Below, in pieces: positions 1-64,000 of a stretch of DNA of 64,000 nt. The notes under the pieces were generated by a model. The model worked only from the letters and a program-made list of their open reading frames with translations. It did no database searches and was not told the DNA's origin. A program made the position numbers and the translations under genes. This DNA comes from Onishia taeanensis. Lineage in GTDB: Bacteria; Pseudomonadota; Gammaproteobacteria; Pseudomonadales; Halomonadaceae. Position 1 is the stretch's first letter; each line of letters begins with the position of its first letter. Location of the stretch: the NCBI RefSeq assembly GCF_003268885.1, contig NZ_QLSX01000008.1, positions 124,001 to 188,000 of the forward strand, read 5' to 3'.

Positions 1-145
1 CAGAATCGTCACGTTTGACCACTATCGCGCCCTGCCGGGTCTCGAGACGCGCCACCTCGGCAATATCACCGCCGCTGAGGGGCGATAGAGCCCCGCTCGG
101 CTCGAGATCCAGACGCTCAAGCAGCGCGGTCAGTCGATCGTCCAT
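1..145 (-). CDS. Fructosamine kinase family protein, N-terminal fragment
   Basis: Only the first 48 codons lie in the window; the gene runs off the left edge. The translation begins MDDRLTALLERL and continues with a glycine-containing turn (LSGGDIAEVARLET) followed by a strand ending in VVKRD. This resembles the start of the fructosamine/ketosamine-3-kinase (YniA-like) fold, where the lysine after the second strand binds ATP. These kinases phosphorylate sugar-amine adducts on proteins so that they decompose. I chose the ATG at 145 because a GGAG lies six bases upstream; another in-frame ATG is two codons earlier. The family call rests on a short N-terminus and is tentative. Confidence 0.45.
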   Translation of the reverse strand, partial: MDDRLTALLERLDLEPSGALSPLSGGDIAEVARLETRQGAIVVKRDDS

Positions 146-201
146 GCTCATCTCCAGCCAGGTGAATGATGTCTCCATCAATGCTGTATACGCACAGGCA
201 C

Positions 202-230
202 AAAAATACCGCCTCCCGGGGGAGGCGGTA
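202..230 (-). terminator. Rho-independent terminator of the fasciclin gene
   Basis: A perfect 11-bp inverted repeat (207-230, arms TACCGCCTCCC) is followed on the minus strand by a run of five T (202-206). It lies about 105 bases downstream of the fasciclin stop codon. Confidence 0.85.
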
Positions 231-336
231 CAGGGGGCGCGACGGGATGGTGTCGGGCTAGCCAGGAGCAGGTCGCTCGAAGAACCCTGAAACTCATGCA
301 GCGACGAATGCGGACATCAGCTCAGGCATCGTCGCC

Positions 337-846
337 TTACTCGGGGATCAGGACCTTGTCGATCACATGGATGACGCCGTTACTGGCCATCACATCGGCA
401 GCAGTCACGGTGGCATCATTGATCATCACCTTACCGTCCATGGTGGTGATGGTCAGATCCTGTCCCTGAACGGTGGTAGCGGAGCTGGCGGCCATGGCGT
501 CTTCCGCCATGATCTTGCCGGGTACCACATGGTAGGTCAGCACGGCTTGCAGCTGATCCTTGTTTTCCGGCATCAGCAGGGTGTCGAGAGTACCTTCCGG
601 CAAGGCAGCGAAGGCGTCGTCGGTAGGGGCGAATACCGTGAACGGTCCCTCTCCTTTGAGAGTGTCAACAAGGCCAGCGGCCTTTACCGCGGCCACGAGA
701 GTGTCGAACTGACCGGCTTCGATGGCGGTGTCGACGATGTCGGCCTGGGCCATACCATGATCATCCGCCTGTACCGTACCGGCGAGCATCATGCCAACCA
801 GACCGATGCCCATCCACTGGGGTGCTGCGACTGCGATGGCTTTCAT
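337..846 (-). CDS. Secreted fasciclin (FAS1) domain protein
   Basis: 169 residues. Residues 1-27 form a signal peptide ending VQA before DDHG. The rest is one FAS1 domain (about 33-167) with the family's conserved blocks: [15 protein letters not shown], the YHVVPG motif, and a C-terminal [14 protein letters not shown]1 domains in bacteria mediate surface adhesion or matrix interactions, so the protein probably acts in the periplasm or outside the cell. The ATG at 846 has AGGAG eight bases upstream. It is transcribed alone, with a strong terminator downstream and a long A/T-rich leader upstream. The domain assignment is secure; the physiological role is not known. Confidence 0.9.
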
Positions 847-1054
847 GGAACTTACTCCTGTAGGACGTACCTGAGGAAAGACGTTGACCTTGAGCGCTTA
901 CCGCTTCACTCAAGTAGTCACCCGAGGCGGCCTTCGAGACGCGAGAGGGTCGCGCCAGCCCTGTACCACACAACCTATTTGTACAAAGGCTGGACAATTA
1001 GTTCCGATCGCACAAGTTTTTTTTGTCATTCCCCCATCCATCAGGGAGAGAGCC

Positions 1055-1366
1055 ATGTACAAGCTCGCCTTCTTCGCCCCCACCGAGGCGGCCGAAACCG
1101 TGAAAGAGGCCGTCTTCTCAAGCGGTGCCGGACGCATCGGTGACTATGAAGCCTGCTGCTTTCAGACGTCGGGCATCGGCCAGTTTCGCCCGCTGAGCGG
1201 CGCCGACCCGCATATCGGCCGCGTCGGCGATCTTTCGCTTGTCGAAGAGGTAAAGATAGAGCTGGTGTGCCAGGACGCGCTGATCCGCGACGCCGTGGCG
1301 GCCCTCAAGAAGGCCCACCCCTATGAGGAGCCGGCCTATGAGGTATGGAGACTGGAAAACTTTTAA
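1055..1366 (+). CDS. NIF3-like / YqfO-type small protein
   Basis: 103 residues, starting MYKLAFFAP and ending with HPYEEPAYEVWRLENF. The KLAFFAP opening, the GADPHIGRVG segment and the HPYEEPAYEV ending are typical of the small stand-alone protein related to the insert domain of NIF3/YqfO (similar to PII and CutA folds). Members are cytoplasmic, metal- or ligand-binding proteins of unknown function. The open frame extends upstream to 884, but the ATG at 1055 has GGGAGAG upstream and starts the conserved region. It converges on the DUF302 gene, with 16 bases between the two stop codons. Confidence 0.8.
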   Translation: MYKLAFFAPTEAAETVKEAVFSSGAGRIGDYEACCFQTSGIGQFRPLSGADPHIGRVGDLSLVEEVKIELVCQDALIRDAVAALKKAHPYEEPAYEVWRLENF

Positions 1367-1382
1367 CGGCGCCGTGGCGACG

Positions 1383-1928
1383 CTAGTCGGCAACTGTCTG
1401 TTCGGCAATGGCCGCGAAGATAGCATCCAGCTCTGCCGCCATGGCATCCAGTTCGGCACTCTCATAGGGGGCGAACACCGCAGACGGCTGGCGATAGCTG
1501 AGAGTCGAGGCGCCATCACCGTTCTCGGTTAAGTAGAAGCGGATCGGCGCCTCAATGCCGGCAGGAACACTGGCCTTGAGCATGCGTACCGCGAAGTCGT
1601 TGCGATAGACACCGATGACCATATTCCCGGGGATCGTTACACCGCGATTGGCCGCCCCCTTGCTGGCACTGGCCCTCGTCACCAGGCCCATGTTGTGATC
1701 CTCGATGGCCTGTTCCAGGCGCGTAACCAGGGTGGCGAAGTCATGAGGCGTGGCCTTGACCACCATGCCCGTCGGGGCCGCCTGTGAAAGCGGTGGCACA
1801 AGCAGGCAAAGTAGCATCAAAGCCGCCATCAGCAGACTCTGCCGTCCAGGTGTCGCCAGGCGTCTTAAACAAAGGGGCATGGCAAGAGGGATGAAGCGGC
1901 GAAGGGCTTTGGAGTTCGTGCGGATCAT
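1383..1928 (-). CDS. DUF302 domain protein, exported
   Basis: 181 residues from the ATG at 1928, which has GGGAG upstream; a longer frame to 1964 lacks such a site. The first 55 residues contain a basic stretch and a hydrophobic segment (LLMAALMLLCLLVPPLSQAA) consistent with a signal peptide. The mature part is a DUF302 domain: it opens with a short strand, has FATLVTRLEQAIEDHNM, then NPxx-like IPGNMVIGVYRNDF, and ends in an alpha-helix rich in Ala and Glu. DUF302 proteins are small periplasmic or cytosolic proteins of unknown biochemical role. No operon partner is evident. Confidence 0.75.
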   Translation of the reverse strand: MIRTNSKALRRFIPLAMPLCLRRLATPGRQSLLMAALMLLCLLVPPLSQAAPTGMVVKATPHDFATLVTRLEQAIEDHNMGLVTRASASKGAANRGVTIPGNMVIGVYRNDFAVRMLKASVPAGIEAPIRFYLTENGDGASTLSYRQPSAVFAPYESAELDAMAAELDAIFAAIAEQTVAD

Positions 1929-2071
1929 CGGCAGGCTCCCGTCGACAGGCGAGCGTCGTGACAACGCCCCGTCCGTTCAACATAGCCCACGACCGCGCCC
2001 ATCACCCAGACATGACCTAGCCATGGCTGCACCAGCACGTCCTCGGTAGGTAAGCCTCTCAAAGCGCCCCA

Positions 2072-2977
2072 CTAGCGTTCCTCGTCGAGAAACACCTTGA
2101 ACGCCTGCCACAGCGGGCTGCGATAGCGCTCGGGGTGCCACACCAGCGAGAAAGACCGCACCAGCGAAAGCGGCGTTGAGAGCGCCACCAATTCGCCGCG
2201 TTCGAGTTCCCCCACCACGCTGAGCCGCGACAGGCAGCCGAGCCCCAGCCCCGCCTTCACCGCCTGCTTGATGGCCTCGTGCTGGCCAAGCTCCATGCGC
2301 ACCTGCAGGCGGTGCGAAGGAGCCGCCTGCAGCACCGGTGCCATGGCCGCCTCGAAGACTTCACGGGTGCCAGAGCCCTGCTCACGAAGAATCCATCGGG
2401 CCTCGGCCAGCGCCTCGCCATCGAGGTCTTGCCGCGTGGCCAGCGAGTGACGGGGGCTGGCCACCACCAGCAGTTGATCATCGCACCAGGTCTCGCTGGC
2501 AAGCCCGGGTTCGTGGCACTGCCCCTCGATCAGGCCAAGGTCCGCATCGAAGCGCAGCAGATCCGTCATTACTTCACCGCTGTTGCGCAGCCTCAGGCGC
2601 AGGTCGGCGCCGGGATGACGCTCACCGAAGACCCCCGCCAGGGGCGGCAGCAGATAGGTGCCGATGGTGGCGCTGGCCGACACCGTCAAGGTGCCGCGCA
2701 GCGCCCCCTCCGGCTCCCGGGCCGAGGCGACGAACTCCTGCATGCCATCGAGCAGCCGCTCGGCCTGGGGCAACAGGTACCGCCCACGATCATTGAGGCG
2801 CAGACGGCGGCCCAGCCGCTCGAAGAGTGCCACGTCGAGCGCCCGCTCCAGATCGGACAGCGCCTGACTGGTCGCCGACTGGGAAAGGCTCAACTGGCGG
2901 GAAGCGGCGCTTACCGTGCCGCTGCGAGCCACTGTCACGAAGACCTGGAGCTGGCGAAAACTCACGGGGGGCGTCAT
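2072..2977 (-). CDS. LysR-type regulator, YeiE-like, divergent from the YeiH transporter
   Basis: 301 residues from the ATG at 2977 (MTPPVSFRQLQVFVTVARSG). Residues 6-65 form the winged helix-turn-helix (SAASRQLSLSQSATSQALSDLE). The remainder is the periplasmic-binding-protein-like effector domain (about 92-295), including SASATIGTYLLPP and GLGLGCLSRLSVVGELERG. The gene is divergent from a YeiH-family transporter, the same arrangement as yeiE/yeiH in enterobacteria, so it probably activates that neighbour in response to a sulfur anion. The longer frame upstream overlaps the transporter gene and is not credible. The ligand is inferred, not shown. Confidence 0.85.
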   Translation of the reverse strand: MTPPVSFRQLQVFVTVARSGTVSAASRQLSLSQSATSQALSDLERALDVALFERLGRRLRLNDRGRYLLPQAERLLDGMQEFVASAREPEGALRGTLTVSASATIGTYLLPPLAGVFGERHPGADLRLRLRNSGEVMTDLLRFDADLGLIEGQCHEPGLASETWCDDQLLVVASPRHSLATRQDLDGEALAEARWILREQGSGTREVFEAAMAPVLQAAPSHRLQVRMELGQHEAIKQAVKAGLGLGCLSRLSVVGELERGELVALSTPLSLVRSFSLVWHPERYRSPLWQAFKVFLDEER

Positions 2978-3001
2978 ATCGGCTCTACCGAATAGGGATA
3001 T

Positions 3002-3019
3002 CGTTATTAAACCATAACG
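3002..3019. promoter_or_regulatory. Dyad in the LysR/YeiH intergenic region, possible operator
   Basis: Perfect 6-bp arms (CGTTAT / ATAACG) around a 6-base spacer lie 25 bases upstream of the LysR start codon and 55 upstream of the transporter start. The size and place fit a LysR-type binding site. Confidence 0.5.
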
Positions 3020-3074
3020 TTTCGATCTATCCTCGCCTAGCCTTGTCATCTCACGCTTCGAGGAGATCCGATTC

Positions 3075-4118
3075 ATGTGGCAAGGCCTGCTGCTCTGTGC
3101 GCTCGTTTCGTTGGCCGGCATCGGCGCGGCCGCCCTGCCGGGGCTCGCCGACAGCGGCGTGAGCCCCCTGGTGTTTGCGCTGCTGATGGGCCTGGTGCTC
3201 GGCAATATCCCCGGTAATAAGCTGCACGACCATCTGCCCGGCAATTTGTCCAACCAGCTGCGCCTGGAGCGCGCCGGCCCCGGGCTCGCCTTTGCTACCC
3301 GCTGGCTGCTGCGTGGGGGGATCGTGCTGTTCGGGCTGTCGCTGACGTTTGGACAGGTGATGGCACTGGGCCCCAGGATCCTGCTGCTCGACCTGCTGGT
3401 CATCTCAAGCGTGCTTGTCATCGGCTACCAGCTCGGCACCCGCTGGCTGGGCATGGACCGTGAGACCGCCCTGCTGACCAGCGCCGGCAGCGCCATCTGC
3501 GGCGCCGCTGCGGTACTGGCCACCGAGACCACGATCCGCGCCAGGCCTGCCGCCACCTCGATGGCGGTAGCCACGGTAGTGCTGTTCGGCTCACTGGCCA
3601 TGCTGGTCTACCCGCTGCTCTACCCATTGACTGGGATGCCCGAGGGACTCTACGGCATCTACATCGGCGCCACCGTGCATGAGGTCGCCCAGGTAGTCGC
3701 TGCCGGTGACGCGGTCGGTCCCGATGCGCTGGCCAATGCGGTGATCGTCAAGCTAGTGCGGGTAATGCTGCTGGTGCCCTTCCTGCTGATCGTCGGCCGC
3801 TGGTGGCTGAGCCGCACGACAGACGATGCCGATGAAGGCGCCGGACGCCCGGCAGGCGGCATGACGATTCCCTGGTTCGCCTTCGGCTTCGTGGCCATGG
3901 TCATCTTCAACAGCCTGGTCACGCTGCCGGCGCCACTGCACGAAGGGCTGGTGATGATCGGCCAGCTGGCACTCACCATGGCCATGGCCGCGCTCGGCCT
4001 CAATACTCGACTGGCAAGCCTCAAGGCGCTGGGCGTCAAGCCGCTGATCCTGGCGCTGTGTCTCTTTACGCTGCTGATGCTGGGCGGCGGGCTGGCGAGC
4101 CTTGCGCTGATGGGCTGA
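3075..4118 (+). CDS. YeiH/UPF0324 family putative sulfate exporter
   Basis: 347 residues with about ten hydrophobic segments and the family's signatures LVFALLMGLVLGN, the glycine-rich TSAGSAICGAAAVLATE, and GIYIGATVHEVAQVVAAG. This matches the Cons_hypoth698 (YeiH/YadS) inner-membrane family annotated as putative sulfate exporters; the transported ion has not been firmly established. ATG at 3075 has GAGGAG about ten bases upstream. It is divergent from the LysR regulator, with a dyad between them. An interdomain loop near residues 243-262 is charged and lies between membrane segments. Confidence 0.88.
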   Translation: MWQGLLLCALVSLAGIGAAALPGLADSGVSPLVFALLMGLVLGNIPGNKLHDHLPGNLSNQLRLERAGPGLAFATRWLLRGGIVLFGLSLTFGQVMALGPRILLLDLLVISSVLVIGYQLGTRWLGMDRETALLTSAGSAICGAAAVLATETTIRARPAATSMAVATVVLFGSLAMLVYPLLYPLTGMPEGLYGIYIGATVHEVAQVVAAGDAVGPDALANAVIVKLVRVMLLVPFLLIVGRWWLSRTTDDADEGAGRPAGGMTIPWFAFGFVAMVIFNSLVTLPAPLHEGLVMIGQLALTMAMAALGLNTRLASLKALGVKPLILALCLFTLLMLGGGLASLALMG

Positions 4119-4165
4119 TCATCTAGACCGACCACCAGCCATCATGCATTGCCGGTACACACAAA

Positions 4166-4197
4166 GACGCCGCGCCCCGAGGGGGTGCGGCGGCGTC
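4166..4197. terminator. Hairpin between converging yeiH-like and purK genes
   Basis: GC-rich imperfect inverted repeat (GACGCCGCGCCCC against GGGGTGCGGCGGCGTC). It has no long T run on either side but sits between two converging genes, so it may end transcription from both sides. Confidence 0.6.
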
Positions 4198-4225
4198 GTG
4201 CTCGGGGGCTGACCAGCGAGTGAAG

Positions 4226-4337
4226 CTTATTCTTAGAAACTGAGTCTTGGAAACTGAGTCTTAGATACTGAGTTTACAAAGCTTAGTCTTCAAAACTTAG
4301 TTCTCAAAACTTAGCTCTCAAAACTTAGTCTTCGAAG
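4226..4337 (-). repeat. 14-bp tandem array running from the purK stop codon
   Basis: Eight copies with an exact 14-base period. The core C-T-(T/G)-A starts at 4226, 4240, 4254, 4268, 4282, 4296, 4310 and 4324. On the minus strand the consensus is GTTTTGAAGACTAA, and the first copy is formed by the last codons and stop of purK. TAA is kept in at least the copies at 4325, 4311, 4297 and 4283. Because 14 is not a multiple of 3, these stops fall in all three frames. Copies far from purK are more diverged. Confidence 0.9.
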
Positions 4338-5503
4338 CTCATCTTCGGCGCCGGTGCATCGGGCAGCAGGGCGGCACAGGCGCGCACCTTCTCCATCAGC
4401 GCCGCATGCGTCGGCGCCACCAGATTGACATGACCAAGCTTACGCCCGGCCCGCTCGCTCTTGCCGTAGCGATGCAGGTGGGCGTCCTCGATGGCAAGAA
4501 TCTCGGCGGGGTCGCCCTCGCGACCGATCACATTGACCATGCAAGTCGGCGCCCGAGCCGCGGTATCGCCAAGCGGCAGGCCCTGAATGGCGCGCAGATG
4601 GTTCTCGAACTGGCTGGTCGCCGCGCCGTCCTGGCTCCAGTGGCCAGAGTTGTGGACCCGGGGCGCCATTTCGTTGGCCATCAGGCCACCGTCGCGGGTC
4701 TGGAACAGCTCAAGCGTCAGCACCCCGACGTAGTCCAGCTCATCGAGCAGCGCGCGAATGTAGTCGTCGGCGGTCTGCTGAACGCTGTCGTCAAGATCCG
4801 GCAGCGGGGCCACCGAGTAGCGCAGGATGCCATCGACATGCTGGTTCTCGGCCATCGGATAGAAGACCACCTGACCGTCGCGGCCGCGCACGGCGATGAT
4901 CGACACCTCGCGCACGAAGTCGACGAAGGCTTCGACGATCAGCCGCGAATGGTTGATCGAGGCCCAGGCGTCCTTGGCCTGGTCCGGCGACTTGAGCACC
5001 GCCTGACCCTTGCCGTCATAGCCCTCAGTGACCGATTTGGCGACCACCGGCGTGCCAAGCTCGCGAGCAGCGGCCTCGAGCTCTTCGGCACTCTCGACCA
5101 AACGATAGGCGGGGGTGGGGATATTCAGGCGATCGAACAGCGCCTTTTCTTCGGCCCGGTTCTGGCAGACGCGAATCGCCTCGCTAGAAGGATAGACCGG
5201 CTTGTGCGCCTCGATGGCCTGCACCAGCGACACCGGCAGGTGCTCGAACTCGTAGGTGACCAGATCGACCTTGGCAAGAAATTCCTCGAGCTGGCGCTGC
5301 TGCACCTTCGGATCGAGGATCATCACATCGCCGATACCGGCGCTCGGGTTGCCCGTGGTGTCCAGGAACACGAAGCGGTTGGCCAGCGGATAGCCCGCCA
5401 GCGCCAGCATACGACCCAGCTGGCCGGCTCCCAGCACGCCGACAGCGGTTCCGGTCGCGTTGTTCGCAGCATCGTTCGCAGCATCGTTCGCAGCATCACT
5501 CAT
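4325..5503 (-). CDS. purK: N5-carboxyaminoimidazole ribonucleotide synthase
   Basis: 392 residues. PurK uses ATP and bicarbonate to carboxylate AIR in purine synthesis, and PurE then rearranges the product. The N-terminal Rossmann-like part begins VGVLGAGQLGRMLALAG; the ATP-grasp part includes VVAKSVTEGYDGKGQAVL, VREVSIIAVRGRDGQ, and the metal/nucleotide site NEMAPRVHNSGHWS. The extreme N-terminus is odd: after MS come three DAAN units encoded by a 12-bp tandem repeat, which the family lacks. The gene follows purE with a 12-base gap, so the two are an operon. The 3' end merges into a 14-bp repeat array. Confidence 0.97.
   Translation of the reverse strand: MSDAANDAANDAANNATGTAVGVLGAGQLGRMLALAGYPLANRFVFLDTTGNPSAGIGDVMILDPKVQQRQLEEFLAKVDLVTYEFEHLPVSLVQAIEAHKPVYPSSEAIRVCQNRAEEKALFDRLNIPTPAYRLVESAEELEAAARELGTPVVAKSVTEGYDGKGQAVLKSPDQAKDAWASINHSRLIVEAFVDFVREVSIIAVRGRDGQVVFYPMAENQHVDGILRYSVAPLPDLDDSVQQTADDYIRALLDELDYVGVLTLELFQTRDGGLMANEMAPRVHNSGHWSQDGAATSQFENHLRAIQGLPLGDTAARAPTCMVNVIGREGDPAEILAIEDAHLHRYGKSERAGRKLGHVNLVAPTHAALMEKVRACAALLPDAPAPKMSFED
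5462..5497 (-). repeat. 12-bp tandem repeat in the purK 5' coding end
   Basis: Three identical copies of GTTCGCAGCATC (plus-strand reading) encode DAAN-DAAN-DAAN directly after the PurK start. The unit length keeps the frame. Confidence 0.92.
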
Positions 5504-5515
5504 GACAGCTTCTCC

Positions 5516-6022
5516 TCACTCGGCCCGGGGATCGGGATTATCCAGCACCTTCTGGGTCTGCTCGGCACGGAAGGCCTCGACGGCCTCGCGCACCTTGGCA
5601 TCCTGCAGACCAACGATCTGCGCGGCCAGCAGGCCGGCGTTGGTGGCGCCGGGCTTGCCGATGGCCAGGGTGCCCACGGCGATGCCGCCAGGCATCTGAG
5701 CGATCGACAGCAGCGAATCCAGCCCCTTGAGCGACTTCGACTCCACTGGCACGCCGAGCACCGGCAGCGGCGTCTGGGAGGCCACCATGCCGGGCAGATG
5801 GGCAGCCCCGCCGGCACCGGCAATGATCACCGAGAGGCCGCGCTCAGAAGCGCTCTTGGCGTAGTCGAAGAGCAGGTCCGGCGTGCGGTGGGCAGACACC
5901 ACCTTGGTCTCGTAGGCCACGCCGAGTTTCTCGAGCATCGCCACCGCGTGCTCCATGACCGGCCAGTCCGACTTGGATCCCATGATCACGCCAACGCGTG
6001 GTGGCTCGTTCGACGGCTGCAT
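5516..6022 (-). CDS. purE: N5-carboxyaminoimidazole ribonucleotide mutase
   Basis: 168 residues from the ATG at 6022, preceded by AGGAG. It carries the class I PurE signatures [47 protein letters not shown] and ALxP-like [10 protein letters not shown]. It converts N5-CAIR to 4-carboxy-AIR in the cytoplasm and works with PurK encoded 12 bases downstream. The longer open frame to 6094 has no ribosome site and is outside the conserved region. Length and motifs are normal for the family. Confidence 0.97.
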
Positions 6023-6237
6023 CGCCTTGCTCCTGATGGTTGGGCTGCACGATCTGAGGACGCCGCACAGCGGGGCGAGGAGACGGCCCGACACAACCCG
6101 GTCCAGCCGTCTGAAAACCGCGCAGCATACCGCCTCGCGGGCGTTGGGGGAAGTCTCTTGGCCGCTTAGCGTCGCTCAGCGGAGACAGCAACTTGCACCC
6201 TGAGTGCGTACTTGCTTGTTAGGGTCTTCCCATCGAC

Positions 6238-6255
6238 ACCGGCAGGATTGCCGGT
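6238..6255 (+). promoter_or_regulatory. Small hairpin in the leader of the YbaY-like lipoprotein gene
   Basis: Perfect 7-bp arms ACCGGCA / TGCCGGT around GGAT, 43 bases before the start codon. It could shape the leader transcript; no function can be assigned. Confidence 0.3.
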
Positions 6256-6298
6256 CAACCCGGGGCCCGCCCCCGATCTCGATTGAAGGAGACGCCCC

Positions 6299-6979
6299 AT
6301 GACACGCCATCTTACCCTGATTGCCGCCCTGACCAGTGCCCTGACCCTGGCCGCCTGCGATGCCCGTAACGAGGAGAACGCCGCCAGCAACGGCACTAAC
6401 GCGGGCTCAAACACCAATCAAACGACGGATCAGGCCATGGCCGAGAAGGGCTTAGCCGAAACGACCGACACCCAGCAGAACGCCGACAGCAACAATGACG
6501 ATGCTCTGGACAATTCCCAGGACGATGCCCTGGAGAATGCCGCCACACTGACACTGAGTGGCACGCTCAGCGCCCCCGAAAGCATCTCACTGCCGGCCGA
6601 AGCCGAGATCCACGTGCAGCTGATCGATGTGTCTCTCGAGGACGGTGGCGCCAAGGTGCTGACCGAGGAAGCCTTCGACGCCGACCAGGTCGCCCTGCCC
6701 ATGCCTTTCAGCCTGACGATGCCAAGTGCAACCCTCAACGATGACCATCGCCAGGTGCTGCAGGCCGAGGTGCGCAATGCGAATGACCTGGTGCTGTGGT
6801 CGACGGCCGAGCCCGAAGCCCTGGCCCTGAACGCCGACAGCAAGCCGGGCCCGATGGCCCTCATGCTGGAGCCCGTGGAAAACGCACCGAGCGAACAGGT
6901 ATTCAGCCAGTCAGACCAACAGGCCAAACCTGCCGCGGAAAAGGCACAGGCTGAGCCAGAGGCGCCCGAACAGAGCTGA
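6299..6979 (+). CDS. YbaY/YscW-family lipoprotein
   Basis: 226 residues. A lipoprotein signal ends in the lipobox LAAC (Cys about 20), so the protein should be lipid-anchored in the envelope. Residues about 22-78 are low-complexity and very rich in Asn, Asp, Glu and Gln. Residues about 81-190 match the YscW/YbaY beta-sandwich family: LSGTLSAPESISLPAEAEI, VQLIDVSLEDGG, the PMPFSL strand, and AEVRNANDLVLWST. A second Glu/Ala/Gln-rich tail closes the protein. E. coli YbaY has an unknown envelope role. The acidic linkers fit a protein from a halophile. It is monocistronic, with GAAGGAG before the start. Confidence 0.75.
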   Translation: MTRHLTLIAALTSALTLAACDARNEENAASNGTNAGSNTNQTTDQAMAEKGLAETTDTQQNADSNNDDALDNSQDDALENAATLTLSGTLSAPESISLPAEAEIHVQLIDVSLEDGGAKVLTEEAFDADQVALPMPFSLTMPSATLNDDHRQVLQAEVRNANDLVLWSTAEPEALALNADSKPGPMALMLEPVENAPSEQVFSQSDQQAKPAAEKAQAEPEAPEQS

Positions 6980-7032
6980 AGCCGGTCATTGCTCAAGGCG
7001 TGAACCAATCACCGCTATCACGTCCCGGCCGC

Positions 7033-7076
7033 AAAAAGCACAGGCCCCACCCGCGTTGCCCGGGTGGGGCCTGTGC
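7033..7076. terminator. Strong terminator between converging lipoprotein and TRAP genes
   Basis: A perfect 15-bp stem (7038-7052 with 7062-7076, arm GCACAGGCCCCACCC). On the minus strand it is followed by five T (7033-7037), so it mainly ends the TRAP operon; it may also stop the plus-strand lipoprotein transcript. Confidence 0.9.
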
Positions 7077-7157
7077 TTAGTGATACGACCTGTTCCCCAC
7101 ACGACGTATCTTGCCTACGCGCTGACCGGTCATTCGGCCTGTTGCATCAAACGGCGC

Positions 7158-9167
7158 TCAGGCAGCCGTTGGTGACGCTTCCCGGCGGCAGGCCAGCCAG
7201 TTGCCGGCGATGGCCAGCGCCATTACCGCTGCGCCTGCAATCTCGGCACGCAGATCCGGATAGAAGACCCCGACGATCGCCGGCACGATGACCAGGCGCA
7301 CCGGCCAGGACATGCGGGTGAACAGGTAGCCTTCCAGGGCCGCAGCGAAGGCGCCCAGCGCCAGGATGGCAATCACGCCATTCCAGATCACCACCGGCAC
7401 CGGACCGCCGATGATGATCTCCGGATTGAAGACCATGAACAGCGGGATCAGATAGAGCCCCTTGGCGAACTTCCAGGCCTGGAAGCCGGTTTCCATCGGC
7501 TTGCTGCCGGCTATCGCCGCCCCGGCGAAGCCCGCCAGCGCAATCGGCGGCGTGACGTTGGAGTCCTGGGAATACCAGAACACCACCAGGTGTGCGATCA
7601 GCAGCGGCACGCCGAACTCGTTGGACAGCGCCGGACCGACCAGCACGATGAGCACGATGTAGCTCGCCGTCACCGGCAGGCCCATGCCCAGCACCAGGCT
7701 AGCCAGCAGCACCATGACCAGCGCCAGCAAGAGGTTGCCGTCCGAGAAGGCCAGCATCATCGCCGAGAACTTGAGCCCCAGGCCCGTCAGGCCGACCACC
7801 CCGACGATGATGCCGGCTACCGCACAGGCCATCGAGACCGCCACGGCGTTACGCGCCCCAAGCTCCAGACCCTGGGTCACCTTCACCACCCCGGCCCACA
7901 GCGCCTCACCGATACGCTGGCCGGTCACCGGTTTGCCTTGGGCCGGAGCCACGAACAGGAACCACACCGAGAAGCGCAGCGCCGCCACCGTAAGCATGGT
8001 GATCACCGCAAAATAGCCGACCCGCATCGGCGACATGTTCATCACCAGAAGCCATACCAGCACCCCCAGCGGCAGCAGGAAGTGCCAGCCCTCGCGCATC
8101 ACGTCACGAACCTGCGGCAGCTCAGAGCGCGGCATGCCCTGCATGCCCTGTTTGAGGGCGATGATGTGCACGAACAGATAGACGGTGGCGAAATACAGAA
8201 TGGCCGGCAGCACGCTGACCTTGACCACCTCGAGGTAGGGCACCTGGGTGTATTCAGCGATCAGGAAGGCGCCCGCGCCCATCAGGGGAGGCATGATCTG
8301 CCCACCGGTAGAGGCCGCCGCCTCGATGCCGCCGGCCTGGGCCGGCTTGAAGCCCAGCCGCTTCATCAGCGGAATGGTAAAGGCCCCGGTGGTGACCACG
8401 TTGGCAATCGCGCTGCCCGAGATCGAGCCCATGCCCGCCGAGGCAAGCACCGCTGCCTTGGCCGGGCCGCCGCGCTGGCGACCGGTGGCCGCATAGGCCA
8501 GATCGATGAAGAACTTGCCGGCGCCGGTGATTTCGAGAAAGGCACCGAACAGCACGAAGATGAAGATATAGGTCGCCGCGACCCCCATCGGCAGGCCGAA
8601 GATGCCTTCCTGGCCAAGATACAGCTGACCCACGACCCGATCGAGGTTGTAGCCGCGATGCTCCATGATCCCGGGCAGGAACTGACCCAACCAGGGCAGC
8701 TCACCCCTTGGGCCGGCAAAGGCATACAGCAGCGCCAGGATGCCGATCACCGTCATCCCGAGTCCCACCGCGCGGCGGCTCGCCTCGAGCACGGTGACCG
8801 TAGCGATGCAGCCCACCACGATATCGGTCTGACTCCAGAAGCCGGCGCGATTGAAAATATCGTCGAGGTATAGCACCAGATAGCCACCGGTGATCAGCGC
8901 CCCGGCAAAGAAAACCAGGTCGATGACCCCACCTATAATGCCCCGCCGCCGGTTGGGGCCGAACACCGGGAACATCAGGAACGCCAGCATCATGATCAGC
9001 GCCAGGTGAATGCTGCGCTGATAGAAGAGGCCCAGCGGCTGGATGCCGGCGGAATAGAGCTGGAACAACGACAGACCCACCGCTACCAAGGCGATCAGCC
9101 ACAGGATCGGTCGCGCATGTTGGGCCTGGCTGCCAGGCACGATGGGGGAAGTGGCCGAATCGCTCAT
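7158..9167 (-). CDS. TRAP transporter fused 4TM/12TM permease (TAXI type)
   Basis: 669 residues and some 16-18 hydrophobic segments, the length of the fused DctQ-DctM permeases that partner TAXI binding proteins. Conserved membrane motifs include AKAAVLASAGMGSISGSAIA and the twin motif GMGLPVTASYIV, with GGQIMPPLMGAGAFL in the first large half. It imports a carboxylate or similar solute using the sodium or proton gradient. It is the third gene of a minus-strand operon after the TAXI binding protein and the DUF1850 protein, 112 bases downstream of the latter. The substrate cannot be read from sequence. Confidence 0.93.
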   Translation of the reverse strand: MSDSATSPIVPGSQAQHARPILWLIALVAVGLSLFQLYSAGIQPLGLFYQRSIHLALIMMLAFLMFPVFGPNRRRGIIGGVIDLVFFAGALITGGYLVLYLDDIFNRAGFWSQTDIVVGCIATVTVLEASRRAVGLGMTVIGILALLYAFAGPRGELPWLGQFLPGIMEHRGYNLDRVVGQLYLGQEGIFGLPMGVAATYIFIFVLFGAFLEITGAGKFFIDLAYAATGRQRGGPAKAAVLASAGMGSISGSAIANVVTTGAFTIPLMKRLGFKPAQAGGIEAAASTGGQIMPPLMGAGAFLIAEYTQVPYLEVVKVSVLPAILYFATVYLFVHIIALKQGMQGMPRSELPQVRDVMREGWHFLLPLGVLVWLLVMNMSPMRVGYFAVITMLTVAALRFSVWFLFVAPAQGKPVTGQRIGEALWAGVVKVTQGLELGARNAVAVSMACAVAGIIVGVVGLTGLGLKFSAMMLAFSDGNLLLALVMVLLASLVLGMGLPVTASYIVLIVLVGPALSNEFGVPLLIAHLVVFWYSQDSNVTPPIALAGFAGAAIAGSKPMETGFQAWKFAKGLYLIPLFMVFNPEIIIGGPVPVVIWNGVIAILALGAFAAALEGYLFTRMSWPVRLVIVPAIVGVFYPDLRAEIAGAAVMALAIAGNWLACRREASPTAA

Positions 9168-9279
9168 GAGGACCCTCTAGAAAATGGAATATCCCGGCCA
9201 CCAACGCGGCGCCGGACCAACGAAAAAAGATAGGACTCTGTCGAGCAACGGTCTTCGTGCGCCGCCTTTCGAACAGAGC

Positions 9280-10059
9280 CTAGGAAGCCGGCACAGGTCG
9301 CAGCCCGATGCTCACCCGCTGCCCGGCCGCAAGATCGCTCAAGCTTACCGTCTTGCCCTCACGAACCAGGCGGTGATTGACCCGCGGCGCGCCAACTCTC
9401 AACAGGTAGCGGTCGCCCGGCACCGGCTCATGGATATCCTTGATCCAGTAGCCGCCATGGCCATCGCTTACCTGGCGCCCCCGGCCCGGCACATGGCCAA
9501 GCCCGGCGGCAAAGTCCGGCTGGTGGCTGCGCTCGAGCACCATCCGACCATGCTCGTTACGGTAGCAGTCGAGGACCGGGAAGCCCTCTACCGAGTGGTT
9601 CCACTTGAGACACCAGCCTTCTCCCTGCGGCACCGACAGACTGACCAGCAGCGAATCGCTGCGATCCCGCACCTCTAACACCCGGTTCTCAGACGCGCCT
9701 TCGGCGGCGTTAGCGACAGCGTTCTGGGCTGAGGCGTCCGACGATGCGCTCTCTTGAGCAATACTGCCCCGAGAAGTACTGGCCTGAGAAGTAGTGGCCT
9801 GAGAAGTACTGGCCTGAGAAGTACTGCCTTGAGAACTGCTGTCCTGAGAAATACTGCCTTGGGAACTGCCGTCTGGAGAAGCACTAGCCGGGACGACCAG
9901 AACCAGCATCGCTATCGGTGCCAACAGCATCAAGACAGCACGCGACCGAATACCGGGGCGACGGGGCAGTCTAGCACTCAGACTAGACAACAGGCCGGAA
10001 CACAAGGGGGCGAGCCTTCCGGCTCGCCCCTGTGGATACTGATTGAAAATAGGCATCAT
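9280..10059 (-). CDS. DUF1850 protein of the TAXI TRAP operon, with a repeat-rich insert
   Basis: 259 residues from the ATG at 10059; a second ATG follows immediately. Residues about 15-55 contain an export signal or membrane anchor (AVLMLLAPIAMLVLVVPASASP). Residues about 57-105 are a Ser/Gln/Thr-rich run (SQGS, SQAST, SQATT) encoded by a 15-bp tandem array. The C-terminal half, from VRDRSDSLLVSLSVP, matches DUF1850: EGWCLKWNHSVEGFPVLDCY and HEPVPGDRYLLRVG. DUF1850 genes are regular neighbours of TAXI TRAP systems, and this one begins four bases after the binding-protein stop. The exact start among the N-terminal methionines is uncertain. Confidence 0.8.
   Translation of the reverse strand: MMPIFNQYPQGRAGRLAPLCSGLLSSLSARLPRRPGIRSRAVLMLLAPIAMLVLVVPASASPDGSSQGSISQDSSSQGSTSQASTSQATTSQASTSRGSIAQESASSDASAQNAVANAAEGASENRVLEVRDRSDSLLVSLSVPQGEGWCLKWNHSVEGFPVLDCYRNEHGRMVLERSHQPDFAAGLGHVPGRGRQVSDGHGGYWIKDIHEPVPGDRYLLRVGAPRVNHRLVREGKTVSLSDLAAGQRVSIGLRPVPAS
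9755..9889 (-). repeat. 15-bp tandem array inside the DUF1850 gene
   Basis: Nine 15-bp units, plus-strand consensus TGAGAAGTACTGGCC, diverging toward both ends. The period keeps the reading frame and encodes Ser/Gln/Thr pentapeptides. Several units contain AGTACT, the same core as the array at 21587-21696. Confidence 0.92.
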
Positions 10060-10063
10060 TGCT

Positions 10064-11023
10064 TCACGGCCGCTGATAGTCCGCCACCTCGGCACCCACT
10101 TCCTCGTAGTAACGCAGGGAGCCCGGATGGAAGGGAATCGGCGTGGCGTCGGTGCTGAACTCGACGGTGGTGTCGTTGGCCGCCGGATGGATGGCGATCA
10201 ATTTATCGGTCTGCTCGAACAGCAGCTTGGTGATGTCGTAGGCGAGCTGGTCGTCCATGGAGGCGTTGACGGTCAGCACGTTGGGAATGCCGATGGTCTG
10301 CACGGGCTCCTCGACGCCATCATAGATGCCGGCACGCAGCATGTAGGGCGCGAATACCTCGGACTCCCCGCGGGCATTAGCGATTTCATCGTCGGTCAGC
10401 CCGATCAGGCGAATATCACGGGTGGTGGCCAAGTTAAGGATCGAGCTGGTCGGCGGGCCAACGCTCCAGAAACCGGCAGCGATATCGCCATCGCGCAGCG
10501 CATCGGCGGTCTCGTTGAAGTTCAGCCGGCGCGGATCGAAGTCGTCATAGGTGATGCCATTGGACTCGAGCACGGCGCGAGCGTTGAGCTCGGTGCCGCT
10601 GCCCGGCGCACCAACGGAAACCACCTGGCCCTTGAGATCGGCAAGGCTCTCGATGCCGGAATCGGCCAGGGTCACGATCTGTACCGCGTTCGGATACAGC
10701 GAAGCGATGGCGCGCACGTCCTCGACCTGACGGCCTTCGAAGTCACCGGTTCCGGTGTAAGCCTGATAGACGGTGTCGGCCAGGGCGATGGCCAGGTCCG
10801 AATCCTCGCGATAGATCAGCGCCATGTTCTCAACCGAGGCACCGGTGACCTCGGCAACGGCTTCATAACCGTCGAGCTGGTTGTTGATCAGCTCGGCGAG
10901 GCCGCCGCCATAGGGATAGTAGGTGCCGCCGGTACCACCAGTGGCGATCGACAGCTGCTGGGCCACGGCCGAAGACGAGGCGGCGATCAACGACGCGGCG
11001 AGGGCATACTTGAGAACGCGCAT
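10064..11023 (-). CDS. TAXI family TRAP transporter solute-binding protein
   Basis: 319 residues with a signal peptide (1-21, ending AVA before QQLSIATGG). The mature start LSIATGGTGGTYYPYGGGLA is the hallmark of the TAXI subfamily. Further typical segments are LADLKGQVVSVGAPGSGTE and a C-terminal domain with AIHPAANDTT and a PFHPGSLRYYEEVG ending. It captures the solute in the periplasm for the fused permease encoded two genes downstream. As the first gene of the operon, it lies behind an AT-rich region (11030-11110) that may carry the promoter. The ligand is unknown. Confidence 0.93.
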   Translation of the reverse strand: MRVLKYALAASLIAASSSAVAQQLSIATGGTGGTYYPYGGGLAELINNQLDGYEAVAEVTGASVENMALIYREDSDLAIALADTVYQAYTGTGDFEGRQVEDVRAIASLYPNAVQIVTLADSGIESLADLKGQVVSVGAPGSGTELNARAVLESNGITYDDFDPRRLNFNETADALRDGDIAAGFWSVGPPTSSILNLATTRDIRLIGLTDDEIANARGESEVFAPYMLRAGIYDGVEEPVQTIGIPNVLTVNASMDDQLAYDITKLLFEQTDKLIAIHPAANDTTVEFSTDATPIPFHPGSLRYYEEVGAEVADYQRP

Positions 11024-11225
11024 GGAGACTCCTTGCTACAGGGCTTGGTTGGCACAGAGCCATGACCCCGATGTTGTTATATATGATGACTAGGCGTCCC
11101 GGCCATGCCGGCTGCCCTGTCGTTTGCATGCATATTCCCTAAAAAGCTAGCACGTCGTCGCGCGATGTCACCATGCTCTTACGACTATTGGATACTTCCA
11201 GCAAATATCCTCGGCATTGCCTCGA

Positions 11226-11768
11226 TCAATCGCGCCCGCCCTGGAGCCACTCGAGCGCCAGCTCGTGCTGGCCGCGCTCATCTGTCACGAAGAGGGTGTC
11301 TTCCGAGATCATGATCGCCCAGTTGATGCTGCGCGGCAGGTCCTCGGCCAGAGCCTCCAGCGCCTCCTGGGGCAAGGCTGCGATGGACAGATTCTTGAGG
11401 GTCGACACCGCCGGCAGCACCTTGGTCTCCCAGACCCGCAGGCTGCCATAGGCGAGCAGCGACACCTGCTCGGTGCGCCGCGAACACCAGGTCAGGCGCT
11501 CGGCATCCGGCTGGCCGACCTCGATCCAGTGCAGCACGCGCCCGTCCAGGCTCTTGACCCACAGTGCCGGCTCATCGACATCAGACAGACCGCGGCCGAA
11601 GGCCAGCGCCTCGTCATACCATAGCGCATGAGCCAGCAGGCGGGCCGCCATGCGCGGCTCGGTCTCGGAAGGATGGCGGGCCACGGTGAAGCGCAGCGTC
11701 TGGTAGACGTTGCGGTCAAGATCGGTGAGGTTGAGATCCACTTTGTAAGGGGTCGCGGTAAGCGCCAT
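11226..11768 (-). CDS. yaeQ: YaeQ family protein
   Basis: 180 residues from the ATG at 11768, the usual YaeQ length. Typical segments are MALTATPYKVDLNLTDLDRN, FTVARHPSETEPRMAARLLA, ALWVKSLDGRVLHWIEVGQP and a C-terminal half ending with a beta-strand LFVTDERGQ. The protein adopts a PD-(D/E)XK-like fold according to published family structures, but its activity is unknown. The frame continues upstream to 11927 without conserved sequence. It is divergent from the small HTH gene. Confidence 0.88.
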   Translation of the reverse strand: MALTATPYKVDLNLTDLDRNVYQTLRFTVARHPSETEPRMAARLLAHALWYDEALAFGRGLSDVDEPALWVKSLDGRVLHWIEVGQPDAERLTWCSRRTEQVSLLAYGSLRVWETKVLPAVSTLKNLSIAALPQEALEALAEDLPRSINWAIMISEDTLFVTDERGQHELALEWLQGGRD

Positions 11769-11951
11769 GCAATACGTCCAGTCAGGGGTGTCGGGGCGGC
11801 AGTCTACTCCCCTCGGCGCCTCAGCACGATGAAGACGAGGCAGGCCTTGACCAGGAGCAGAAAAGATCGCAAAAATCGTGACAATTCCTCTGGCGGATGT
11901 CGCCAAAACCTTGCATGCTGAGCCCATCGAAAGCCAAGTCTACGGAGCGTC

Positions 11952-12239
11952 ATGAGTACGGCACGATTATCGACCGGTTGGGATGCCCTCGAACCCTCGC
12001 GAATGGCACCCGACCTGGACGTCAGGGAACTGGAGAAGCGCTCGCGCCTGATGCGCATCGTTTCTCGCAAGATCGCTCTTTCCGAGCTTCCCAATCGCGA
12101 AATTGCCCAGCGCGCGGGCATCCCTTCCAAGCGGCTCAGCGACCTGCTGGCCGGCAAGATCGAGCAATTCTCGGTCGATGAGCTTCAATCGCTGCGCAAC
12201 TGCGTCTGCGTCGACGACGGCAGCCCACTGCCGCCCTAA
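11952..12239 (+). CDS. Small HTH protein, HigA2/XRE-like
   Basis: 95 residues. Residues about 38-85 hold a helix-turn-helix of the HTH_37/XRE type: IALSELPNREIAQRAGIPSK followed by RLSDLLAGKIEQFSVDELQ. Such proteins resemble antitoxins of HigBA-type modules, but no toxin gene is next to it, so it is more likely a single regulator. It is divergent from yaeQ and upstream of the selenium cluster, separated by a terminator. Its target is not known. Confidence 0.75.
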   Translation: MSTARLSTGWDALEPSRMAPDLDVRELEKRSRLMRIVSRKIALSELPNREIAQRAGIPSKRLSDLLAGKIEQFSVDELQSLRNCVCVDDGSPLPP

Positions 12240-12346
12240 AACATGACGCTCCAACTCAAGCCCTATGATCGATTCCTCGCCCCGGCCTAGCGCTGCGCGG
12301 AGGACGGCATGGCGTAACGCCACGCCCGGTCGATAGACTATAAAGG

Positions 12347-12376
12347 TCCAGCCCCGACGACGGGGCTGGATTTTTT
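12347..12376 (+). terminator. Rho-independent terminator before selD
   Basis: Stem TCCAGCCCC / GGGGCTGGA followed by six T. It ends transcription from the HTH side about 80 bases before the selD start, so selD needs its own promoter or relies on read-through. Confidence 0.92.
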
Positions 12377-12455
12377 GTGTGGTCGGCGCATCACCGTCTA
12401 TCAGTCACCTTCATCAGTTACCTCCATCAGTCACCCACTTGCAGAGACCCAGCGC

Positions 12456-14759
12456 ATGCAGTCAGCGGACACCCCGATCAGTCGAGATATCGTGCTCATC
12501 GGTGGCGGGCACAGTCACGTCGCCGTGCTGCGGCGCTTCGCGATGCGCCCCGAGCCCGGGGTGCGCCTGACGCTGGTCTGCCGGGACACCCACACGCCCT
12601 ATTCCGGCATGCTGCCGGGCTATGTCGCCGGGCACTATGACTTCGACGAGGTGCACATCGACCTGCGCCGCCTGGCCCAGGCCGCCGGCGCACGCTTCGT
12701 GCGCGACGAGGCCACCGGTATCGATCGCCACGCTCGCACGGTAACCTTCGCCCACCGCCCGCCGCTGCCCTATGACAAGCTGTCGATCAATATCGGCTCG
12801 ACCCCACGGGTCGGCCAGGTAACCGGCGCCGCGGATCATGCGGTTGCGGTCAAACCGATCCGTGCGTTCCGCGAGCGCTGGCGCGAGCTGCTCACACGAC
12901 TCGCCGAGCGCCCTACCGAGCGAGACGGACCGCTGCGCCTCGCGGTGGTGGGCGGCGGTGCCGGCGGCGTTGAGCTGCTGCTGGCCATGCAATACCGCCT
13001 GCGCCATGAGCTCAACGCCCAGGGCCGCGACCCCGACGCGCTCCAGTGCGCCCTTTTCACCCAGAGCGCCGAGGTGTTGCCCACCCACAACCGCCGGGTA
13101 CGGGCACGCTTCACGCGGCTCTTGGAAGCCCGCGGCGTCGCGCTGCACCTCGATTGCCAGATCACCCGGGTCGAAGCCGGCAGGCTGATCGATGCCCGGG
13201 GCGAGGTCTTCGATACCGACGAAACCGTCTGGGTGACTCAGGCCGGCGGTGCCGCCTGGCTTGAAGGCACTGGCCTTGCCCTGAATGAGCAGGGCTTCAT
13301 TCGGGTCAACGATTACCTGCAGAGCGTCAACGACCCCGATATCTTCGCCGCCGGCGATATCGCCAGCCAGGACGGGCGGCCCCGGGAAAAGGCCGGTGTG
13401 TTCGCGGTGCGCCAGGGACGTCCCCTGGCCGACAACCTGCGTGCCAGCCTGATCGGCAAGAAGCCGACGGCCTATTGCCCGCAGCGCCAGTGGCTGGCAC
13501 TGATCAGCAGCGGCGACCGCTACGCCGTGGCCTCCCGCGGCCCCCTCTCCTGGGCCGGGGCCTGGCTGTGGCGCTGGAAGGATCATATCGACCGACGCTT
13601 CATGGCGCGCTTCAGCGAGCTGCCGGCGATGACCGACAAGGCGCCCGCTCGCACCAACAGCCGCGTGACACTGGACGGTGACGAGCACACCCAGGCGCTC
13701 TCGGCACTGGCCATGCGCTGCGGTGGCTGCGGGGCCAAGGTCGGCGCCTCGGTGCTGTCGCGCGCGCTGGCCGAGCTTTCCCCGATCGAGCACGACGAGG
13801 TAGTGGTAGGTCTCGCCGACCCCGACGATGCCGCCGTGGTCAGGGTGCCGCCGGGCAAAGCCATGGTGCACAGCATCGACTTCTTCCGTGCCTTCATCGA
13901 CGACCCCTATGTGTTTGGCCAGGTTGCCGCTCACCATGCGCTGGGCGATATTTTCGCCATGGGCGCCGAGGCCCAGACCGCGATGGCGGTGGCCACAGTG
14001 CCGCCGGGGCTCGAGGACAAGGTCGAGGACACCGTGCGCCAGATGATGACCGGCGCCGTGAAGGTGCTCGACGCCGCCGGCTGCCAGCTGGTCGGCGGGC
14101 ATACCGGCGAAGGCCAGGAGCTGGCGCTCGGTTTCGCCGTCAACGGCCTGATCGACGACGTACCCGACCGCCCCATGCGCAAGAGCGGCCTGCGCCCGGG
14201 AGATGCCCTGATCCTCACCAAGCCGCTGGGCACCGGCACTCTGTTCGCCGCCCAGGCTCAGCTCGCCGCCCGCGGCCGCTGGATCGATGCGGCACTCGAC
14301 AGCATGTGCCGCTCGAACCAGGCCGGTGCGACCTGCCTGCAGACCCATGGTGCCCGGGCCTGTACCGATGTCACCGGCTTCGGCCTGCTCGGCCACCTGA
14401 TCGAGATGACCCGCCCCTCGGGCGTCGATGCTGAACTGACATTGTCGGCGCTGCCGCTGCTCGAAGGGGCCGAGACTACCGTCGCCGCCGGCATCCTGAG
14501 CTCGCTGCAGCCGTCCAACGTGCGTCTGCGCCGAGCCATTCAGGATCAGGCACGCTGGCGCGAGCATCCACGCTACGAGCTGCTCTTCGACCCGCAGACC
14601 GCTGGCGGCCTGCTGGCCGGCGTCCCGGCCGACAAGGCCGAGGCCTGCCTCGCCGAGCTCAAGGCATTGGGCTACGACGAGGCGGCGATCATCGGCCGGG
14701 TGATCGCGCCATCGGAGGATGCGACCGACGACCCGGCCCCGATCCGGCTCTGCGAGTAA
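12456..14759 (+). CDS. selD: Flavoprotein-selenophosphate synthase fusion
   Basis: 767 residues. The N-terminal half (about 10-365) is an FAD/NAD(P) disulfide-reductase-like flavoprotein: IVLIGGGHSHVAVLRRFA, VVGGGAGGVELLLAMQYRL, and the second FAD motif DIFAAGDIAS. The C-terminal half (from about 415) is SelD, which makes selenophosphate from selenide and ATP. It keeps catalytic Cys and Lys in CGGCGAKVG, then HSIDFFRAFIDDPYVFGQVA, LVGGHTGEGQELALG and FDPQTAGGLL. Such fusions are known; the flavin half is thought to feed reduced selenium. The frame opens at 12375, but the ATG at 12456 starts the flavoprotein domain. The catalytic position is Cys, not selenocysteine. Selenium transporter genes follow. 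Confidence 0.95.
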   Translation: MQSADTPISRDIVLIGGGHSHVAVLRRFAMRPEPGVRLTLVCRDTHTPYSGMLPGYVAGHYDFDEVHIDLRRLAQAAGARFVRDEATGIDRHARTVTFAHRPPLPYDKLSINIGSTPRVGQVTGAADHAVAVKPIRAFRERWRELLTRLAERPTERDGPLRLAVVGGGAGGVELLLAMQYRLRHELNAQGRDPDALQCALFTQSAEVLPTHNRRVRARFTRLLEARGVALHLDCQITRVEAGRLIDARGEVFDTDETVWVTQAGGAAWLEGTGLALNEQGFIRVNDYLQSVNDPDIFAAGDIASQDGRPREKAGVFAVRQGRPLADNLRASLIGKKPTAYCPQRQWLALISSGDRYAVASRGPLSWAGAWLWRWKDHIDRRFMARFSELPAMTDKAPARTNSRVTLDGDEHTQALSALAMRCGGCGAKVGASVLSRALAELSPIEHDEVVVGLADPDDAAVVRVPPGKAMVHSIDFFRAFIDDPYVFGQVAAHHALGDIFAMGAEAQTAMAVATVPPGLEDKVEDTVRQMMTGAVKVLDAAGCQLVGGHTGEGQELALGFAVNGLIDDVPDRPMRKSGLRPGDALILTKPLGTGTLFAAQAQLAARGRWIDAALDSMCRSNQAGATCLQTHGARACTDVTGFGLLGHLIEMTRPSGVDAELTLSALPLLEGAETTVAAGILSSLQPSNVRLRRAIQDQARWREHPRYELLFDPQTAGGLLAGVPADKAEACLAELKALGYDEAAIIGRVIAPSEDATDDPAPIRLCE

Positions 14760-14784
14760 GCGGCGAGTAAGCGGCGAGTAAGGG
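14752..14784 (+). repeat. 11-bp tandem repeat carrying the selD stop codon
   Basis: Three copies of GCGAGTAAGCG (the last ends GGG). The TAA in the first copy is the selD stop. Since 11 is not a multiple of 3, the three TAA triplets (14757, 14768, 14779) lie in three different frames. Confidence 0.92.
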
Positions 14785-14961
14785 CATCGACGATGAACGC
14801 GGGCATCCATTGACCCACTCGCGGCAGACACACGACAAGGTGTAACTCGCCTTGCTGGCGCTTGCCCCCTGCGCGGGACAAGTCAGCCCGTTTTTGAGTA
14901 CCATAGCGCCTGATCAAGCCCGCCACGGCGGCTCTCCACTCGCGCCACAAGGATAATATCG

Positions 14962-15816
14962 ATGCTCAAGCGCCTGACCCTAGCACTGACCGTGCTGCTG
15001 GCTGCCCCGGTCGCCAGCGCCGAAACCTTCGTCTTTACCGCCATTCCCGACGAGGACGAGACCCGCCTGCAGCAGCGCTTCCAGAATGTTGCCGACTACC
15101 TGGAGGAGCAGCTCGAGGTCGACGTGCGTTTCGTGCCCGTGAAGTCCTATGCCGCCGCCGTGACCGCCTTTCGCAACAATCAGGTCCAGTTGGCCTGGTT
15201 CGGCGGCCTCTCCGGCGTCCAGGCCCGCGCTCGGGTGCCGAATTCCCGCGCGCTGGCTCAGGGCGTCGAGGATGCCGAGTTCATGACCTACTTCATCGCT
15301 CACCAGAGCACAGGGCTTGAAGCAGGCGAAGGCCTGTCGGACAAGATGCGCGACATGACCTTCACCTTCGGCTCCAAGGGCTCCACCTCCGGTCGCCTGA
15401 TGCCCGAGTACTACCTCCGCGAGGCCTTCGGTCAGCCGCCGGAAGAGGTCTTCTCGCGGGTCGGCTTCAGCGGCAACCACAGCCGCACCATCTCGCTGGT
15501 GGCTTCCGGCGCCTATGACCTGGGCGCCGTCAACTACACGGTGTGGGAAAACGAGGTCGAGGCCGGCAACATCGACACCGACCAGGTCGAGGTGGTGTGG
15601 AAGACCCCGAACTACCCGGACTACCAGTGGACCATCCGCGGCGACGTCGATGAGCGCTTCGGCGCAGGCTTCGCCGATCGTGTCCAAGAAGCCCTACTCA
15701 ACATGGAAGACCCCGAGCTTTTGGAAAGCTTCCCGCGCTCCGGTTTCATCCCGGCCAGCAACGATGACTATGCGATCATCGAATCCGTCGGCAAGGAACT
15801 GGACCTGATCGACTGA
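14962..15816 (+). CDS. Putative selenate/selenite ABC transporter binding protein (PhnD-like)
   Basis: 284 residues with a signal peptide (1-20, APVASA before ETFVF). The protein is of the phosphonate/phosphite-binding (PhnD-like) class: FTAIPDEDETRLQQRF, VPVKSYAAAVTAFRNNQVQL, WFGGLSGVQARARVP, TFGSKGSTSGRLMPEYYL and SGAYDLGAVNYTVWE. A subgroup of these proteins is annotated as putative selenate-binding because its genes lie beside selD, as here. It should deliver a selenium oxyanion to the ABC importer encoded next. Its stop overlaps the ATPase start by one base. Specificity is inferred from context only. Confidence 0.82.
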   Translation: MLKRLTLALTVLLAAPVASAETFVFTAIPDEDETRLQQRFQNVADYLEEQLEVDVRFVPVKSYAAAVTAFRNNQVQLAWFGGLSGVQARARVPNSRALAQGVEDAEFMTYFIAHQSTGLEAGEGLSDKMRDMTFTFGSKGSTSGRLMPEYYLREAFGQPPEEVFSRVGFSGNHSRTISLVASGAYDLGAVNYTVWENEVEAGNIDTDQVEVVWKTPNYPDYQWTIRGDVDERFGAGFADRVQEALLNMEDPELLESFPRSGFIPASNDDYAIIESVGKELDLID

Positions 15817-16469
15817 TGAGCACCCTGGTCCTGACCGAGGCGGTCGCCGACTATGGCCACCAGCGAGTGCTGGGGCCACTCAGCCTGACCCTTCAGCGCG
15901 GCGAACGCGTCGCGCTGGTGGGCAAGAGCGGTGCCGGCAAATCGAGCCTGCTCTCGGTAATGCACCAGCACTGGCGGAGCCGCGGCGCGGCCCTGATGCC
16001 TCAGGAGTTGGGCCTGGTGCCGTCGCTCAGCGTCTTTCATAACGTCTATATGGGCGCGCTGGCGACACACCCCACCTGGTACAACCTGGTGACACTGGCG
16101 AAACCCTTCCGCCGCGACGTGGCCGCCATCCGGCCACTGCTAGCGCGGTTGTCGATCGACGACAAGTGCTGGGCGATGGCCGGCGAGCTCTCCGGTGGCC
16201 AGCGCCAGCGGGTGGCGGCGGCGCGGGCGATCCATCAGGGCGGCGAGGTGCTACTGGCCGACGAGCCGGTCTCGGCGCTGGACGGCCCCCAGTCGGAGAC
16301 GCTGATGATCGAGCTGACCCAGGCTTACCCCACCGCCGTGCTGGCCATGCACGACGTCGAGCTGGCGCTGCGCTTCACTGATCGGGTGATCGGCATCGCC
16401 GATGGCGGCATCGCACTGGACGCTCCCAGCGTGCGCCTCACCGCTCAGGACCTGTTGCCCCTCTACTGA
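15816..16469 (+). CDS. ABC transporter ATPase of the putative selenium importer
   Basis: 217 residues. Walker A is LVGKSGAGKSSLLSV, the Q-loop is near LMPQELGLVPSLSVFHN, the signature is LSGGQRQRVAAARAI, and Walker B is EVLLADEPVSALD, followed by the switch His in AMHDVELALRF. It is a short PhnC-type ATPase. Its ATG overlaps the last base of the binding-protein stop, showing translational coupling. Together with the binding protein and the double permease it forms a complete importer. Confidence 0.92.
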   Translation: MSTLVLTEAVADYGHQRVLGPLSLTLQRGERVALVGKSGAGKSSLLSVMHQHWRSRGAALMPQELGLVPSLSVFHNVYMGALATHPTWYNLVTLAKPFRRDVAAIRPLLARLSIDDKCWAMAGELSGGQRQRVAAARAIHQGGEVLLADEPVSALDGPQSETLMIELTQAYPTAVLAMHDVELALRFTDRVIGIADGGIALDAPSVRLTAQDLLPLY

Positions 16470-16499
16470 ACTGAAGCACCCTACCCGCAAGGCCTTCCC

Positions 16500-18071
16500 A
16501 TGTGGCATTCCGCAACGGTTCGTTTAAGCCTTGGCTTCGTGGCCCTGGCGGTTTTCTGCCTCGGCATCGCCGACCTGTCCATCACCGCCCACGATCCCTG
16601 GCATGAACTCGGCCGACTGGTGCAGGGCCTGGTACAGCCGGATGTCAGCGCCGTCGATGACTTGTGGGTGGCGCTGCTGCGCACCCTGGCTTTCGCCTTC
16701 GTCGGCGTGGGGCTTGGCGCGACGGCAGGCTTCCTGTTAGCGCTGGTCTTTCACTCACGCCTGGTGCGCGGCATCTGCGCCTTCGTGCGTGCCATCCATG
16801 AACTGTTCTGGGCACTGATATTTCTACAGTTCTTTGGTCTGCATCCGCTGACCGGGGTGCTAGCCATCGCCCTGCCCTATGCCGGGGTCTTCGCCAAGGT
16901 CTTTGCAGAGATCCTCGAGGAAACCGACCCGCTCCCCGAGCGCGTGCTGCCCGCCGGCAGCGGCCGGCTCTCGACGCTTGCCTTCACGCGGCTGAGCGAG
17001 GCCTGGCCGCATCTGGTCAGCTATACCAGCTACCGCCTCGAATGCGGCCTACGCTCCAGCGCCGTGCTGGGGTTCGTCGGCATGCCGACGCTGGGGTTCT
17101 ACCTGGAATCGGCCTTCGCCCAGGGCCACTACGACACCGTAGGTGCATTGCTGCTGCTGTTCTACGCCCTGATCGCCAGCCTGCGGCTCTGGGTGCGCCC
17201 ACTGCTGGTGCCGGTGTATCTGGTGGTGGCGCCCTTCTGCCTGGGCAGCGGCCTACCGATCGTGTGGAGCAACGTCTCGCGCTTCTTCACCGAAGACATC
17301 GTGCCGTCGCCGCTGCGCCATGGCGAGGGGGTATCCGGTCTTGTCGGCTGGCTTGGCGACATCATGGCCAATGAGGCACTGCCCGGCATCTGGCAAACCC
17401 TGGTGCTGACCCAGATCGCCCTGGTGCTGACCGGCCTACTGGCGCTGGCGCTCTACCCGCTGGTGTCTCGCCACTTTTTTCAAAAGCGCGATTTTCAGCG
17501 AGCGTTTTGTCAGCGCCTCCCCTTTCGACAACACCTCGCTGTCGCCAAAGGTCACAGCACTGGCTCCGGTCGGCCGGGCAACCGCCTGGCCCACCTGCTG
17601 GGCCATGGGCTGCTGGTGATCATGCGCTCGACCCCCGAGTACCTGCTGGCCTTTATCCTGCTCCAGCTGTGGGGCCCCTCGATGCTACCCGCAGTGGTGG
17701 CGCTGGCGATTCACAACGGCGGCATCATCGCCCACCTGGTCGGCCGGCGCAGCAACGAGGTGCGCCTGCGCCAGGATGCGCCTCATGGCCTTGAACGCTA
17801 TGCCTACGAGCTCACGCCGCGCCTATACGGGCCCTTCCTGGCGCTGTTGTTCTACCGCTGGGAGATCATCATGCGCGAGACGGCCATTCTCGGCATCCTC
17901 GGCATCACCACCCTGGGGTTCTACGTCGACAGCGCCATTCAGGAGATCCGTTTCGACCGCGCCATGGTGCTGATCCTGATCACCGCCCTGCTCAACATTG
18001 GCGTCGATGTGCTGGCCCGTCACCTGCGCGCCCGCCTGCGGCTGCGCCATACCGCCAACTGCGAGCCCTGA
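16500..18071 (+). CDS. Fused double permease of the putative selenium importer
   Basis: 523 residues with two repeated PhnE-like permease halves. Each contains the inner-membrane dimer motif: FVRAIHELFWALIFLQFF in the first and IMRSTPEYLLAFILLQLW in the second. Each half ends in a similar LGFVGMPTLGFYLESA or LGILGITTLGFYVDSA segment. About twelve hydrophobic stretches are seen. The two-halves-in-one arrangement means a single chain can form the membrane channel. It follows the ATPase by 30 bases; a hairpin with a T-rich tail follows the stop. Confidence 0.88.
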   Translation: MWHSATVRLSLGFVALAVFCLGIADLSITAHDPWHELGRLVQGLVQPDVSAVDDLWVALLRTLAFAFVGVGLGATAGFLLALVFHSRLVRGICAFVRAIHELFWALIFLQFFGLHPLTGVLAIALPYAGVFAKVFAEILEETDPLPERVLPAGSGRLSTLAFTRLSEAWPHLVSYTSYRLECGLRSSAVLGFVGMPTLGFYLESAFAQGHYDTVGALLLLFYALIASLRLWVRPLLVPVYLVVAPFCLGSGLPIVWSNVSRFFTEDIVPSPLRHGEGVSGLVGWLGDIMANEALPGIWQTLVLTQIALVLTGLLALALYPLVSRHFFQKRDFQRAFCQRLPFRQHLAVAKGHSTGSGRPGNRLAHLLGHGLLVIMRSTPEYLLAFILLQLWGPSMLPAVVALAIHNGGIIAHLVGRRSNEVRLRQDAPHGLERYAYELTPRLYGPFLALLFYRWEIIMRETAILGILGITTLGFYVDSAIQEIRFDRAMVLILITALLNIGVDVLARHLRARLRLRHTANCEP

Positions 18072-18077
18072 GCGACC

Positions 18078-18109
18078 GGCTGGAGGATCAGGACTCCAGC
18101 CAATCTTTT
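18078..18109 (+). terminator. Terminator of the selenium importer operon
   Basis: 8-bp stem GGCTGGAG / CTCCAGCC with an 8-base loop, then AATCTTTT, starting seven bases after the permease stop codon. Confidence 0.8.
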
Positions 18110-18201
18110 CTGCAAGCCCGCATGACAAGACTGCATAGCAAGCTTTCCTGACGAGCTTTCCCGCCAACCTTGCCGGCTTCCACCCGCCACAGCGACACTG
18201 A

Positions 18202-19890
<1,689 letters not shown>

Positions 19891-19949
19891 GGAGCCTCCT
19901 ATCAGCGGGTTGGTCGTCAATCCCCTGATAGTGGGCGCCATGCCCTGCC

Positions 19950-19999
19950 CTTGTAAACGGTCTTGCAAACCGCCTTTGCAAGCCGCCTTGGCAAGCCCC
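19950..19999. repeat. 12-13-bp imperfect tandem repeat between ilvD and the symporter
   Basis: Four units (CTTGTAAACGGT, CTTGCAAACCGC, CTTTGCAAGCCGC, CTTGGCAAGCCCC) fill much of the short gap between the symporter stop and the ilvD leader. Confidence 0.8.
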
Positions 20000-20027
20000 C
20001 GCGTCTAGGCAGCCTGTTCGGCGACGG

Positions 20028-21452
20028 TTAGACGGCGCGAGCCTCTCGCGCCGGGCGCAGAGATGCAACGGTGAGGCTTAAAAGCGTCGAGGCGACCAGC
20101 GCGCCGAGGAAAGGCTCAAGGGTCGGTACGCCACCGGGGAAACTTGCCGCCAAGAGCCCCGCCGTGAAGCTGCCCTGTTCCAGCCAGCCGGGCAGCACGG
20201 CACCCACAAGGCCCGCCAGACCGCCGGCCACCGCCGCCAAGGTGGTCATGCGCGGCCACAGGCCGAGCAGCACCGGCACGATCGCCGAGGCGCAGAGCAG
20301 ATCGGCGATCAGGAACAGTCGCAGCACAGAGAGATTCTGCAGCGCCAGCACCACCACCGGCACCATCAGCGCCACCGTCAGCCAGCGGGCCATCGGCAGA
20401 CCAAGCCCCGTCCGGCCGCGTTCACTGCCATCGCCGACCGCCAGCGAGGCGATAGCGTTCTGCAGGGTATCGACGCTCGAGGCCACCAGCGTTACCGCCA
20501 GCACCAGGCCAAGCAGCTTCAGGCCGGCCGACGCGTCGATCAGCAGGGCAAAGAACGGCATCGGCGGCTCGCCGAGGGCAACGCCTGACATGGCGGCGAG
20601 AATGCCCAGGCCCCCGACCACCGCCACCACCGCTACGGTCACCAGGCCACCCAGCAGCGCCCCACGTCCCAGCGCCTGACCGCTCTTTGCCGCCCAGACC
20701 CGCTGCCAGTAGCCCTGATGAAAAAGGTTTGCCGCCGTGACCGCGATCACCAGGGTCAACGCCACGGACAGCGCACTGCCGGTGGGGATGCCCGGCATCG
20801 TAGCCTCTTCCGGCAAAGCCGGCAGCCGCGACAGGCCCAGCCAGCCGACCACCGCCAGCAGCGCAATCAAGAGCCCCGCCTGCCAGCGATCGGTGGCGAG
20901 GCTCGCCCGCAGCCCACCGAGCGCCGTGTAAAGCAACGTGGTGAGGGCCACACCGCTCACCACCAACGCCGGCGATACTTCGGAAAGCAGCGCGGTGATG
21001 CCGCCGATGGCGGTCAACTCCGCCGCCAGGAAGCAGGCCATGTAGAGGATAGAAATCAGCGACACATAGCGGCGCACGCCGGCTCCGTAGCGACGCTCGG
21101 CGAATTCGCCGATGCTGCGCCCTTCGGGGAGATAGCGGCGGATCGCCGGGCCGCAGGCGGCGAGCACCAGGAAGGGAAGTGCCGCGCCAATGGCATAACC
21201 GGCCAGTGCGACCGGCCCCGCGAAGGCACCCACTTCCGGCGGCGCGAAGAGAATCCACGCCCCCATGCCGGAAGCCAGGAAGGACAGCCCCAGGGTCGAG
21301 GCGTTCTGGGAGTTGCGGGCGGTGACATAGTCATCGAGGGCGTCATCGGGAACACCGTCACCCAGCGCCCTGTTGAAATGCCGGGCGCGCAGGCCAAGCA
21401 AAGTGAAAAGCACAAGCGTCGCGCCCAGCGCGGCTAACGTTGGGTAAGGCAT
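20028..21452 (-). CDS. Sodium:solute symporter under TPP riboswitch control, likely thiamine-precursor uptake
   Basis: 474 residues with about thirteen hydrophobic segments. It belongs to the SSS family: the N-terminal DDYVTARNSQNASTLGLSFL and GMGAWILFAPPEVGAFAGP segments and the GRSIGEFAERRYGAGVRRYV loop are typical. A TPP aptamer directly precedes it and provides its ribosome-binding site, so expression should fall when thiamine pyrophosphate is plentiful. TPP-controlled SSS transporters (called ThiV in comparative genomics) are proposed to import hydroxymethylpyrimidine or a related precursor. I infer the same here; the substrate is not established. No thi biosynthetic genes lie in the window. 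Confidence 0.9.
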   Translation of the reverse strand: MPYPTLAALGATLVLFTLLGLRARHFNRALGDGVPDDALDDYVTARNSQNASTLGLSFLASGMGAWILFAPPEVGAFAGPVALAGYAIGAALPFLVLAACGPAIRRYLPEGRSIGEFAERRYGAGVRRYVSLISILYMACFLAAELTAIGGITALLSEVSPALVVSGVALTTLLYTALGGLRASLATDRWQAGLLIALLAVVGWLGLSRLPALPEEATMPGIPTGSALSVALTLVIAVTAANLFHQGYWQRVWAAKSGQALGRGALLGGLVTVAVVAVVGGLGILAAMSGVALGEPPMPFFALLIDASAGLKLLGLVLAVTLVASSVDTLQNAIASLAVGDGSERGRTGLGLPMARWLTVALMVPVVVLALQNLSVLRLFLIADLLCASAIVPVLLGLWPRMTTLAAVAGGLAGLVGAVLPGWLEQGSFTAGLLAASFPGGVPTLEPFLGALVASTLLSLTVASLRPAREARAV

Positions 21453-21462
21453 GTCGCACTTC

Positions 21463-21576
21463 CTCCGCCGGTATTAACCGGATCAGGTTCCAGGGTCAGC
21501 ACGTGGTGCACTCTCAGTCCCAGCTCGCGCCTGTCCATATTGACGGCACAGCCGGGGACTCCCCTGGCGACAGTGA
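21463..21576 (-). promoter_or_regulatory. TPP (THI element) riboswitch
   Basis: Read on the minus strand, the hallmark blocks are in order: GGGGAGTCCCCGGCTG near the 5' end, then GGGACTGAGAG, then ACCTGATCCGGTTAATACCG followed by GCGGAGGAAG. The last block contains the Shine-Dalgarno sequence nine bases from the symporter ATG, so ligand binding probably blocks translation initiation. All conserved TPP-aptamer blocks are present, so the call is secure. Confidence 0.96.
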
Positions 21577-21586
21577 ATGAATTGTG

Positions 21587-21696
21587 AGTACTAAAATGGT
21601 CAGTACTAAAATGGTCAGTACTAAGTCGTCAAGTACTCGTCAGCAAGTACTACGTTAGTAAGTACTTCGATGGTGAGTACTTTGCTGACGAGTATA
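21587..21696. repeat. 15-bp phased AGTACT array upstream of the TPP riboswitch
   Basis: The palindromic hexamer AGTACT starts at 21587, 21602, 21617, 21632, 21646, 21661 and 21676, with AGTATA at 21691. Spacing is 15 bases in all but one step (14). The sequences between cores are partly conserved (GTCAGTACTAAAATG). The array fills the region where the riboswitch promoter would be expected. Confidence 0.92.
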
Positions 21697-21840
21697 ACGC
21701 TGTGATTATCTCGTGACAGGATACTTGAGTCATCCCGGCCGGCCAAATCGCCTCAATCACTCAGGTAATGCCATTCTCAGCCGATAACCTAGGCGATGCT
21801 CAGAATACCCCATGCCAACAATTACCTGCAGGAATTCAGG

Positions 21841-22512
21841 ATGAACTACACAGAAGCCAAGGAGCACGCCGAAGGGTGCCTGCACCAGATATTTGCGATG
21901 CCCTACGAAGCCTTCGATAACGATGTCCCGGAACGCAAGCTTCATCTGCGCGTAGCACTTCAGGCGCTACTGGACGAAGCGCTGCGCGAGCAACGACTGA
22001 CCCTGCAGGTAATCCATGGCTGGGAAAATGGCGCCTTCGCACCCGCGGATTTGCATCACCACGAGCATAAGCTTCGCGGTACAGACGACATCGCCGCCAG
22101 CCTCGCCTACTACCGTGATGCTCTGGCTAACCTGACACCGCTGCCGATCGATACCGGCTCACTGCTGGCCGAGCCCCTGGCCAACGCTATCGCCTCGGCC
22201 GAGCAAAACGGCGCAACAATCGATGCTGAGACCCGAGAAAGTCCTGCCCGCTGGCCAGACTTTCCCAACGGCCTTGCCCTTTACACTTTCTTCAAGGTCT
22301 ACCACCGCCTGACCTACGGCGAAGACGATGCCTACCGCTCGATCTGCTGTAAGACCTCAGAAGGCCTGCGCGAAATCCATGAGTTCCACCTCGAGGAAGG
22401 CGAATTTGCAGTGGTTACGCCGCTGCACGATGCCAAGGCCGGCGGAGTGAAACTGGTACTGCACGTCAGCCAGGTCGAGCCGGTGTTAGCGCTGCTGAGC
22501 GACTTGAGCTGA
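21841..22512 (+). CDS. Uncharacterised protein, 223 residues
   Basis: I do not recognise this family. The ATG at 21841 has AGGAATTCAGG just upstream; an open frame exists from 21796. The protein is soluble, acidic and helical, without a signal peptide or membrane segment. It has a His-rich stretch near residue 65 (LHHHEHKLRG), two adjacent cysteines near 174 (SICCKTSEG), and an acidic region (HEFHLEEGEF). A terminator follows. It is divergent from the riboswitch-controlled symporter and separated from it by the AGTACT array. Codon use looks like that of neighbours, so it is probably a native gene. Confidence 0.7.
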   Translation: MNYTEAKEHAEGCLHQIFAMPYEAFDNDVPERKLHLRVALQALLDEALREQRLTLQVIHGWENGAFAPADLHHHEHKLRGTDDIAASLAYYRDALANLTPLPIDTGSLLAEPLANAIASAEQNGATIDAETRESPARWPDFPNGLALYTFFKVYHRLTYGEDDAYRSICCKTSEGLREIHEFHLEEGEFAVVTPLHDAKAGGVKLVLHVSQVEPVLALLSDLS

Positions 22513-22543
22513 ACGCCCGGGAAAACGTTAGCCAACGACGCAG

Positions 22544-22573
22544 ACGGCCCCGCCTCTCTCGAGACGGGGCCGT
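22544..22573 (+). terminator. Terminator after the uncharacterised 21841 gene
   Basis: 9-bp GC stem ACGGCCCCG / CGGGGCCGT with a 12-base loop, 32 bases past the stop codon; only a weak T tail (GTATTA) follows. Confidence 0.7.
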
Positions 22574-22611
22574 GTATTACCGTGCGGGAAAGCACTTCGC
22601 CGCAGCGCTCA

Positions 22612-22639
22612 TGTGACAAAGCTCTTGTGACAAGGTGCC
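22612..22639. repeat. Two-copy 14-bp repeat near the mmsA 3' end
   Basis: TGTGACAAAGCTCT and TGTGACAAGGTGCC sit side by side about 40 bases beyond the mmsA stop codon. Only the first eight bases are identical, so this is a weak example. Confidence 0.5.
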
Positions 22640-22680
22640 GGCGACCCAGCGCCGGCTACAAAGCTTTGGCTAGAACGCGA

Positions 22681-24180
22681 TCAACCCAGCGAGATGGTGC
22701 TGTTGATGCCGCCGGAGATGTTCTCTGGCTCGAACCAGCGGGCGGTGACGGTCTTGGTCTGAGTCCAGAAGGCGATCGCCTGCTTGCCGTTGGGGCCGAG
22801 ATCGCCAAGCTTCGAGGCCCGCGAGCCGGTGAAGCTGAAGTAGGCGACCGGCACAGGGATCGGCACGTTGATGCCCACCTGGCCAACATCGATGTCGCTT
22901 TCGTAACGCCGTGCCACCCAGCCGGAATTGGTAAAGATCGAGGTGCCGTTGCCGTTGGGGTTGGCATTGACGAAGTCGATGGCGTCATCGAGGGTCTCGA
23001 CGCCCACCACGCATAGTACCGGCCCGAAGACCTCTTCGCGGTAGATGGTCATCTCGGCGGTCACGTCACTGAACACCGTAGGACCGACGAAGTTACCGTT
23101 AGGATAGCCCTCAACCTTGAGGCCGCGACCGTCCAGCGCCAGGGTCGCGCCCTCTTTGGCTCCGGCCTCGATCATCGCTTCGACCCGCTCGCGGGCGGCG
23201 GGCGACACCAGCGGCCCCAGATCGGCGTCGCGCTGGGTGCCGGGGCCGACCTTCATGTTGCGAGCGCCTTCGATGATGTCCTCAAGCCATGTCCTGGCCT
23301 CACCCACCAGCACCACCACCGAGTTGGCCATGCAGCGCTGGCCGGCGGCCCCGAAGGCCGAGCCCAGGAGGTTGTTGATGGCCTGGCTGCGGTTGGCATC
23401 CGGCATCACCACGCAATGGTTCTTGGCGCCCATCATCGACTGCACCCGCTTGCCGGCCTCTGAGCCACGGCGATAAATATGGGTGCCGACATGGGTCGAA
23501 CCGATGAATGACAGCGCCTTGATGTCCGGGTGATCGCAGATCTGGTTGGCCACGTCCGGGCCGCCGTGCACCACGTTGAGCACCCCGGCCGGCACGCCGG
23601 CCTCGTGGGCCAGCTCGACCAGGCGCATGGTCGAAGAGGGATCTTGCTCAGAGGGCTTCAAGACGAAGGTGTTCCCGGTGGCGATGGCCAGCGGGAACAT
23701 GAAGCAGGGCAGCATGATCGGGAAGTTGAAGGCGGTAATGCCCGCACCCACGCCGAGAGGCTGATTCATGGTGTAGACATCGACTTCGTTGGCGGCATTC
23801 TCGGCAAGCTCACCAAGCTGCAGGCTCGGAATCGAGCAGGCATGTTCGACCACTTCCAGGCCGCGACCGACCTCGCCTTCGGCATCCGGCAAGGTCTTGC
23901 CGTGCTCCTCGGTGATCAGTTCAGCGAGCTCGGCGGTGTGCTCACGAATCAGTGCCTGGAAGGCGAGCATGATGCGCATGCGTTTGCCCAGCGGCACCTT
24001 GCGCCAGGTCTTGAAGGCCGCCTTGGCACTGGCTACGGCGCGGTCGACCTCGTCGCTTGTGCAGAACGGCACCCGGGCCACCACTTCCTGGGTCGCCGGA
24101 TTGAGCACGTCGCGCCATTCCCCGCTCTGGGAGGGCACCGGTTGACCGTCGATATAAAGGGAAATCTCACGCACTGACAT
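22681..24180 (-). CDS. mmsA: CoA-acylating methylmalonate-semialdehyde dehydrogenase
   Basis: 499 residues from the ATG at 24180; a longer upstream frame has no support. It is an aldehyde dehydrogenase with the active-site segment AAGQRCMANSVVVLVGEA, LSFIGSTHVGTHIYRRG for NAD binding, and a tail VTARWFEPENISGG. The QPLGVGAGITAFNFPIMLP block and length are typical of MmsA, which converts methylmalonate semialdehyde or malonate semialdehyde to propionyl- or acetyl-CoA in valine, inositol and beta-alanine breakdown. It is divergent from a LysR regulator. No mmsB or other valine-pathway genes are adjacent. Confidence 0.92.
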   Translation of the reverse strand: MSVREISLYIDGQPVPSQSGEWRDVLNPATQEVVARVPFCTSDEVDRAVASAKAAFKTWRKVPLGKRMRIMLAFQALIREHTAELAELITEEHGKTLPDAEGEVGRGLEVVEHACSIPSLQLGELAENAANEVDVYTMNQPLGVGAGITAFNFPIMLPCFMFPLAIATGNTFVLKPSEQDPSSTMRLVELAHEAGVPAGVLNVVHGGPDVANQICDHPDIKALSFIGSTHVGTHIYRRGSEAGKRVQSMMGAKNHCVVMPDANRSQAINNLLGSAFGAAGQRCMANSVVVLVGEARTWLEDIIEGARNMKVGPGTQRDADLGPLVSPAARERVEAMIEAGAKEGATLALDGRGLKVEGYPNGNFVGPTVFSDVTAEMTIYREEVFGPVLCVVGVETLDDAIDFVNANPNGNGTSIFTNSGWVARRYESDIDVGQVGINVPIPVPVAYFSFTGSRASKLGDLGPNGKQAIAFWTQTKTVTARWFEPENISGGINSTISLG

Positions 24181-24401
24181 GATGGCGGCTCCTGGGCAGA
24201 CCTCTGGCGATGGCGACACGGCGCCACGCGCGGGACAGCCTCTTGTGATTGTGGATGAACTGGCGGAGGTATAGTGCATTAAGCCATGGCACCCCGGCTT
24301 CGACTTTATGTGCATATCGACACGGCCAAAGCGTAGGAAGCGGCTAGTTCGAGTGTAGACAGGGGATGAATTGACACACAACGGGCAGCGCAGCACATTG
24401 C

Positions 24402-24419
24402 TTGTGCATCCACGCACAA
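24402..24419. promoter_or_regulatory. Dyad between mmsA and its LysR neighbour, possible operator
   Basis: Perfect 6-bp arms TTGTGC / GCACAA with a 6-base spacer lie 41 bases before the LysR start. The geometry matches the dyad in the other LysR gap at 3002-3019. Confidence 0.45.
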
Positions 24420-24459
24420 CTGACATCACTCCCAAGGCAACCAAGAGAGGGCCATTGCA

Positions 24460-25461
24460 ATGCTCGACTGGCAGGACATTCAGGTCTTTCTCGAGGTCGC
24501 CCGCAGCGAGCGGCTGACCGATGCGGCCCGACGCCTGGGGGTCGATCACTCGACACTTTCGCGGCGCACCAAGCGCTTCGAACAGAAGCTCAATACCCAG
24601 CTCTTCGAACGCAGCACCCATGGCTACCGGCTCACCGAAGCCGGCCATCGCCTGCAGGCCCACGCCGAGGAGATGGCGCGCCACGCCAGCGAGGCGGCCG
24701 AAGGCCTGAGTGATCAGGACCGGCAGCTCAGCGGCCAGGTTCGCCTCGGTGTGACCGAGGGCTTCGGTACCTGGGTCATCGCGCCCTTGCTTGCCGCCTT
24801 CGGCGAGCGTCATCCGGCGCTGACGCTGGATCTGCTAGCGCTGCCACGGGTGGTCAACTTGAGCCGCCACGAGGCCGACCTGGCCATTACCATAGAGCGC
24901 CCCAGCAGCGCGGGCCTGGTGATCTCGCGGCTGTGCGACTACCGGCTGCGGCTCTACGCCAGCCGCGACTATCTGGCTCGCCATGGCCGGCCGACCGGCC
25001 GCCATGAGCTCAGTCAGCATCGGCTGATCGGCTATATCGATGACCTGATCTTCAGCGATCAGCTCAACTATCTCGAGCCGCTGCTCGACCTCTCCCCGTC
25101 CGCCGCCTCGGCGGCGCATCAGGCGCTCGTTAGTCAGGACCACGAGCGCCATACCCCTCAATTCAGCATTCGCAGCACCAGCGTTACCACCCAGTACAGC
25201 GCGGCCGTGCAGGGCGCAGGGCTCGCCGTATTGCCCTGCTTCATGGCCGAGCAGCATTCAGCCCTTGAAGCGGTGCTGGTGGAGGAAATCGACCTCACCC
25301 GCCAATTCTGGATCACCGCCCGTCAGGAACAACGCCGACTGTCACGGGTCCGTTTAACCTGGGAGTACCTGCGCGAGACCGTCGAGGCCAACCGCGCCTG
25401 GCTGATGGGCGAGCCCGACGCTTGCCTGTCATGTCCCTCAACAGGGGAAAGCGCCGAGTAA
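24460..25461 (+). CDS. LysR-type regulator divergent from mmsA
   Basis: 333 residues. Residues 1-62 form the DNA-binding helix-turn-helix (MLDWQDIQVFLEVARSERLT and AARRLGVDHSTLSRRTKRFE). The effector domain follows from about 90 (VRLGVTEGFGTWVIAPLLAA). Between residues about 208 and 232 an extra segment (SPSAASAAHQALVSQDHERH) interrupts the usual binding domain, and a C-terminal extension follows. Divergent placement suggests that it controls mmsA, inferred from context. It should not be mistaken for OxyR despite lying before katG. Confidence 0.87.
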   Translation: MLDWQDIQVFLEVARSERLTDAARRLGVDHSTLSRRTKRFEQKLNTQLFERSTHGYRLTEAGHRLQAHAEEMARHASEAAEGLSDQDRQLSGQVRLGVTEGFGTWVIAPLLAAFGERHPALTLDLLALPRVVNLSRHEADLAITIERPSSAGLVISRLCDYRLRLYASRDYLARHGRPTGRHELSQHRLIGYIDDLIFSDQLNYLEPLLDLSPSAASAAHQALVSQDHERHTPQFSIRSTSVTTQYSAAVQGAGLAVLPCFMAEQHSALEAVLVEEIDLTRQFWITARQEQRRLSRVRLTWEYLRETVEANRAWLMGEPDACLSCPSTGESAE

Positions 25462-25604
25462 TGGCGGTTTTGCCTGTATGCAGAGTTGTTGATGAAAATT
25501 AGCTATCAGCTTCTTGAGTAAAGAAAAATTGAAGCCCTCAGGCCCGCCACTAAGCTGTGGTTAAGAACAAACGCAGCGCTAGTAACGAAAGACTATGAGC
25601 CCTT

Positions 25605-27891
<2,287 letters not shown>

Positions 27892-27921
27892 TCACCGTCG
27901 CTAGCTAGCAAACCGCAATAG

Positions 27922-27959
27922 AAACGCCCGGGGATGCTCACGCTCCCCGGGCGTTTTCT
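27922..27959 (+). terminator. katG terminator
   Basis: Stem AAACGCCCGGGGA / TCCCCGGGCGTTT with a short loop, then TTCTT, 31 bases after the katG stop. Confidence 0.95.
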
Positions 27960-27971
27960 TGTCCGTTCAAC

Positions 27972-28001
27972 GAGCCGCTTATTCCAGAGCCGCTTAACCC
28001 A
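27972..28001. repeat. Two-copy 15-bp repeat past the selO stop
   Basis: GAGCCGCTTATTCCA and GAGCCGCTTAACCCA lie head to tail, 13 bases beyond the selO stop codon and within the gap to katG. Confidence 0.8.
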
Positions 28002-28013
28002 AAGCGCCGCGCC

Positions 28014-29525
28014 TCAGGTACCACAAAAGGTGCGCAGCACCCGCTCGCTTGGCTGCGGCGGCTGGGTGTAATCGAGCTCGCCCTCGAGCTCCTCGAAGGG
28101 GTGGGTCACGGCGGCCAGCAACGCTTCGAAGGGAGCGAAGTCGTCCTTGTCGTCGGCCGCCTTCAAGGCCTGCTCGACGAAGTGGTTGCGGGGAATCACG
28201 GCCGGGTTGGTGGCACGCAGCCGCGTGGCGATGGTTGCAGCGTCGGCGTCTTCTCGGGTCAGGCGCTCGCGCCAGCGCGAAAGCCAGGCGCTGATCGCCT
28301 CGGGCGTGTCGAAGAGCGACACCAGCCGCGACTCGCCGCCATGCTTGTCATCACCCTTACCGTGATTCTCACCTTGATCCTCTAGGGCATCGGCCAGGGT
28401 GCGGAAGGTCAGGGTATAGTCGGCATGCCCGGCCTGCATGGCGTCCAGCAGCTCCTGAGCAAGGGCTTCGTCGCCGGCCTCGACACGCTCCAGGCCCAGC
28501 TTGGCACGCTTGATCGCGCCGTAGCTCGCTTCGAAGTGCTCGGGAAAGGCCTCGATGGCGTCGGTGGCCAGGGCAATGGCCCGGTCGTGATCATCATCGA
28601 GCAGCGACAGCAGCGTCTCGGCGAAGCGCGCCAGGTTCCACTGCGCACTGTGGGGCTGATTGGCAAAGGCATAGCGACCCCGCTCATCGATGGAGCTGAA
28701 CACCGTGCGCGGATCATAGGCATCCATGAAGGCACAGGGGCCATAGTCCAGAGTCTCGCCGGAGATCGTCGAGTTGTCGGTATTCATCACCCCGTGGATA
28801 AAGCCCACGCCCATCCAGCGGGCCACCAGTTCGGCCTGGCGGGCTATCACCGCCTCGAGCAGGGCCAGGTAGCGTGCGCCGCCGCTCAGCGGCTCGAGAT
28901 GCGGGTAGTGGCGCTCGATGGCCATGTCGGCCAGCAGTTGGATCGCCTCGACATCCTTGCGGACGGCGAAATATTGGAAGGTCCCCACTCGCAGGTGGCT
29001 CGACGCCACTCGCGTCAGCACCGCGCCGGGCTCGGCCAGGCGGCGCACGATGCGCTCGCCGGTGGTCACCGCGGCCAGCGCCCGGGTGGTGGGAATCCCC
29101 AGCGCATGCATGGCCTCGCTGACCAGGTATTCGCGCAGCACCGGGCCCAATGGCGCGCGGCCATCACCGCCGCGCGAGAAAGGCGTGCGCCCGGCGCCCT
29201 TGAGCTGCAGCTCGCGAATCTGGCCGTCGCGATTGATGACCTCACCCAGCAGCAGCGCCCGGCCATCGCCGAGCTTGGGCACGAAGTTGCCGAACTGATG
29301 GCCGGCATAGGCCATCGCCAGAGGCTCACTGCCGGCAGGCGGCGCATTGCCGGAGAGCGCCTCGGCGGCCTCGGTCGCATCGAAGGCGGCCGCCTCGAAG
29401 CCAAGCTCTTCGGCGAGGGCGTGATTGAACGCCACCAGCCGCGGATTCGCCACCCGGGTCGGGGCGCACTCGGCGCTCATGCGTGACGGCAGGTGCGCGT
29501 AGCGCAGGGAAAAACTCGGGAACAT
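28014..29525 (-). CDS. selO: Protein adenylyltransferase SelO (YdiU), cysteine form
   Basis: 503 residues. SelO is a pseudokinase-like enzyme that transfers AMP to Ser, Thr or Tyr of proteins in oxidative stress. Conserved blocks are AMAYAGHQFGNFVPKLGDGR, LQLKGAGRTPFSRGGDGRA, GFIHGVMNTDNSTISGETLD and the metal-binding DYGPCAFMDAYDP. The protein ends FCGT, placing Cys three residues from the end, where animal SelO carries selenocysteine. GGAGG precedes the ATG at 29525. So, although selD lies 13 kb away, this SelO needs no selenocysteine. The gene is alone on its strand between katG and the malonate locus. Confidence 0.95.
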   Translation of the reverse strand: MFPSFSLRYAHLPSRMSAECAPTRVANPRLVAFNHALAEELGFEAAAFDATEAAEALSGNAPPAGSEPLAMAYAGHQFGNFVPKLGDGRALLLGEVINRDGQIRELQLKGAGRTPFSRGGDGRAPLGPVLREYLVSEAMHALGIPTTRALAAVTTGERIVRRLAEPGAVLTRVASSHLRVGTFQYFAVRKDVEAIQLLADMAIERHYPHLEPLSGGARYLALLEAVIARQAELVARWMGVGFIHGVMNTDNSTISGETLDYGPCAFMDAYDPRTVFSSIDERGRYAFANQPHSAQWNLARFAETLLSLLDDDHDRAIALATDAIEAFPEHFEASYGAIKRAKLGLERVEAGDEALAQELLDAMQAGHADYTLTFRTLADALEDQGENHGKGDDKHGGESRLVSLFDTPEAISAWLSRWRERLTREDADAATIATRLRATNPAVIPRNHFVEQALKAADDKDDFAPFEALLAAVTHPFEELEGELDYTQPPQPSERVLRTFCGT

Positions 29526-29595
29526 GACGCCTCCTCCAAATCGGGCTCACCCACCCTACAGGGACAGGCAAATGCGGCCAACATTCCCTGCCTTT

Positions 29596-30282
29596 CTATA
29601 CGGGCTCGTCGGCATCCTTGATACCGAAATCCTTCACACTGGCGATCAGGTCGCTGAAGCGCTCGCCCTGAATCAGCACATGATCCCGCAGTGCCTGTTC
29701 TGCCCGGACGGCATCACCGGCCTCGATGGCCGCGATGATCTCACGATGCTCGCTCAGCGAGTTGCTCATGCGATGGCGGACCTGTAACTGCAGTCGCCGA
29801 TAAGGCTTCAGTCGCAGCTTGAGCTGACGGGCCTCCGCGGCCAGGAAGGCATTGTGGCTCGCCGCGTAGATCGTGTGATGGAAGACCTCGTTCTCGTAGT
29901 AATACTCATCGGGATCTCCGCCTGCCGAGGCGGCCTCACAGCGCTCAAGCGCCTGATGCAGGTCGGACAGCTCACCGGGCGTGATGCGCCGCGTGGCCAG
30001 GCGTCCGCACATGCCCTCGAGTTCAGCCATGACCTCGAACATCTCGATCAGTTGCTCGATGCTCACCTTGGCCACGAAGGTGCCCTTCTTCGGCGAGACC
30101 GTTACCAACCCACTGGCCACCAGTTGCTGGATGGCTTCACGCACCGGCGTGCGGGATACCTCGAACTCATTGCCCAAAACTTCCGGATCGAGACGCTCAC
30201 CGGGGACCCGTCGACCATTGATGATGTCGTCCTCCAGCGAATCCTTGAGCCGCTGAGCATTCGATCGCTTGGTGCCCGCCAT
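29596..30282 (-). CDS. GntR/FadR-type regulator, probable malonate repressor
   Basis: 228 residues. Residues about 5-72 form a GntR winged helix (LEDDIINGRRVPGERLDPEV then FEVSRTPVREAIQQLVASG). The C-terminal FCD domain (about 85-215) has the likely metal-binding pattern ending YENEVFHHTIYAASHN and SEHREIIAAIEAGD. The gene is divergent from the malonate TRAP genes, so it probably acts as the MatR-like repressor with malonate or malonyl-CoA as ligand. That role is inferred from context. Confidence 0.85.
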   Translation of the reverse strand: MAGTKRSNAQRLKDSLEDDIINGRRVPGERLDPEVLGNEFEVSRTPVREAIQQLVASGLVTVSPKKGTFVAKVSIEQLIEMFEVMAELEGMCGRLATRRITPGELSDLHQALERCEAASAGGDPDEYYYENEVFHHTIYAASHNAFLAAEARQLKLRLKPYRRLQLQVRHRMSNSLSEHREIIAAIEAGDAVRAEQALRDHVLIQGERFSDLIASVKDFGIKDADEPV

Positions 30283-30376
30283 ATTTTCCCCCTTGCCCGA
30301 TCAATCGCTTGCGTCACCGCATCGACCATGGTCTAGCGTCATTTAATTGACACAAATATCCCAGAAGCCTATTCAA

Positions 30377-30397
30377 GTATACATCATCGTCGATGAT
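30377..30397. promoter_or_regulatory. Palindromes between the GntR gene and dctP, candidate operator
   Basis: GTATAC (30377-30382) is followed by a 15-bp perfect palindrome ATCATCGTCGATGAT (30383-30397). FadR-type GntR proteins often bind sites with a GTATAC core (as in TGTATACA). The pair sits in the 157-base divergent promoter region. Confidence 0.55.
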
Positions 30398-30439
30398 AAA
30401 CATTTCACAAGAATAATAGACCGATGGAGTCACGCCACT

Positions 30440-31456
30440 ATGACACGCCCGATGACACACCAGCTCACCTCCACCGCCGCCATCGCGGCCGCCACCCTGA
30501 CCCTTGCCTTTTCAAGCGTTGCCTCGGCAGAAACCGTGCTGCGCGCCTCGCACCAGTTCCCTGGTGGACAGGGCGATGTTCGAGACGAAATGGTGCAGTT
30601 GATGGCCAAGGAAGTCGCCGCAGCCGACGTTGATCTCGCCATCCAGGTCTATCCAGGCCAATCCCTGTTCAAGGCCAAGGAACAGTGGAGCGCCCTGGCG
30701 CGTGGCCGCCTGGACATGACATCGCTGCCGCTTGACTACGCCAGTGGCCGTCACCCGGAGTTCTCGGCAACTTTGATGCCGGGGCTGGTGCGCAATCACG
30801 AACGTGCCCAGCGGCTCAACGATTCCGAGTTCATGACCATGATCAAGGACGTGATTCATGAAGGCGGCGCCCGCGTGCTGGCCGACGCCTGGCTGGCCGG
30901 GGGCTTTGCCTCGAACAAGCGCTGTATCACCTCGCCGGAAACGGTCGAGGGCCAGACCCTGCGCGCCGCCGGCCCGGCGTTCGATGAAATGCTGGCCAGC
31001 GCCGGCGCTTCTATCACCTCGATGCCGTCCTCGGATATCTACACCGCCATGCAAACCGGGGTGCTCGACGGCGCCAACACGTCGTCCGGCTCGTTCGTGT
31101 CATATCGCATCTACGAGCAGGTGTCTTGCCTGACAGCGCCCGGTGAAAACGCGCTGTGGTTCATGTATGAACCGGTCCTGATTTCAGAACAGAGCTGGAA
31201 CAAGCTCGACGAAGCGCAGCAGCAGGCGTTGGTCGAGGCCGGTCAGAAGGCAGAAGAGTACTTCGCCGGTGAAGCCGCGGCACTGGATCAGAAGATGATC
31301 GACGAGTTCAAGGCCAATGGCGTCGAGGTAGTCAGCATGTCTGAAGAGGACTACCAGGCCTGGCTGGATATCGCCCAGCAGAGCTCCTACAAGACCTTCG
31401 CCGAGAACGTGCCCAACGGCCAGGCCCTGATTGATGCGGCACTCGCCGTGGAGTGA
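30440..31456 (+). CDS. TRAP transporter substrate-binding protein (DctP), likely malonate
   Basis: 338 residues from the ATG at 30440; an upstream frame lacks a signal peptide start. Residues 1-30 form a signal peptide (ending SVASA before ETVLRASH). The DctP domain includes QVYPGQSLFKAKEQWSALAR, TLRAAGPAFDEMLASAGAS and SSDIYTAMQTGVLDGANTSS, which holds the region binding the carboxylate. Malonate is inferred from the malonyl-CoA synthetase and decarboxylase genes in the same run and from the analogous MatPQM system of rhizobia. A hairpin separates it from dctQ. Confidence 0.9.
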   Translation: MTRPMTHQLTSTAAIAAATLTLAFSSVASAETVLRASHQFPGGQGDVRDEMVQLMAKEVAAADVDLAIQVYPGQSLFKAKEQWSALARGRLDMTSLPLDYASGRHPEFSATLMPGLVRNHERAQRLNDSEFMTMIKDVIHEGGARVLADAWLAGGFASNKRCITSPETVEGQTLRAAGPAFDEMLASAGASITSMPSSDIYTAMQTGVLDGANTSSGSFVSYRIYEQVSCLTAPGENALWFMYEPVLISEQSWNKLDEAQQQALVEAGQKAEEYFAGEAAALDQKMIDEFKANGVEVVSMSEEDYQAWLDIAQQSSYKTFAENVPNGQALIDAALAVE

Positions 31457-31516
31457 CACCACCTCCGCTACCTGTGACATCAATGCCGATGACCGCCTGA
31501 CGGTTCAAGGCTTGCC

Positions 31517-31540
31517 GGGCCGCCCTGCATGAGGCGGCCC
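31517..31540 (+). promoter_or_regulatory. Intergenic hairpin between dctP and dctQ
   Basis: Perfect 8-bp stem GGGCCGCC / GGCGGCCC with an 8-base loop, 60 bases after dctP. A partial terminator or 3' stabiliser here would give more binding protein than permease, as is usual for such operons. Confidence 0.65.
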
Positions 31541-31564
31541 TCCTTCACACTATCCGGAGGGCAT

Positions 31565-32086
31565 ATGGAGCACTTCTCTCGCCGCGAGCTCTCGACCCCC
31601 GTCAAGATCATCGGCATCTATACACACGTCATGGATCGCCTGTCGCGCGCCATGGCCTACCTGGCCGCGGCCATGCTGATGGCCGGCGTGCTGGCCATTT
31701 GTCACATGATCTTCGTGCGTACCATCCTGGGCATGAGTTCCACTTGGCAGACCGAATTCACCATCTACATCGTCAGCGGCGCGATGTTGATGGGCAGTTC
31801 CTATGTACTGATGACGGGCGGCCATGTGGCGGTCACCCTGCTGCCTGACATGATCGGCGGGCTGCCCCGCAAGATCATGCGCCTGGTGTCATCCCTGGTC
31901 GGAATCGGCTTCTGCGCCGCCCTGGCCTATGCCGCCTGGCTCTATGTGGCCGAGGCCTACCACCAGCAGTGGACCACCGGCTCGGTATGGAACCCACTTC
32001 TATGGCCGGCACTGGTGCCGATGGCGCTCGGGTCCACCCTGCTGACACTGCAATACGTCGCCGAAACCCTGCGTAAGGAGCCTTGA
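31565..32086 (+). CDS. TRAP transporter small permease (DctQ)
   Basis: 173 residues from the ATG at 31565, with GGAGG upstream. Four hydrophobic segments are visible (AYLAAAMLMAGVLAICHM, IYIVSGAMLMGSSYVLMTG, and two in the C-terminal half), as in DctQ proteins. The charged W-Q-T-E-F region near residue 60 is typical. It pairs with the DctM protein whose ATG is two bases after its stop. Confidence 0.9.
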   Translation: MEHFSRRELSTPVKIIGIYTHVMDRLSRAMAYLAAAMLMAGVLAICHMIFVRTILGMSSTWQTEFTIYIVSGAMLMGSSYVLMTGGHVAVTLLPDMIGGLPRKIMRLVSSLVGIGFCAALAYAAWLYVAEAYHQQWTTGSVWNPLLWPALVPMALGSTLLTLQYVAETLRKEP

Positions 32087-32088
32087 CC

Positions 32089-33429
32089 ATGGACCCGATT
32101 ACCGCCGGCATTGCCGTGGCCGTGGGGCTGCTTGTATTGATGGCCATCGGCACCCCGATCGCCTTCGCCCTGGGCGCCGTGTCGCTGATTGCCCTGGTGG
32201 CCGACCGCGGCATGAGCGAGCTGACCTACTTCGGCGAGACCTTCTTCGACCGCATCGCCGAGTTCGGCTTCGTGGCGATTCCAATGTTCATCCTGATGGG
32301 CGCGGCCGTGGCCTCGTCACCCACTGGTCGCGACCTCTATCGCTCGCTGGATCTGTGGCTCGGACGCCTGCCCGGTGGTCTCGCGATCTCCAACATCGGC
32401 GCCTGCTCGATCTTCGCCGCCCTCTCAGGCTCCTCTCCCGCCACCTGTGCCGCCATCGGCAAGATGGGCATCCCCGAAATGCGCAAGCGCGGCTACCCGG
32501 ATGGCGTGGCCGCCGGCTGCATCGCCGCTGGCGGCACGTTGGGCATCCTGATTCCTCCCTCGGTGACCATGATCGTCTACGGCATTGCCACCGAAACCTC
32601 GATCGGACGCCTGTTCATCGCCGGTGCGATCCCAGGGCTGATGCTAGCCGGTCTGTTTATGGTCTGGACGCTGATCGCCTGCAAGTTGGCAGGAGGCTAT
32701 GACACCCCGATGGTCACGGCCACCGACAAGATGAAGGAAACGATCAAGGCCAACGTCGACAGCAACCTAAAGGCGCTGGTGCGAGTGCTGCCATTCCTGG
32801 CGGTGGTGGCCGGCATCCTGTTCGCGCTATACGGCGGTCTGGCCACGCCTTCGGAGGCGGCCGGGGCCGGTGCCTTCCTGTGCCTGGCGCTAGCGATCAT
32901 CGTCTATCGCATGTGGCACGTCGCTCCGATCAAGCTGATCATGCGCGACTCCCTGCGCGAGAGCGTGATGATCATGCTGATCATCGCCGCCGCCGAGGTC
33001 TTCGCCTATGCACTGTCATCGTTGTTCATCACCCAGACAGTGGCGGCCACCATCGCCGATCTGGAGGTCAACCGCTGGGTGCTGATGGGCATCATCAATC
33101 TGTTCCTGCTGGTGGCCGGCTTCTTCCTGCCGCCGGTAGCAGTGATCGTGATGACAGCACCGATCCTGCTACCGATCATCCTGGCCGCTGACTTCGATCC
33201 CTACTGGTTCGCCGTCATCCTGACCATCAACCTGGAGATCGGCCTGATCACGCCGCCAGTGGGCCTCAACCTGTTCATCATCAACAGCATCGCCCCGGAC
33301 ATCTCACTGCGTGACGTGCTGATGGGCAGCCTGCCCTATGCCTTGTGCATGGTGCTGGGCATCGTGGTGCTGTGCTTCTTCCCGGGCATTGTGACTTGGC
33401 TACCCAACCTGATCATGGGCCAGCCCTGA
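32089..33429 (+). CDS. TRAP transporter large permease (DctM)
   Basis: 446 residues from the ATG at 32089, with AAGGAG upstream; a TTG six bases earlier is also possible. About twelve membrane segments include GTPIAFALGAVSLIALVAD, the SGSSPATCAAIGKMGIPEM loop and GGTLGILIPPSVTMIVYGIA, all typical of DctM. It completes the sodium-dependent TRAP importer. The stop codon starts a two-copy 15-bp repeat. The decarboxylase gene follows after 114 bases. Confidence 0.93.
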   Translation: MDPITAGIAVAVGLLVLMAIGTPIAFALGAVSLIALVADRGMSELTYFGETFFDRIAEFGFVAIPMFILMGAAVASSPTGRDLYRSLDLWLGRLPGGLAISNIGACSIFAALSGSSPATCAAIGKMGIPEMRKRGYPDGVAAGCIAAGGTLGILIPPSVTMIVYGIATETSIGRLFIAGAIPGLMLAGLFMVWTLIACKLAGGYDTPMVTATDKMKETIKANVDSNLKALVRVLPFLAVVAGILFALYGGLATPSEAAGAGAFLCLALAIIVYRMWHVAPIKLIMRDSLRESVMIMLIIAAAEVFAYALSSLFITQTVAATIADLEVNRWVLMGIINLFLLVAGFFLPPVAVIVMTAPILLPIILAADFDPYWFAVILTINLEIGLITPPVGLNLFIINSIAPDISLRDVLMGSLPYALCMVLGIVVLCFFPGIVTWLPNLIMGQP

Positions 33430-33456
33430 CCATGCGCCAGCTGATCATGCGCCAGC
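33427..33456 (+). repeat. Two-copy 15-bp repeat beginning at the dctM stop codon
   Basis: TGACCATGCGCCAGC and TGATCATGCGCCAGC are adjacent and differ at one base. The first TGA is the dctM stop. Confidence 0.85.
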
Positions 33457-33543
33457 ATTGCACTTGCACCCGGACGCCGACGCGCCCTTGTCATTGTCCT
33501 TATCTTTGTCTTTGGACCTGGGCTCACCAATGAGGGATCAATA

Positions 33544-34905
33544 ATGAATATGAGCTTCCTGCAGGAGCTGTTCAGCAACATCACTCAGCGCGATGTACTG
33601 CTCAGGCGCCGAGAAGATGAGCGCTCTCCCGTCGATCACGCCATGCTGATCAAGGCCTGTCAGGCGCTGCTCGAAAGTGACGGCGAGGCCTCGAGCATCA
33701 CCTTGGCGAGCCAGACCCTGGCGATCTATGCCCGCCTTGACGACGACCAGAAACGGCAGTTCTTCATGGGGCTGGCCGACGATTTCGCCGCCGACCCCGA
33801 GGGGATCGATGCCGCTTACGCGGCCTACCGCGAGACCCGCGACAACCTCACGCAGCAGCACCTGTTCGATGTCTGCGAGCCCCGTCGCCAGGAACTGCTG
33901 CGCCGGCTCAACCTGCCAAGCGGCGGCACGCATGAGCTGGTGCACATGCGCGAGGATCTGCTGGCGATGCTCGGCGAACACCCCGATCTCAAGGCCATCG
34001 ATGCAGACTTCGCCCACCTATTCGCCTCCTGGTTCAATCGCGGCTTCCTGGTGCTCAAGCGTATCGACTGGAACACGCCGGCGGTGATCCTCGAGAAGAT
34101 CATCCGCTACGAGGCGGTGCATGAGATCCACGACTGGAACGACCTGCGCCGGCGCCTCGATGCCCGCGACCGGCGCTGCTTCGCCTTCTTCCATCCGGCG
34201 ATCGGCGACGAGCCGCTGATCTTCGTCGAAGTGGCCCTGCACAAGGGACTGCCCGACCAGATCCAGGCGATCCTCGATCCCGCCACCTACGACATCGAGG
34301 ACCCGGAGGCCGCCGACACCGCCGCCTTCTTCGGTATCAGCAACTGCCAGACCGGGCTGCGCGGCATCTCCTTCGGCAATTTCCTGATCAAGCAGGTGGT
34401 GCAAGAACTCAAGCAGGAACTGCCCCATCTCAAGCACTTCGTCACCCTGTCGCCGGTGCCGGGCTTTCGCAAGTGGCTGGAGACCGTGTTGCAAGACGCA
34501 GGCGACGGCCTCGACGAGGACGCAAAGGCGGCGCTTGAGCACCTCAATGCGCCCGACTGGGCCAGCGACCCTGAACAATCACAGCGGCTCAAGGAACTCA
34601 TCAAACCGCTGGCGGCGCATTACCTGCTCAAGGAAAAGAATGCCAAGGCATTGCCGCTCAATCCCGTAGCCCGCTTTCACCTGGGCAACGGCGCCCAACT
34701 GCATCGCATCAACTGGCTGGGCGACACCTCGGGCAAGGGACTCCATCAGGCCGCCGGGCTGATGGTCAATTACCTCTATGTGCTCGAAGACATCGAACGC
34801 AATCACGAGAAATACACCACCCACGGCACGATCGCCTGCTCGTCGGCCGTGCGCGACCTGGACCGACGTGCCCGCAAACTGCTCAAGGGAGAACCAACAA
34901 AATGA
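33544..34905 (+). CDS. Malonyl-CoA decarboxylase
   Basis: 453 residues. The N-terminal helical domain (about 10-150) is followed by the catalytic acetyltransferase-like domain. Visible blocks are DFAHLFASWFNRGFLVLKRI, FGISNCQTGLRGISFGNFL, the serine region LKHFVTLSPVPGFRKWL and the histidine region VARFHLGNGAQLHRINWLG. It converts malonyl-CoA to acetyl-CoA and CO2 in the cytoplasm, the second step of malonate use. The gene ends in ATGA, overlapping the next start. Known malonate loci call this matA. Confidence 0.95.
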   Translation: MNMSFLQELFSNITQRDVLLRRREDERSPVDHAMLIKACQALLESDGEASSITLASQTLAIYARLDDDQKRQFFMGLADDFAADPEGIDAAYAAYRETRDNLTQQHLFDVCEPRRQELLRRLNLPSGGTHELVHMREDLLAMLGEHPDLKAIDADFAHLFASWFNRGFLVLKRIDWNTPAVILEKIIRYEAVHEIHDWNDLRRRLDARDRRCFAFFHPAIGDEPLIFVEVALHKGLPDQIQAILDPATYDIEDPEAADTAAFFGISNCQTGLRGISFGNFLIKQVVQELKQELPHLKHFVTLSPVPGFRKWLETVLQDAGDGLDEDAKAALEHLNAPDWASDPEQSQRLKELIKPLAAHYLLKEKNAKALPLNPVARFHLGNGAQLHRINWLGDTSGKGLHQAAGLMVNYLYVLEDIERNHEKYTTHGTIACSSAVRDLDRRARKLLKGEPTK

Positions 34906-36425
34906 ACCACAACCTGTTCGATACCTTCGCTCAACGGATGCGGGCGCGCGGTGACGCCGATTTCATCACCACCCGCGACGGTCGTGGCTACAGCTATGCC
35001 CAGGCCCACGCAGCCAGCGAACGACTGGCCGGTGCCCTGGTCGCGCTCGGCGTGAGCCCGGGGGACCGGGTCGCCGTGCAGGTCGACAAGAGCCCCGAAA
35101 CCATTCTGCTGTACCTGGCCACCCTGCGCGTCGGCGGCGTCTACCTCCCGCTCAATACCGGCTACACCGGCGAGGAGATCCGCTACTTCCTCGGCGATGC
35201 GGAGCCTGCGCTGTTCGTCTGTCGCCCCGCGGTCGAGGACGAAGCACGGCGCATCGCCGGCGAGACCGGCTGCCCGCAGGTGGCCACCCTGGGCATTGAA
35301 GCCGACGGCAGCCTGATGACGGCCGCCGCCGAGGCAACGCCATACGAGGGCATTCAGGCCCGGGAAGGCGATGACCTGGCCGCCATCCTCTATACCTCCG
35401 GCACCACCGGTCGCTCCAAGGGCGCGATGCTGACCCACTCAAACCTCAGCTCAAACGCCACGGCGCTGGTCGACACCTGGCAGTTCAGCGAAGCCGACCG
35501 GCTGATCCATGCCCTGCCGATCTTCCACACCCATGGGCTCTTCGTGGCCTGCAACGTGGTGCTGATGTCCGGCGCCAGCATGTGCTTCCTGCCACGCTTC
35601 GACGTTGAGGCGATCATCGACGAGCTGCCAGCCGGCACCACCATGATGGGCGTACCGACCTTCTATACCCGCCTGCTTCAGGACCCGCGCCTGACCCCGG
35701 AACTGACCGCCAACATGCGCCTGTTCACCTCCGGCTCGGCCCCGCTGACCGCCGACACCCACCAGGCCTTCGAGGCCCGCACCGGCCATGCGATTCTCGA
35801 GCGCTACGGCATGACCGAGACCAACATGAACACCTCCAACCCCTACGAGGGCGACCGGATCGCCGGCACCGTCGGCATGCCGCTGCCCGGGGTGGAGGTT
35901 CGCATCACCGACCGTGAGAGCCGTACCGCCCTGCCCCAGGGCGAGATCGGCATGCTCGAAGTGCGCGGCCCCAACGTCTTCGTCGGCTACTGGCGCATGC
36001 CGGAGAAGACCAAGGAGGAACTGCTCGCCGATGGCTTCTTCGTCACCGGTGACCTGGCGATGATCGACGAGCGTGGCTATGTACATATTGTCGGGCGGGA
36101 CAAGGACCTGGTGATCTCGGGGGGCTACAACGTCTATCCGAAAGAGGTCGAGCAGGTCATCGACGAGCTAGACGGGGTGGTCGAATCGGCCGTGATCGGC
36201 GTGCACCATCCCGACTTAGGCGAAGGCGTGACCGCCGTGGTGGTCAAAAAGCCCGGCGCCACGATCGACGAGGCACTGGTAATCGCCTCGCTGAGCGACC
36301 ACCTCGCCAAGTACAAGCAGCCCAAGCGAGTCCTGTTCGTCGACAGCCTACCCCGCAACACCATGGGCAAGGTGCAGAAGAAGCAGCTACGCGACGACTA
36401 CCGCGACCTATACAGCGACGCCTGA
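34902..36425 (+). CDS. Malonyl-CoA synthetase
   Basis: 507 residues, an AMP-forming acyl-CoA synthetase. The phosphate-binding loop is AAILYTSGTTGRSKGAML, then HALPIFHTHGLFVACN, YGMTETNMNTSNPYEGDR, and the hinge and lysine segments GRDKDLVISGGYNVYPKEVE and PRNTMGKVQKKQLRDDY. Length and neighbours point to MatB, which activates imported malonate with CoA and ATP. Its ATG overlaps the decarboxylase stop (ATGA), so the two proteins are translationally coupled. A hairpin follows. Confidence 0.93.
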   Translation: MNHNLFDTFAQRMRARGDADFITTRDGRGYSYAQAHAASERLAGALVALGVSPGDRVAVQVDKSPETILLYLATLRVGGVYLPLNTGYTGEEIRYFLGDAEPALFVCRPAVEDEARRIAGETGCPQVATLGIEADGSLMTAAAEATPYEGIQAREGDDLAAILYTSGTTGRSKGAMLTHSNLSSNATALVDTWQFSEADRLIHALPIFHTHGLFVACNVVLMSGASMCFLPRFDVEAIIDELPAGTTMMGVPTFYTRLLQDPRLTPELTANMRLFTSGSAPLTADTHQAFEARTGHAILERYGMTETNMNTSNPYEGDRIAGTVGMPLPGVEVRITDRESRTALPQGEIGMLEVRGPNVFVGYWRMPEKTKEELLADGFFVTGDLAMIDERGYVHIVGRDKDLVISGGYNVYPKEVEQVIDELDGVVESAVIGVHHPDLGEGVTAVVVKKPGATIDEALVIASLSDHLAKYKQPKRVLFVDSLPRNTMGKVQKKQLRDDYRDLYSDA

Positions 36426-36461
36426 CCGGCTCCTGCCCGTACCTGGACATAAGCACTCACC

Positions 36462-36485
36462 GAGGCCGCCCCATAAGGCGGCCTC
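36462..36485 (+). terminator. Hairpin after the malonate operon
   Basis: Perfect 9-bp stem GAGGCCGCC / GGCGGCCTC, 36 bases after the matB-like stop. It lacks a clear T run. Confidence 0.65.
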
Positions 36486-36651
36486 GTCGGTTGTAGAGAC
36501 CGGCGACGGGAGCAAAAACAAGAACCGATAACACGCGCAGAGACGAACACCGTAGCAAGCATCACCAGCAGCCAGGGCCAGTTTCCGCTATGGTCTCGGT
36601 AGCGCTTTCCAAAGATCCTTCTCCAGAACGATCATCTCAGGAGTCACCGTC

Positions 36652-37287
36652 ATGTCCTCTGCCCCCGCTGCCTCCCGCTCGCTTTTTGATCAACCGGATG
36701 CCCTTCTGGATAAGCATCCGGATAAGCGCCTTGATGAGCGTGACGATGTCCGTCCTGCCGACCAGGTCGCCGAATCCCGGGGCGATATCCTCGACGATCA
36801 GGCCCTCGACTACTATCGGCCGCCGGAAACCGCCGCGCTGGGCCTGATCCGCCTGCGCGCCAGCGATAAGGGTCTCACCGAAATCGTCTTCGTCGGCGAG
36901 GCGGAGGCCGATGAAACGCCCCGTCCCAACGCCCTGACCGACCGCGCCCACGCCCAGCTCGAGGAATACTTCGACGGCCTGCGCCAGACCTTCGACCTGC
37001 CGTTGTCGCCCAAGGGCACCGACTTCCAGCAGCGGGTCTGGCAGGCGCTTTCCACCATTCCCTTCGGCGAGACCCGCTGCTATGCCGAGATCGCCGAGCA
37101 GCTTAACCGTCGTGGCGGCCAGCGCGCAGTGGGCCGCGCCAACGGCCAGAATCCGCTCGCCATCGTGGTGCCCTGCCATCGCGTGATCGGCAGCGACGGA
37201 CGCCTGACCGGCTACGCCGGCGGCATCGGCCGCAAGCAGTGGTTGCTCGCCCATGAGGCCGGCGAAATTCCCTTCGACTTGGGGTGA
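36652..37287 (+). CDS. ogt: Methylated-DNA--protein-cysteine methyltransferase
   Basis: 211 residues, longer than usual. The C-terminal domain (about 125-205) has the DNA-binding helix GTDFQQRVWQALSTIPFGET and the acceptor cysteine in VVPCHRVIGSDGRLTGYAGG. It repairs O6-alkylguanine by moving the alkyl group onto its own Cys. The first 50 residues are charged and low-complexity, partly encoded by a 12-bp tandem repeat (DKHP-DKRL-DERD). An AGGAG is present upstream of the ATG at 36652. It precedes recC on the same strand with a 121-base gap. Confidence 0.93.
   Translation: MSSAPAASRSLFDQPDALLDKHPDKRLDERDDVRPADQVAESRGDILDDQALDYYRPPETAALGLIRLRASDKGLTEIVFVGEAEADETPRPNALTDRAHAQLEEYFDGLRQTFDLPLSPKGTDFQQRVWQALSTIPFGETRCYAEIAEQLNRRGGQRAVGRANGQNPLAIVVPCHRVIGSDGRLTGYAGGIGRKQWLLAHEAGEIPFDLG
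36709..36744 (+). repeat. Imperfect 12-bp repeat in the ogt N-terminal region
   Basis: Three related 12-bp units (GATAAGCATCCG, GATAAGCGCCTT, GATGAGCGTGAC) keep the reading frame and give a charged Asp/Lys/Glu/Arg extension. Confidence 0.7.
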
Positions 37288-37408
37288 GTTCGGCTAAGCC
37301 CGGCGGCTCGAAACACGCCCATCGACCTGAAATGAGCGACAGCTGATTTATGCCGTGGGCGATTTGCGGCACCATTGACCTCCGTCTCAACGCCGCGAAG
37401 GAATCGCC

Positions 37409-40400
37409 ATGCCCCTCCGTCTCTCTCAGGGATCCGAGCTCAGCCCCGGCTTCATGGTGATCCACGGCAATCGCCTGGAAACGCTGCGCGACCTGGCGGT
37501 GGAATGGCTGCGGACCCATCCGCTGGGGCCGCTGGAAGACGAAGTGATTCTGGTGCAGAGCAACGGCATCAGCCAGTGGCTGAAGCTGGCGCTGGCCGCC
37601 GACCCGCCCGCCGGCGCCGGCATCGCCGCGGCGATGGATGTCACCCTGCCAGCCCGCTACCTGTGGCAGGCCTACCGCGCAGTGCTGGGCAATGAAGCCG
37701 TGCCGCCGTCATCACCCTTGGACAAGCCGCGCCTTATCTGGCGACTGATGCGTCTGCTGCCGGAACTCACGAATGATGAGACCTTCGCCCCCCTGGCACG
37801 CTTTCTGGCCGACGACGATGACCTGCGCAAGCGCCATCAGCTTGCCGAGCGCCTGGCCGACCTGTTCGACCAGTACCAGGTCTACCGCGCCGACTGGCTG
37901 GCCGCCTGGGCCGAGGGCCGCGACGAGCTGATCGATGCCCGCGGCCAGGCCCGGCCGCTCGCCGAGGACCAGTGCTGGCAACCGGCGCTGTGGCGGCGGC
38001 TGCGCGACGACATTTCTCAAGGACTGGGCGAAAACGGCCTCGCCACCAGCCGTGCCTGGGTACACACCCGCTTCCTTGAGGCCTGCCGCGAACTGACGCC
38101 CGAAGCCCTGAACAAAGAGACGCGACCGGCCGGACTACCGCGCCGGGTAGTGGTATTCGGCATCTCCTCGCTGCCCCGCCAAACGCTAGAGGCACTAGCC
38201 GCGGTGTCGAAGGTCACCCAGGTGCTGCTCTGCGTGCACAACCCCTGCCGCCACTACTGGGCAGACATCATCGAGCACAAGGACCTCTTGCGGGCCGCCC
38301 GCCGGCGCCAGCGTCACCGCCCCGGCATGCCGCTCGAACTCGATGACACCCAGTTGCACCTGCACGCCCAGCCGCTGCTGGCCGCATGGGGCAAGCAGGG
38401 CCGCGACTACCTGCGCCTGCTCGACGAGTTCGACGACCAGGACGCCTACCGGGCGCTATTCGACGCCGAGGCGCTGCGCATCGACCTGTTCGACTCGCCC
38501 GCCGACGGCGAGGCGCCGGGGCTGCTGCAGCAACTGCAGGACGACATCCTCGAATTGCGCCCGCCCCAGGAGACTCGCGACACCTGGCCAGCGGTGAACC
38601 CGGCCCTTGATCGCAGCCTGCGCTTCCACGTCGCCCACAGCGCCCTGCGCGAGGTGGAGATCCTCCACGATCAGCTACTGGCCGCCTTCGACGCAGACCA
38701 CACGCTGCGCCCGCGCGACGTGCTGGTGATGGTGCCGGACATCGACACCTACGCCGCCGCTGTACAAGCGGTATTCGGCCGGCTGCCCCAGGATGACCCG
38801 CGCCATATTCCCTTCACGCTCTCCGACCAGACCAGCCGCCACCGCCAGCCGCTGCTGGTGGCGCTGGAGGCGCTGCTGCACCTGCCGGAATCGCGGCTCA
38901 CGGTCAGCGACCTGCTCGACCTGCTGGAAGTCCCCGCCCTGCGCGGGCGCTTCGGACTGACCGCCGACGACCTGCCGGTGCTGCGCCGCTGGATCGAGGG
39001 CGCCGGCATCCGCTGGGGGCTCAACGCCGAGCAGCGCGCCCGGCTCGACCTGCCAGGCGGTCTTACCGCCAACACCTGGGCCTTTGGCCTGCGTCGCCTG
39101 ATGCTGGGCTACGCGGTGGGCCAAAGTACGGACAACGAAAGCGCCGGCGGTCCCTGGCACGACATCGAGCCCTATGGCGACATCGGCGGCCTGGAGGCCG
39201 CGCTGGCCGGCCCACTGATGGACCTGCTCGACGCCCTCGAGGCCCAGTGGCGCGCGCTCAGCGAGCCCGCCGACGTAGCCACCTGGTGCCGCCGCCTGCG
39301 CGCCTTACTGAGCGATTGCTTCGCCGCCGAGGACGAGGCCGACCTTGCCACCCTCAACCGCCTGGGCGAACTGCTGGAAGACTGGCAGGAGACCACAGAG
39401 GACGCAGGCCTCACCGAAGCCCTACCGCTCTCGGTGGTACGCGAGCACTGGCTTGGCCAGCTCGACGAAGCCAACCTCTCCCAGCGCTTCCTGGCCGGCG
39501 CGGTGAACGTCGCCACCCTGATGCCGATGCGCGCCATCCCGTTCCGCCACGTCTGCCTCTTGGGCATGAACGACGGCGAGTACCCGCGGGTACAGCGCCC
39601 GCTGGATATCGACCTGATGGGGCACGACTACCGCCCCGGCGACCGCTCGCGCCGCGAGGACGACCGCTACCTGTTCCTCGAAGCACTGCTCTCGGCCCGC
39701 GACAGCCTGATGATCAGTTGGGTCGGCCGCAGTATCCACGACAACGAGCCGCGTCCGCCCTCGGTACTGCTCGGCCAGCTCCGCGACCATCTGGCCGCCG
39801 GCTGGAAACTGGCCGGCGCAGAAGAAGGCGACGCCGCCGGCCAGGCCCTCGTCGACGCCCTGACCACCGAGCACCCGCTGCAGCCGTTCAGCAGACACTA
39901 CTTTACGGGCGAGCGAGGCCTGTATACCTATGCTCATGAATGGCGAGCGATCCATGCCGGCCATTCATCTCCCGAAACCGCCGTCGACGGCGAGCTGCCG
40001 CCGATGGAGTTCGACACGGCACTGCCACTGGCGCGCCTAAGTAGCTTTCTCAAGGACCCGGTGAAGGCCTTCTTCACCACCCGGCTCGGCGTCTACCTCG
40101 AGCGCGAGGCGCTGGAAAGCCCGGACCACGAGCCCTTCGCCCTGGACGGCCTAGACCACTGGCAGCTCCAGCAGGCGCTGATCGAGGCCGGGCGCCGCGC
40201 CGTCGATGCGGCCGAACCGCCAACGCCTGCCATTCACGACACTCTGGAGCGCCTGGAGCGCGAGGGTCGGCTGGCCATGGGCGGCTTCGCCGAGCTGATG
40301 CGCGAGCAACTCGTCGAGCCGCTGGACAAGGTGCTCAGCGACTACGCCGACCAGCTCGAGGCCTGGCCCTACGCCTGGGAGACCCCGGCGGCCGTGTCGC

Positions 40401-41101
40401 TGACGCTTGATACGGGCGAGGACCCACTGTCGACTGATCCGCTGCGGGTGGAGGACTGGCTGGACGGCCTGCGCGAGAACGCAGACGGCGAACGCTGCCG
40501 CCTGGTGCTGATGACCAGCAGCCTGGTCAACAAGGGCAAATACAACTGGAAGCACTGGCTGGCCCCCTGGGTCGCCCACTTGGCCGGCCAACTCGCCCTG
40601 GGCCCCATGACCACAGTGCTGCTCTCCCGCGCCGGCGGCGGCACCCTGGCGCCGCTGGAGGCCAGCACCGCCCGCAAGCATTTAGAGGCCATCGCCCGCG
40701 CCTGGCGCGCCGGCATGACCGCCCCGCTGCCGCTAGCCCGGGACACCGCCTTCGCCTGGCACGAGAAGGGCGGCGACGAGAACGCCCTGGCCCGCGTCTT
40801 CGGCGGTGAAGGCTCTTCACAGACAGACAAGGCCGAAGAAGCCGACCTCAAGGCCTGGAAGGCCGCCGTTCAGGTGTTCGAGGGCAACGACTACACGCCC
40901 GGTGAGCGCGACCGCGACCCGTATCTGGCCCGCCAGTGGCGCGACCTCGCAAGCCTAGTACGCCATCAGGCCTCCGGGCGGCACTTCACCGAGCTGACGA
41001 ATGCGCTCTACGCGCCGCTGCACGATGCCGTCAAGGCAAAGGGCGGCGGCGATAAAAAGAACGAAAAGAATGGCAGCAAGGGCCAGGGAGGCAAGGCATG
41101 A
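37409..41101 (+). CDS. recC: Exonuclease V subunit RecC
   Basis: 1230 residues. RecC is the Chi-recognising subunit of RecBCD, an inactive helicase-nuclease homologue. The start GFMVIHGNRLETLRDLAVEW and LVQSNGISQWLKLALA, then RAIPFRHVCLLGMNDGEYPR and DIDLMGHDYRPGDRSRREDD, are typical. The inactive nuclease-like end is followed by a Lys/Gly-rich tail (KGGGDKKNEKNGSKGQGG). The stop overlaps the recB start (ATGA). Order recC-recB-recD is a common gammaproteobacterial arrangement. Confidence 0.96.
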   Translation: MPLRLSQGSELSPGFMVIHGNRLETLRDLAVEWLRTHPLGPLEDEVILVQSNGISQWLKLALAADPPAGAGIAAAMDVTLPARYLWQAYRAVLGNEAVPPSSPLDKPRLIWRLMRLLPELTNDETFAPLARFLADDDDLRKRHQLAERLADLFDQYQVYRADWLAAWAEGRDELIDARGQARPLAEDQCWQPALWRRLRDDISQGLGENGLATSRAWVHTRFLEACRELTPEALNKETRPAGLPRRVVVFGISSLPRQTLEALAAVSKVTQVLLCVHNPCRHYWADIIEHKDLLRAARRRQRHRPGMPLELDDTQLHLHAQPLLAAWGKQGRDYLRLLDEFDDQDAYRALFDAEALRIDLFDSPADGEAPGLLQQLQDDILELRPPQETRDTWPAVNPALDRSLRFHVAHSALREVEILHDQLLAAFDADHTLRPRDVLVMVPDIDTYAAAVQAVFGRLPQDDPRHIPFTLSDQTSRHRQPLLVALEALLHLPESRLTVSDLLDLLEVPALRGRFGLTADDLPVLRRWIEGAGIRWGLNAEQRARLDLPGGLTANTWAFGLRRLMLGYAVGQSTDNESAGGPWHDIEPYGDIGGLEAALAGPLMDLLDALEAQWRALSEPADVATWCRRLRALLSDCFAAEDEADLATLNRLGELLEDWQETTEDAGLTEALPLSVVREHWLGQLDEANLSQRFLAGAVNVATLMPMRAIPFRHVCLLGMNDGEYPRVQRPLDIDLMGHDYRPGDRSRREDDRYLFLEALLSARDSLMISWVGRSIHDNEPRPPSVLLGQLRDHLAAGWKLAGAEEGDAAGQALVDALTTEHPLQPFSRHYFTGERGLYTYAHEWRAIHAGHSSPETAVDGELPPMEFDTALPLARLSSFLKDPVKAFFTTRLGVYLEREALESPDHEPFALDGLDHWQLQQALIEAGRRAVDAAEPPTPAIHDTLERLEREGRLAMGGFAELMREQLVEPLDKVLSDYADQLEAWPYAWETPAAVSLTLDTGEDPLSTDPLRVEDWLDGLRENADGERCRLVLMTSSLVNKGKYNWKHWLAPWVAHLAGQLALGPMTTVLLSRAGGGTLAPLEASTARKHLEAIARAWRAGMTAPLPLARDTAFAWHEKGGDENALARVFGGEGSSQTDKAEEADLKAWKAAVQVFEGNDYTPGERDRDPYLARQWRDLASLVRHQASGRHFTELTNALYAPLHDAVKAKGGGDKKNEKNGSKGQGGKA

Positions 41102-44100
41102 CGATGACGGAAGCCATGCAAGCGGCCGAGACGCCACGCCTCGACCCGGTCGCCCTGCCGCTTACCGGCAGCCGGCTGATCGAGGCCAGCGCCGGCACCG
41201 GCAAGACCTTCACCATTGCCCTGCTCTACCTGCGCCTGGTGCTCGGCCCGCGGAACGAAGACGACGCGGCCAGCTTCCCGCGGCCGCTGACGCCGCCGGA
41301 GATCCTGGTGGTCACCTTCACCAACGCCGCCACCCAGGAGCTGCGCGACCGCATCCGCGCGCGGCTGGTGGAAGCCGCCGAAGCGTTTCAGCCCACCGAC
41401 AAAGACGGGGAACCGGGAGCAGATCAAAGCGGAGGTCCGATGCCAGGGATGGCATCGGTAGCGCCCAGGGAGGGGTTCACAGCGCCTCCGCAGCGACCTG
41501 ATACCGGGCCGAATCTCAATCAGACAGGCGACCTCTTCGCCGAACCGGCTGTGGATAACTCAGCGCCCGAAGACAAAGCACCGAGCGATGAGAAGCCGAG
41601 CAGTGACCCGCTGCTCGCCCTGCGCGACAGCTACCCCCGCGAGAGCTGGCCGACCTGCGCCCGCCGGCTGCGGCTGGCCGCCGAATGGATGGACGAGGCC
41701 GCGGTCTCGACCATCCACGCCTGGTGCCACCGCATGCTGCGCGAGCACGCCTTCGACAGCGGCAGCCTATTCGCCCTGGAGATGTCGCTGGACCAGTCGG
41801 AGATGGACCTGGAGATCGCCCGGGACTACTGGCGCAGCTTCTACTACGACCTCGACCCCGAGGCGCTGCAGATCGTCGCCCGCTACTGGACCACACCGGA
41901 CACCCTTAACGACACCGCCGGCCGGCTGCGCACCCACGCCGCCGCCCTGCCCGTGGCACCGCCGCCCTTCGAGGCGCTGGCCAACTACCGTGAGCAGCGC
42001 GCCGCGGCGCTGGCCGAGTTCAAGGCGCCGTGGCCGGCCTGGCTGGACGAGTTAGAAGCGCTTCTTGAGGCCGCCGCCAAGCGCAAGGCGTTCAACGGCC
42101 AGAAGCTCAACGCCCGAAGCCGCGCCAACTGGCTCGCCGCCCTGCGCGACTGGGCGAATGACCCCGAACTAGCCAAGCCGGCACTGACCGACGCCGCCTG
42201 GAAACGCCTGACGCCCGAAGGCATCGCCGAGATCTGGAAGGAAGATCCCGTCCCCAACCTGCCGGCGCTGGAGGCCCTGGAAGCGCTGCCGGATCAGCTC
42301 GCCGAGCTGCCCGACCCCTTTGCCGACCTGCTCGCCCACACCGTGCACTGGATGGCCGCCCGCCGCGAGACCGTGCAGCGCCGCCGCGCCGAGCTCGGCC
42401 CCGACGACCTGCTGCACCGGCTGGACGCCGCCTTCGCAGGCGAGGCCGGCAAGACCCTGGCCGCCCGCATCCGCGAGCAGTTCCCGGTAGCGCTGGTCGA
42501 CGAGTTCCAGGACACCGACCCGGTGCAGTACCGGCTGTTCGACCGGGTCTACCGGCTGGCCGAGAACCGCGGCGGCGTCGATGACAGTGAAACGAGCGCA
42601 GCTTCGGGCGCTGACAAGAGCGCGGCTTCGGGCGCTGAAAATAGCGCGGCTTCGGGCGCTGAAAATAGCGCAGCTTCGGGCGCTGACAAGAGCGCGGCTT
42701 CGGGCGCTGACAAGAGCGCCGTGCTGCTGATCGGCGACCCCAAGCAGGCGATCTACGCCTTCCGCGGCGCCGATATTCATACCTACCTTCAAGCCCGGCG
42801 CGACACCGCCGGCCGCCACGTCACCCTGGGCACCAACTTCCGCTCCGCCACGCCGATGGTCGAGGCGGTCAACCGGGTGTTCGAACATGCCGAGCAGAGC
42901 GAAGCCGGCGCCTTCCTCTTCCGCCGCGGGGATGACAATCCGGTGCCTTTTGCACCAGTGAACGCGAACGGTCGCAAGGATGCCCTGGTTCGCCTCGGCG
43001 CGCCCCAACCAGCGCTGACGCTCTGGCACCTGGATGCTGAAGACGCCTTGTCGAAATCGGCCTACCTCCACGAGCTTGCCGGACGCTGCGCCACCGAGAT
43101 GGCCAGTCTCTTGCGCGAGGGCCAGGCCGGGCAGACGGGCTTTATCCAGACAAACACCCAGCAAGACGGAGCGCTTAAGCCGCTGGCGCCGTCGGATCTG
43201 GCCGTGTTGGTCAACAACGCCGGCGAGGCCCGCGCCATCCGTGGCGCCCTGCTGGCCCGGGGCATCCGCAGCGTCTACCTCTCCGACAAGGAGGGCGTGT
43301 TCGAGACCGAGGCCGCCGCCGAGCTGGAGATGTGGCTGGCCGCCTGCGCCGCGCCGGACGACGAACGCTCCCTGCGTGCCGCGCTCGCCACGCCGAGCCT
43401 GGGGCTGTCGCTTGCCGAGCTCGACGCCCTGAACGGCGGCCCCCAGCAGGACGAGCTGGCCTGGGAGGCGCGGGTAATGCAGTTCCGCGACTACCACCGC
43501 CAATGGCAGCGCCGTGGCGTGCTGCCCATGCTGCATCGGCTGCTGGCCGACTTCGCGGTGCCCGGCCGGCTGTTGGCAGTGCCCGAGGGCGAGCGAAGGC
43601 TCACTGACCTCTTGCACCTCGGCGAATTGCTGCAGGAAGCCAGTACCGAGATCGACGGCGAGCACGCCCTGCTGCGCTTTCTCGCCGAGTCCCGCGCGCA
43701 TCCACAGGCCCAATCCGACACCCACCGCCTGCGCCTGGAAAGCGACGCCGACCTGGTGCAGGTGGTCACCATCCACAAGTCCAAGGGCCTGGAGTACCCG
43801 CTGGTGTTCCTGCCCTTCATCGCCGCCTTCCGCCCGGTAAAGGCCGGCGACTTGCCGCTTCGCTGGCACGACGACGACGGCTACCTGTGCCTGACACTGT
43901 CCGCCGACGAGGCCACACTCGCCCGCGCCGACCACGAGCGCCTGGGCGAGGATCTGCGCAAGCTCTACGTCGCCCTGACCCGCGCCCGCCACGCCACCTG
44001 GCTCGGCCTGGCGCCGCTGGAGGCCATGGAACGCAGCGCCGTCGGCCATCTGATCGCCGGCGGCCAGGCGCTCTCACCCGACAAGCTGCGCCCGGCACTC

Positions 44101-45183
44101 GAAGCGCTGGCCGACGAGCACGCCGGCGATGGAGCTCAAAGAGTTACGGTGCAGGACGCTCCCGAGCCCGATGCCACGCCGGTGGAACTCGCCAGCGACG
44201 ACACGCCGCTCGGTGAGGCCCGCGCGCCCACCCGGGCGATCCGCGAGCACTGGTGGATCGCCAGCTACTCGGCGCTGCGCACAGGCGCCACCCCGGATGA
44301 GGACAATACAGAAGCCAGCGCCGAGGCGGGGCCGTCGCCCGAGCCCACCACCGCCGATGAGGCGACGGCCATGGAGGTGATCCACGAGCCCTTCGATGCC
44401 AACGCCGCCACGGTGAGCGAAGGCTCGCTTCACCGCTTCCCCCGCGGGCCCTCTGCAGGCACCTTCCTGCACGGCCTGTTGGAATGGGCCGGCGAGGAAG
44501 GCTTCGCCAAGGTAGCCGAGGACGCCGAGCTGCGCACCGACACCCTGGCCCGGCGCGCCAACCGTCGCGGCTGGGAAGGCCAGATCGCCGCACTCGAACA
44601 GTGGCTGCCGGAGCTTTTGACCACGCCGCTGCCAGTGCCGGATTCAGGCGATGGAGAGGCCGCGCCGCTGCGCCTGGATGCCCTGGACGGCGCTACCGAC
44701 TACCGCGTCGAGCTGGAATTCTGGTTCGCCGCCCACAAGGTGAATACGCGCAAGCTGGACGCCCTCGTAAGCGCTCGCACACTCGACGGGCGACCACGGC
44801 CGGCGCTCGAGCCCGACACGCTGAACGGCATGCTCAAGGGCTTTATCGACCTAGTGGTGGAACATGAGGGGCGCTTCTATGTGCTCGACTGGAAGTCCAA
44901 CCACCTGGGTGCCGACGATGCCGCCTACACCGAGGCGGCGATGGCCGATGCCGTACTCGAGAAGCGCTATGACGTGCAGTACTGCCTCTACCTGCTGGCC
45001 CTGCACCGGCTGCTCAAGGCCCGGCTGCCGGACTACGATATCGAACGCCACCTGGGCGGGGCGCTCTACGTCTTCCTGCGCGGCACCCGTGCGCCCTCCC
45101 GCGGCGTGCACGCCGAACGCCCGCCAAGCGAGCTGATCCTCGCGCTCGATGCCCTGTTCAGTGCCGAGGAGGCCACCGCATGA
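41098..45183 (+). CDS. recB: Exonuclease V subunit RecB, with a repeat insert
   Basis: 1361 residues, longer than the roughly 1180 of E. coli. Walker A is ASAGTGKTFTIALLYLRLV (about 30-48), motif II is ALVDEFQDTDPVQYRLFDR, motif III is LLIGDPKQAIYAFRGADIHT, and VTIHKSKGLEYPLVFLPFI is motif V. The nuclease domain near 1250-1275 has GFIDLVVEHEGRFYVLDWKS, holding the metal-binding Asp-x-Lys. Extra sequence lies at residues about 97-175 (Pro/Gly/Asp-rich) and 500-539, five octapeptides SAASGAxx between motifs II and III. RecB is the 3'-5' helicase and nuclease of RecBCD. Confidence 0.96.
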   Translation: MTMTEAMQAAETPRLDPVALPLTGSRLIEASAGTGKTFTIALLYLRLVLGPRNEDDAASFPRPLTPPEILVVTFTNAATQELRDRIRARLVEAAEAFQPTDKDGEPGADQSGGPMPGMASVAPREGFTAPPQRPDTGPNLNQTGDLFAEPAVDNSAPEDKAPSDEKPSSDPLLALRDSYPRESWPTCARRLRLAAEWMDEAAVSTIHAWCHRMLREHAFDSGSLFALEMSLDQSEMDLEIARDYWRSFYYDLDPEALQIVARYWTTPDTLNDTAGRLRTHAAALPVAPPPFEALANYREQRAAALAEFKAPWPAWLDELEALLEAAAKRKAFNGQKLNARSRANWLAALRDWANDPELAKPALTDAAWKRLTPEGIAEIWKEDPVPNLPALEALEALPDQLAELPDPFADLLAHTVHWMAARRETVQRRRAELGPDDLLHRLDAAFAGEAGKTLAARIREQFPVALVDEFQDTDPVQYRLFDRVYRLAENRGGVDDSETSAASGADKSAASGAENSAASGAENSAASGADKSAASGADKSAVLLIGDPKQAIYAFRGADIHTYLQARRDTAGRHVTLGTNFRSATPMVEAVNRVFEHAEQSEAGAFLFRRGDDNPVPFAPVNANGRKDALVRLGAPQPALTLWHLDAEDALSKSAYLHELAGRCATEMASLLREGQAGQTGFIQTNTQQDGALKPLAPSDLAVLVNNAGEARAIRGALLARGIRSVYLSDKEGVFETEAAAELEMWLAACAAPDDERSLRAALATPSLGLSLAELDALNGGPQQDELAWEARVMQFRDYHRQWQRRGVLPMLHRLLADFAVPGRLLAVPEGERRLTDLLHLGELLQEASTEIDGEHALLRFLAESRAHPQAQSDTHRLRLESDADLVQVVTIHKSKGLEYPLVFLPFIAAFRPVKAGDLPLRWHDDDGYLCLTLSADEATLARADHERLGEDLRKLYVALTRARHATWLGLAPLEAMERSAVGHLIAGGQALSPDKLRPALEALADEHAGDGAQRVTVQDAPEPDATPVELASDDTPLGEARAPTRAIREHWWIASYSALRTGATPDEDNTEASAEAGPSPEPTTADEATAMEVIHEPFDANAATVSEGSLHRFPRGPSAGTFLHGLLEWAGEEGFAKVAEDAELRTDTLARRANRRGWEGQIAALEQWLPELLTTPLPVPDSGDGEAAPLRLDALDGATDYRVELEFWFAAHKVNTRKLDALVSARTLDGRPRPALEPDTLNGMLKGFIDLVVEHEGRFYVLDWKSNHLGADDAAYTEAAMADAVLEKRYDVQYCLYLLALHRLLKARLPDYDIERHLGGALYVFLRGTRAPSRGVHAERPPSELILALDALFSAEEATA
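42595..42714 (+). repeat. 24-bp tandem array in recB
   Basis: Five 24-bp units (AGCGC[A/G]GCTTCGGGCGCTGA followed by CAAG or AAAT) encode SAASGADK, SAASGAEN, SAASGAEN, SAASGADK and SAASGADK. The array precedes AVLLIGDPKQ directly. Copies are nearly identical, indicating recent expansion. Confidence 0.96.
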
Positions 45184-47444
45184 TGCCGACATTTTCCAAC
45201 ACCTCCCCGGTCAATACCGACGCCCCGGAGACCGCGCTGATTCAAGCGCCCGAAAACGCGCTTATTAGAGCGCCCGAAAACGCGCTGGCCGATCACGCGG
45301 TGCTGTTCGCCCTACTCGACCGCTGGGTGGAGCGCGGCTGGCTGCGCTCGCTGGACCGCGCCTTCGCCGCCTTCCTGCATCGCGAGGCGAACCGAGAAAG
45401 CAGGGAGAATAACGGAAACACGGTAAGTGAGGCCTCACCTCTGCTATTACTGGCGGCGGCGCTGGCCAGCCACCAGCTCGGCCGCGGCCATGTCTGCCTG
45501 GACCTGGCCCAGACGCTGGCCACCCCGGACCTGGCACTCTCGCTGCCGCCGGAAGGCGACAGCCTGGACGACCCGCCGCCGCTGCCCAGCCGGGTGATGG
45601 CCGCGCTGGACCTCGACGCCTGGCGCGCGGCGCTGGCCCAGCCCGAGTTGGTGGCCGAAGGCCCCGGCAGCACCCCGCTGGTACTCGCCGGCAGCCGAGA
45701 GCGCCCACGGCTCTACCTACGCCGCTACTGGCAGCACGAGCAGGATATTCACAGCCGGATCGTTGCCCGGCTCGGTGGAACGGATAACGACGACGCCCCG
45801 GACGCGGCCCGCCTACGCCCGATTCTCGACGCGCTTTTTCCCGAGCCGACACAGCCCGCACCCCTCGACTGGCAGAAGGCCGCCTGCGCCCTGGCCGGCC
45901 GCTCGCGCTTCGCGGTAATCACCGGCGGCCCCGGCACCGGCAAGACCACTACCGTGGTGCGCCTGCTCGCCCTGCTTCAGGCGCTGGCGTTCGGTGAAGA
46001 CGAACAGGCCCTGCGCATCCGCCTGGCCGCCCCCACCGGCAAGGCCGCCGCCCGGCTCAACGAGTCCATCGCCGGCCAAGTGGCCAGGCTCAACCTCAAC
46101 GGATTGGCCGACGATCCCGAGCGGCTGCGTGAGGTGATTCCCAAGGAGGTTTCCACCCTGCACCGGCTGCTCGGCTCGCGCCCCGACACCCGCCGCTTTC
46201 GCCACGACCGCCACAACCCGCTGCCGCTGGACGTGCTGGTGGTGGACGAGGCCTCGATGGTGGACGTAGGCATGATGGCCGCGATGCTCGAGGCGCTGCC
46301 GCCCCGGGCACGGCTGGTGCTGCTGGGTGACAAGGACCAGCTCGCCTCGGTGGAGGCCGGCTCGGTGCTCGGCGATCTGTGCGCCCGGGCCGAGGGCGGC
46401 CACTACACCCCGGCCACCGCTGAGTGGCTAGCCAAGGCCACCGCTGAGTGGCTAGCCAAGGCCACCGGCCAACCGCTGCCAAGCGACACCCTGGACGCCA
46501 ACGGCCAGCCGCTGGACCAGGCCATCGCCATGCTGCGCGTCAGCCACCGCTTCACCGCCGAGAGCGGCATCGGCCAACTGGCCGCCGCGATCAACCTGGA
46601 AGCCGAGCCCGCCCCCAAGCGCCGCGCCATCACTGAGGCGCTAAGCGCCGGCTTTGCGGACCTCTCGCACCTGAAGCTTGCCGCCGACGACGAGCGCAGC
46701 CTGGCCCGCCTGGCGGTGACCGGCTACCCCGAGCGTTTTCCCAATGCCGGCCAGGGCCGCATACATCGCGGCGAAACGCTGCCGCCCCCAGTGGGCTATC
46801 GCCACTTCCTGAGCGTGATGGCCGAGCGGCGCCCGGCGGATGACGCGGAACAGGAACAGTTCGATGCTTGGGCCCGCGCCGTGCTGGCGGCCCACGGCCA
46901 CTTCCAACTGCTGTGCGCGCTGCGCCGCGGCCCCTGGGGCGTGGAAGGCTTGAACGAGCGAGTGCGCCAGGCGCTGGAGCGGGAGAAACTGATCGACAGC
47001 CAGGATGGCCGCCAGCGTTGGTACCCCGGCCGCCCGGTGCTCGTCACCAAGAATGACTACGGCCTGGGGCTGATGAACGGCGATATCGGCATCACCCTGG
47101 ATATGCCGCGTCCAAGCGCCGCGAATGGCGAAACCAACCGCCGCCTGCTGCGGGTGGCCTTCCCCGCCGGTGATGGCACCGACCGCATCAAGTGGGTACT
47201 ACCCTCGCGCCTGCAAGCGGTGGAGACGGTATTCGCGATGACGGTGCACAAGTCCCAGGGCTCGGAGTTCACCCACGCCGCCCTGGTGCTGCCCGACGCG
47301 CCGAATCCCATCCTCACCCGGGAGCTGGTCTACACCGGCATCACCCGCGCCCGCCACTGGCTGACGCTGTTGGAAACCGGCCGCGGCCAGTTGATGGACG
47401 CGGCGCAAAGGAGAGTGATGCGAGTGAGTGGGTTGGGGAGCTGA
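45180..47444 (+). CDS. recD: Exonuclease V subunit RecD
   Basis: 754 residues from the ATG at 45180, which overlaps the recB stop; a second ATG follows. RecD is the 5'-3' helicase of RecBCD. Walker A is VITGGPGTGKTTTVVRLLAL (about 245-265), motif II is DVLVVDEASMVDVGMMAAML, and a C-terminal segment VFAMTVHKSQGSEFTHAALV is followed by VYTGITRARHWLTLLETGR. Two tandem repeats lie inside: APETALIQ, APENALIR and APENALAD near residues 15-38, and an exact duplication ATAEWLAK-ATAEWLAK near 412-427. RecD is the last backbone gene before the AT-rich island. Confidence 0.96.
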   Translation: MMPTFSNTSPVNTDAPETALIQAPENALIRAPENALADHAVLFALLDRWVERGWLRSLDRAFAAFLHREANRESRENNGNTVSEASPLLLLAAALASHQLGRGHVCLDLAQTLATPDLALSLPPEGDSLDDPPPLPSRVMAALDLDAWRAALAQPELVAEGPGSTPLVLAGSRERPRLYLRRYWQHEQDIHSRIVARLGGTDNDDAPDAARLRPILDALFPEPTQPAPLDWQKAACALAGRSRFAVITGGPGTGKTTTVVRLLALLQALAFGEDEQALRIRLAAPTGKAAARLNESIAGQVARLNLNGLADDPERLREVIPKEVSTLHRLLGSRPDTRRFRHDRHNPLPLDVLVVDEASMVDVGMMAAMLEALPPRARLVLLGDKDQLASVEAGSVLGDLCARAEGGHYTPATAEWLAKATAEWLAKATGQPLPSDTLDANGQPLDQAIAMLRVSHRFTAESGIGQLAAAINLEAEPAPKRRAITEALSAGFADLSHLKLAADDERSLARLAVTGYPERFPNAGQGRIHRGETLPPPVGYRHFLSVMAERRPADDAEQEQFDAWARAVLAAHGHFQLLCALRRGPWGVEGLNERVRQALEREKLIDSQDGRQRWYPGRPVLVTKNDYGLGLMNGDIGITLDMPRPSAANGETNRRLLRVAFPAGDGTDRIKWVLPSRLQAVETVFAMTVHKSQGSEFTHAALVLPDAPNPILTRELVYTGITRARHWLTLLETGRGQLMDAAQRRVMRVSGLGS
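45222..45293 (+). repeat. 24-bp repeat in the recD N-terminal coding end
   Basis: Three related 24-bp units (GCCCCGGAGACCGCGCTGAT.., GCGCCCGAAAACGCGCTTAT.., GCGCCCGAAAACGCGCTGGC..) encode APE(T/N)AL octapeptides. Confidence 0.85.
46413..46460 (+). repeat. Exact 24-bp duplication in recD
   Basis: GCCACCGCTGAGTGGCTAGC followed by CAAG is present twice head to tail with no mismatch and adds eight residues (ATAEWLAK). Confidence 0.95.
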
Positions 47445-47745
47445 TGAGCATCGGCTCCCTTATTAATGTCACGGACGCGACTCGCATTCTAGTCATCGGT
47501 GGAAACTCAATGGTGAGACCGCTCGTTTCATTGGCACATCCCCAAACGCTCATGTATTCATTTGGATATGTTCATACTGTAAGTGTTTACTTGGATTGTA
47601 ACTGGCTGCTTATGAACACGAACACCGCGGGATGCGGCTGTGCTTGCTCAGGTATACTCAGTGATGACGCATATGCTCTTGATAGGCTTTGCCTTTATAG
47701 AGTGAAGAACTTGCTTGTCTAAAGACCTAAAATTCATGAGGGAAT
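47445..47745. other. AT-rich junction after recD, no confident gene
   Basis: Composition changes abruptly at the recD stop. A possible 92-residue frame (47444-47722, start MSIGSLINVTDATRIL) overlaps the recD stop, but it has no recognised domain or clear ribosome site and I do not call it. The end of the stretch provides GAGGG for the next gene. This looks like the left boundary of an inserted segment. Confidence 0.5.
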
Positions 47746-48123
47746 ATGAAGCATATAAAAATTTGCATCATTTGTTTTTGTCTTTCATTCTCACATTTTT
47801 CAAATGCGCAGCAGTTTGAAACAGGAAATGGATTGATATCTGCTTGCAAAAAAGCAGAGGCATATATGGATGGGGAGAATGTCCAAGATTACATATCTGC
47901 TGCATGGTGTGTAGGTATCGTGCAAGGCACAAAGAATGTCTTAGCCGCAGTATCTCAGTCTATCCCAGAAAGGCAGTATGCCGTTTGCCTTCCAGATAGG
48001 GTTACTAAAGCTCAAGCAGTTCGAGTAGTTAATGATTACCTTGAAAGGAATTCGGATATTCTTCACCTTCCTCCTTCAATACTGATAACTTATGCTTTGA
48101 GAGAAGCGTATCCATGTGACTGA
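47746..48123 (+). CDS. Rap1a/Tai-like immunity protein, exported
   Basis: 125 residues. The first 21 residues form a signal peptide (ICIICFCLSFSHFSNA before QQFET). The mature part matches the Rap1a/Tai family: paired cysteines in LISACKKAEAY and AAWCVGIVQGTKNVL, then YAVCLPDRVTKAQAVRVVND, YLERNSDILHLPPS and a final YPCD. Rap1a/Tai proteins neutralise type VI secretion amidase effectors in the periplasm; many relatives are orphans. No T6SS gene is present here. The gene is AT-rich and convergent with the Gabija genes, so it was probably gained with the island. Confidence 0.7.
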   Translation: MKHIKICIICFCLSFSHFSNAQQFETGNGLISACKKAEAYMDGENVQDYISAAWCVGIVQGTKNVLAAVSQSIPERQYAVCLPDRVTKAQAVRVVNDYLERNSDILHLPPSILITYALREAYPCD

Positions 48124-48151
48124 TTTTGGGTTTTATAACATGTGGGTCTAT

Positions 48152-48181
48152 GGCCAGAGTCGCACATGGTGCACTCTGGCC
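48152..48181. terminator. Hairpin between the Rap1a-like gene and gajB
   Basis: Perfect 9-bp stem GGCCAGAGT / ACTCTGGCC with an inner GCAC-GTGC pair, located between the two converging stop codons. It may end both transcripts. Confidence 0.75.
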
Positions 48182-48187
48182 TGTCAT

Positions 48188-50020
48188 TTAAAAATCAGTA
48201 AGGAATCTAGATACCCTTCTTCTTCGTACATCTCCCCACGGCATGGTTCGACTACTTGGCCATGTTACATATAGCCATCTCTTGGACCGCGTAAATGCTA
48301 CATACATGTTGTTTTTTTCTTGCTCAATTTCTATGCCACCAGCTCTGACTGCTCGGTAATCGGGGAATGTTTCATCATCAGTGCCCAAGACAAAAACGAT
48401 GTCAAACTCTTGGCCTTTCATTGTGTGAATCGTGCTAAGGGTTATGCCAGAGTGCTGTGCAAGAGGGTGCGTTTGGCCGAGTGCCATGGAGTTTTTGAAC
48501 TGTAGAAGAGACGTGCTATTAGAGTTCTTTGCATAGTTAATCCAATGCTTTTCTAGCTCGTCTAAGTCATTAAAGAGCATAGCTTTCTCATCTTCATCCG
48601 CTAGCTCCAGATCTTCTTTTATTGCGCGAATAAGTTGCTTTAAGTTTTTTCCTTCTTCATTTAGGTTGTACGCAAGATCGATGGCTGACTTTAAATCATT
48701 CCTGTCTGTAAGCACGGCGATGTCTTCTGCCGCGTCTAGGGTTTCGTTTGTTGTACCCAAGGCATGGCTCAGCTTGGTCTTATGTAGTTTGTCCTTAGGA
48801 TTGAGGCGAACTCGTAACGCCATATCAAAAACTTTCATTGCGGAGGACTCGAATTTTACTGCGCCGGGAGTCATCTTATAATAAAAGTCTAAAGTTAAAT
48901 TTGATAGCTCATTTTCTAATGATTTGAAGAGGTATTTGTTTCTTGCAAGAATCGCTATTCTTTCAGCTGTGATGCTGCCTTCTATATCTTCGTGTTTTTT
49001 TAATTGAATAAGCTCGTGGATTTTGTTGGCGATCCAGCTTGCTTCATCAAATTCATTGTTGAAGCACTTGAGTTCGAAAATTCCTTCCTTTACTACGTTT
49101 TCGACATGCTCAGCTTCTGGAACAATCTTTTGAGCGGCCTCTAAAACCCTTTTTGATGATCGGAAGTTTTCATTTAGCTCAACTATTGCAGGCTGGTAAT
49201 CATCAACAAATAACTCGTTCATATATTTGGCCGATGAGCCGTTAAAATGAAAAATTGATTGGTTGGGATCGCCAACCAGCATAATATTATCAAAGCCGTC
49301 GTCAGCTATAACTTTCAAGACTTGATATTGCGCGTTGTTTAAGTCTTGAGCTTCATCAACACATATGGCATAGAAACTCCTTCTATACATCGAGGAAAGT
49401 TTCGGAAAATCTGTCAGGAGCTTGAATGCATAGAGAAGAATGTCATCGAAATCTAAAGCGTTTTGAGAGCGAAGAATTCCTTGGTAGCTCTTGTAGAGCA
49501 GGATTAAATTTTGGTTGTCGGTATGGTTCTCAAAGTCTTCGTCATCAATAAGGTCCCTCTTTACCTTCGAGATGAAGGAAAGAGCTTTGAATTTGAAGTC
49601 TCTTTTTTCTTTTTCGTTCTTTTCTACGTATTTCAATGCATAGGTTGGTATTTCTTCTATGGCTTGCTCTATCAGCTCCATCCTATCCGCATTATCTTCA
49701 AAAATGTGCGGCATCCCAGAAAAGCCAAGAAGATTACCATGGCTTTCTAGGATCGATTGACAAAAACCATGAAATGTACCGATAAAAGCTCTTGACTCAA
49801 TGTCATCGATTTCATTAAGGCGCTGTTTGATTTCGGCACCGGCCTTATTGGTAAAAGTCAAAGCAAGAACTTTCTTTTTTGTTTTGCTTAAGAGGTGTCT
49901 CAGCCGTTCGGTCAAAACCCTCGTTTTACCACTGCCCGCGCTAGCCTTTACGTACAGAGGGCCATTTTCTGCATATACTACTGAGTACTGCTTTTCTGAA
50001 AGCTCAATTGTTTTTTTCAT
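48188..50020 (-). CDS. gajB: Gabija helicase GajB (UvrD/Rep family)
   Basis: 610 residues. All superfamily 1A motifs are readable: VKASAGSGKTRVLTERL (Walker A, about 24-40), FIGTFHGFCQS, AICVDEAQDLNNAQYQVL, LVGDPNQSIFHFNGSSAKY, ENFRSSKRVLEAAQKI, STIHTMKGQEFDIVFVLG and NMYVAFTRSKRWLYVTW. Next to an OLD-type nuclease it makes a Gabija anti-phage system, in which GajB with GajA forms a large complex and cleaves phage DNA when nucleotide levels fall. It is longer than the approximately 490 residues of the type member. Its ATG follows the gajA stop by three bases. Codon use is AT-rich, indicating transfer. Confidence 0.88.
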   Translation of the reverse strand: MKKTIELSEKQYSVVYAENGPLYVKASAGSGKTRVLTERLRHLLSKTKKKVLALTFTNKAGAEIKQRLNEIDDIESRAFIGTFHGFCQSILESHGNLLGFSGMPHIFEDNADRMELIEQAIEEIPTYALKYVEKNEKEKRDFKFKALSFISKVKRDLIDDEDFENHTDNQNLILLYKSYQGILRSQNALDFDDILLYAFKLLTDFPKLSSMYRRSFYAICVDEAQDLNNAQYQVLKVIADDGFDNIMLVGDPNQSIFHFNGSSAKYMNELFVDDYQPAIVELNENFRSSKRVLEAAQKIVPEAEHVENVVKEGIFELKCFNNEFDEASWIANKIHELIQLKKHEDIEGSITAERIAILARNKYLFKSLENELSNLTLDFYYKMTPGAVKFESSAMKVFDMALRVRLNPKDKLHKTKLSHALGTTNETLDAAEDIAVLTDRNDLKSAIDLAYNLNEEGKNLKQLIRAIKEDLELADEDEKAMLFNDLDELEKHWINYAKNSNSTSLLQFKNSMALGQTHPLAQHSGITLSTIHTMKGQEFDIVFVLGTDDETFPDYRAVRAGGIEIEQEKNNMYVAFTRSKRWLYVTWPSSRTMPWGDVRRRRVSRFLTDF

Positions 50021-50023
50021 AGT

Positions 50024-51778
50024 TCAATGCCCCTGCTGTAGAGTCCGTTCAATCATTTCCATGAGTTCAACAACTTTTTCGGGAAGTTGTTTTTCGCTAT
50101 CCACAATCTGATAGGCTACAGCTGGTCCATAGCGAGTCTTTTCTGATGTCATTTTCTCATATAGCTCTTGCGAAGAATAGCCTTCGATTTCTTCTAGCCT
50201 TGTGGCTTCCCTCGCTTCCCTATGTTGCTCGCTGTGGTAAAAGTCAAAAGAAGCGATTGCTTTTCTTACCTCAGCTTCATATCCGCCAGCTAATATTTCT
50301 TTTTCAAAGTCGTTTCCATCTTCCACGAAAACAACGTGCTGCCCAATATCTCCCTCTTTGCCTATTTTTTTCAAGGCTTTTTGCACAGACTGCTTGGCAT
50401 CGGCTTCAGCGTCACTAAAAATCATCCAAGGGATGTTCATTCCCTCAGAAAACCTGAGAAATGGTAAGTAAGCCGTGTGACTCGAAACTGATACGAAATC
50501 TACGCCTCTTTCAATGCTCTCATATCCAAAATATTTTTTGAAAAATATTGGTAATGCTTGCTCTTCTGTCTCGCCTTCAGCAAAGACGAGGAGCTTTGAG
50601 AAAAACATCTCGCCCCGAGTGTTGATCACTTGTCTGTATATTTTTCTGGTGTCTTCATCAGTTAAGCCTTTAAGGTTTATCTTTCCGCAGTGTACCGTGT
50701 GGTCTTTATATAAGCTTCTTATATTGCTTAAGGACGAAGAGGCTGTGACATATGGTGAGTGCGTCGAGATAATTTTTTGCCCTTTTATACTGTGTATTTG
50801 TCCGAACAACTTTTTTTGGGCGTTGGGGTGTAAATGTGCTTCAGGCTCTTCGATGGCAAGGATTGGAAGGAAAACACCTGACGAAGCTTGGTAGTTTCTC
50901 TCTAGCAACTGTATAAAGGCCTTCAGAGTTAAGAGCGATGACCAGCTCCTTGTCCCCATGCCGTGATACTCCATGGAAAAGCTGTCTTGACTATCTGAGT
51001 AATATATAGTCATTCCTTTTCCCAGGTCGCGAAGCTTCTTCGTAAAGGGTGTTAGCTCGACGCCAGAACTGTCTCCATCCATAGCTGAGTTAAGCTCTTG
51101 CAAGCTGCTTTTTAACCCCTTCAATATTTCACTGTTGTCAACGGTTTTTTCATTCAGCTCTGCTATTTGATCCTCTATCTCTTGAATGCTCTCTTCAGTG
51201 TACTCTACTTTAGAAAGCATCTTACCTATGTAAGAGCTTTTTAGTCTTGTATCTTCTAGGATGTCCCTTTGAGCATCCATATAGAAGAATGGGAGCTCGT
51301 CTAGCCGAAAAGAGGTCTTTTTTCCTTTGGGTTTTTCATACCAGTACCCACTTTCATCATGGAAACTTGGCCAGTCTGGCAATATAGAATGAGTTGTTTG
51401 ATAGCTATTGCTTGCCTCATCGAGTTCGACGCATGCTCGTAACGGAACATAGCTTCTGGTCCCGTCAGTTTTAATTCTTTCTGTTCCAAATACTATCTCC
51501 CAATCTTCATCGAAGTCATCTTGTTGCTGGTCGGTATCACTTACTGGGGCTATGAGTAAGTCAATCGTTATCTTTTCGATGGTGGAGGAGTCTTTGATAT
51601 AAAAATCGTCTTGGGATATGGAAGCTCTTGCCCCGGTTGCAAGCTGTATGGCTCTAAGAAGTGATGTCTTTCCAGTGTTGTTCATCCCAGTAAGGACGGT
51701 TGTTCTTTCTAGTTCTACCTCTATATTCTCTATGCCTCGAAATCCACGTACTCGCACTGTCTTAATTAATACACTCAT
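50024..51778 (-). CDS. gajA: Gabija nuclease GajA (OLD family ATPase-TOPRIM)
   Basis: 584 residues from the ATG at 51778, which has an excellent AAGGAGG; the frame extends to 51826. The ABC-type ATPase half has Walker A VLTGMNNTGKTSLLRAIQL (about 28-46), Walker B LPILAIEEPEAHLHPNAQ and the His switch IISTHSPYVTAS. The C-terminal half is a TOPRIM nuclease: LLVFAEGETEEQALPIFF gives the catalytic Glu and MIFSDAEADAKQS the DxD-like acids. This is GajA, the DNA-nicking sensor nuclease of Gabija. It is followed by gajB. AT-rich, as are its neighbours. Confidence 0.9.
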   Translation of the reverse strand: MSVLIKTVRVRGFRGIENIEVELERTTVLTGMNNTGKTSLLRAIQLATGARASISQDDFYIKDSSTIEKITIDLLIAPVSDTDQQQDDFDEDWEIVFGTERIKTDGTRSYVPLRACVELDEASNSYQTTHSILPDWPSFHDESGYWYEKPKGKKTSFRLDELPFFYMDAQRDILEDTRLKSSYIGKMLSKVEYTEESIQEIEDQIAELNEKTVDNSEILKGLKSSLQELNSAMDGDSSGVELTPFTKKLRDLGKGMTIYYSDSQDSFSMEYHGMGTRSWSSLLTLKAFIQLLERNYQASSGVFLPILAIEEPEAHLHPNAQKKLFGQIHSIKGQKIISTHSPYVTASSSLSNIRSLYKDHTVHCGKINLKGLTDEDTRKIYRQVINTRGEMFFSKLLVFAEGETEEQALPIFFKKYFGYESIERGVDFVSVSSHTAYLPFLRFSEGMNIPWMIFSDAEADAKQSVQKALKKIGKEGDIGQHVVFVEDGNDFEKEILAGGYEAEVRKAIASFDFYHSEQHREAREATRLEEIEGYSSQELYEKMTSEKTRYGPAVAYQIVDSEKQLPEKVVELMEMIERTLQQGH

Positions 51779-52284
51779 TGCAACCTCCTTGTTCACTCCT
51801 GATGTCAGTTCAGGTATATATTTCAAAGCCAGCTTATTCTTTTAAATTTTAAAAATCTTCAGGTTGTAGTTTGAGAAATGACTTATCATGAGTTTTACGC
51901 TGGCTATGTAAGGTAGGTCAATCCTTGACGGTATGCCTACGTCGCGGCCTAGAGCGAGGCCCAGTGTAGCAAGCCTTCAGCGCCAATGGGGGGCACATAG
52001 GTCTAGCGAATGCTATCCTGTACGCTCATGTTGAGGTTGGCCTTATAGGCAAAAACCCTTTAAAAACATAATGTTATGCTATTTTTTGAATCGGCGTGAT
52101 GGACGCGTGTGCCGGGATGTGGCTGTCGGGGTCACCTCCGCGGACATGGTCGACATTGAGAGCTACGCCTGCCTATGCGCCTCAAAGTGCCGCTAGTGGT
52201 GCTACGCGGCATCTGGGACGGCAAGGTAGAGTCAATACGCCGACGACTGGACGGTGATTTTACCCAGCAATCGTAGACACCGAT
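51779..52284. other. Non-coding region upstream of gajA
   Basis: No gene is supported. Near gajA lie TATATA (about 51816) and a dyad CCTGA-N7-TCAGG (51798-51814), candidate promoter and operator for the gajA transcript. The rest turns gradually from AT-rich to GC-rich around 52080 and contains an unrecognised stretch up to the IS3 remnant. The right end (about 52250-52284) may include an IS terminal sequence (GGTGTCTACGATTGC on the minus strand). Confidence 0.5.
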
Positions 52285-52410
52285 CTAAGCGATCATTCGG
52301 GCCTCGAAGGCCTCCGGGCTGATCATCCCAATCGCACTGTGCCGACGCTGCAGGTTACAGTCCATCTCGATGTACTCAAACATCCGCGCGGCGGCTTCCG
52401 GCCATTGCTT
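52285..52410 (-). pseudogene. C-terminal remnant of an IS3-family transposase
   Basis: The translation KQWPEAAARMFEYIEMD and NLQRRHSAIGMISPEAFEAR is the C-terminal end of an IS3-family OrfB transposase (the pattern Y-I-E-x-x-N-x-x-R-R-H-S-A-x-G-x-x-S-P-E). About 40 residues remain, lacking the catalytic DDE core. The remnant starts immediately after the acetyltransferase stop. It shows that an insertion sequence took part in building this region. Confidence 0.8.
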
Positions 52411-52411
52411 T

Positions 52412-52855
52412 TCACGGCGTGCCCACCAGCTCCATATGCAGCAATGGGTAGGGCTTATCCAGCCCATCTAGCGATGAGCGGTCTCTGACGGCAAACCCCT
52501 TGTGCTGGTAGAAGCCCAGCGCCTGTGGGTTCTGTTCGTTGACGTCTACCTTGGTGGCGCCTTGGGCCGTTACCGCATCATCCAGCAGCAAGGAGCCGAT
52601 GCCTTGGCCGCGGGCCTGCGGTGCGATGAATAGCATCTCGATATTGCCGTCCTGCACGCCACAGAAGCCTAGGATTTCACCGTTCCCGCCTTTTACGCAC
52701 GTCAAATCGATCGCGCCGAAATACTGCTCGTAAATAAGCGGCTTCAGCTCCAGGAGGTCCTGTTCGCGCAAGAAATCATGGGTTGCTCTGACCGATGCCT
52801 CCCAGACATCCAGCAGCTCACGATAGTCGGCTTTCCCTACGCTTTCGACGTTCAT
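52412..52855 (-). CDS. GNAT family acetyltransferase, YjaB-like
   Basis: 147 residues from the ATG at 52855, with AAGGGA upstream; an open frame runs to 53002. Matches to YjaB run through the whole chain: LLDVWEASVRATHDFLREQD, MLFIAPQARGQGIGSLLLDD with the acetyl-CoA loop, VDVNEQNPQALGFYQHKGF, and RSSLDGLDKPYPLLHMEL. YjaB proteins acetylate unknown small molecules or proteins. It sits between the IS3 remnant and the ATPase-nuclease pair, separated from the latter by about 200 bases. Confidence 0.85.
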   Translation of the reverse strand: MNVESVGKADYRELLDVWEASVRATHDFLREQDLLELKPLIYEQYFGAIDLTCVKGGNGEILGFCGVQDGNIEMLFIAPQARGQGIGSLLLDDAVTAQGATKVDVNEQNPQALGFYQHKGFAVRDRSSLDGLDKPYPLLHMELVGTP

Positions 52856-53053
52856 CAAACATTCCCTTGTTGCTTCTTGTACCGCTACCGCGCCGATAAA
52901 AGACGCCATGCCGCCCGCCGCTGTCAAACGATGAACGCGCTGGGGCGCAGCCAAGGTGGCGTTCAACCAGGTCGACGACTGGATGGTGTACCTGCACGTC
53001 ATCGACTAAACGCTGGCCGCCGCGGTGGATCGACTCGGCGAGATGCTCGCCGT

Positions 53054-53551
53054 TCAGAGATAATCTCGTATCTCCGGGATCGGCGAACTGGCCTCGCAGT
53101 GGATGACGGCCATCACTCGGATGCCGTGGTGGTTCTCCAGCCGTTCCTGTTCCGGCTTGGGCAGCAGGCCATTGGTTACCACCACGGCTTTTTCCTCTAC
53201 CCGCCCGCGGGCTTCCTCTTCCAGACAAGCCACCAGCTGCCGATATTCCGCCCGATGACGCTTCACATAGGCCAACTGCTCGAAGGCATGCGGAATATCA
53301 CCGGCTCCCTTGAGTTCGACGAGCACGGCGGCATGGCGTTGATTGCCCTGCCAGAGGAAGAGGCCATCGCACTTCGGTTGGTTGTCACGCAACACGCAGC
53401 CATCCAGCACGATAGCGACGCCCCGCTCTCCTGTCTTGGGGGTCAGACGAACCTGCTTGCCCTGCTCACCGAGCGTGTACTCCCCGAGGCAATGCGCCTG
53501 TGTGTTGCCCATCTTGCGGCACACGCAGTGCTGATACTCGCCCAGGTTCAT
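53054..53551 (-). CDS. Small protein with PD-(D/E)XK nuclease-like motif, partner of the ATPase
   Basis: 165 residues from the ATG at 53551, which overlaps the ATPase stop (ATGA). I do not recognise a named family. The central strand-helix pattern has Asp62 (KCDGLFLW), then Glu79-Leu-Lys81 (AVLVELKGAG), followed by a helix with AFEQLAYVKRHRAEYRQL. This D-x(16)-E-x-K arrangement with a trailing Q-L helix is the signature of PD-(D/E)XK nucleases. The N-terminus has three cysteines (HCVCRKMG, AHCLG) that might bind zinc. Coupling to the ATPase suggests that the two work as one system, perhaps phage defence. The nuclease role is inferred from the motif. Confidence 0.7.
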   Translation of the reverse strand: MNLGEYQHCVCRKMGNTQAHCLGEYTLGEQGKQVRLTPKTGERGVAIVLDGCVLRDNQPKCDGLFLWQGNQRHAAVLVELKGAGDIPHAFEQLAYVKRHRAEYRQLVACLEEEARGRVEEKAVVVTNGLLPKPEQERLENHHGIRVMAVIHCEASSPIPEIRDYL

Positions 53552-54768
53552 GCCTCGCGATGCTCCCACTCGATATCCCGCATCTCGTCATAGAGACGAT
53601 TGATGGCATTGAAGTGGCCGAGCAGCTTGTCATCGAGCAGGCCCAGATCGGCATCCATCAGCGACTGAGCCTCGTCCGGCGTCACGTGATAGGCGGCCAC
53701 CTCTTCCGGCGAAAGCGGCAGCAGTGATCGGATGGGCTCGCTGGCGATCTCGAGGCCGTCGATTTGGCTGCGCTTGAGGTGATTGTTGAGCGCCTCGACG
53801 ATAAAGGGGCTATGCGTGGTGACGATGAACTGGGTATTGGAGAAGGTGGCCAGCAGGTCTCCCAGCACTCGCCGCTGCCACTCGGGATGCAAGTGCAGAT
53901 CGACTTCGTCGATCATCACCACCGCTTCAGCTGCCAGCGGATCGTCCAGCTGCGGATTGGCCATGGCCATTCGTGAACTGAGATCTATGACCAAACCCAA
54001 CAGGGTCTGATAGCCATCGCTGAGCTGGGCGATGTCAAGCCACTCGCCTTCCTGCTTCACCGCGAAACGCAGTGGATTGAGCTCGACATGCGGCTCGGAT
54101 AGGTCCGGAAACAACCGTGTGATGGCACGGCGGACGGCGTCCAGCTCGGGAAGTGTCACATCGAAGCTTTTGTGCTGCTTCTGCAGGCGATGCTCCTCGT
54201 TTTCCTTGTTGTAGAACCAGACGAAGGCCGACTTGAAGCGCGTATCGGCGTTCAGCGCATTGGCCAGGGCATCGAAGCGTTCATGTGACTTGGGAAATCC
54301 TTTGCGACTCCGGGGCAAATCCAGCAAAGCGCGGCTGACGCCATAATAGGCAAACACCGGCAGTTCGAAGGATTCACCGGCCGACCAGGGCTCGATCACG
54401 GAAGTGTCCAGATGCTGCTTGAGCGCCTTCACGCCTTGTCCCGGGGGAATCTCGCCGGTCGTCTTCTTGCTGTTGTCGCGCCGCTGCAGGCGGTCCCAGC
54501 CCAGCCCCTGCGGGGTTTCCAGGCTAATCCGCGTGTAGGGAGCCAGGCGGTTATCCCGCTGATGTATCTCACCGCGTTTCTTGAAGGTCATGCCCGACAC
54601 ACCCGGCAGATAGGTGAGGATTTCACCGAGCCCGATGGCGATACCATCCAGCAGCGTGGTCTTGCCGCTGCCATTCGCGCCCATCAGCAGGGTCAGACGC
54701 GGCCCAAATGTCATCGACAGAGAGGGCTTAGCACGAAAGTTTTCCAGTGTCAGGCACTTGAGCTTCAT
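53548..54768 (-). CDS. COG3950-like AAA/ABC-type ATPase, putative defence
   Basis: 406 residues. Walker A is LLMGANGSGKTTLLDGIAI (about 28-46), the signature-like region is IAQLSDGYQTLLGLVIDLSS, Walker B is VVMIDEVDLHLHPEWQRRV, and the His switch is FIVTTHSPFIVEALNN. The MKLKCLTLENFRAKPSLSM opening and overall form match the ABC-like ATPases grouped as COG3950, relatives of PtuA and retron ATPases. A C-terminal region (from about 340) has a helical LxPEEVAAYHVTPDEAQSLM segment. It is upstream of, and overlaps, the putative nuclease gene. COG3950-type ATPases are common in defence islands. Composition is close to that of the host. Confidence 0.85.
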   Translation of the reverse strand: MKLKCLTLENFRAKPSLSMTFGPRLTLLMGANGSGKTTLLDGIAIGLGEILTYLPGVSGMTFKKRGEIHQRDNRLAPYTRISLETPQGLGWDRLQRRDNSKKTTGEIPPGQGVKALKQHLDTSVIEPWSAGESFELPVFAYYGVSRALLDLPRSRKGFPKSHERFDALANALNADTRFKSAFVWFYNKENEEHRLQKQHKSFDVTLPELDAVRRAITRLFPDLSEPHVELNPLRFAVKQEGEWLDIAQLSDGYQTLLGLVIDLSSRMAMANPQLDDPLAAEAVVMIDEVDLHLHPEWQRRVLGDLLATFSNTQFIVTTHSPFIVEALNNHLKRSQIDGLEIASEPIRSLLPLSPEEVAAYHVTPDEAQSLMDADLGLLDDKLLGHFNAINRLYDEMRDIEWEHREA

Positions 54769-54865
54769 TCAGAGGCATTCCGCCGGCGAGGATTAGGCAT
54801 GGAAGTCTGGCATGTTTGCGAAGGACGGTCGACTGATTGCCCGGTGGGCCACCCGAATCGCAGGA

Positions 54866-55735
54866 TCAGGTACATGTCTCCCCCAGAAACTCACCGGCGA
54901 ACGCCTGGAACACAGGTGTCTCGTAGCCGCGGCGCCACAGCAGACGCGTGGTGACGGTGCCCATCTCCAGCGTGTTCAGATCGTTCGACACGCCGCTTAC
55001 ATCCAAGACGCTGCGAGGCAGCAGGGTGACGCAGGCGCCCGCGGCCACGGCCGCCACCATGGCATGGTAGGAACCCAGCTCCTGGATGCGCCACGCGCTC
55101 CCGGCAACGATGCCGAGCCGTTGCTCCGCCATGGCCCGGTAGGTGCAGCCAGGCTTGAAGGCCGCCAGGGTGCGGGTGCGCAATTCTGCAGGCGCGGTGG
55201 CCCCGGCATCGGCGGGCGGCAACAGCAGCAACAGCGATTCCTTCCATACCGGCGCGCTTTGCAGCCCCATCTCGATCAGGGCTGGCTCGTTCTCGAGCTC
55301 GGCGGGCAAGGCCACGAAGGCGCAGTCCAGCCGCCCGTCGCGCACCTCTTCCACCAGCGGGCCGGAGGGGCCGGTGCTGACCTCGAGCCGGGTCGCCGGA
55401 TGGGTGCGGTTGAAGGCTGCCAGCGGTGCAGGCAGCCGGCTGGCGGCCGTGCTTTCCATGCTGCCGATGCGCAGGCTGCCGCTGCCGCCCAGGGCCTGCC
55501 GGGCCTCGTCCTCCAGCGCCAGCAGGCGCTGCGCGTAGGTCAGGAAGCGCTGGCCCGCCGTCGAGAGCGTGATGCGCTTACCGAGGCGAATGAACAGTTC
55601 CGCGTCCAGCTCCGCTTCCAATTGCTGGATGCGCGTCGTGACGTTGGAAGGGGCACGCCCGAGCCGCGCGGCGGCCCGCGTCACGCTAAGTTCGGCGGCG
55701 ACGGCCTCGAAGATTTTCAGGGTTTCCAGGTCCAC
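54866..55735 (-). CDS. LysR-type regulator divergent from nitronate monooxygenase
   Basis: 289 residues from a GTG at 55735 (AAGG upstream). The winged helix is in residues 1-60 (LETLKIFEAVAAELSVTRAA and PSNVTTRIQQLEAELDAEL). The effector domain starts near 87 (LRIGSMESTAASRLPAPLAA) and has the YRAMAEQRLGIVAG segment. The divergent gene is a nitronate monooxygenase, and a perfect palindrome separates them, so it likely regulates that gene. The inducer is unknown. Confidence 0.87.
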   Translation of the reverse strand: MDLETLKIFEAVAAELSVTRAAARLGRAPSNVTTRIQQLEAELDAELFIRLGKRITLSTAGQRFLTYAQRLLALEDEARQALGGSGSLRIGSMESTAASRLPAPLAAFNRTHPATRLEVSTGPSGPLVEEVRDGRLDCAFVALPAELENEPALIEMGLQSAPVWKESLLLLLPPADAGATAPAELRTRTLAAFKPGCTYRAMAEQRLGIVAGSAWRIQELGSYHAMVAAVAAGACVTLLPRSVLDVSGVSNDLNTLEMGTVTTRLLWRRGYETPVFQAFAGEFLGETCT

Positions 55736-55766
55736 GATATTCGCCTTTTGGAATTTATTAACCTAT

Positions 55767-55789
55767 TTTATTCTCAAAATGAGAATAAA
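55767..55789. promoter_or_regulatory. Perfect 23-bp palindrome, probable LysR operator
   Basis: Arms of ten bases (TTTATTCTCA / TGAGAATAAA) pair without mismatch around AAA. It lies 31 bases upstream of the LysR start and 39 upstream of the nitronate monooxygenase start. It is a strong candidate binding site for the flanking regulator. Confidence 0.8.
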
Positions 55790-55828
55790 TAAAAGCCATC
55801 GTTTCTTGCGCTCGTGGAGGTCGTTCAC

Positions 55829-56893
55829 ATGACATCATCGAATCCCCTGACTGACCGGCTGGGCATCCAGCCCCTCATCCAGGCGCCCATGGCCGGCGTG
55901 GCCACTCCAGAGTTGGCGGCGGCAGTATCGAATGCCGGCGGCCTGGGTTCCCTGGGCATCGGCGCCAGCGGCGTCGATAAGGCCCGGTCAATGATCGAAC
56001 AGACCCGGGCGCTGACGTCACGCCCGTTTAACGTCAACGTCTTCTGCCATGCACCCGCACAGCGCGATGCGGCTCGGGAGTCGGCCTGGCTGTCGCATCT
56101 GGCGCCGCTGTTTCGGGAAAGTGGCGGTGAGCCGCCAGCCGAGCTCGATGAGATCTACCGCAGCTTCGTGGAGGATGATGCGGCCTTCGCGATGCTGCTC
56201 GAGACGCGGCCCGCCGTGGTCAGCTTTCACTTCGGCTTGCCGTCCGAGGCGCGAATACGCGCGCTGCGCGAAGCCGGCATCTACACGCTGGCGACGGCGA
56301 CCAGCCTGCAAGAGGCTAGAGCTATTCAGGCGCGTGGCGTCGACGCGATCGTGGCCCAGGGCTATGAGGCGGGCGGGCATCGCGGCTGCTTCGATCCGCA
56401 GGCCGAGGATGAACGGCTAAGCACGTCTGTGCTCGTTCGCCGGCTGGTCAGCGAGACGACACTACCGGTCATCGCGGCCGGCGGTATCATGGACGGCCAG
56501 GGCATTCGCTCTGCCCTGGCGCTGGACGCCTGTGCCGCCCAACTGGGAACTGCTTTTATCCTGTGCCCCGAATCAGCAGCCAACGAAGGCTATCGCTCGA
56601 CCCTCAAGAGCGAACGTGCCGAAATGACCCGCATGACGTCGGCGCTGTCGGGGCGGCCGGCACGTGGCATCCTCAACCGCCTGATTCGCCATGCCGAAGC
56701 CACCCCCGGGGCAATGCCCCCCGCTTACCCCGTGGCGTACGACGCGGCCAAGCGGCTCAACGCGTCGGCGGCCGGCCTCGGCCATCATGAATTCGCGGCG
56801 CACTGTGCCGGACAGGGCGCGCCACTGGCCCGTGAACTCCCCGCCGGCGAGCTCGTGAATCGACTGCTTCAGGAATGGCGAAACGCCACCTGA
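55829..56893 (+). CDS. Nitronate monooxygenase family protein
   Basis: 354 residues from the ATG at 55829, with GGAGG eight bases upstream. It is a TIM-barrel FMN enzyme of the nitronate monooxygenase (2-nitropropane dioxygenase) family: [57 protein letters not shown] and [16 protein letters not shown]. Such enzymes oxidise propionate-3-nitronate or similar nitro compounds and detoxify them. It is divergent from a LysR regulator, with a clear operator-like palindrome between them. Confidence 0.92.
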
Positions 56894-57022
56894 CGCCACG
56901 GGGGCGATAAGCGCCTGAATACCGCGCGGTGCCGGCGCCGAGGTGCACGCTCTGGGTGTCAACGGCAGGCGGAGACTATAGGATAGGCAACGACCCCTCG
57001 GCATCGAGTTCAAGGAGGCACC

Positions 57023-58018
57023 ATGCCTGCCACCCGCACGACCTCGCCCGCCCTGGAACGGGCCCACCTGGTGTGGGATCTGTTCATCATCGTGCTGGTG
57101 GTCGTCAACCTGTCGCTGCTGCTGTTCGATAGCCTGTTCCTGCTGCCGCCGCTGAATGCTGCCTTCGAGGCGGTGGCGCCCGGCCTGCATGGCGCTTACG
57201 AACAGAACATTCACGCCAATTTCCTCAGTATCGACCTGGCATTCGTGAGTATCTTCCTGCTCGACGTGCTGCTGGGCTGGGCGGTGGCCATCGCCGAGCG
57301 GCACTATCACCGCTGGTTCTTCTACCCCTTCGTGCACTGGTACGACGTGCTGGGCTGCATCCCGCTGGGTGGCTTTAGGTTGCTGCGTATCCTGCGCGTC
57401 ATCTCGCTGCTGCACCGGCTGCAGCGCATGGGCCTGATCGACGTGCGGCGCTGGTATGTCTACAGCGTGGTCGCCAAGTATTACGACATCCTGCTGGAGG
57501 AGCTCACCGACCGTATCGCCATTCGCATGCTCGATAACGTGCAGCAGGAGCTGCGTTCCGGCGATGGGCTCTCGTCATCTGTGGTCGAGCGGGTGGTGGA
57601 GCCCCGCAAACAGGCGCTGATACGCGAGATCAGCCAGCGGCTGGAGACCATGGCGGGCGATGCCTACACCAATAACCGAGACGATACCCTGCGCTATGTG
57701 CGCGGTCTGGTCAGCCGCACCCTGGCGGAAAGCCCGGAGCTCAAGCGGCTCTCGCGCCTGCCGATGGGCAGCCAGTTGACGCGCGGCCTCGAAGGATCGC
57801 TTTCCGACCTGGCCTGCCACCTGGTCGACGAGGCGCTGGCGGGGCTGAAATCGGCGGAGTTTTCATCGCTGGTGGAGCATCTAGCCGAGAGCGGCTTCGA
57901 TGCCTGGCTGCGCACCGATCCCAAGACCGAACAGATCACCGAGCAGGTGCTGGTGGATATGCTGGAACTGCTCAAGGAGCAGATCGCGGTGAAGCGCTGG
58001 CAGCAGCACTACGAATAG
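57023..58018 (+). CDS. Voltage-sensor-like membrane protein
   Basis: 331 residues. Three or four hydrophobic segments occupy residues about 15-130 (LFIIVLVVVNLSLLLFDSLF, LSIDLAFVSIFLLDVLLGWA, then FFYPFVHWYDVLGCIPLGGF). An arginine-rich helix RLLRILRVISLLHRLQRMG resembles the S4 voltage sensor of ion-channel proteins, but no pore loop is recognisable. The remaining two thirds are cytoplasmic and helical (VVEPRKQALIREISQRLETM). It looks like a bacterial ion-transport-domain protein without a pore. Function not known. A GGAGG is found upstream of the ATG at 57023. Confidence 0.7.
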   Translation: MPATRTTSPALERAHLVWDLFIIVLVVVNLSLLLFDSLFLLPPLNAAFEAVAPGLHGAYEQNIHANFLSIDLAFVSIFLLDVLLGWAVAIAERHYHRWFFYPFVHWYDVLGCIPLGGFRLLRILRVISLLHRLQRMGLIDVRRWYVYSVVAKYYDILLEELTDRIAIRMLDNVQQELRSGDGLSSSVVERVVEPRKQALIREISQRLETMAGDAYTNNRDDTLRYVRGLVSRTLAESPELKRLSRLPMGSQLTRGLEGSLSDLACHLVDEALAGLKSAEFSSLVEHLAESGFDAWLRTDPKTEQITEQVLVDMLELLKEQIAVKRWQQHYE

Positions 58019-58075
58019 CGAGGCGGCCTGACCTCGCGAGCGTGGCGTGACCGCGTGCCGTCGATACGCCAGCGG

Positions 58076-59113
58076 TCAGGCGCCCACGTCCAATTGATCC
58101 CAGCCATAACGATCGACCAGTATTTTCAGTTGGGGAGGCCTGTAGCTGGGGTCGGCTTCGTAGCGGCGTCTGACACTGGGATGGATGAGCGTAGGCTTGC
58201 CTGAGACGATCAATGTCCGTTGCAACGGAGGCTTCATTCGGTACACGTGTTTGCGGGATTGGTGGAGCTTGCCCTGCTCTCCCTGCGTCAGGCTATCCCG
58301 CAGATGCCGTTCCACCATCAGGCCAGCGCCTTCGGCTTCGTTGAGCATCCACTCCAGGGGCGTATCAGAGGCGCGAATGCCCGTTCCCTTATCCGGCGGA
58401 TAGGAGCCACCCACGTCGGTATGCACGCCGGCAAACCAGACCTGCTTCATGTCGACACCCGCTCTGGGCAGCCAGATGGTGGGCTCGAAGTCTTCGCGCT
58501 TTTCATCAATGGCCAGGGCCTGGCGTACCACCGAGGCGTTGGCACCGATCTTCGTGTCGTAGAATTCGTCATCCCGCTCGAAGAGCCCCATCAGGCTATG
58601 CGGAATCCCCAGGGCGCCAACGGTGTCCCAGGCGCCGATGAAATGCACCTGCCGCGACGCATGGCTATGGCGGGCCCGAAACGCCATGGCCGCTTCTCCG
58701 CGGGGATGGTTCTTCGCGCTGGGGCTCTTGTAGATCCTCCAGGCTTCTGTCACCAAGCGCGCATCCTGGCGTTTGAGAATGCCGCAGTTGTTGATCAGCC
58801 CGCTTATGGCTCGCACGGTGTAGGCACCACGGCTGAAGCCAAACAGAAAGATTCGGTCGCCGGGAGCGTAGTTATGCAGGATATAGCGATAGCCATCCAT
58901 GATGTTCTTCTGAATGCCCTTGCCGGTCACTCCCGCGCTCAGGCTATCGTGGTATGAGCCAAGCCCCCAGTCGTAAAAGACATGCTGCTTCAGGTCACCG
59001 CGTTCCGGCTTGATGGCTCGGGAAAGCCGCAGCACATTGGTGGGAAAGTCCTGTTTCAGGTCATCCTCGGGGCGGTTCCAGGTACCGTCTGCGCAGACAA
59101 CAATATTCGCCAT
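58076..59113 (-). CDS. DUF2235 (Tle1-like) alpha/beta hydrolase
   Basis: 345 residues from the ATG at 59113; the frame continues to 59206. It is a DUF2235 protein: the start ANIVVCADGTWNRPEDD, the nucleophile elbow RIFLFGFSRGAYTVRAISG, GAWDTVGALGIPHSLMG, and WFAGVHTDVGGSYPPDKG with the catalytic Asp/His region. In type VI secretion the Tle1 lipases have this domain, but it also occurs as a stand-alone hydrolase. No VgrG, PAAR or immunity gene is adjacent, so effector function is unproven. It is divergent from the dioxygenase gene. Confidence 0.87.
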   Translation of the reverse strand: MANIVVCADGTWNRPEDDLKQDFPTNVLRLSRAIKPERGDLKQHVFYDWGLGSYHDSLSAGVTGKGIQKNIMDGYRYILHNYAPGDRIFLFGFSRGAYTVRAISGLINNCGILKRQDARLVTEAWRIYKSPSAKNHPRGEAAMAFRARHSHASRQVHFIGAWDTVGALGIPHSLMGLFERDDEFYDTKIGANASVVRQALAIDEKREDFEPTIWLPRAGVDMKQVWFAGVHTDVGGSYPPDKGTGIRASDTPLEWMLNEAEGAGLMVERHLRDSLTQGEQGKLHQSRKHVYRMKPPLQRTLIVSGKPTLIHPSVRRRYEADPSYRPPQLKILVDRYGWDQLDVGA

Positions 59114-59390
59114 CTCCCCATCCTCGCTTGCCACTGTCTCCTTCAGTGTAATTCGCCCATGAAAATCGCCAGTGCCGGTCACGGATCGCGAGTCACCAGT
59201 GGCCATTCTTACCCTAGTTGCCGGTCGTTTGGTCCTGCTGGAGCACTCTGAGAGAATAAGGCCACATTCATCCCGTGCAGCCTTTGATTGGTCCCTGATA
59301 GTTACCCGGCGCTATCGAACGGCCTCACCACGCCAGGTCGCTTTCGTTACCCAGCGACCGCCGCACGGGAACAGTGATAGGAGGTTAGCC

Positions 59391-60407
59391 ATGACGACTA
59401 ACCCATCGACCATTGCGCCCCTAGACCCCACCCGCATCGCCATCATCGAACGATTCGGCGGCTCCATCACACCACTCGACCCGCTAGGCGCCGAGGTGCG
59501 CGGCATCGATCTTTCTGCTCAGGACGCGCCGCCGCACGAGGTGATCGAAGCGCTTGAGCAGGAAATGGCCAATCGCGGTTTTCTGGTGTTCAAGAACGAC
59601 ACGCCGCTTGAGCCCGATGACTTCCTGCGCGCCAGCTGCTGGTGGGGTGGTAAGGAGCTGCACAGCACCCATGGCGTGCACCCGGCCACCCCCAAGGGCA
59701 ATCGGCATATCTTCCGCCTGTCGAACGATGAGCGTCATGGCATTCCTGGCGTGGGGCCACAATGGCACAACGACGGCAGCTTCAACCCGGATACCTTCTC
59801 GCATTCGGGCTACCACATCATCCGGCCGGCCGAGAAAGGCGGCGGCACCTACTTCGCCCATCAGGGTGCCGCCTATGACGCCCTTCCGAAGGATCGGCAG
59901 GCCTACTGGAGCCGCCTCGCCTCAGTGAACTCTTCTTCTGGCGTGGTGCACCCCGTGGTACACGAGCACCCCATCTCCAAGCGCAAGTGCATCTGGCTGC
60001 ACCTGGGCATGACGGGAGCGGTGATCGAAAAGCTCCCCGACGAGGAGGCCTTTCGTCTGCTGACCGCCGATGAACTGACGCAGCTGTGCCATGAATACAA
60101 CGACATCCTGAATGCGGGGCTTGAGAACGGCTACGCCGCCGAATTCGAGTATCAGGAAAACGACTGCGTGTTTATCGACAACCTGGCCGTCGCGCATCGG
60201 GCGGCTTCCGGCGCCCACCTACCCGCCGAAGAGCAGGGCCTGCGCATCATGCACCGCAGCACCGTTCGCGGCACCCAGGACCTCGCCCCCGGCTTCGGCT
60301 TGCCGCAGCATGTCGACATCCATGGCCCCAGCCCGCTGGATGACGGCGTTTGGCAAGGCGGCGGCATCGGCTTTCGCTGGGAAGATGGTATTCCCATGCA
60401 AAACTAG
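59391..60407 (+). CDS. TauD/TfdA-family Fe(II)/2-oxoglutarate dioxygenase
   Basis: 338 residues from the ATG at 59391, which has a strong AGGAGG; the longer frame is not used. The N-terminal segment SITPLDPLGAEVRGIDLS is typical of TauD/TfdA. Fe(II) ligands are His126 and Asp128 (PQWHNDGSF) and the distal His in NLAVAHRAASGAHL; the 2-oxoglutarate-binding Arg is in RIMHRSTVRG. Substrate unknown; taurine or another small organic acid is possible for the family. It is monocistronic with a hairpin after it. Confidence 0.88.
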   Translation: MTTNPSTIAPLDPTRIAIIERFGGSITPLDPLGAEVRGIDLSAQDAPPHEVIEALEQEMANRGFLVFKNDTPLEPDDFLRASCWWGGKELHSTHGVHPATPKGNRHIFRLSNDERHGIPGVGPQWHNDGSFNPDTFSHSGYHIIRPAEKGGGTYFAHQGAAYDALPKDRQAYWSRLASVNSSSGVVHPVVHEHPISKRKCIWLHLGMTGAVIEKLPDEEAFRLLTADELTQLCHEYNDILNAGLENGYAAEFEYQENDCVFIDNLAVAHRAASGAHLPAEEQGLRIMHRSTVRGTQDLAPGFGLPQHVDIHGPSPLDDGVWQGGGIGFRWEDGIPMQN

Positions 60408-60442
60408 CCCACCCTTGCGGCATTCAACGCAGGGCGGGCTAG
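60404..60442 (+). terminator. Hairpin after the dioxygenase gene
   Basis: Near-perfect inverted repeat CTAGCCC...GGGCTAG that begins within the dioxygenase stop codon. It has no T run. Confidence 0.6.
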
Positions 60443-60595
60443 TCGATGTGTCGGATGTGAAGGTGAGCTCTTTGACGTAGCGCTTATCGCTCTTCTGGGC
60501 AGCCTTGAGCAGGTAACGCTGACTCAAGGCTGCCCAATGGCGGGCAGGAGACCAGTGCACTGGTCATGCGAAAGAGCGATCACCTGTCCTTGGTA

Positions 60596-61231
60596 TCACT
60601 GCTTACTCGCGGCGAGGCGCATCCCCAGAGAGATAAATACAGCGCCGAGGCCTCGGTCCATCCACAAACCGACCTGGCGGTTGCGTTTCAAGAAGTCGCC
60701 TAACCGTGCCCCCATCATAATCAGCGGCGGTTCTATAAAGGCGGCCACAAAGATGATCAGGCTGCCATGCAGGAATAGCTGGGCGCCAACGGGTCCGGCC
60801 CCTTCAACGACGAACTGGGGCAACAGGGCGAGGAAGAAAATCGCCACCTTGGGATTCAGGGCGGACACCAGCACGCCTTGCCAATAGATCGAGTGCTTGC
60901 TTACGTCACCAGCGCCTTCTTTTGAGATGAAGGCATCACCGCGCGACAGCAGCATTCTGATGCCAAGCCATATCAAATAAACCGCACCCACCCATTTCAC
61001 GATGGAAAACGCCAACGCGGATGTTGCAAGGATCGCCGAAAGCCCGGCAGCGGCCATCACCACATGCAACGACGCGCCTGTCCAACTGCCCAGCATCGCC
61101 ACAAGCCCCTTCTGGCGCCCATGGCGCAGGGTCTGGCCCAGGATGAAGGCGATATCCGGCCCTGGCGATAAATTGAGCAATACCGCCGTTGATAAGAAGG
61201 CCATCCAGTGAACAACCGTGTAGTCAAACAT
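60596..61231 (-). CDS. LysE/RhtB family exporter
   Basis: 211 residues with six hydrophobic segments. The LNLSPGPDIAFILGQTLRHG start, GSWTGASLHVVMAAAGLSAI and VKWVGAVYLIWLGIRMLL are typical of LysE/RhtB amino acid exporters, and LNPKVAIFFLALLPQFV is the usual mid-chain motif. It should export an amino acid or a related metabolite across the inner membrane. The gene stands alone on this strand. Confidence 0.93.
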   Translation of the reverse strand: MFDYTVVHWMAFLSTAVLLNLSPGPDIAFILGQTLRHGRQKGLVAMLGSWTGASLHVVMAAAGLSAILATSALAFSIVKWVGAVYLIWLGIRMLLSRGDAFISKEGAGDVSKHSIYWQGVLVSALNPKVAIFFLALLPQFVVEGAGPVGAQLFLHGSLIIFVAAFIEPPLIMMGARLGDFLKRNRQVGLWMDRGLGAVFISLGMRLAASKQ

Positions 61232-61370
61232 CCCCCCCTCCCCTGGCTATTTCTGTGCTTATGTCAGCAACAGTAACACCAGTGCTACAGGCTCTGCAGG
61301 ACGTCGTTCCAGCAGCCGGCTTAAAGCGGCACGATATAGAGTGCACAAACCGTGGGCGGGCCTAATGAGA

Positions 61371-63107
61371 TTAGTGCGACAACGGGCCGGCCTGCTGGAC
61401 TTGGTTACGACCGCCCACCTTGGCTTTGTATAGCGCCTCGTCAACGCGTCGTACGAAGTCCCGCTCGGCTTCTTCTGGATCGAACGCTGCCACCCCAAAA
61501 CTTGCACTGATTCGCCCCACGGCCGCGTAGGGGTGTTCATACAACGCCTGGCGCAGCCGCTCTGCGAGAGCCAAGGCATCCTGCAATGAGGTTTCCGGCG
61601 TCAGGATGGCGAACTCTTCCCCTCCCCAGCGACTGACGATGTCACTGTCGCGAACCTCGTTTTGCAAGGTCTTTGCCACACCGCGAAGCACGTCATCGCC
61701 CACGGCATGTCCGTGGTTGTCGTTAATGGACTTGAAGTGGTCCAGGTCCAAGAAGATTAGTGATAACGGGCGGCTGTAGCGTCGAGCCGTCGCACAGGAG
61801 ATAGCAAGCCGATCATCAAACCCCTGGCGATTGAATGCCCCCGTCAAGTAGTCCTGCTCGGCGCGCTTGAGGTCGCTGATATCACGAACCATTGAGAAAA
61901 AGCCCTGAACATCGCCTTGGGCGTTGCGCACCGGCGTATAGTCCACCTCTACCGGCGTAACGGTGCCATCCGGATGCGTATAGCGATTCTCAAATGTGAC
62001 TCGCTCGCCTGCCAGTGCCGACAGCATGTAAGGACGGTTTGATTCGAATGCCTCTTGGCCCATGACCTCAGCCACTCGCCTACCGACCAGCTGCTCGGTC
62101 GGGAGGTTATACCAGCGGTTGTAGGCGACGTTGATCTCGACATAGCGCAATTGATTATCGACGTACGAAATCATAATGGGCAGCGAATCCACCAGCAGGC
62201 TGCGCCGGTCGCGCTCACCCTTGAAGAGGCGGGCATCGGAAAGCGAAGAAGCAAGCACGTGGCTTGCCATATTGAGCAGTTGCAGGTCGCCCTCGTTAAA
62301 GGCGTGTGGACGACCTGAATAGACCTTGAGCACACCGAAGCAGTGCTCCTGATGGACAAGTGGTACCAGAAAGCCTGAACGGAAGCCGACTTGGTCGGCG
62401 GCGTCCCTTGCCACGCGAGTATCCTCATGGGTATCGCGACAGTAAATCGATTCGCCCTGGCGATAGCAGAGGCCGGATAGGCTGCCCGAAATCGGCAAAC
62501 GTATCCCCGGTGAGCCGGCGACCCTACCGCTGGTGGCGGTATACACCATCTCGCTATCTTCGGGTTCCTCAATCGCGGCGCCATCTGCGCCTGTCACCGC
62601 TCGCGCTATATCGGCCACCCGATCGCGCAGCGCCTGTAAATCCAAACCGGCGGTGCTCACGCGGGTCTGGATCTCGGCCAGGGTCTGCAGTTGCTGGCGT
62701 TGCTGCTCGAGGTTGCGGATTGCCGACACATCGCGCAGAGAGGCAATGAAATAGCGCGGCTCGCCCTCGGCGGGAAAAGGGCGAATAGTCCATTCCATAC
62801 GAAACGGACGGCCGTCCTTGCGGTAGTTCACGGTCTCGCCTTCAAGCACTTCACCCACCGAACCCGCCGACAGCCGCTGTCGCAGGGTTTGCATCACGCC
62901 GCCGTCGGCTTCCTCGCCCTCAAGCAGTGCTGGCGTTTGCCCCAATAGCTCCTCAGCGGTATAGCCGGTTAGCTCAAGAAAGGCGGGGTTAGCGTAAAGG
63001 ATGGCCGGGCCAGGATGTGCCAGTCGACTATCAGTGATCAGAACCGCTTCACGAACGGTTTCGACGGTGGCTTTCAACAGCTCCTGGTCGTTTATAACGA
63101 AATTCAT
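61371..63107 (-). CDS. Diguanylate cyclase with PAS-GAF-PAS-GGDEF
   Basis: 578 residues from the ATG at 63107. An N-terminal PAS domain (about 6-130: VREAVLITDSRL, YANPAFLELTGYTAEELLGQ) is followed by a GAF domain (about 150-300: LSGLCYRQGESIYCRDTHED) and a second PAS (about 318-430). The GGDEF domain (from about 435) has DYLTGAFNRQGFDDRLA, a GGEEF active site, and RDSD five residues before it, the usual product-inhibition site. It makes cyclic di-GMP and should respond to input from three sensor domains. The first PAS resembles LOV domains but lacks their cysteine. Confidence 0.92.
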   Translation of the reverse strand: MNFVINDQELLKATVETVREAVLITDSRLAHPGPAILYANPAFLELTGYTAEELLGQTPALLEGEEADGGVMQTLRQRLSAGSVGEVLEGETVNYRKDGRPFRMEWTIRPFPAEGEPRYFIASLRDVSAIRNLEQQRQQLQTLAEIQTRVSTAGLDLQALRDRVADIARAVTGADGAAIEEPEDSEMVYTATSGRVAGSPGIRLPISGSLSGLCYRQGESIYCRDTHEDTRVARDAADQVGFRSGFLVPLVHQEHCFGVLKVYSGRPHAFNEGDLQLLNMASHVLASSLSDARLFKGERDRRSLLVDSLPIMISYVDNQLRYVEINVAYNRWYNLPTEQLVGRRVAEVMGQEAFESNRPYMLSALAGERVTFENRYTHPDGTVTPVEVDYTPVRNAQGDVQGFFSMVRDISDLKRAEQDYLTGAFNRQGFDDRLAISCATARRYSRPLSLIFLDLDHFKSINDNHGHAVGDDVLRGVAKTLQNEVRDSDIVSRWGGEEFAILTPETSLQDALALAERLRQALYEHPYAAVGRISASFGVAAFDPEEAERDFVRRVDEALYKAKVGGRNQVQQAGPLSH

Positions 63108-63289
63108 TGCCTGCCTATAGCCTGTCTGGGCCGGATTTTGGATGGTAGCACCGCCCATTGAATACTTGTTCGACAAGGGCTTCCAGGAAGCAGTTTACTA
63201 TAGCGATTGGCGCTCGATATCGGCTAACAAACGACCGATTGCGGCGTATTTATCGGAAGTTGCGCTTAGAAATTGCGGCCAAGCAGCCA

Positions 63290-63634
63290 TCACTCAGTCT
63301 GCTGCGTCACTTTCTTAGTATCAAACGCCAAGCGCCCGGCAATTGCCTGCATTTGCTCAACCGGCTGGTCATAGCTCCAGGCAACGTCGGTAATGCTCGA
63401 GAGCGAATAATAGGTGGAATCCCCCTTGAAGGGGCAATGGGTCACGGTGGAAGACGTCGACAGCTTCGACATGTCCACATCCTCTTTCGGGATGTAGTGG
63501 CGGTTTGGATAGCCACGCTCACGCAGTTCGATGGCACCTTTCGTGTCAGCGATCAGGGTGTCGCCTGAATAGATGCGTACCCGGCGAGTGTGGGGGTGCA
63601 GGGTGATGCGGGCAGTGTTTGAGGTATCCAGCAC
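63290..63634 (-). CDS. DUF427 domain protein
   Basis: 114 residues, starting at a GTG (63634) with GAGG upstream. The sequence ITLHPHTRRVRIYSGDTLIA, GYPNRHYIPKEDVDMSKL and HCPFKGDSTYYSL is typical of DUF427, a small beta-barrel of unknown function often found in proteins related to stress or DNA. It is a stand-alone copy. The start codon is the first plausible one in the frame. Confidence 0.82.
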   Translation of the reverse strand: MLDTSNTARITLHPHTRRVRIYSGDTLIADTKGAIELRERGYPNRHYIPKEDVDMSKLSTSSTVTHCPFKGDSTYYSLSSITDVAWSYDQPVEQMQAIAGRLAFDTKKVTQQTE

Positions 63635-63714
63635 TACGCAGGCCCTCTGTGAGATTTCGGTAAGCCTCTAGGCTATCAGGATGTCTGCCTCTGTCACCCC
63701 GTGCCTTAGCATGG

Positions 63715-63750
63715 CGTTATCAACTCTCTAGTCGTTACCAACTCTCTAGT
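63715..63750. repeat. Two-copy 18-bp repeat beyond the MocA-like stop
   Basis: CGTTATCAACTCTCTAGT and CGTTACCAACTCTCTAGT are adjacent and differ at one base. They start 16 bases past the stop of the MocA-like gene. Confidence 0.85.
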
Positions 63751-63765
63751 TCATGCCAGGCTGAT

Positions 63766-64000
63766 TCAGGAAAAGAGGGCCAAGTCGGCTACCTGGTCGA
63801 TATCCAGATGTATGCCGGGATCGTCGACTTCAAGCGCAACGTAGTGCTCACGATGGGCGCGGATCACGTCTTTCGCGCCCTCGTGACGGTTCTTGCCTGC
63901 CATGAGGTTGGCAAGCTCAGGCCAGAAAGCGCGGCCGAACAGCACCGGATGACCGGGACTGCCAGCGTGAACCGGACGCAGGATAAGCTCGCGCCTGGCT
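63766..64000 (-). CDS. MocA-like nucleotidyltransferase, C-terminal fragment
   Basis: Only the last 78 codons lie in the window; the start is beyond the right edge. The fragment has RPVHAGSPGHPVLFGRAFWP, then KNRHEGAKDVIRAHREH and a closing DPGIHLDIDQVADLALFS. This is the C-terminal pattern of the NTP_transf_3 (MocA/MobA-like) family, which attaches a nucleotide to molybdopterin or another acceptor. The DIDQVADL end is typical of MocA. No molybdenum genes are visible beside it, since the sequence stops here. Confidence 0.75.
   Translation of the reverse strand, partial: ARRELILRPVHAGSPGHPVLFGRAFWPELANLMAGKNRHEGAKDVIRAHREHYVALEVDDPGIHLDIDQVADLALFS

What the first reader, a model, noticed from the sequence alone, without database searches (positions are those of the whole stretch)
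53054..54768. ATPase plus PD-(D/E)XK-motif protein: candidate undescribed two-gene defence system
A COG3950-like ATPase gene overlaps (ATGA) a 165-residue gene whose translation has Asp62, Glu79 and Lys81 in the D-x(16)-E-x-K layout followed by a Q-L helix. ATPase-nuclease pairs underlie several known systems (Septu, Gabija, PARIS), but Septu uses an HNH nuclease, and I do not recognise this small protein as a partner in a named system. Position in a defence-rich segment and translational coupling strengthen the idea of joint function. Seen: overlap and motifs. Inferred: nuclease and defence roles.
Basis: partly seen in the sequence, partly recalled or inferred. Interest (0 to 1): 0.75.

Follow-up and report, generated by a model that had tools for sequence, protein, structure and literature searches.

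The report
Septu-type ATPase with different nuclease partner
Two overlapping genes in a salt-loving bacterium look like an anti-phage system in which a Septu-type ATPase works with a small restriction-enzyme-like nuclease instead of Septu's usual HNH nuclease; the pair recurs in distantly related bacteria, and I found no laboratory test of it.

Summary
A 406-aa ATPase gene and a 165-aa gene overlap by ATGA on the minus strand. The ATPase core is PtuA-type (Septu/retron I-A). The small protein itself matches no Pfam, PADLOC or NCBIfam family at E <= 1. Its best AlphaFold model is confident and has a PD-(D/E)XK strand/helix order; the top solved-structure hits are FokI, PaqCI and N.BspD6I, with modest scores. 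E79, K81 and Q92 are conserved in 15 of 15 sequences, D62 in 14 (E in one).

The pair recurs as a unit: 18 distinct close pairs (Halomonadaceae, Chlorobiaceae, Desulfobulbus) and 3 distant ones with another ATPase head. Two of the three distant small proteins match PADLOC's unnamed candidate PDC-M29B. Of 15 PtuA-type ATPases sampled elsewhere, 14 have an HNH-like partner and 1 another protein. None has this ATPase's C-terminal tail, which does resemble the tails of the 3 distant pairs' ATPases.

Three close relatives, one of the same species, lack the pair at an otherwise matching site.

Best reading: a Septu-like ATPase-nuclease system whose effector is a PD-(D/E)XK nuclease related to PDC-M29B. 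It is a new variant of a known kind; defence activity and substrate are untested here.

The parts
53548..54768 (-). PtuA-type ABC-class ATPase, 406 aa (P0002)
   Evidence: PADLOC PtuA E 1.1e-92; Pfam AAA_21 9.3e-25; profile search of PDB sequences finds chains named PtuA
53770..54768 (-). ATPase core, residues 1-333, like PtuA of HNH-partnered systems
   Evidence: core HMM scores 118-225 bits on 7 of 7 plasmid PtuA-type ATPases tested (7 of 25 records found), 16-34 bits on the 3 distant-pair ATPases
53548..53769 (-). ATPase C-terminal tail, residues 334-406, associated with this partner type
   Evidence: tail HMM matches 3 of 3 distant-pair ATPases (iE 2e-6, 2.8e-6, 0.022) and none of 7 + 8 other PtuA-type ATPases (iE >= 0.7 or not listed)
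54658..54681 (-). Walker A, GANGSGKT (residues 30-37)
   Evidence: sequence; G30, N32, G33, G35, K36, T37 invariant in 14 ATPases
53905..53922 (-). Walker B, VVMIDE (residues 283-288)
   Evidence: sequence; residues 284-288 invariant in 14 ATPases
53054..53551 (-). small PD-(D/E)XK-fold protein, 165 aa (P0001), predicted nuclease effector
   Evidence: AlphaFold2 best model pLDDT 90.5; Foldseek PDB ranks 1-5 FokI, PaqCI, N.BspD6I; conserved residues
53548..53551 (-). ATGA stop/start overlap of the two genes
   Evidence: sequence; same -4 overlap in 13 of 18 close pairs (14 if the frameshifted L043 is counted) and 3 of 3 distant pairs
53366..53368 (-). D62 codon (putative catalytic Asp, just before strand 63-68)
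   Evidence: D in 14 of 15, E in L048; invariant in the 5-sequence distant set
53309..53317 (-). E79-L80-K81 codons (putative E-x-K at the end of strand 73-80)
   Evidence: 15 of 15; invariant in the distant set
53276..53278 (-). Q92 codon in helix 83-99
   Evidence: 15 of 15; invariant in the distant set
52954..54872 (.). segment (approximate ends) absent from three close relatives, one of the same species: accessory insert carrying the pair
   Evidence: blastn of the window against L054, L055, L056: GNAT and LysR regions adjoin
48188..51826 (-). neighbouring Gabija system (gajA 50024-51826, gajB 48188-50020), context only
   Evidence: PADLOC GajA 6.8e-206, GajB 2.6e-228

Best explanation
The pair is a two-gene anti-phage system built like Septu: a PtuA-type ABC-class ATPase holds and switches a small nuclease. 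Here the nuclease is a PD-(D/E)XK enzyme related to PDC-M29B instead of the HNH protein PtuB. Probable working: ATPase oligomers carry the nuclease docked on a dedicated C-terminal tail. A phage-induced change in nucleotide or nucleic-acid state alters the ATPase and releases the nuclease's activity. D62/E79/K81 then cut nucleic acid with a divalent metal, stopping phage replication, possibly at the cost of the cell. Shown by computation: gene arrangement, ATPase family, predicted nuclease fold, conserved active-site residues, recurrence as a unit, accessory location. Inferred: complex formation, docking by the tail, nuclease activity, substrate (DNA or tRNA), trigger, and the defence role.
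For: ATPase matches PtuA profiles to residue ~330 and PDB chains named PtuA. Small protein: best AlphaFold model pLDDT 90.5 with order H, E43-48, E63-68, E73-80, H83-99, E118-126; PDB Foldseek ranks 1-5 are FokI, PaqCI and N.BspD6I. Recurrence: 13 of 250 genomes of the family, the window's own included and one of the distant type; genome-contig scan 15 loci in Halomonadaceae, Chlorobiaceae and Desulfobulbus, 15 of 15 with the ATPase just upstream, one of them (L043) in pieces. Mirror-tree r 0.97 over 91 comparisons of 14 of the 18 close pairs. Accessory: absent in same-species G793 and in G774 and G803 at an otherwise matching site. Defence context: Gabija beside it; the adjacent slot holds TIR genes or an OLD-like gene in other genomes.
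Against: I found no wet-lab result for this pair or for PDC-M29 (open-licence papers only). Foldseek support is modest: best E 4.5e-3, none <= 1e-3, TM-scores by query length 0.24-0.40 for the first ten. The five AlphaFold models ranged from pLDDT 90.5 down to 54.8. The weak Pfam touches of the family include nuclease models (HSDR_N in 2 of 15, best 0.0095; Mrr_cat in 1, 0.13) but also six other models at 0.037-0.13. No match of the small protein's profile to any PDB sequence at E <= 10. In several other hosts the flanking genes look metabolic by eye, so the defence-island argument is local. No relative found in the viral, phage or plasmid collections. The ATPase model was too poor to use, so docking by the tail is untested.
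Confidence: 0.7

Rival explanations
1. It is an ordinary Septu system whose PtuB has merely diverged beyond recognition.
For: The ATPase core is PtuA-type; PtuA-type ATPase genes elsewhere are followed by an HNH-type gene with a similar short overlap.
Against: The partner's predicted fold and residues are PD-(D/E)XK, not HNH. Fourteen of 15 sampled PtuA-type ATPases keep a recognisable HNH-like partner of about 205-250 aa or a fused one (annotated for 4, by eye for 10). The family is homologous to PDC-M29B-like proteins (97.5% probability).
Confidence: 0.05
2. It is a member of the PADLOC candidate system PDC-M29 and nothing more: the same system with a drifted ATPase.
For: P0003 matches PDC-M29B at 5.4e-13 and the ATPases of the distant pairs match PDC-M29A; profile-profile link A3-A5 97.5%; ATPase tails related.
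Against: P0001 itself has no PDC-M29B match at E <= 1 and 1 of 15 family members only 0.057. The ATPase core profile scores far higher on PtuA-type ATPases than on the M29-type ones. The isolated tails tested (5) have no PADLOC match.
Confidence: 0.15
3. The pair is a toxin-antitoxin or housekeeping DNA-repair module rather than phage defence.
For: ATPase-nuclease pairs also act in repair (general knowledge); flanks in several hosts look metabolic by eye.
Against: Patchy: 13 of 250 genomes of the family and absent in a same-species genome; PtuA-type ATPase; next to a variable slot with defence genes.
Confidence: 0.12
4. The small protein is a catalytically dead PD-(D/E)XK fold used only for binding.
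For: L048 carries E in place of D62.
Against: E79, K81 and Q92 are 15 of 15 and D62 14 of 15, and all four are kept in the distant set.
Confidence: 0.08

Closest known systems
Septu type I (PtuA-PtuB) and retron I-A effectors
   Same: PtuA-type ATPase core; ATPase gene followed by a short-overlap nuclease gene.
   Different: Partner is predicted PD-(D/E)XK, not HNH; the ATPase C-terminal tail is not the one of the 14 HNH-partnered PtuA-type ATPases tested; no reverse transcriptase gene was seen by eye among the adjacent ORFs, and none was searched for.
PADLOC phage-defence candidate PDC-M29 (A+B)
   Same: Small partner is a distant homologue; two-gene ATGA-coupled layout in the three distant pairs; related ATPase tail.
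   Different: ATPase core is PtuA-type, whereas the distant pairs' ATPases match AriA and PDC-M29A best. No paper holding 'PDC-M29' was found in the open library.
ptuXYZ (PtuA-like ATPase with DUF262 and PIN-YoeB proteins), PMC11980606, passages read
   Same: A PtuA-like ATPase combined with an effector other than PtuB.
   Different: Three genes and a BECR-fold protein; here two genes and a PD-(D/E)XK protein.
PARIS (AriA-AriB) and Gabija (GajA-GajB)
   Same: ABC-class ATPase coupled to a nuclease function; an AriA profile also matches P0002, far more weakly than PtuA (4.1e-27 against 1.1e-92).
   Different: Their nucleases are Toprim: AriB by the start of the abstract of PMC12409363 (listing), GajA by its Pfam Toprim domain. 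P0001 has no PADLOC match at E <= 1.

Membership tests
PD-(D/E)XK nuclease superfamily | alpha-beta-beta-beta-alpha-beta core with D near strand 2 and (D/E)-x-K on strand 3 | tested here: met
   secondary-structure order and residue positions in the pLDDT 90.5 model; Foldseek top ranks are restriction/nicking nucleases, with modest E-values and TM-scores by query length of 0.33-0.40 for ranks 1-5. Superfamily definition recalled.
PD-(D/E)XK nuclease superfamily | metal-dependent nuclease activity | not testable with these tools
   needs biochemistry
Septu | PtuA ATPase | tested here: met
   PADLOC PtuA 1.1e-92 over residues 1-326 of 406; the C-terminal ~75 residues fall outside the match; NCBIfam PtuA (retron Ec78) matches below its cut-off, 213.8 of 500 bits
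Septu | PtuB HNH nuclease as second gene | tested here: not met
   no PADLOC, Pfam or NCBIfam match; predicted fold is PD-(D/E)XK
PDC-M29 | PDC-M29B match of the small protein | tested here: inconclusive
   P0001 none at E<=1; 1 of 15 close-family members 0.057; distant relatives P0003 5.4e-13, L008 0.0017, L007 none; profile-profile 97.5%
PDC-M29 | PDC-M29A ATPase | tested here: inconclusive
   only the best 25 of 182 PADLOC matches of P0002 were shown, mostly PtuA; whether PDC-M29A is among the rest was not seen; tail alone has no match
PARIS | AriB Toprim nuclease as partner | tested here: not met
   P0001 has no PADLOC or Pfam match at E <= 1 and its predicted fold is PD-(D/E)XK-like
PD-T4-4 | second protein of PD-T4-4 | tested here: inconclusive
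   no PADLOC match of P0001 and no PD-T4-4 match among those of three distant relatives, but I did not see whether PADLOC holds a model of that second protein; PD-T4-4_A does match the distant pairs' ATPases including their C-terminal part
Anti-phage defence system (any) | protection against phage | not testable with these tools
   needs plaque assays

The most novel reading that the evidence does not exclude
ABC-ATPase defence systems exchange their killing enzyme as a cassette. Here a Septu-type ATPase head has been joined to the C-terminal docking tail and PD-(D/E)XK nuclease of a different (PDC-M29-like) system, so the tail is the address label that decides which nuclease an ATPase head controls, and defence systems with new effectors could be predicted from the tail alone.
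Probability: 0.4. Interest if true: 0.75.

Novelty: new variant of a known kind. Interest (0 to 1): 0.6.

Why it matters
Septu type I is among the most widespread systems in the PADLOC survey (PMC8565338, passages), and the reported target differs between PtuAB members: DNA for one Septu, tRNA-Tyr for retron-Eco7 and Septu EcB88 (PMC11555353 and PMC13096335, passages and start of abstract). A natural pair that keeps the ATPase but replaces the HNH nuclease by a PD-(D/E)XK enzyme separates sensing from killing. It makes directly testable which part of the ATPase picks the effector and whether the trigger stays the same when the effector changes. PADLOC-DB 2.0.0 of 2023 sees the ATPase as PtuA but not the partner, so by my inference such pairs would be scored as incomplete Septu or missed; other tools were not tried.

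Tried and rejected
Motif as evidence on its own: rejected, too frequent by chance.

Relatives in viral, phage and plasmid collections: none for P0001; none for A2, P0003 or the L007 protein in viral contigs; none for P0003 or the L008 protein in plasmids.

L005 (G360), one of the 4 hits of 390, was set aside: the matched frame lies over an opposite-strand peptidase-like ORF and no ATPase is seen by eye. L020 (G1214, E 5.2e-4, 525-aa frame) was not examined.

PDC-M29B profile over 274 gammaproteobacterial genomes: 1 match of 274, and 0 of 14 control genomes, so it gave no larger set. The tail alignment A6 over 274 genomes found only our own copy at E <= 1e-4. (That the class is Gammaproteobacteria is recalled from the Halomonadaceae names.)

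ATPase structure prediction: mean pLDDT 47.4, discarded. BFVD fold search: none at E <= 0.001. PHROGs: weak hits only, best 0.018.

A first script on the eight control ATPases read five loci on the wrong strand; it was redone with orientation fixed, and only one search is used for them.

Of 25 plasmid records with a PtuA-type match I fetched 7.

Literature: 8 of 10 searches were answered. No title, abstract start or passage that I saw describes a PtuA-type ATPase with a PD-(D/E)XK partner; I read passages of seven papers and no paper whole. The library holds open-licence papers only. Li et al. 2024 on PtuA-PtuB is not held.

Full report
WHAT IS THERE. The two genes lie on the minus strand of the window. 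The ATPase is 54768->53548 (406 aa) and the small gene 53551->53054 (165 aa), overlapping by ATGA. Upstream is a LysR-type gene (54866-55735); downstream is a GNAT gene (scanned as 52412-52852) and then Gabija gajA/gajB (51826-48188). The D-x16-E-x-K motif is real but weak alone (457 of 20,000 shuffles).

THE ATPASE. PADLOC PtuA models match residues 1 to about 330 (best 1.1e-92); Pfam gives AAA_21; a profile of 14 sequences finds PDB chains named PtuA, several labelled retron I-A (that 8ee4 is the Septu PtuA is recalled). Walker A and B are conserved. NCBIfam's retron Ec78 PtuA matches below its cut-off (213.8 of 500 bits).

THE SMALL PROTEIN. P0001 has no match at E <= 1 in Pfam, PADLOC or NCBIfam. 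With an alignment of 15 sequences AlphaFold2 gave a best model of mean pLDDT 90.5; the other four models scored 81.2 down to 54.8. The order is H4-9, E43-48, E63-68, E73-80, H83-99, H101-114, E118-126 (main elements), which places D62 just before one strand, E79/K81 at the end of the next and Q92 in the following helix: the PD-(D/E)XK layout (definition recalled). Foldseek against the PDB ranks FokI (E 4.5e-3, probability 0.99, TM 0.39 by query length), PaqCI and N.BspD6I first, with Card1, BamHI and HamAB further down among unrelated folds; none reaches E 1e-3. From memory, FokI's catalytic residues have the same spacing. Across the family, 2 of 15 members touch HSDR_N (best 0.0095) and 1 touches Mrr_cat (0.13), but other Pfam models appear at similar weak levels (0.037-0.13).

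RECURRENCE. In the window's own family 13 of 250 genomes have a relative, the window's own included. A scan of the 84,980-species genome collection with two peptide patterns matched 60 stretches; 15 encode relatives, in Halomonadaceae (11), two Chlorobaculum, an uncultured Chlorobiaceae bacterium and a Desulfobulbus. Several of these are metagenome bins, and the Desulfobulbus contig is only 4.8 kb. All 15 have the ATPase directly upstream, as do the 15 loci read (window, 11 close, 3 distant). The four-base overlap is kept in 13 of the 18 (14 if L043 is counted) and 3 of 3. In L043 the ATPase is frameshifted, and in L049 both genes are shortened. ATPase and partner distances correlate at r = 0.97 over 91 comparisons of 14 of the 18 pairs. 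That these hosts belong to three phyla is recalled taxonomy.

THE DISTANT PAIRS. L006/L032 (141 aa), L007/L033 (151 aa) and L008/L034 (154 aa) encode small proteins with the same invariant residues behind ATPases that match AriA and PDC-M29A best rather than PtuA. Two of the three small proteins match PDC-M29B (5.4e-13, 0.0017); one does not. Profile-profile comparison links them to our family over 77 columns at 97.5% probability. These loci were found by similarity, so their relatedness is partly by selection; the link was seen in both search directions.

THE TAIL. The ATPase core (1-333) scores 118-225 bits on 7 plasmid-borne PtuA-type ATPases (7 fetched of 25 records), whose next gene or fused domain is HNH-like in 7 of 7 (annotated for 4; by eye for L057, L061, L062), and only 16-34 bits on the distant pairs' ATPases. 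The tail (334-406) behaves oppositely: 3 of 3 distant-pair ATPases match (iE 2e-6, 2.8e-6, 0.022), 0 of 7 HNH-partnered ones do (iE >= 0.8 or not listed). A second control took all 8 other matches that P0002 found at E <= 1e-20 in 274 genomes of the class: 7 are followed by an HNH-like gene (read by eye), 1 (L072) by an unrelated 130-aa protein, and 0 of 8 have the tail (iE >= 0.7 or not listed). In these samples the tail goes with the partner. Two readings fit: exchange of tail plus nuclease between heads, or an old shared tail lost in HNH-partnered PtuA. The similarity is short, with 2 invariant columns in A6, and the five tails tested alone have no PADLOC match. PD-T4-4_A also matches the distant ATPases in this region, so the tail may not be exclusive to this partner.

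LOCATION. In a same-species genome (G793) and two same-genus genomes (G774, G803) the GNAT and LysR regions adjoin with no pair between them; a roughly 1.9-kb segment (about 52954-54872) is missing. The two other same-genus genomes in that search were uninformative. The neighbouring slot between recD and GNAT holds Gabija in the window; TIR genes (one scanned, one by eye) and an nSTAND gene in G793; an OLD-like gene in G873; and in G785 a 976-aa gene with sub-threshold PHP and SMC_N matches. In G774 and G803 the proteins scanned (one each) gave only sub-threshold or no Pfam match. This supports an accessory, defence-linked locus. In several other hosts the pair lies among genes that look metabolic by eye.

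MECHANISM. By analogy with Septu, where ATPase and HNH residues are both needed for defence (PMC13096335, passages) and PtuA hexamers recruit two PtuB (table in PMC12198126, passages), I propose that the ATPase carries the nuclease and gates it. The substrate cannot be predicted: PtuAB variants are reported to target tRNA-Tyr or DNA (PMC11555353, passages). Precedent for PtuA-like ATPases with other effectors exists (ptuXYZ, PMC11980606, passages).

VERDICT. This is a new variant of the Septu-like ATPase-nuclease kind, not a new kind. Three things keep it interesting: the effector change with a conserved head, the partner-tracking tail, and recurrence in distantly related hosts.

Noticed in passing
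window 48188-51826: A Gabija system (GajA and GajB by PADLOC) lies beside the pair on the same strand.
   Followed up: partly
window 47465-52411; L054, L055, L056, L021, L023: The slot between recD and the GNAT gene is a variable hotspot: Gabija, TIR genes with an nSTAND gene, a gene with weak PHP/SMC matches, or an OLD-like gene in different genomes; other contents unknown.
   Followed up: partly
window 53054-53551: Cysteines C9, C52 and C61 of the small protein are invariant even in the distant set (C11 and C21 also in the 15-sequence close family), C61 sitting next to the putative catalytic D62: a possible zinc or iron-sulphur site.
   Followed up: no
L072 2766-3158: A PtuA-type ATPase (423 aa) is followed by a 130-aa protein with no Pfam match that is not HNH-like by eye: perhaps yet another effector on a PtuA-type head.
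   Followed up: partly
L048 5995-6507: The Chlorobaculum thiosulfatiphilum copy has E in place of the otherwise conserved D62.
   Followed up: no
L043, L049: The Halomonas olivaria record has a frameshifted ATPase with an open partner gene; the Desulfobulbus copy has both genes shortened.
   Followed up: no
window 52285-52467: A 60-aa frame resembles the end of an IS3-type transposase (by eye), suggesting past insertion-sequence activity near the slot.
   Followed up: no
L032 10310-14321; L047 1149-4265: By eye, type I restriction-modification genes lie beside one distant pair, and a large DUF4062-like protein gene lies upstream of one Chlorobaculum pair.
   Followed up: no
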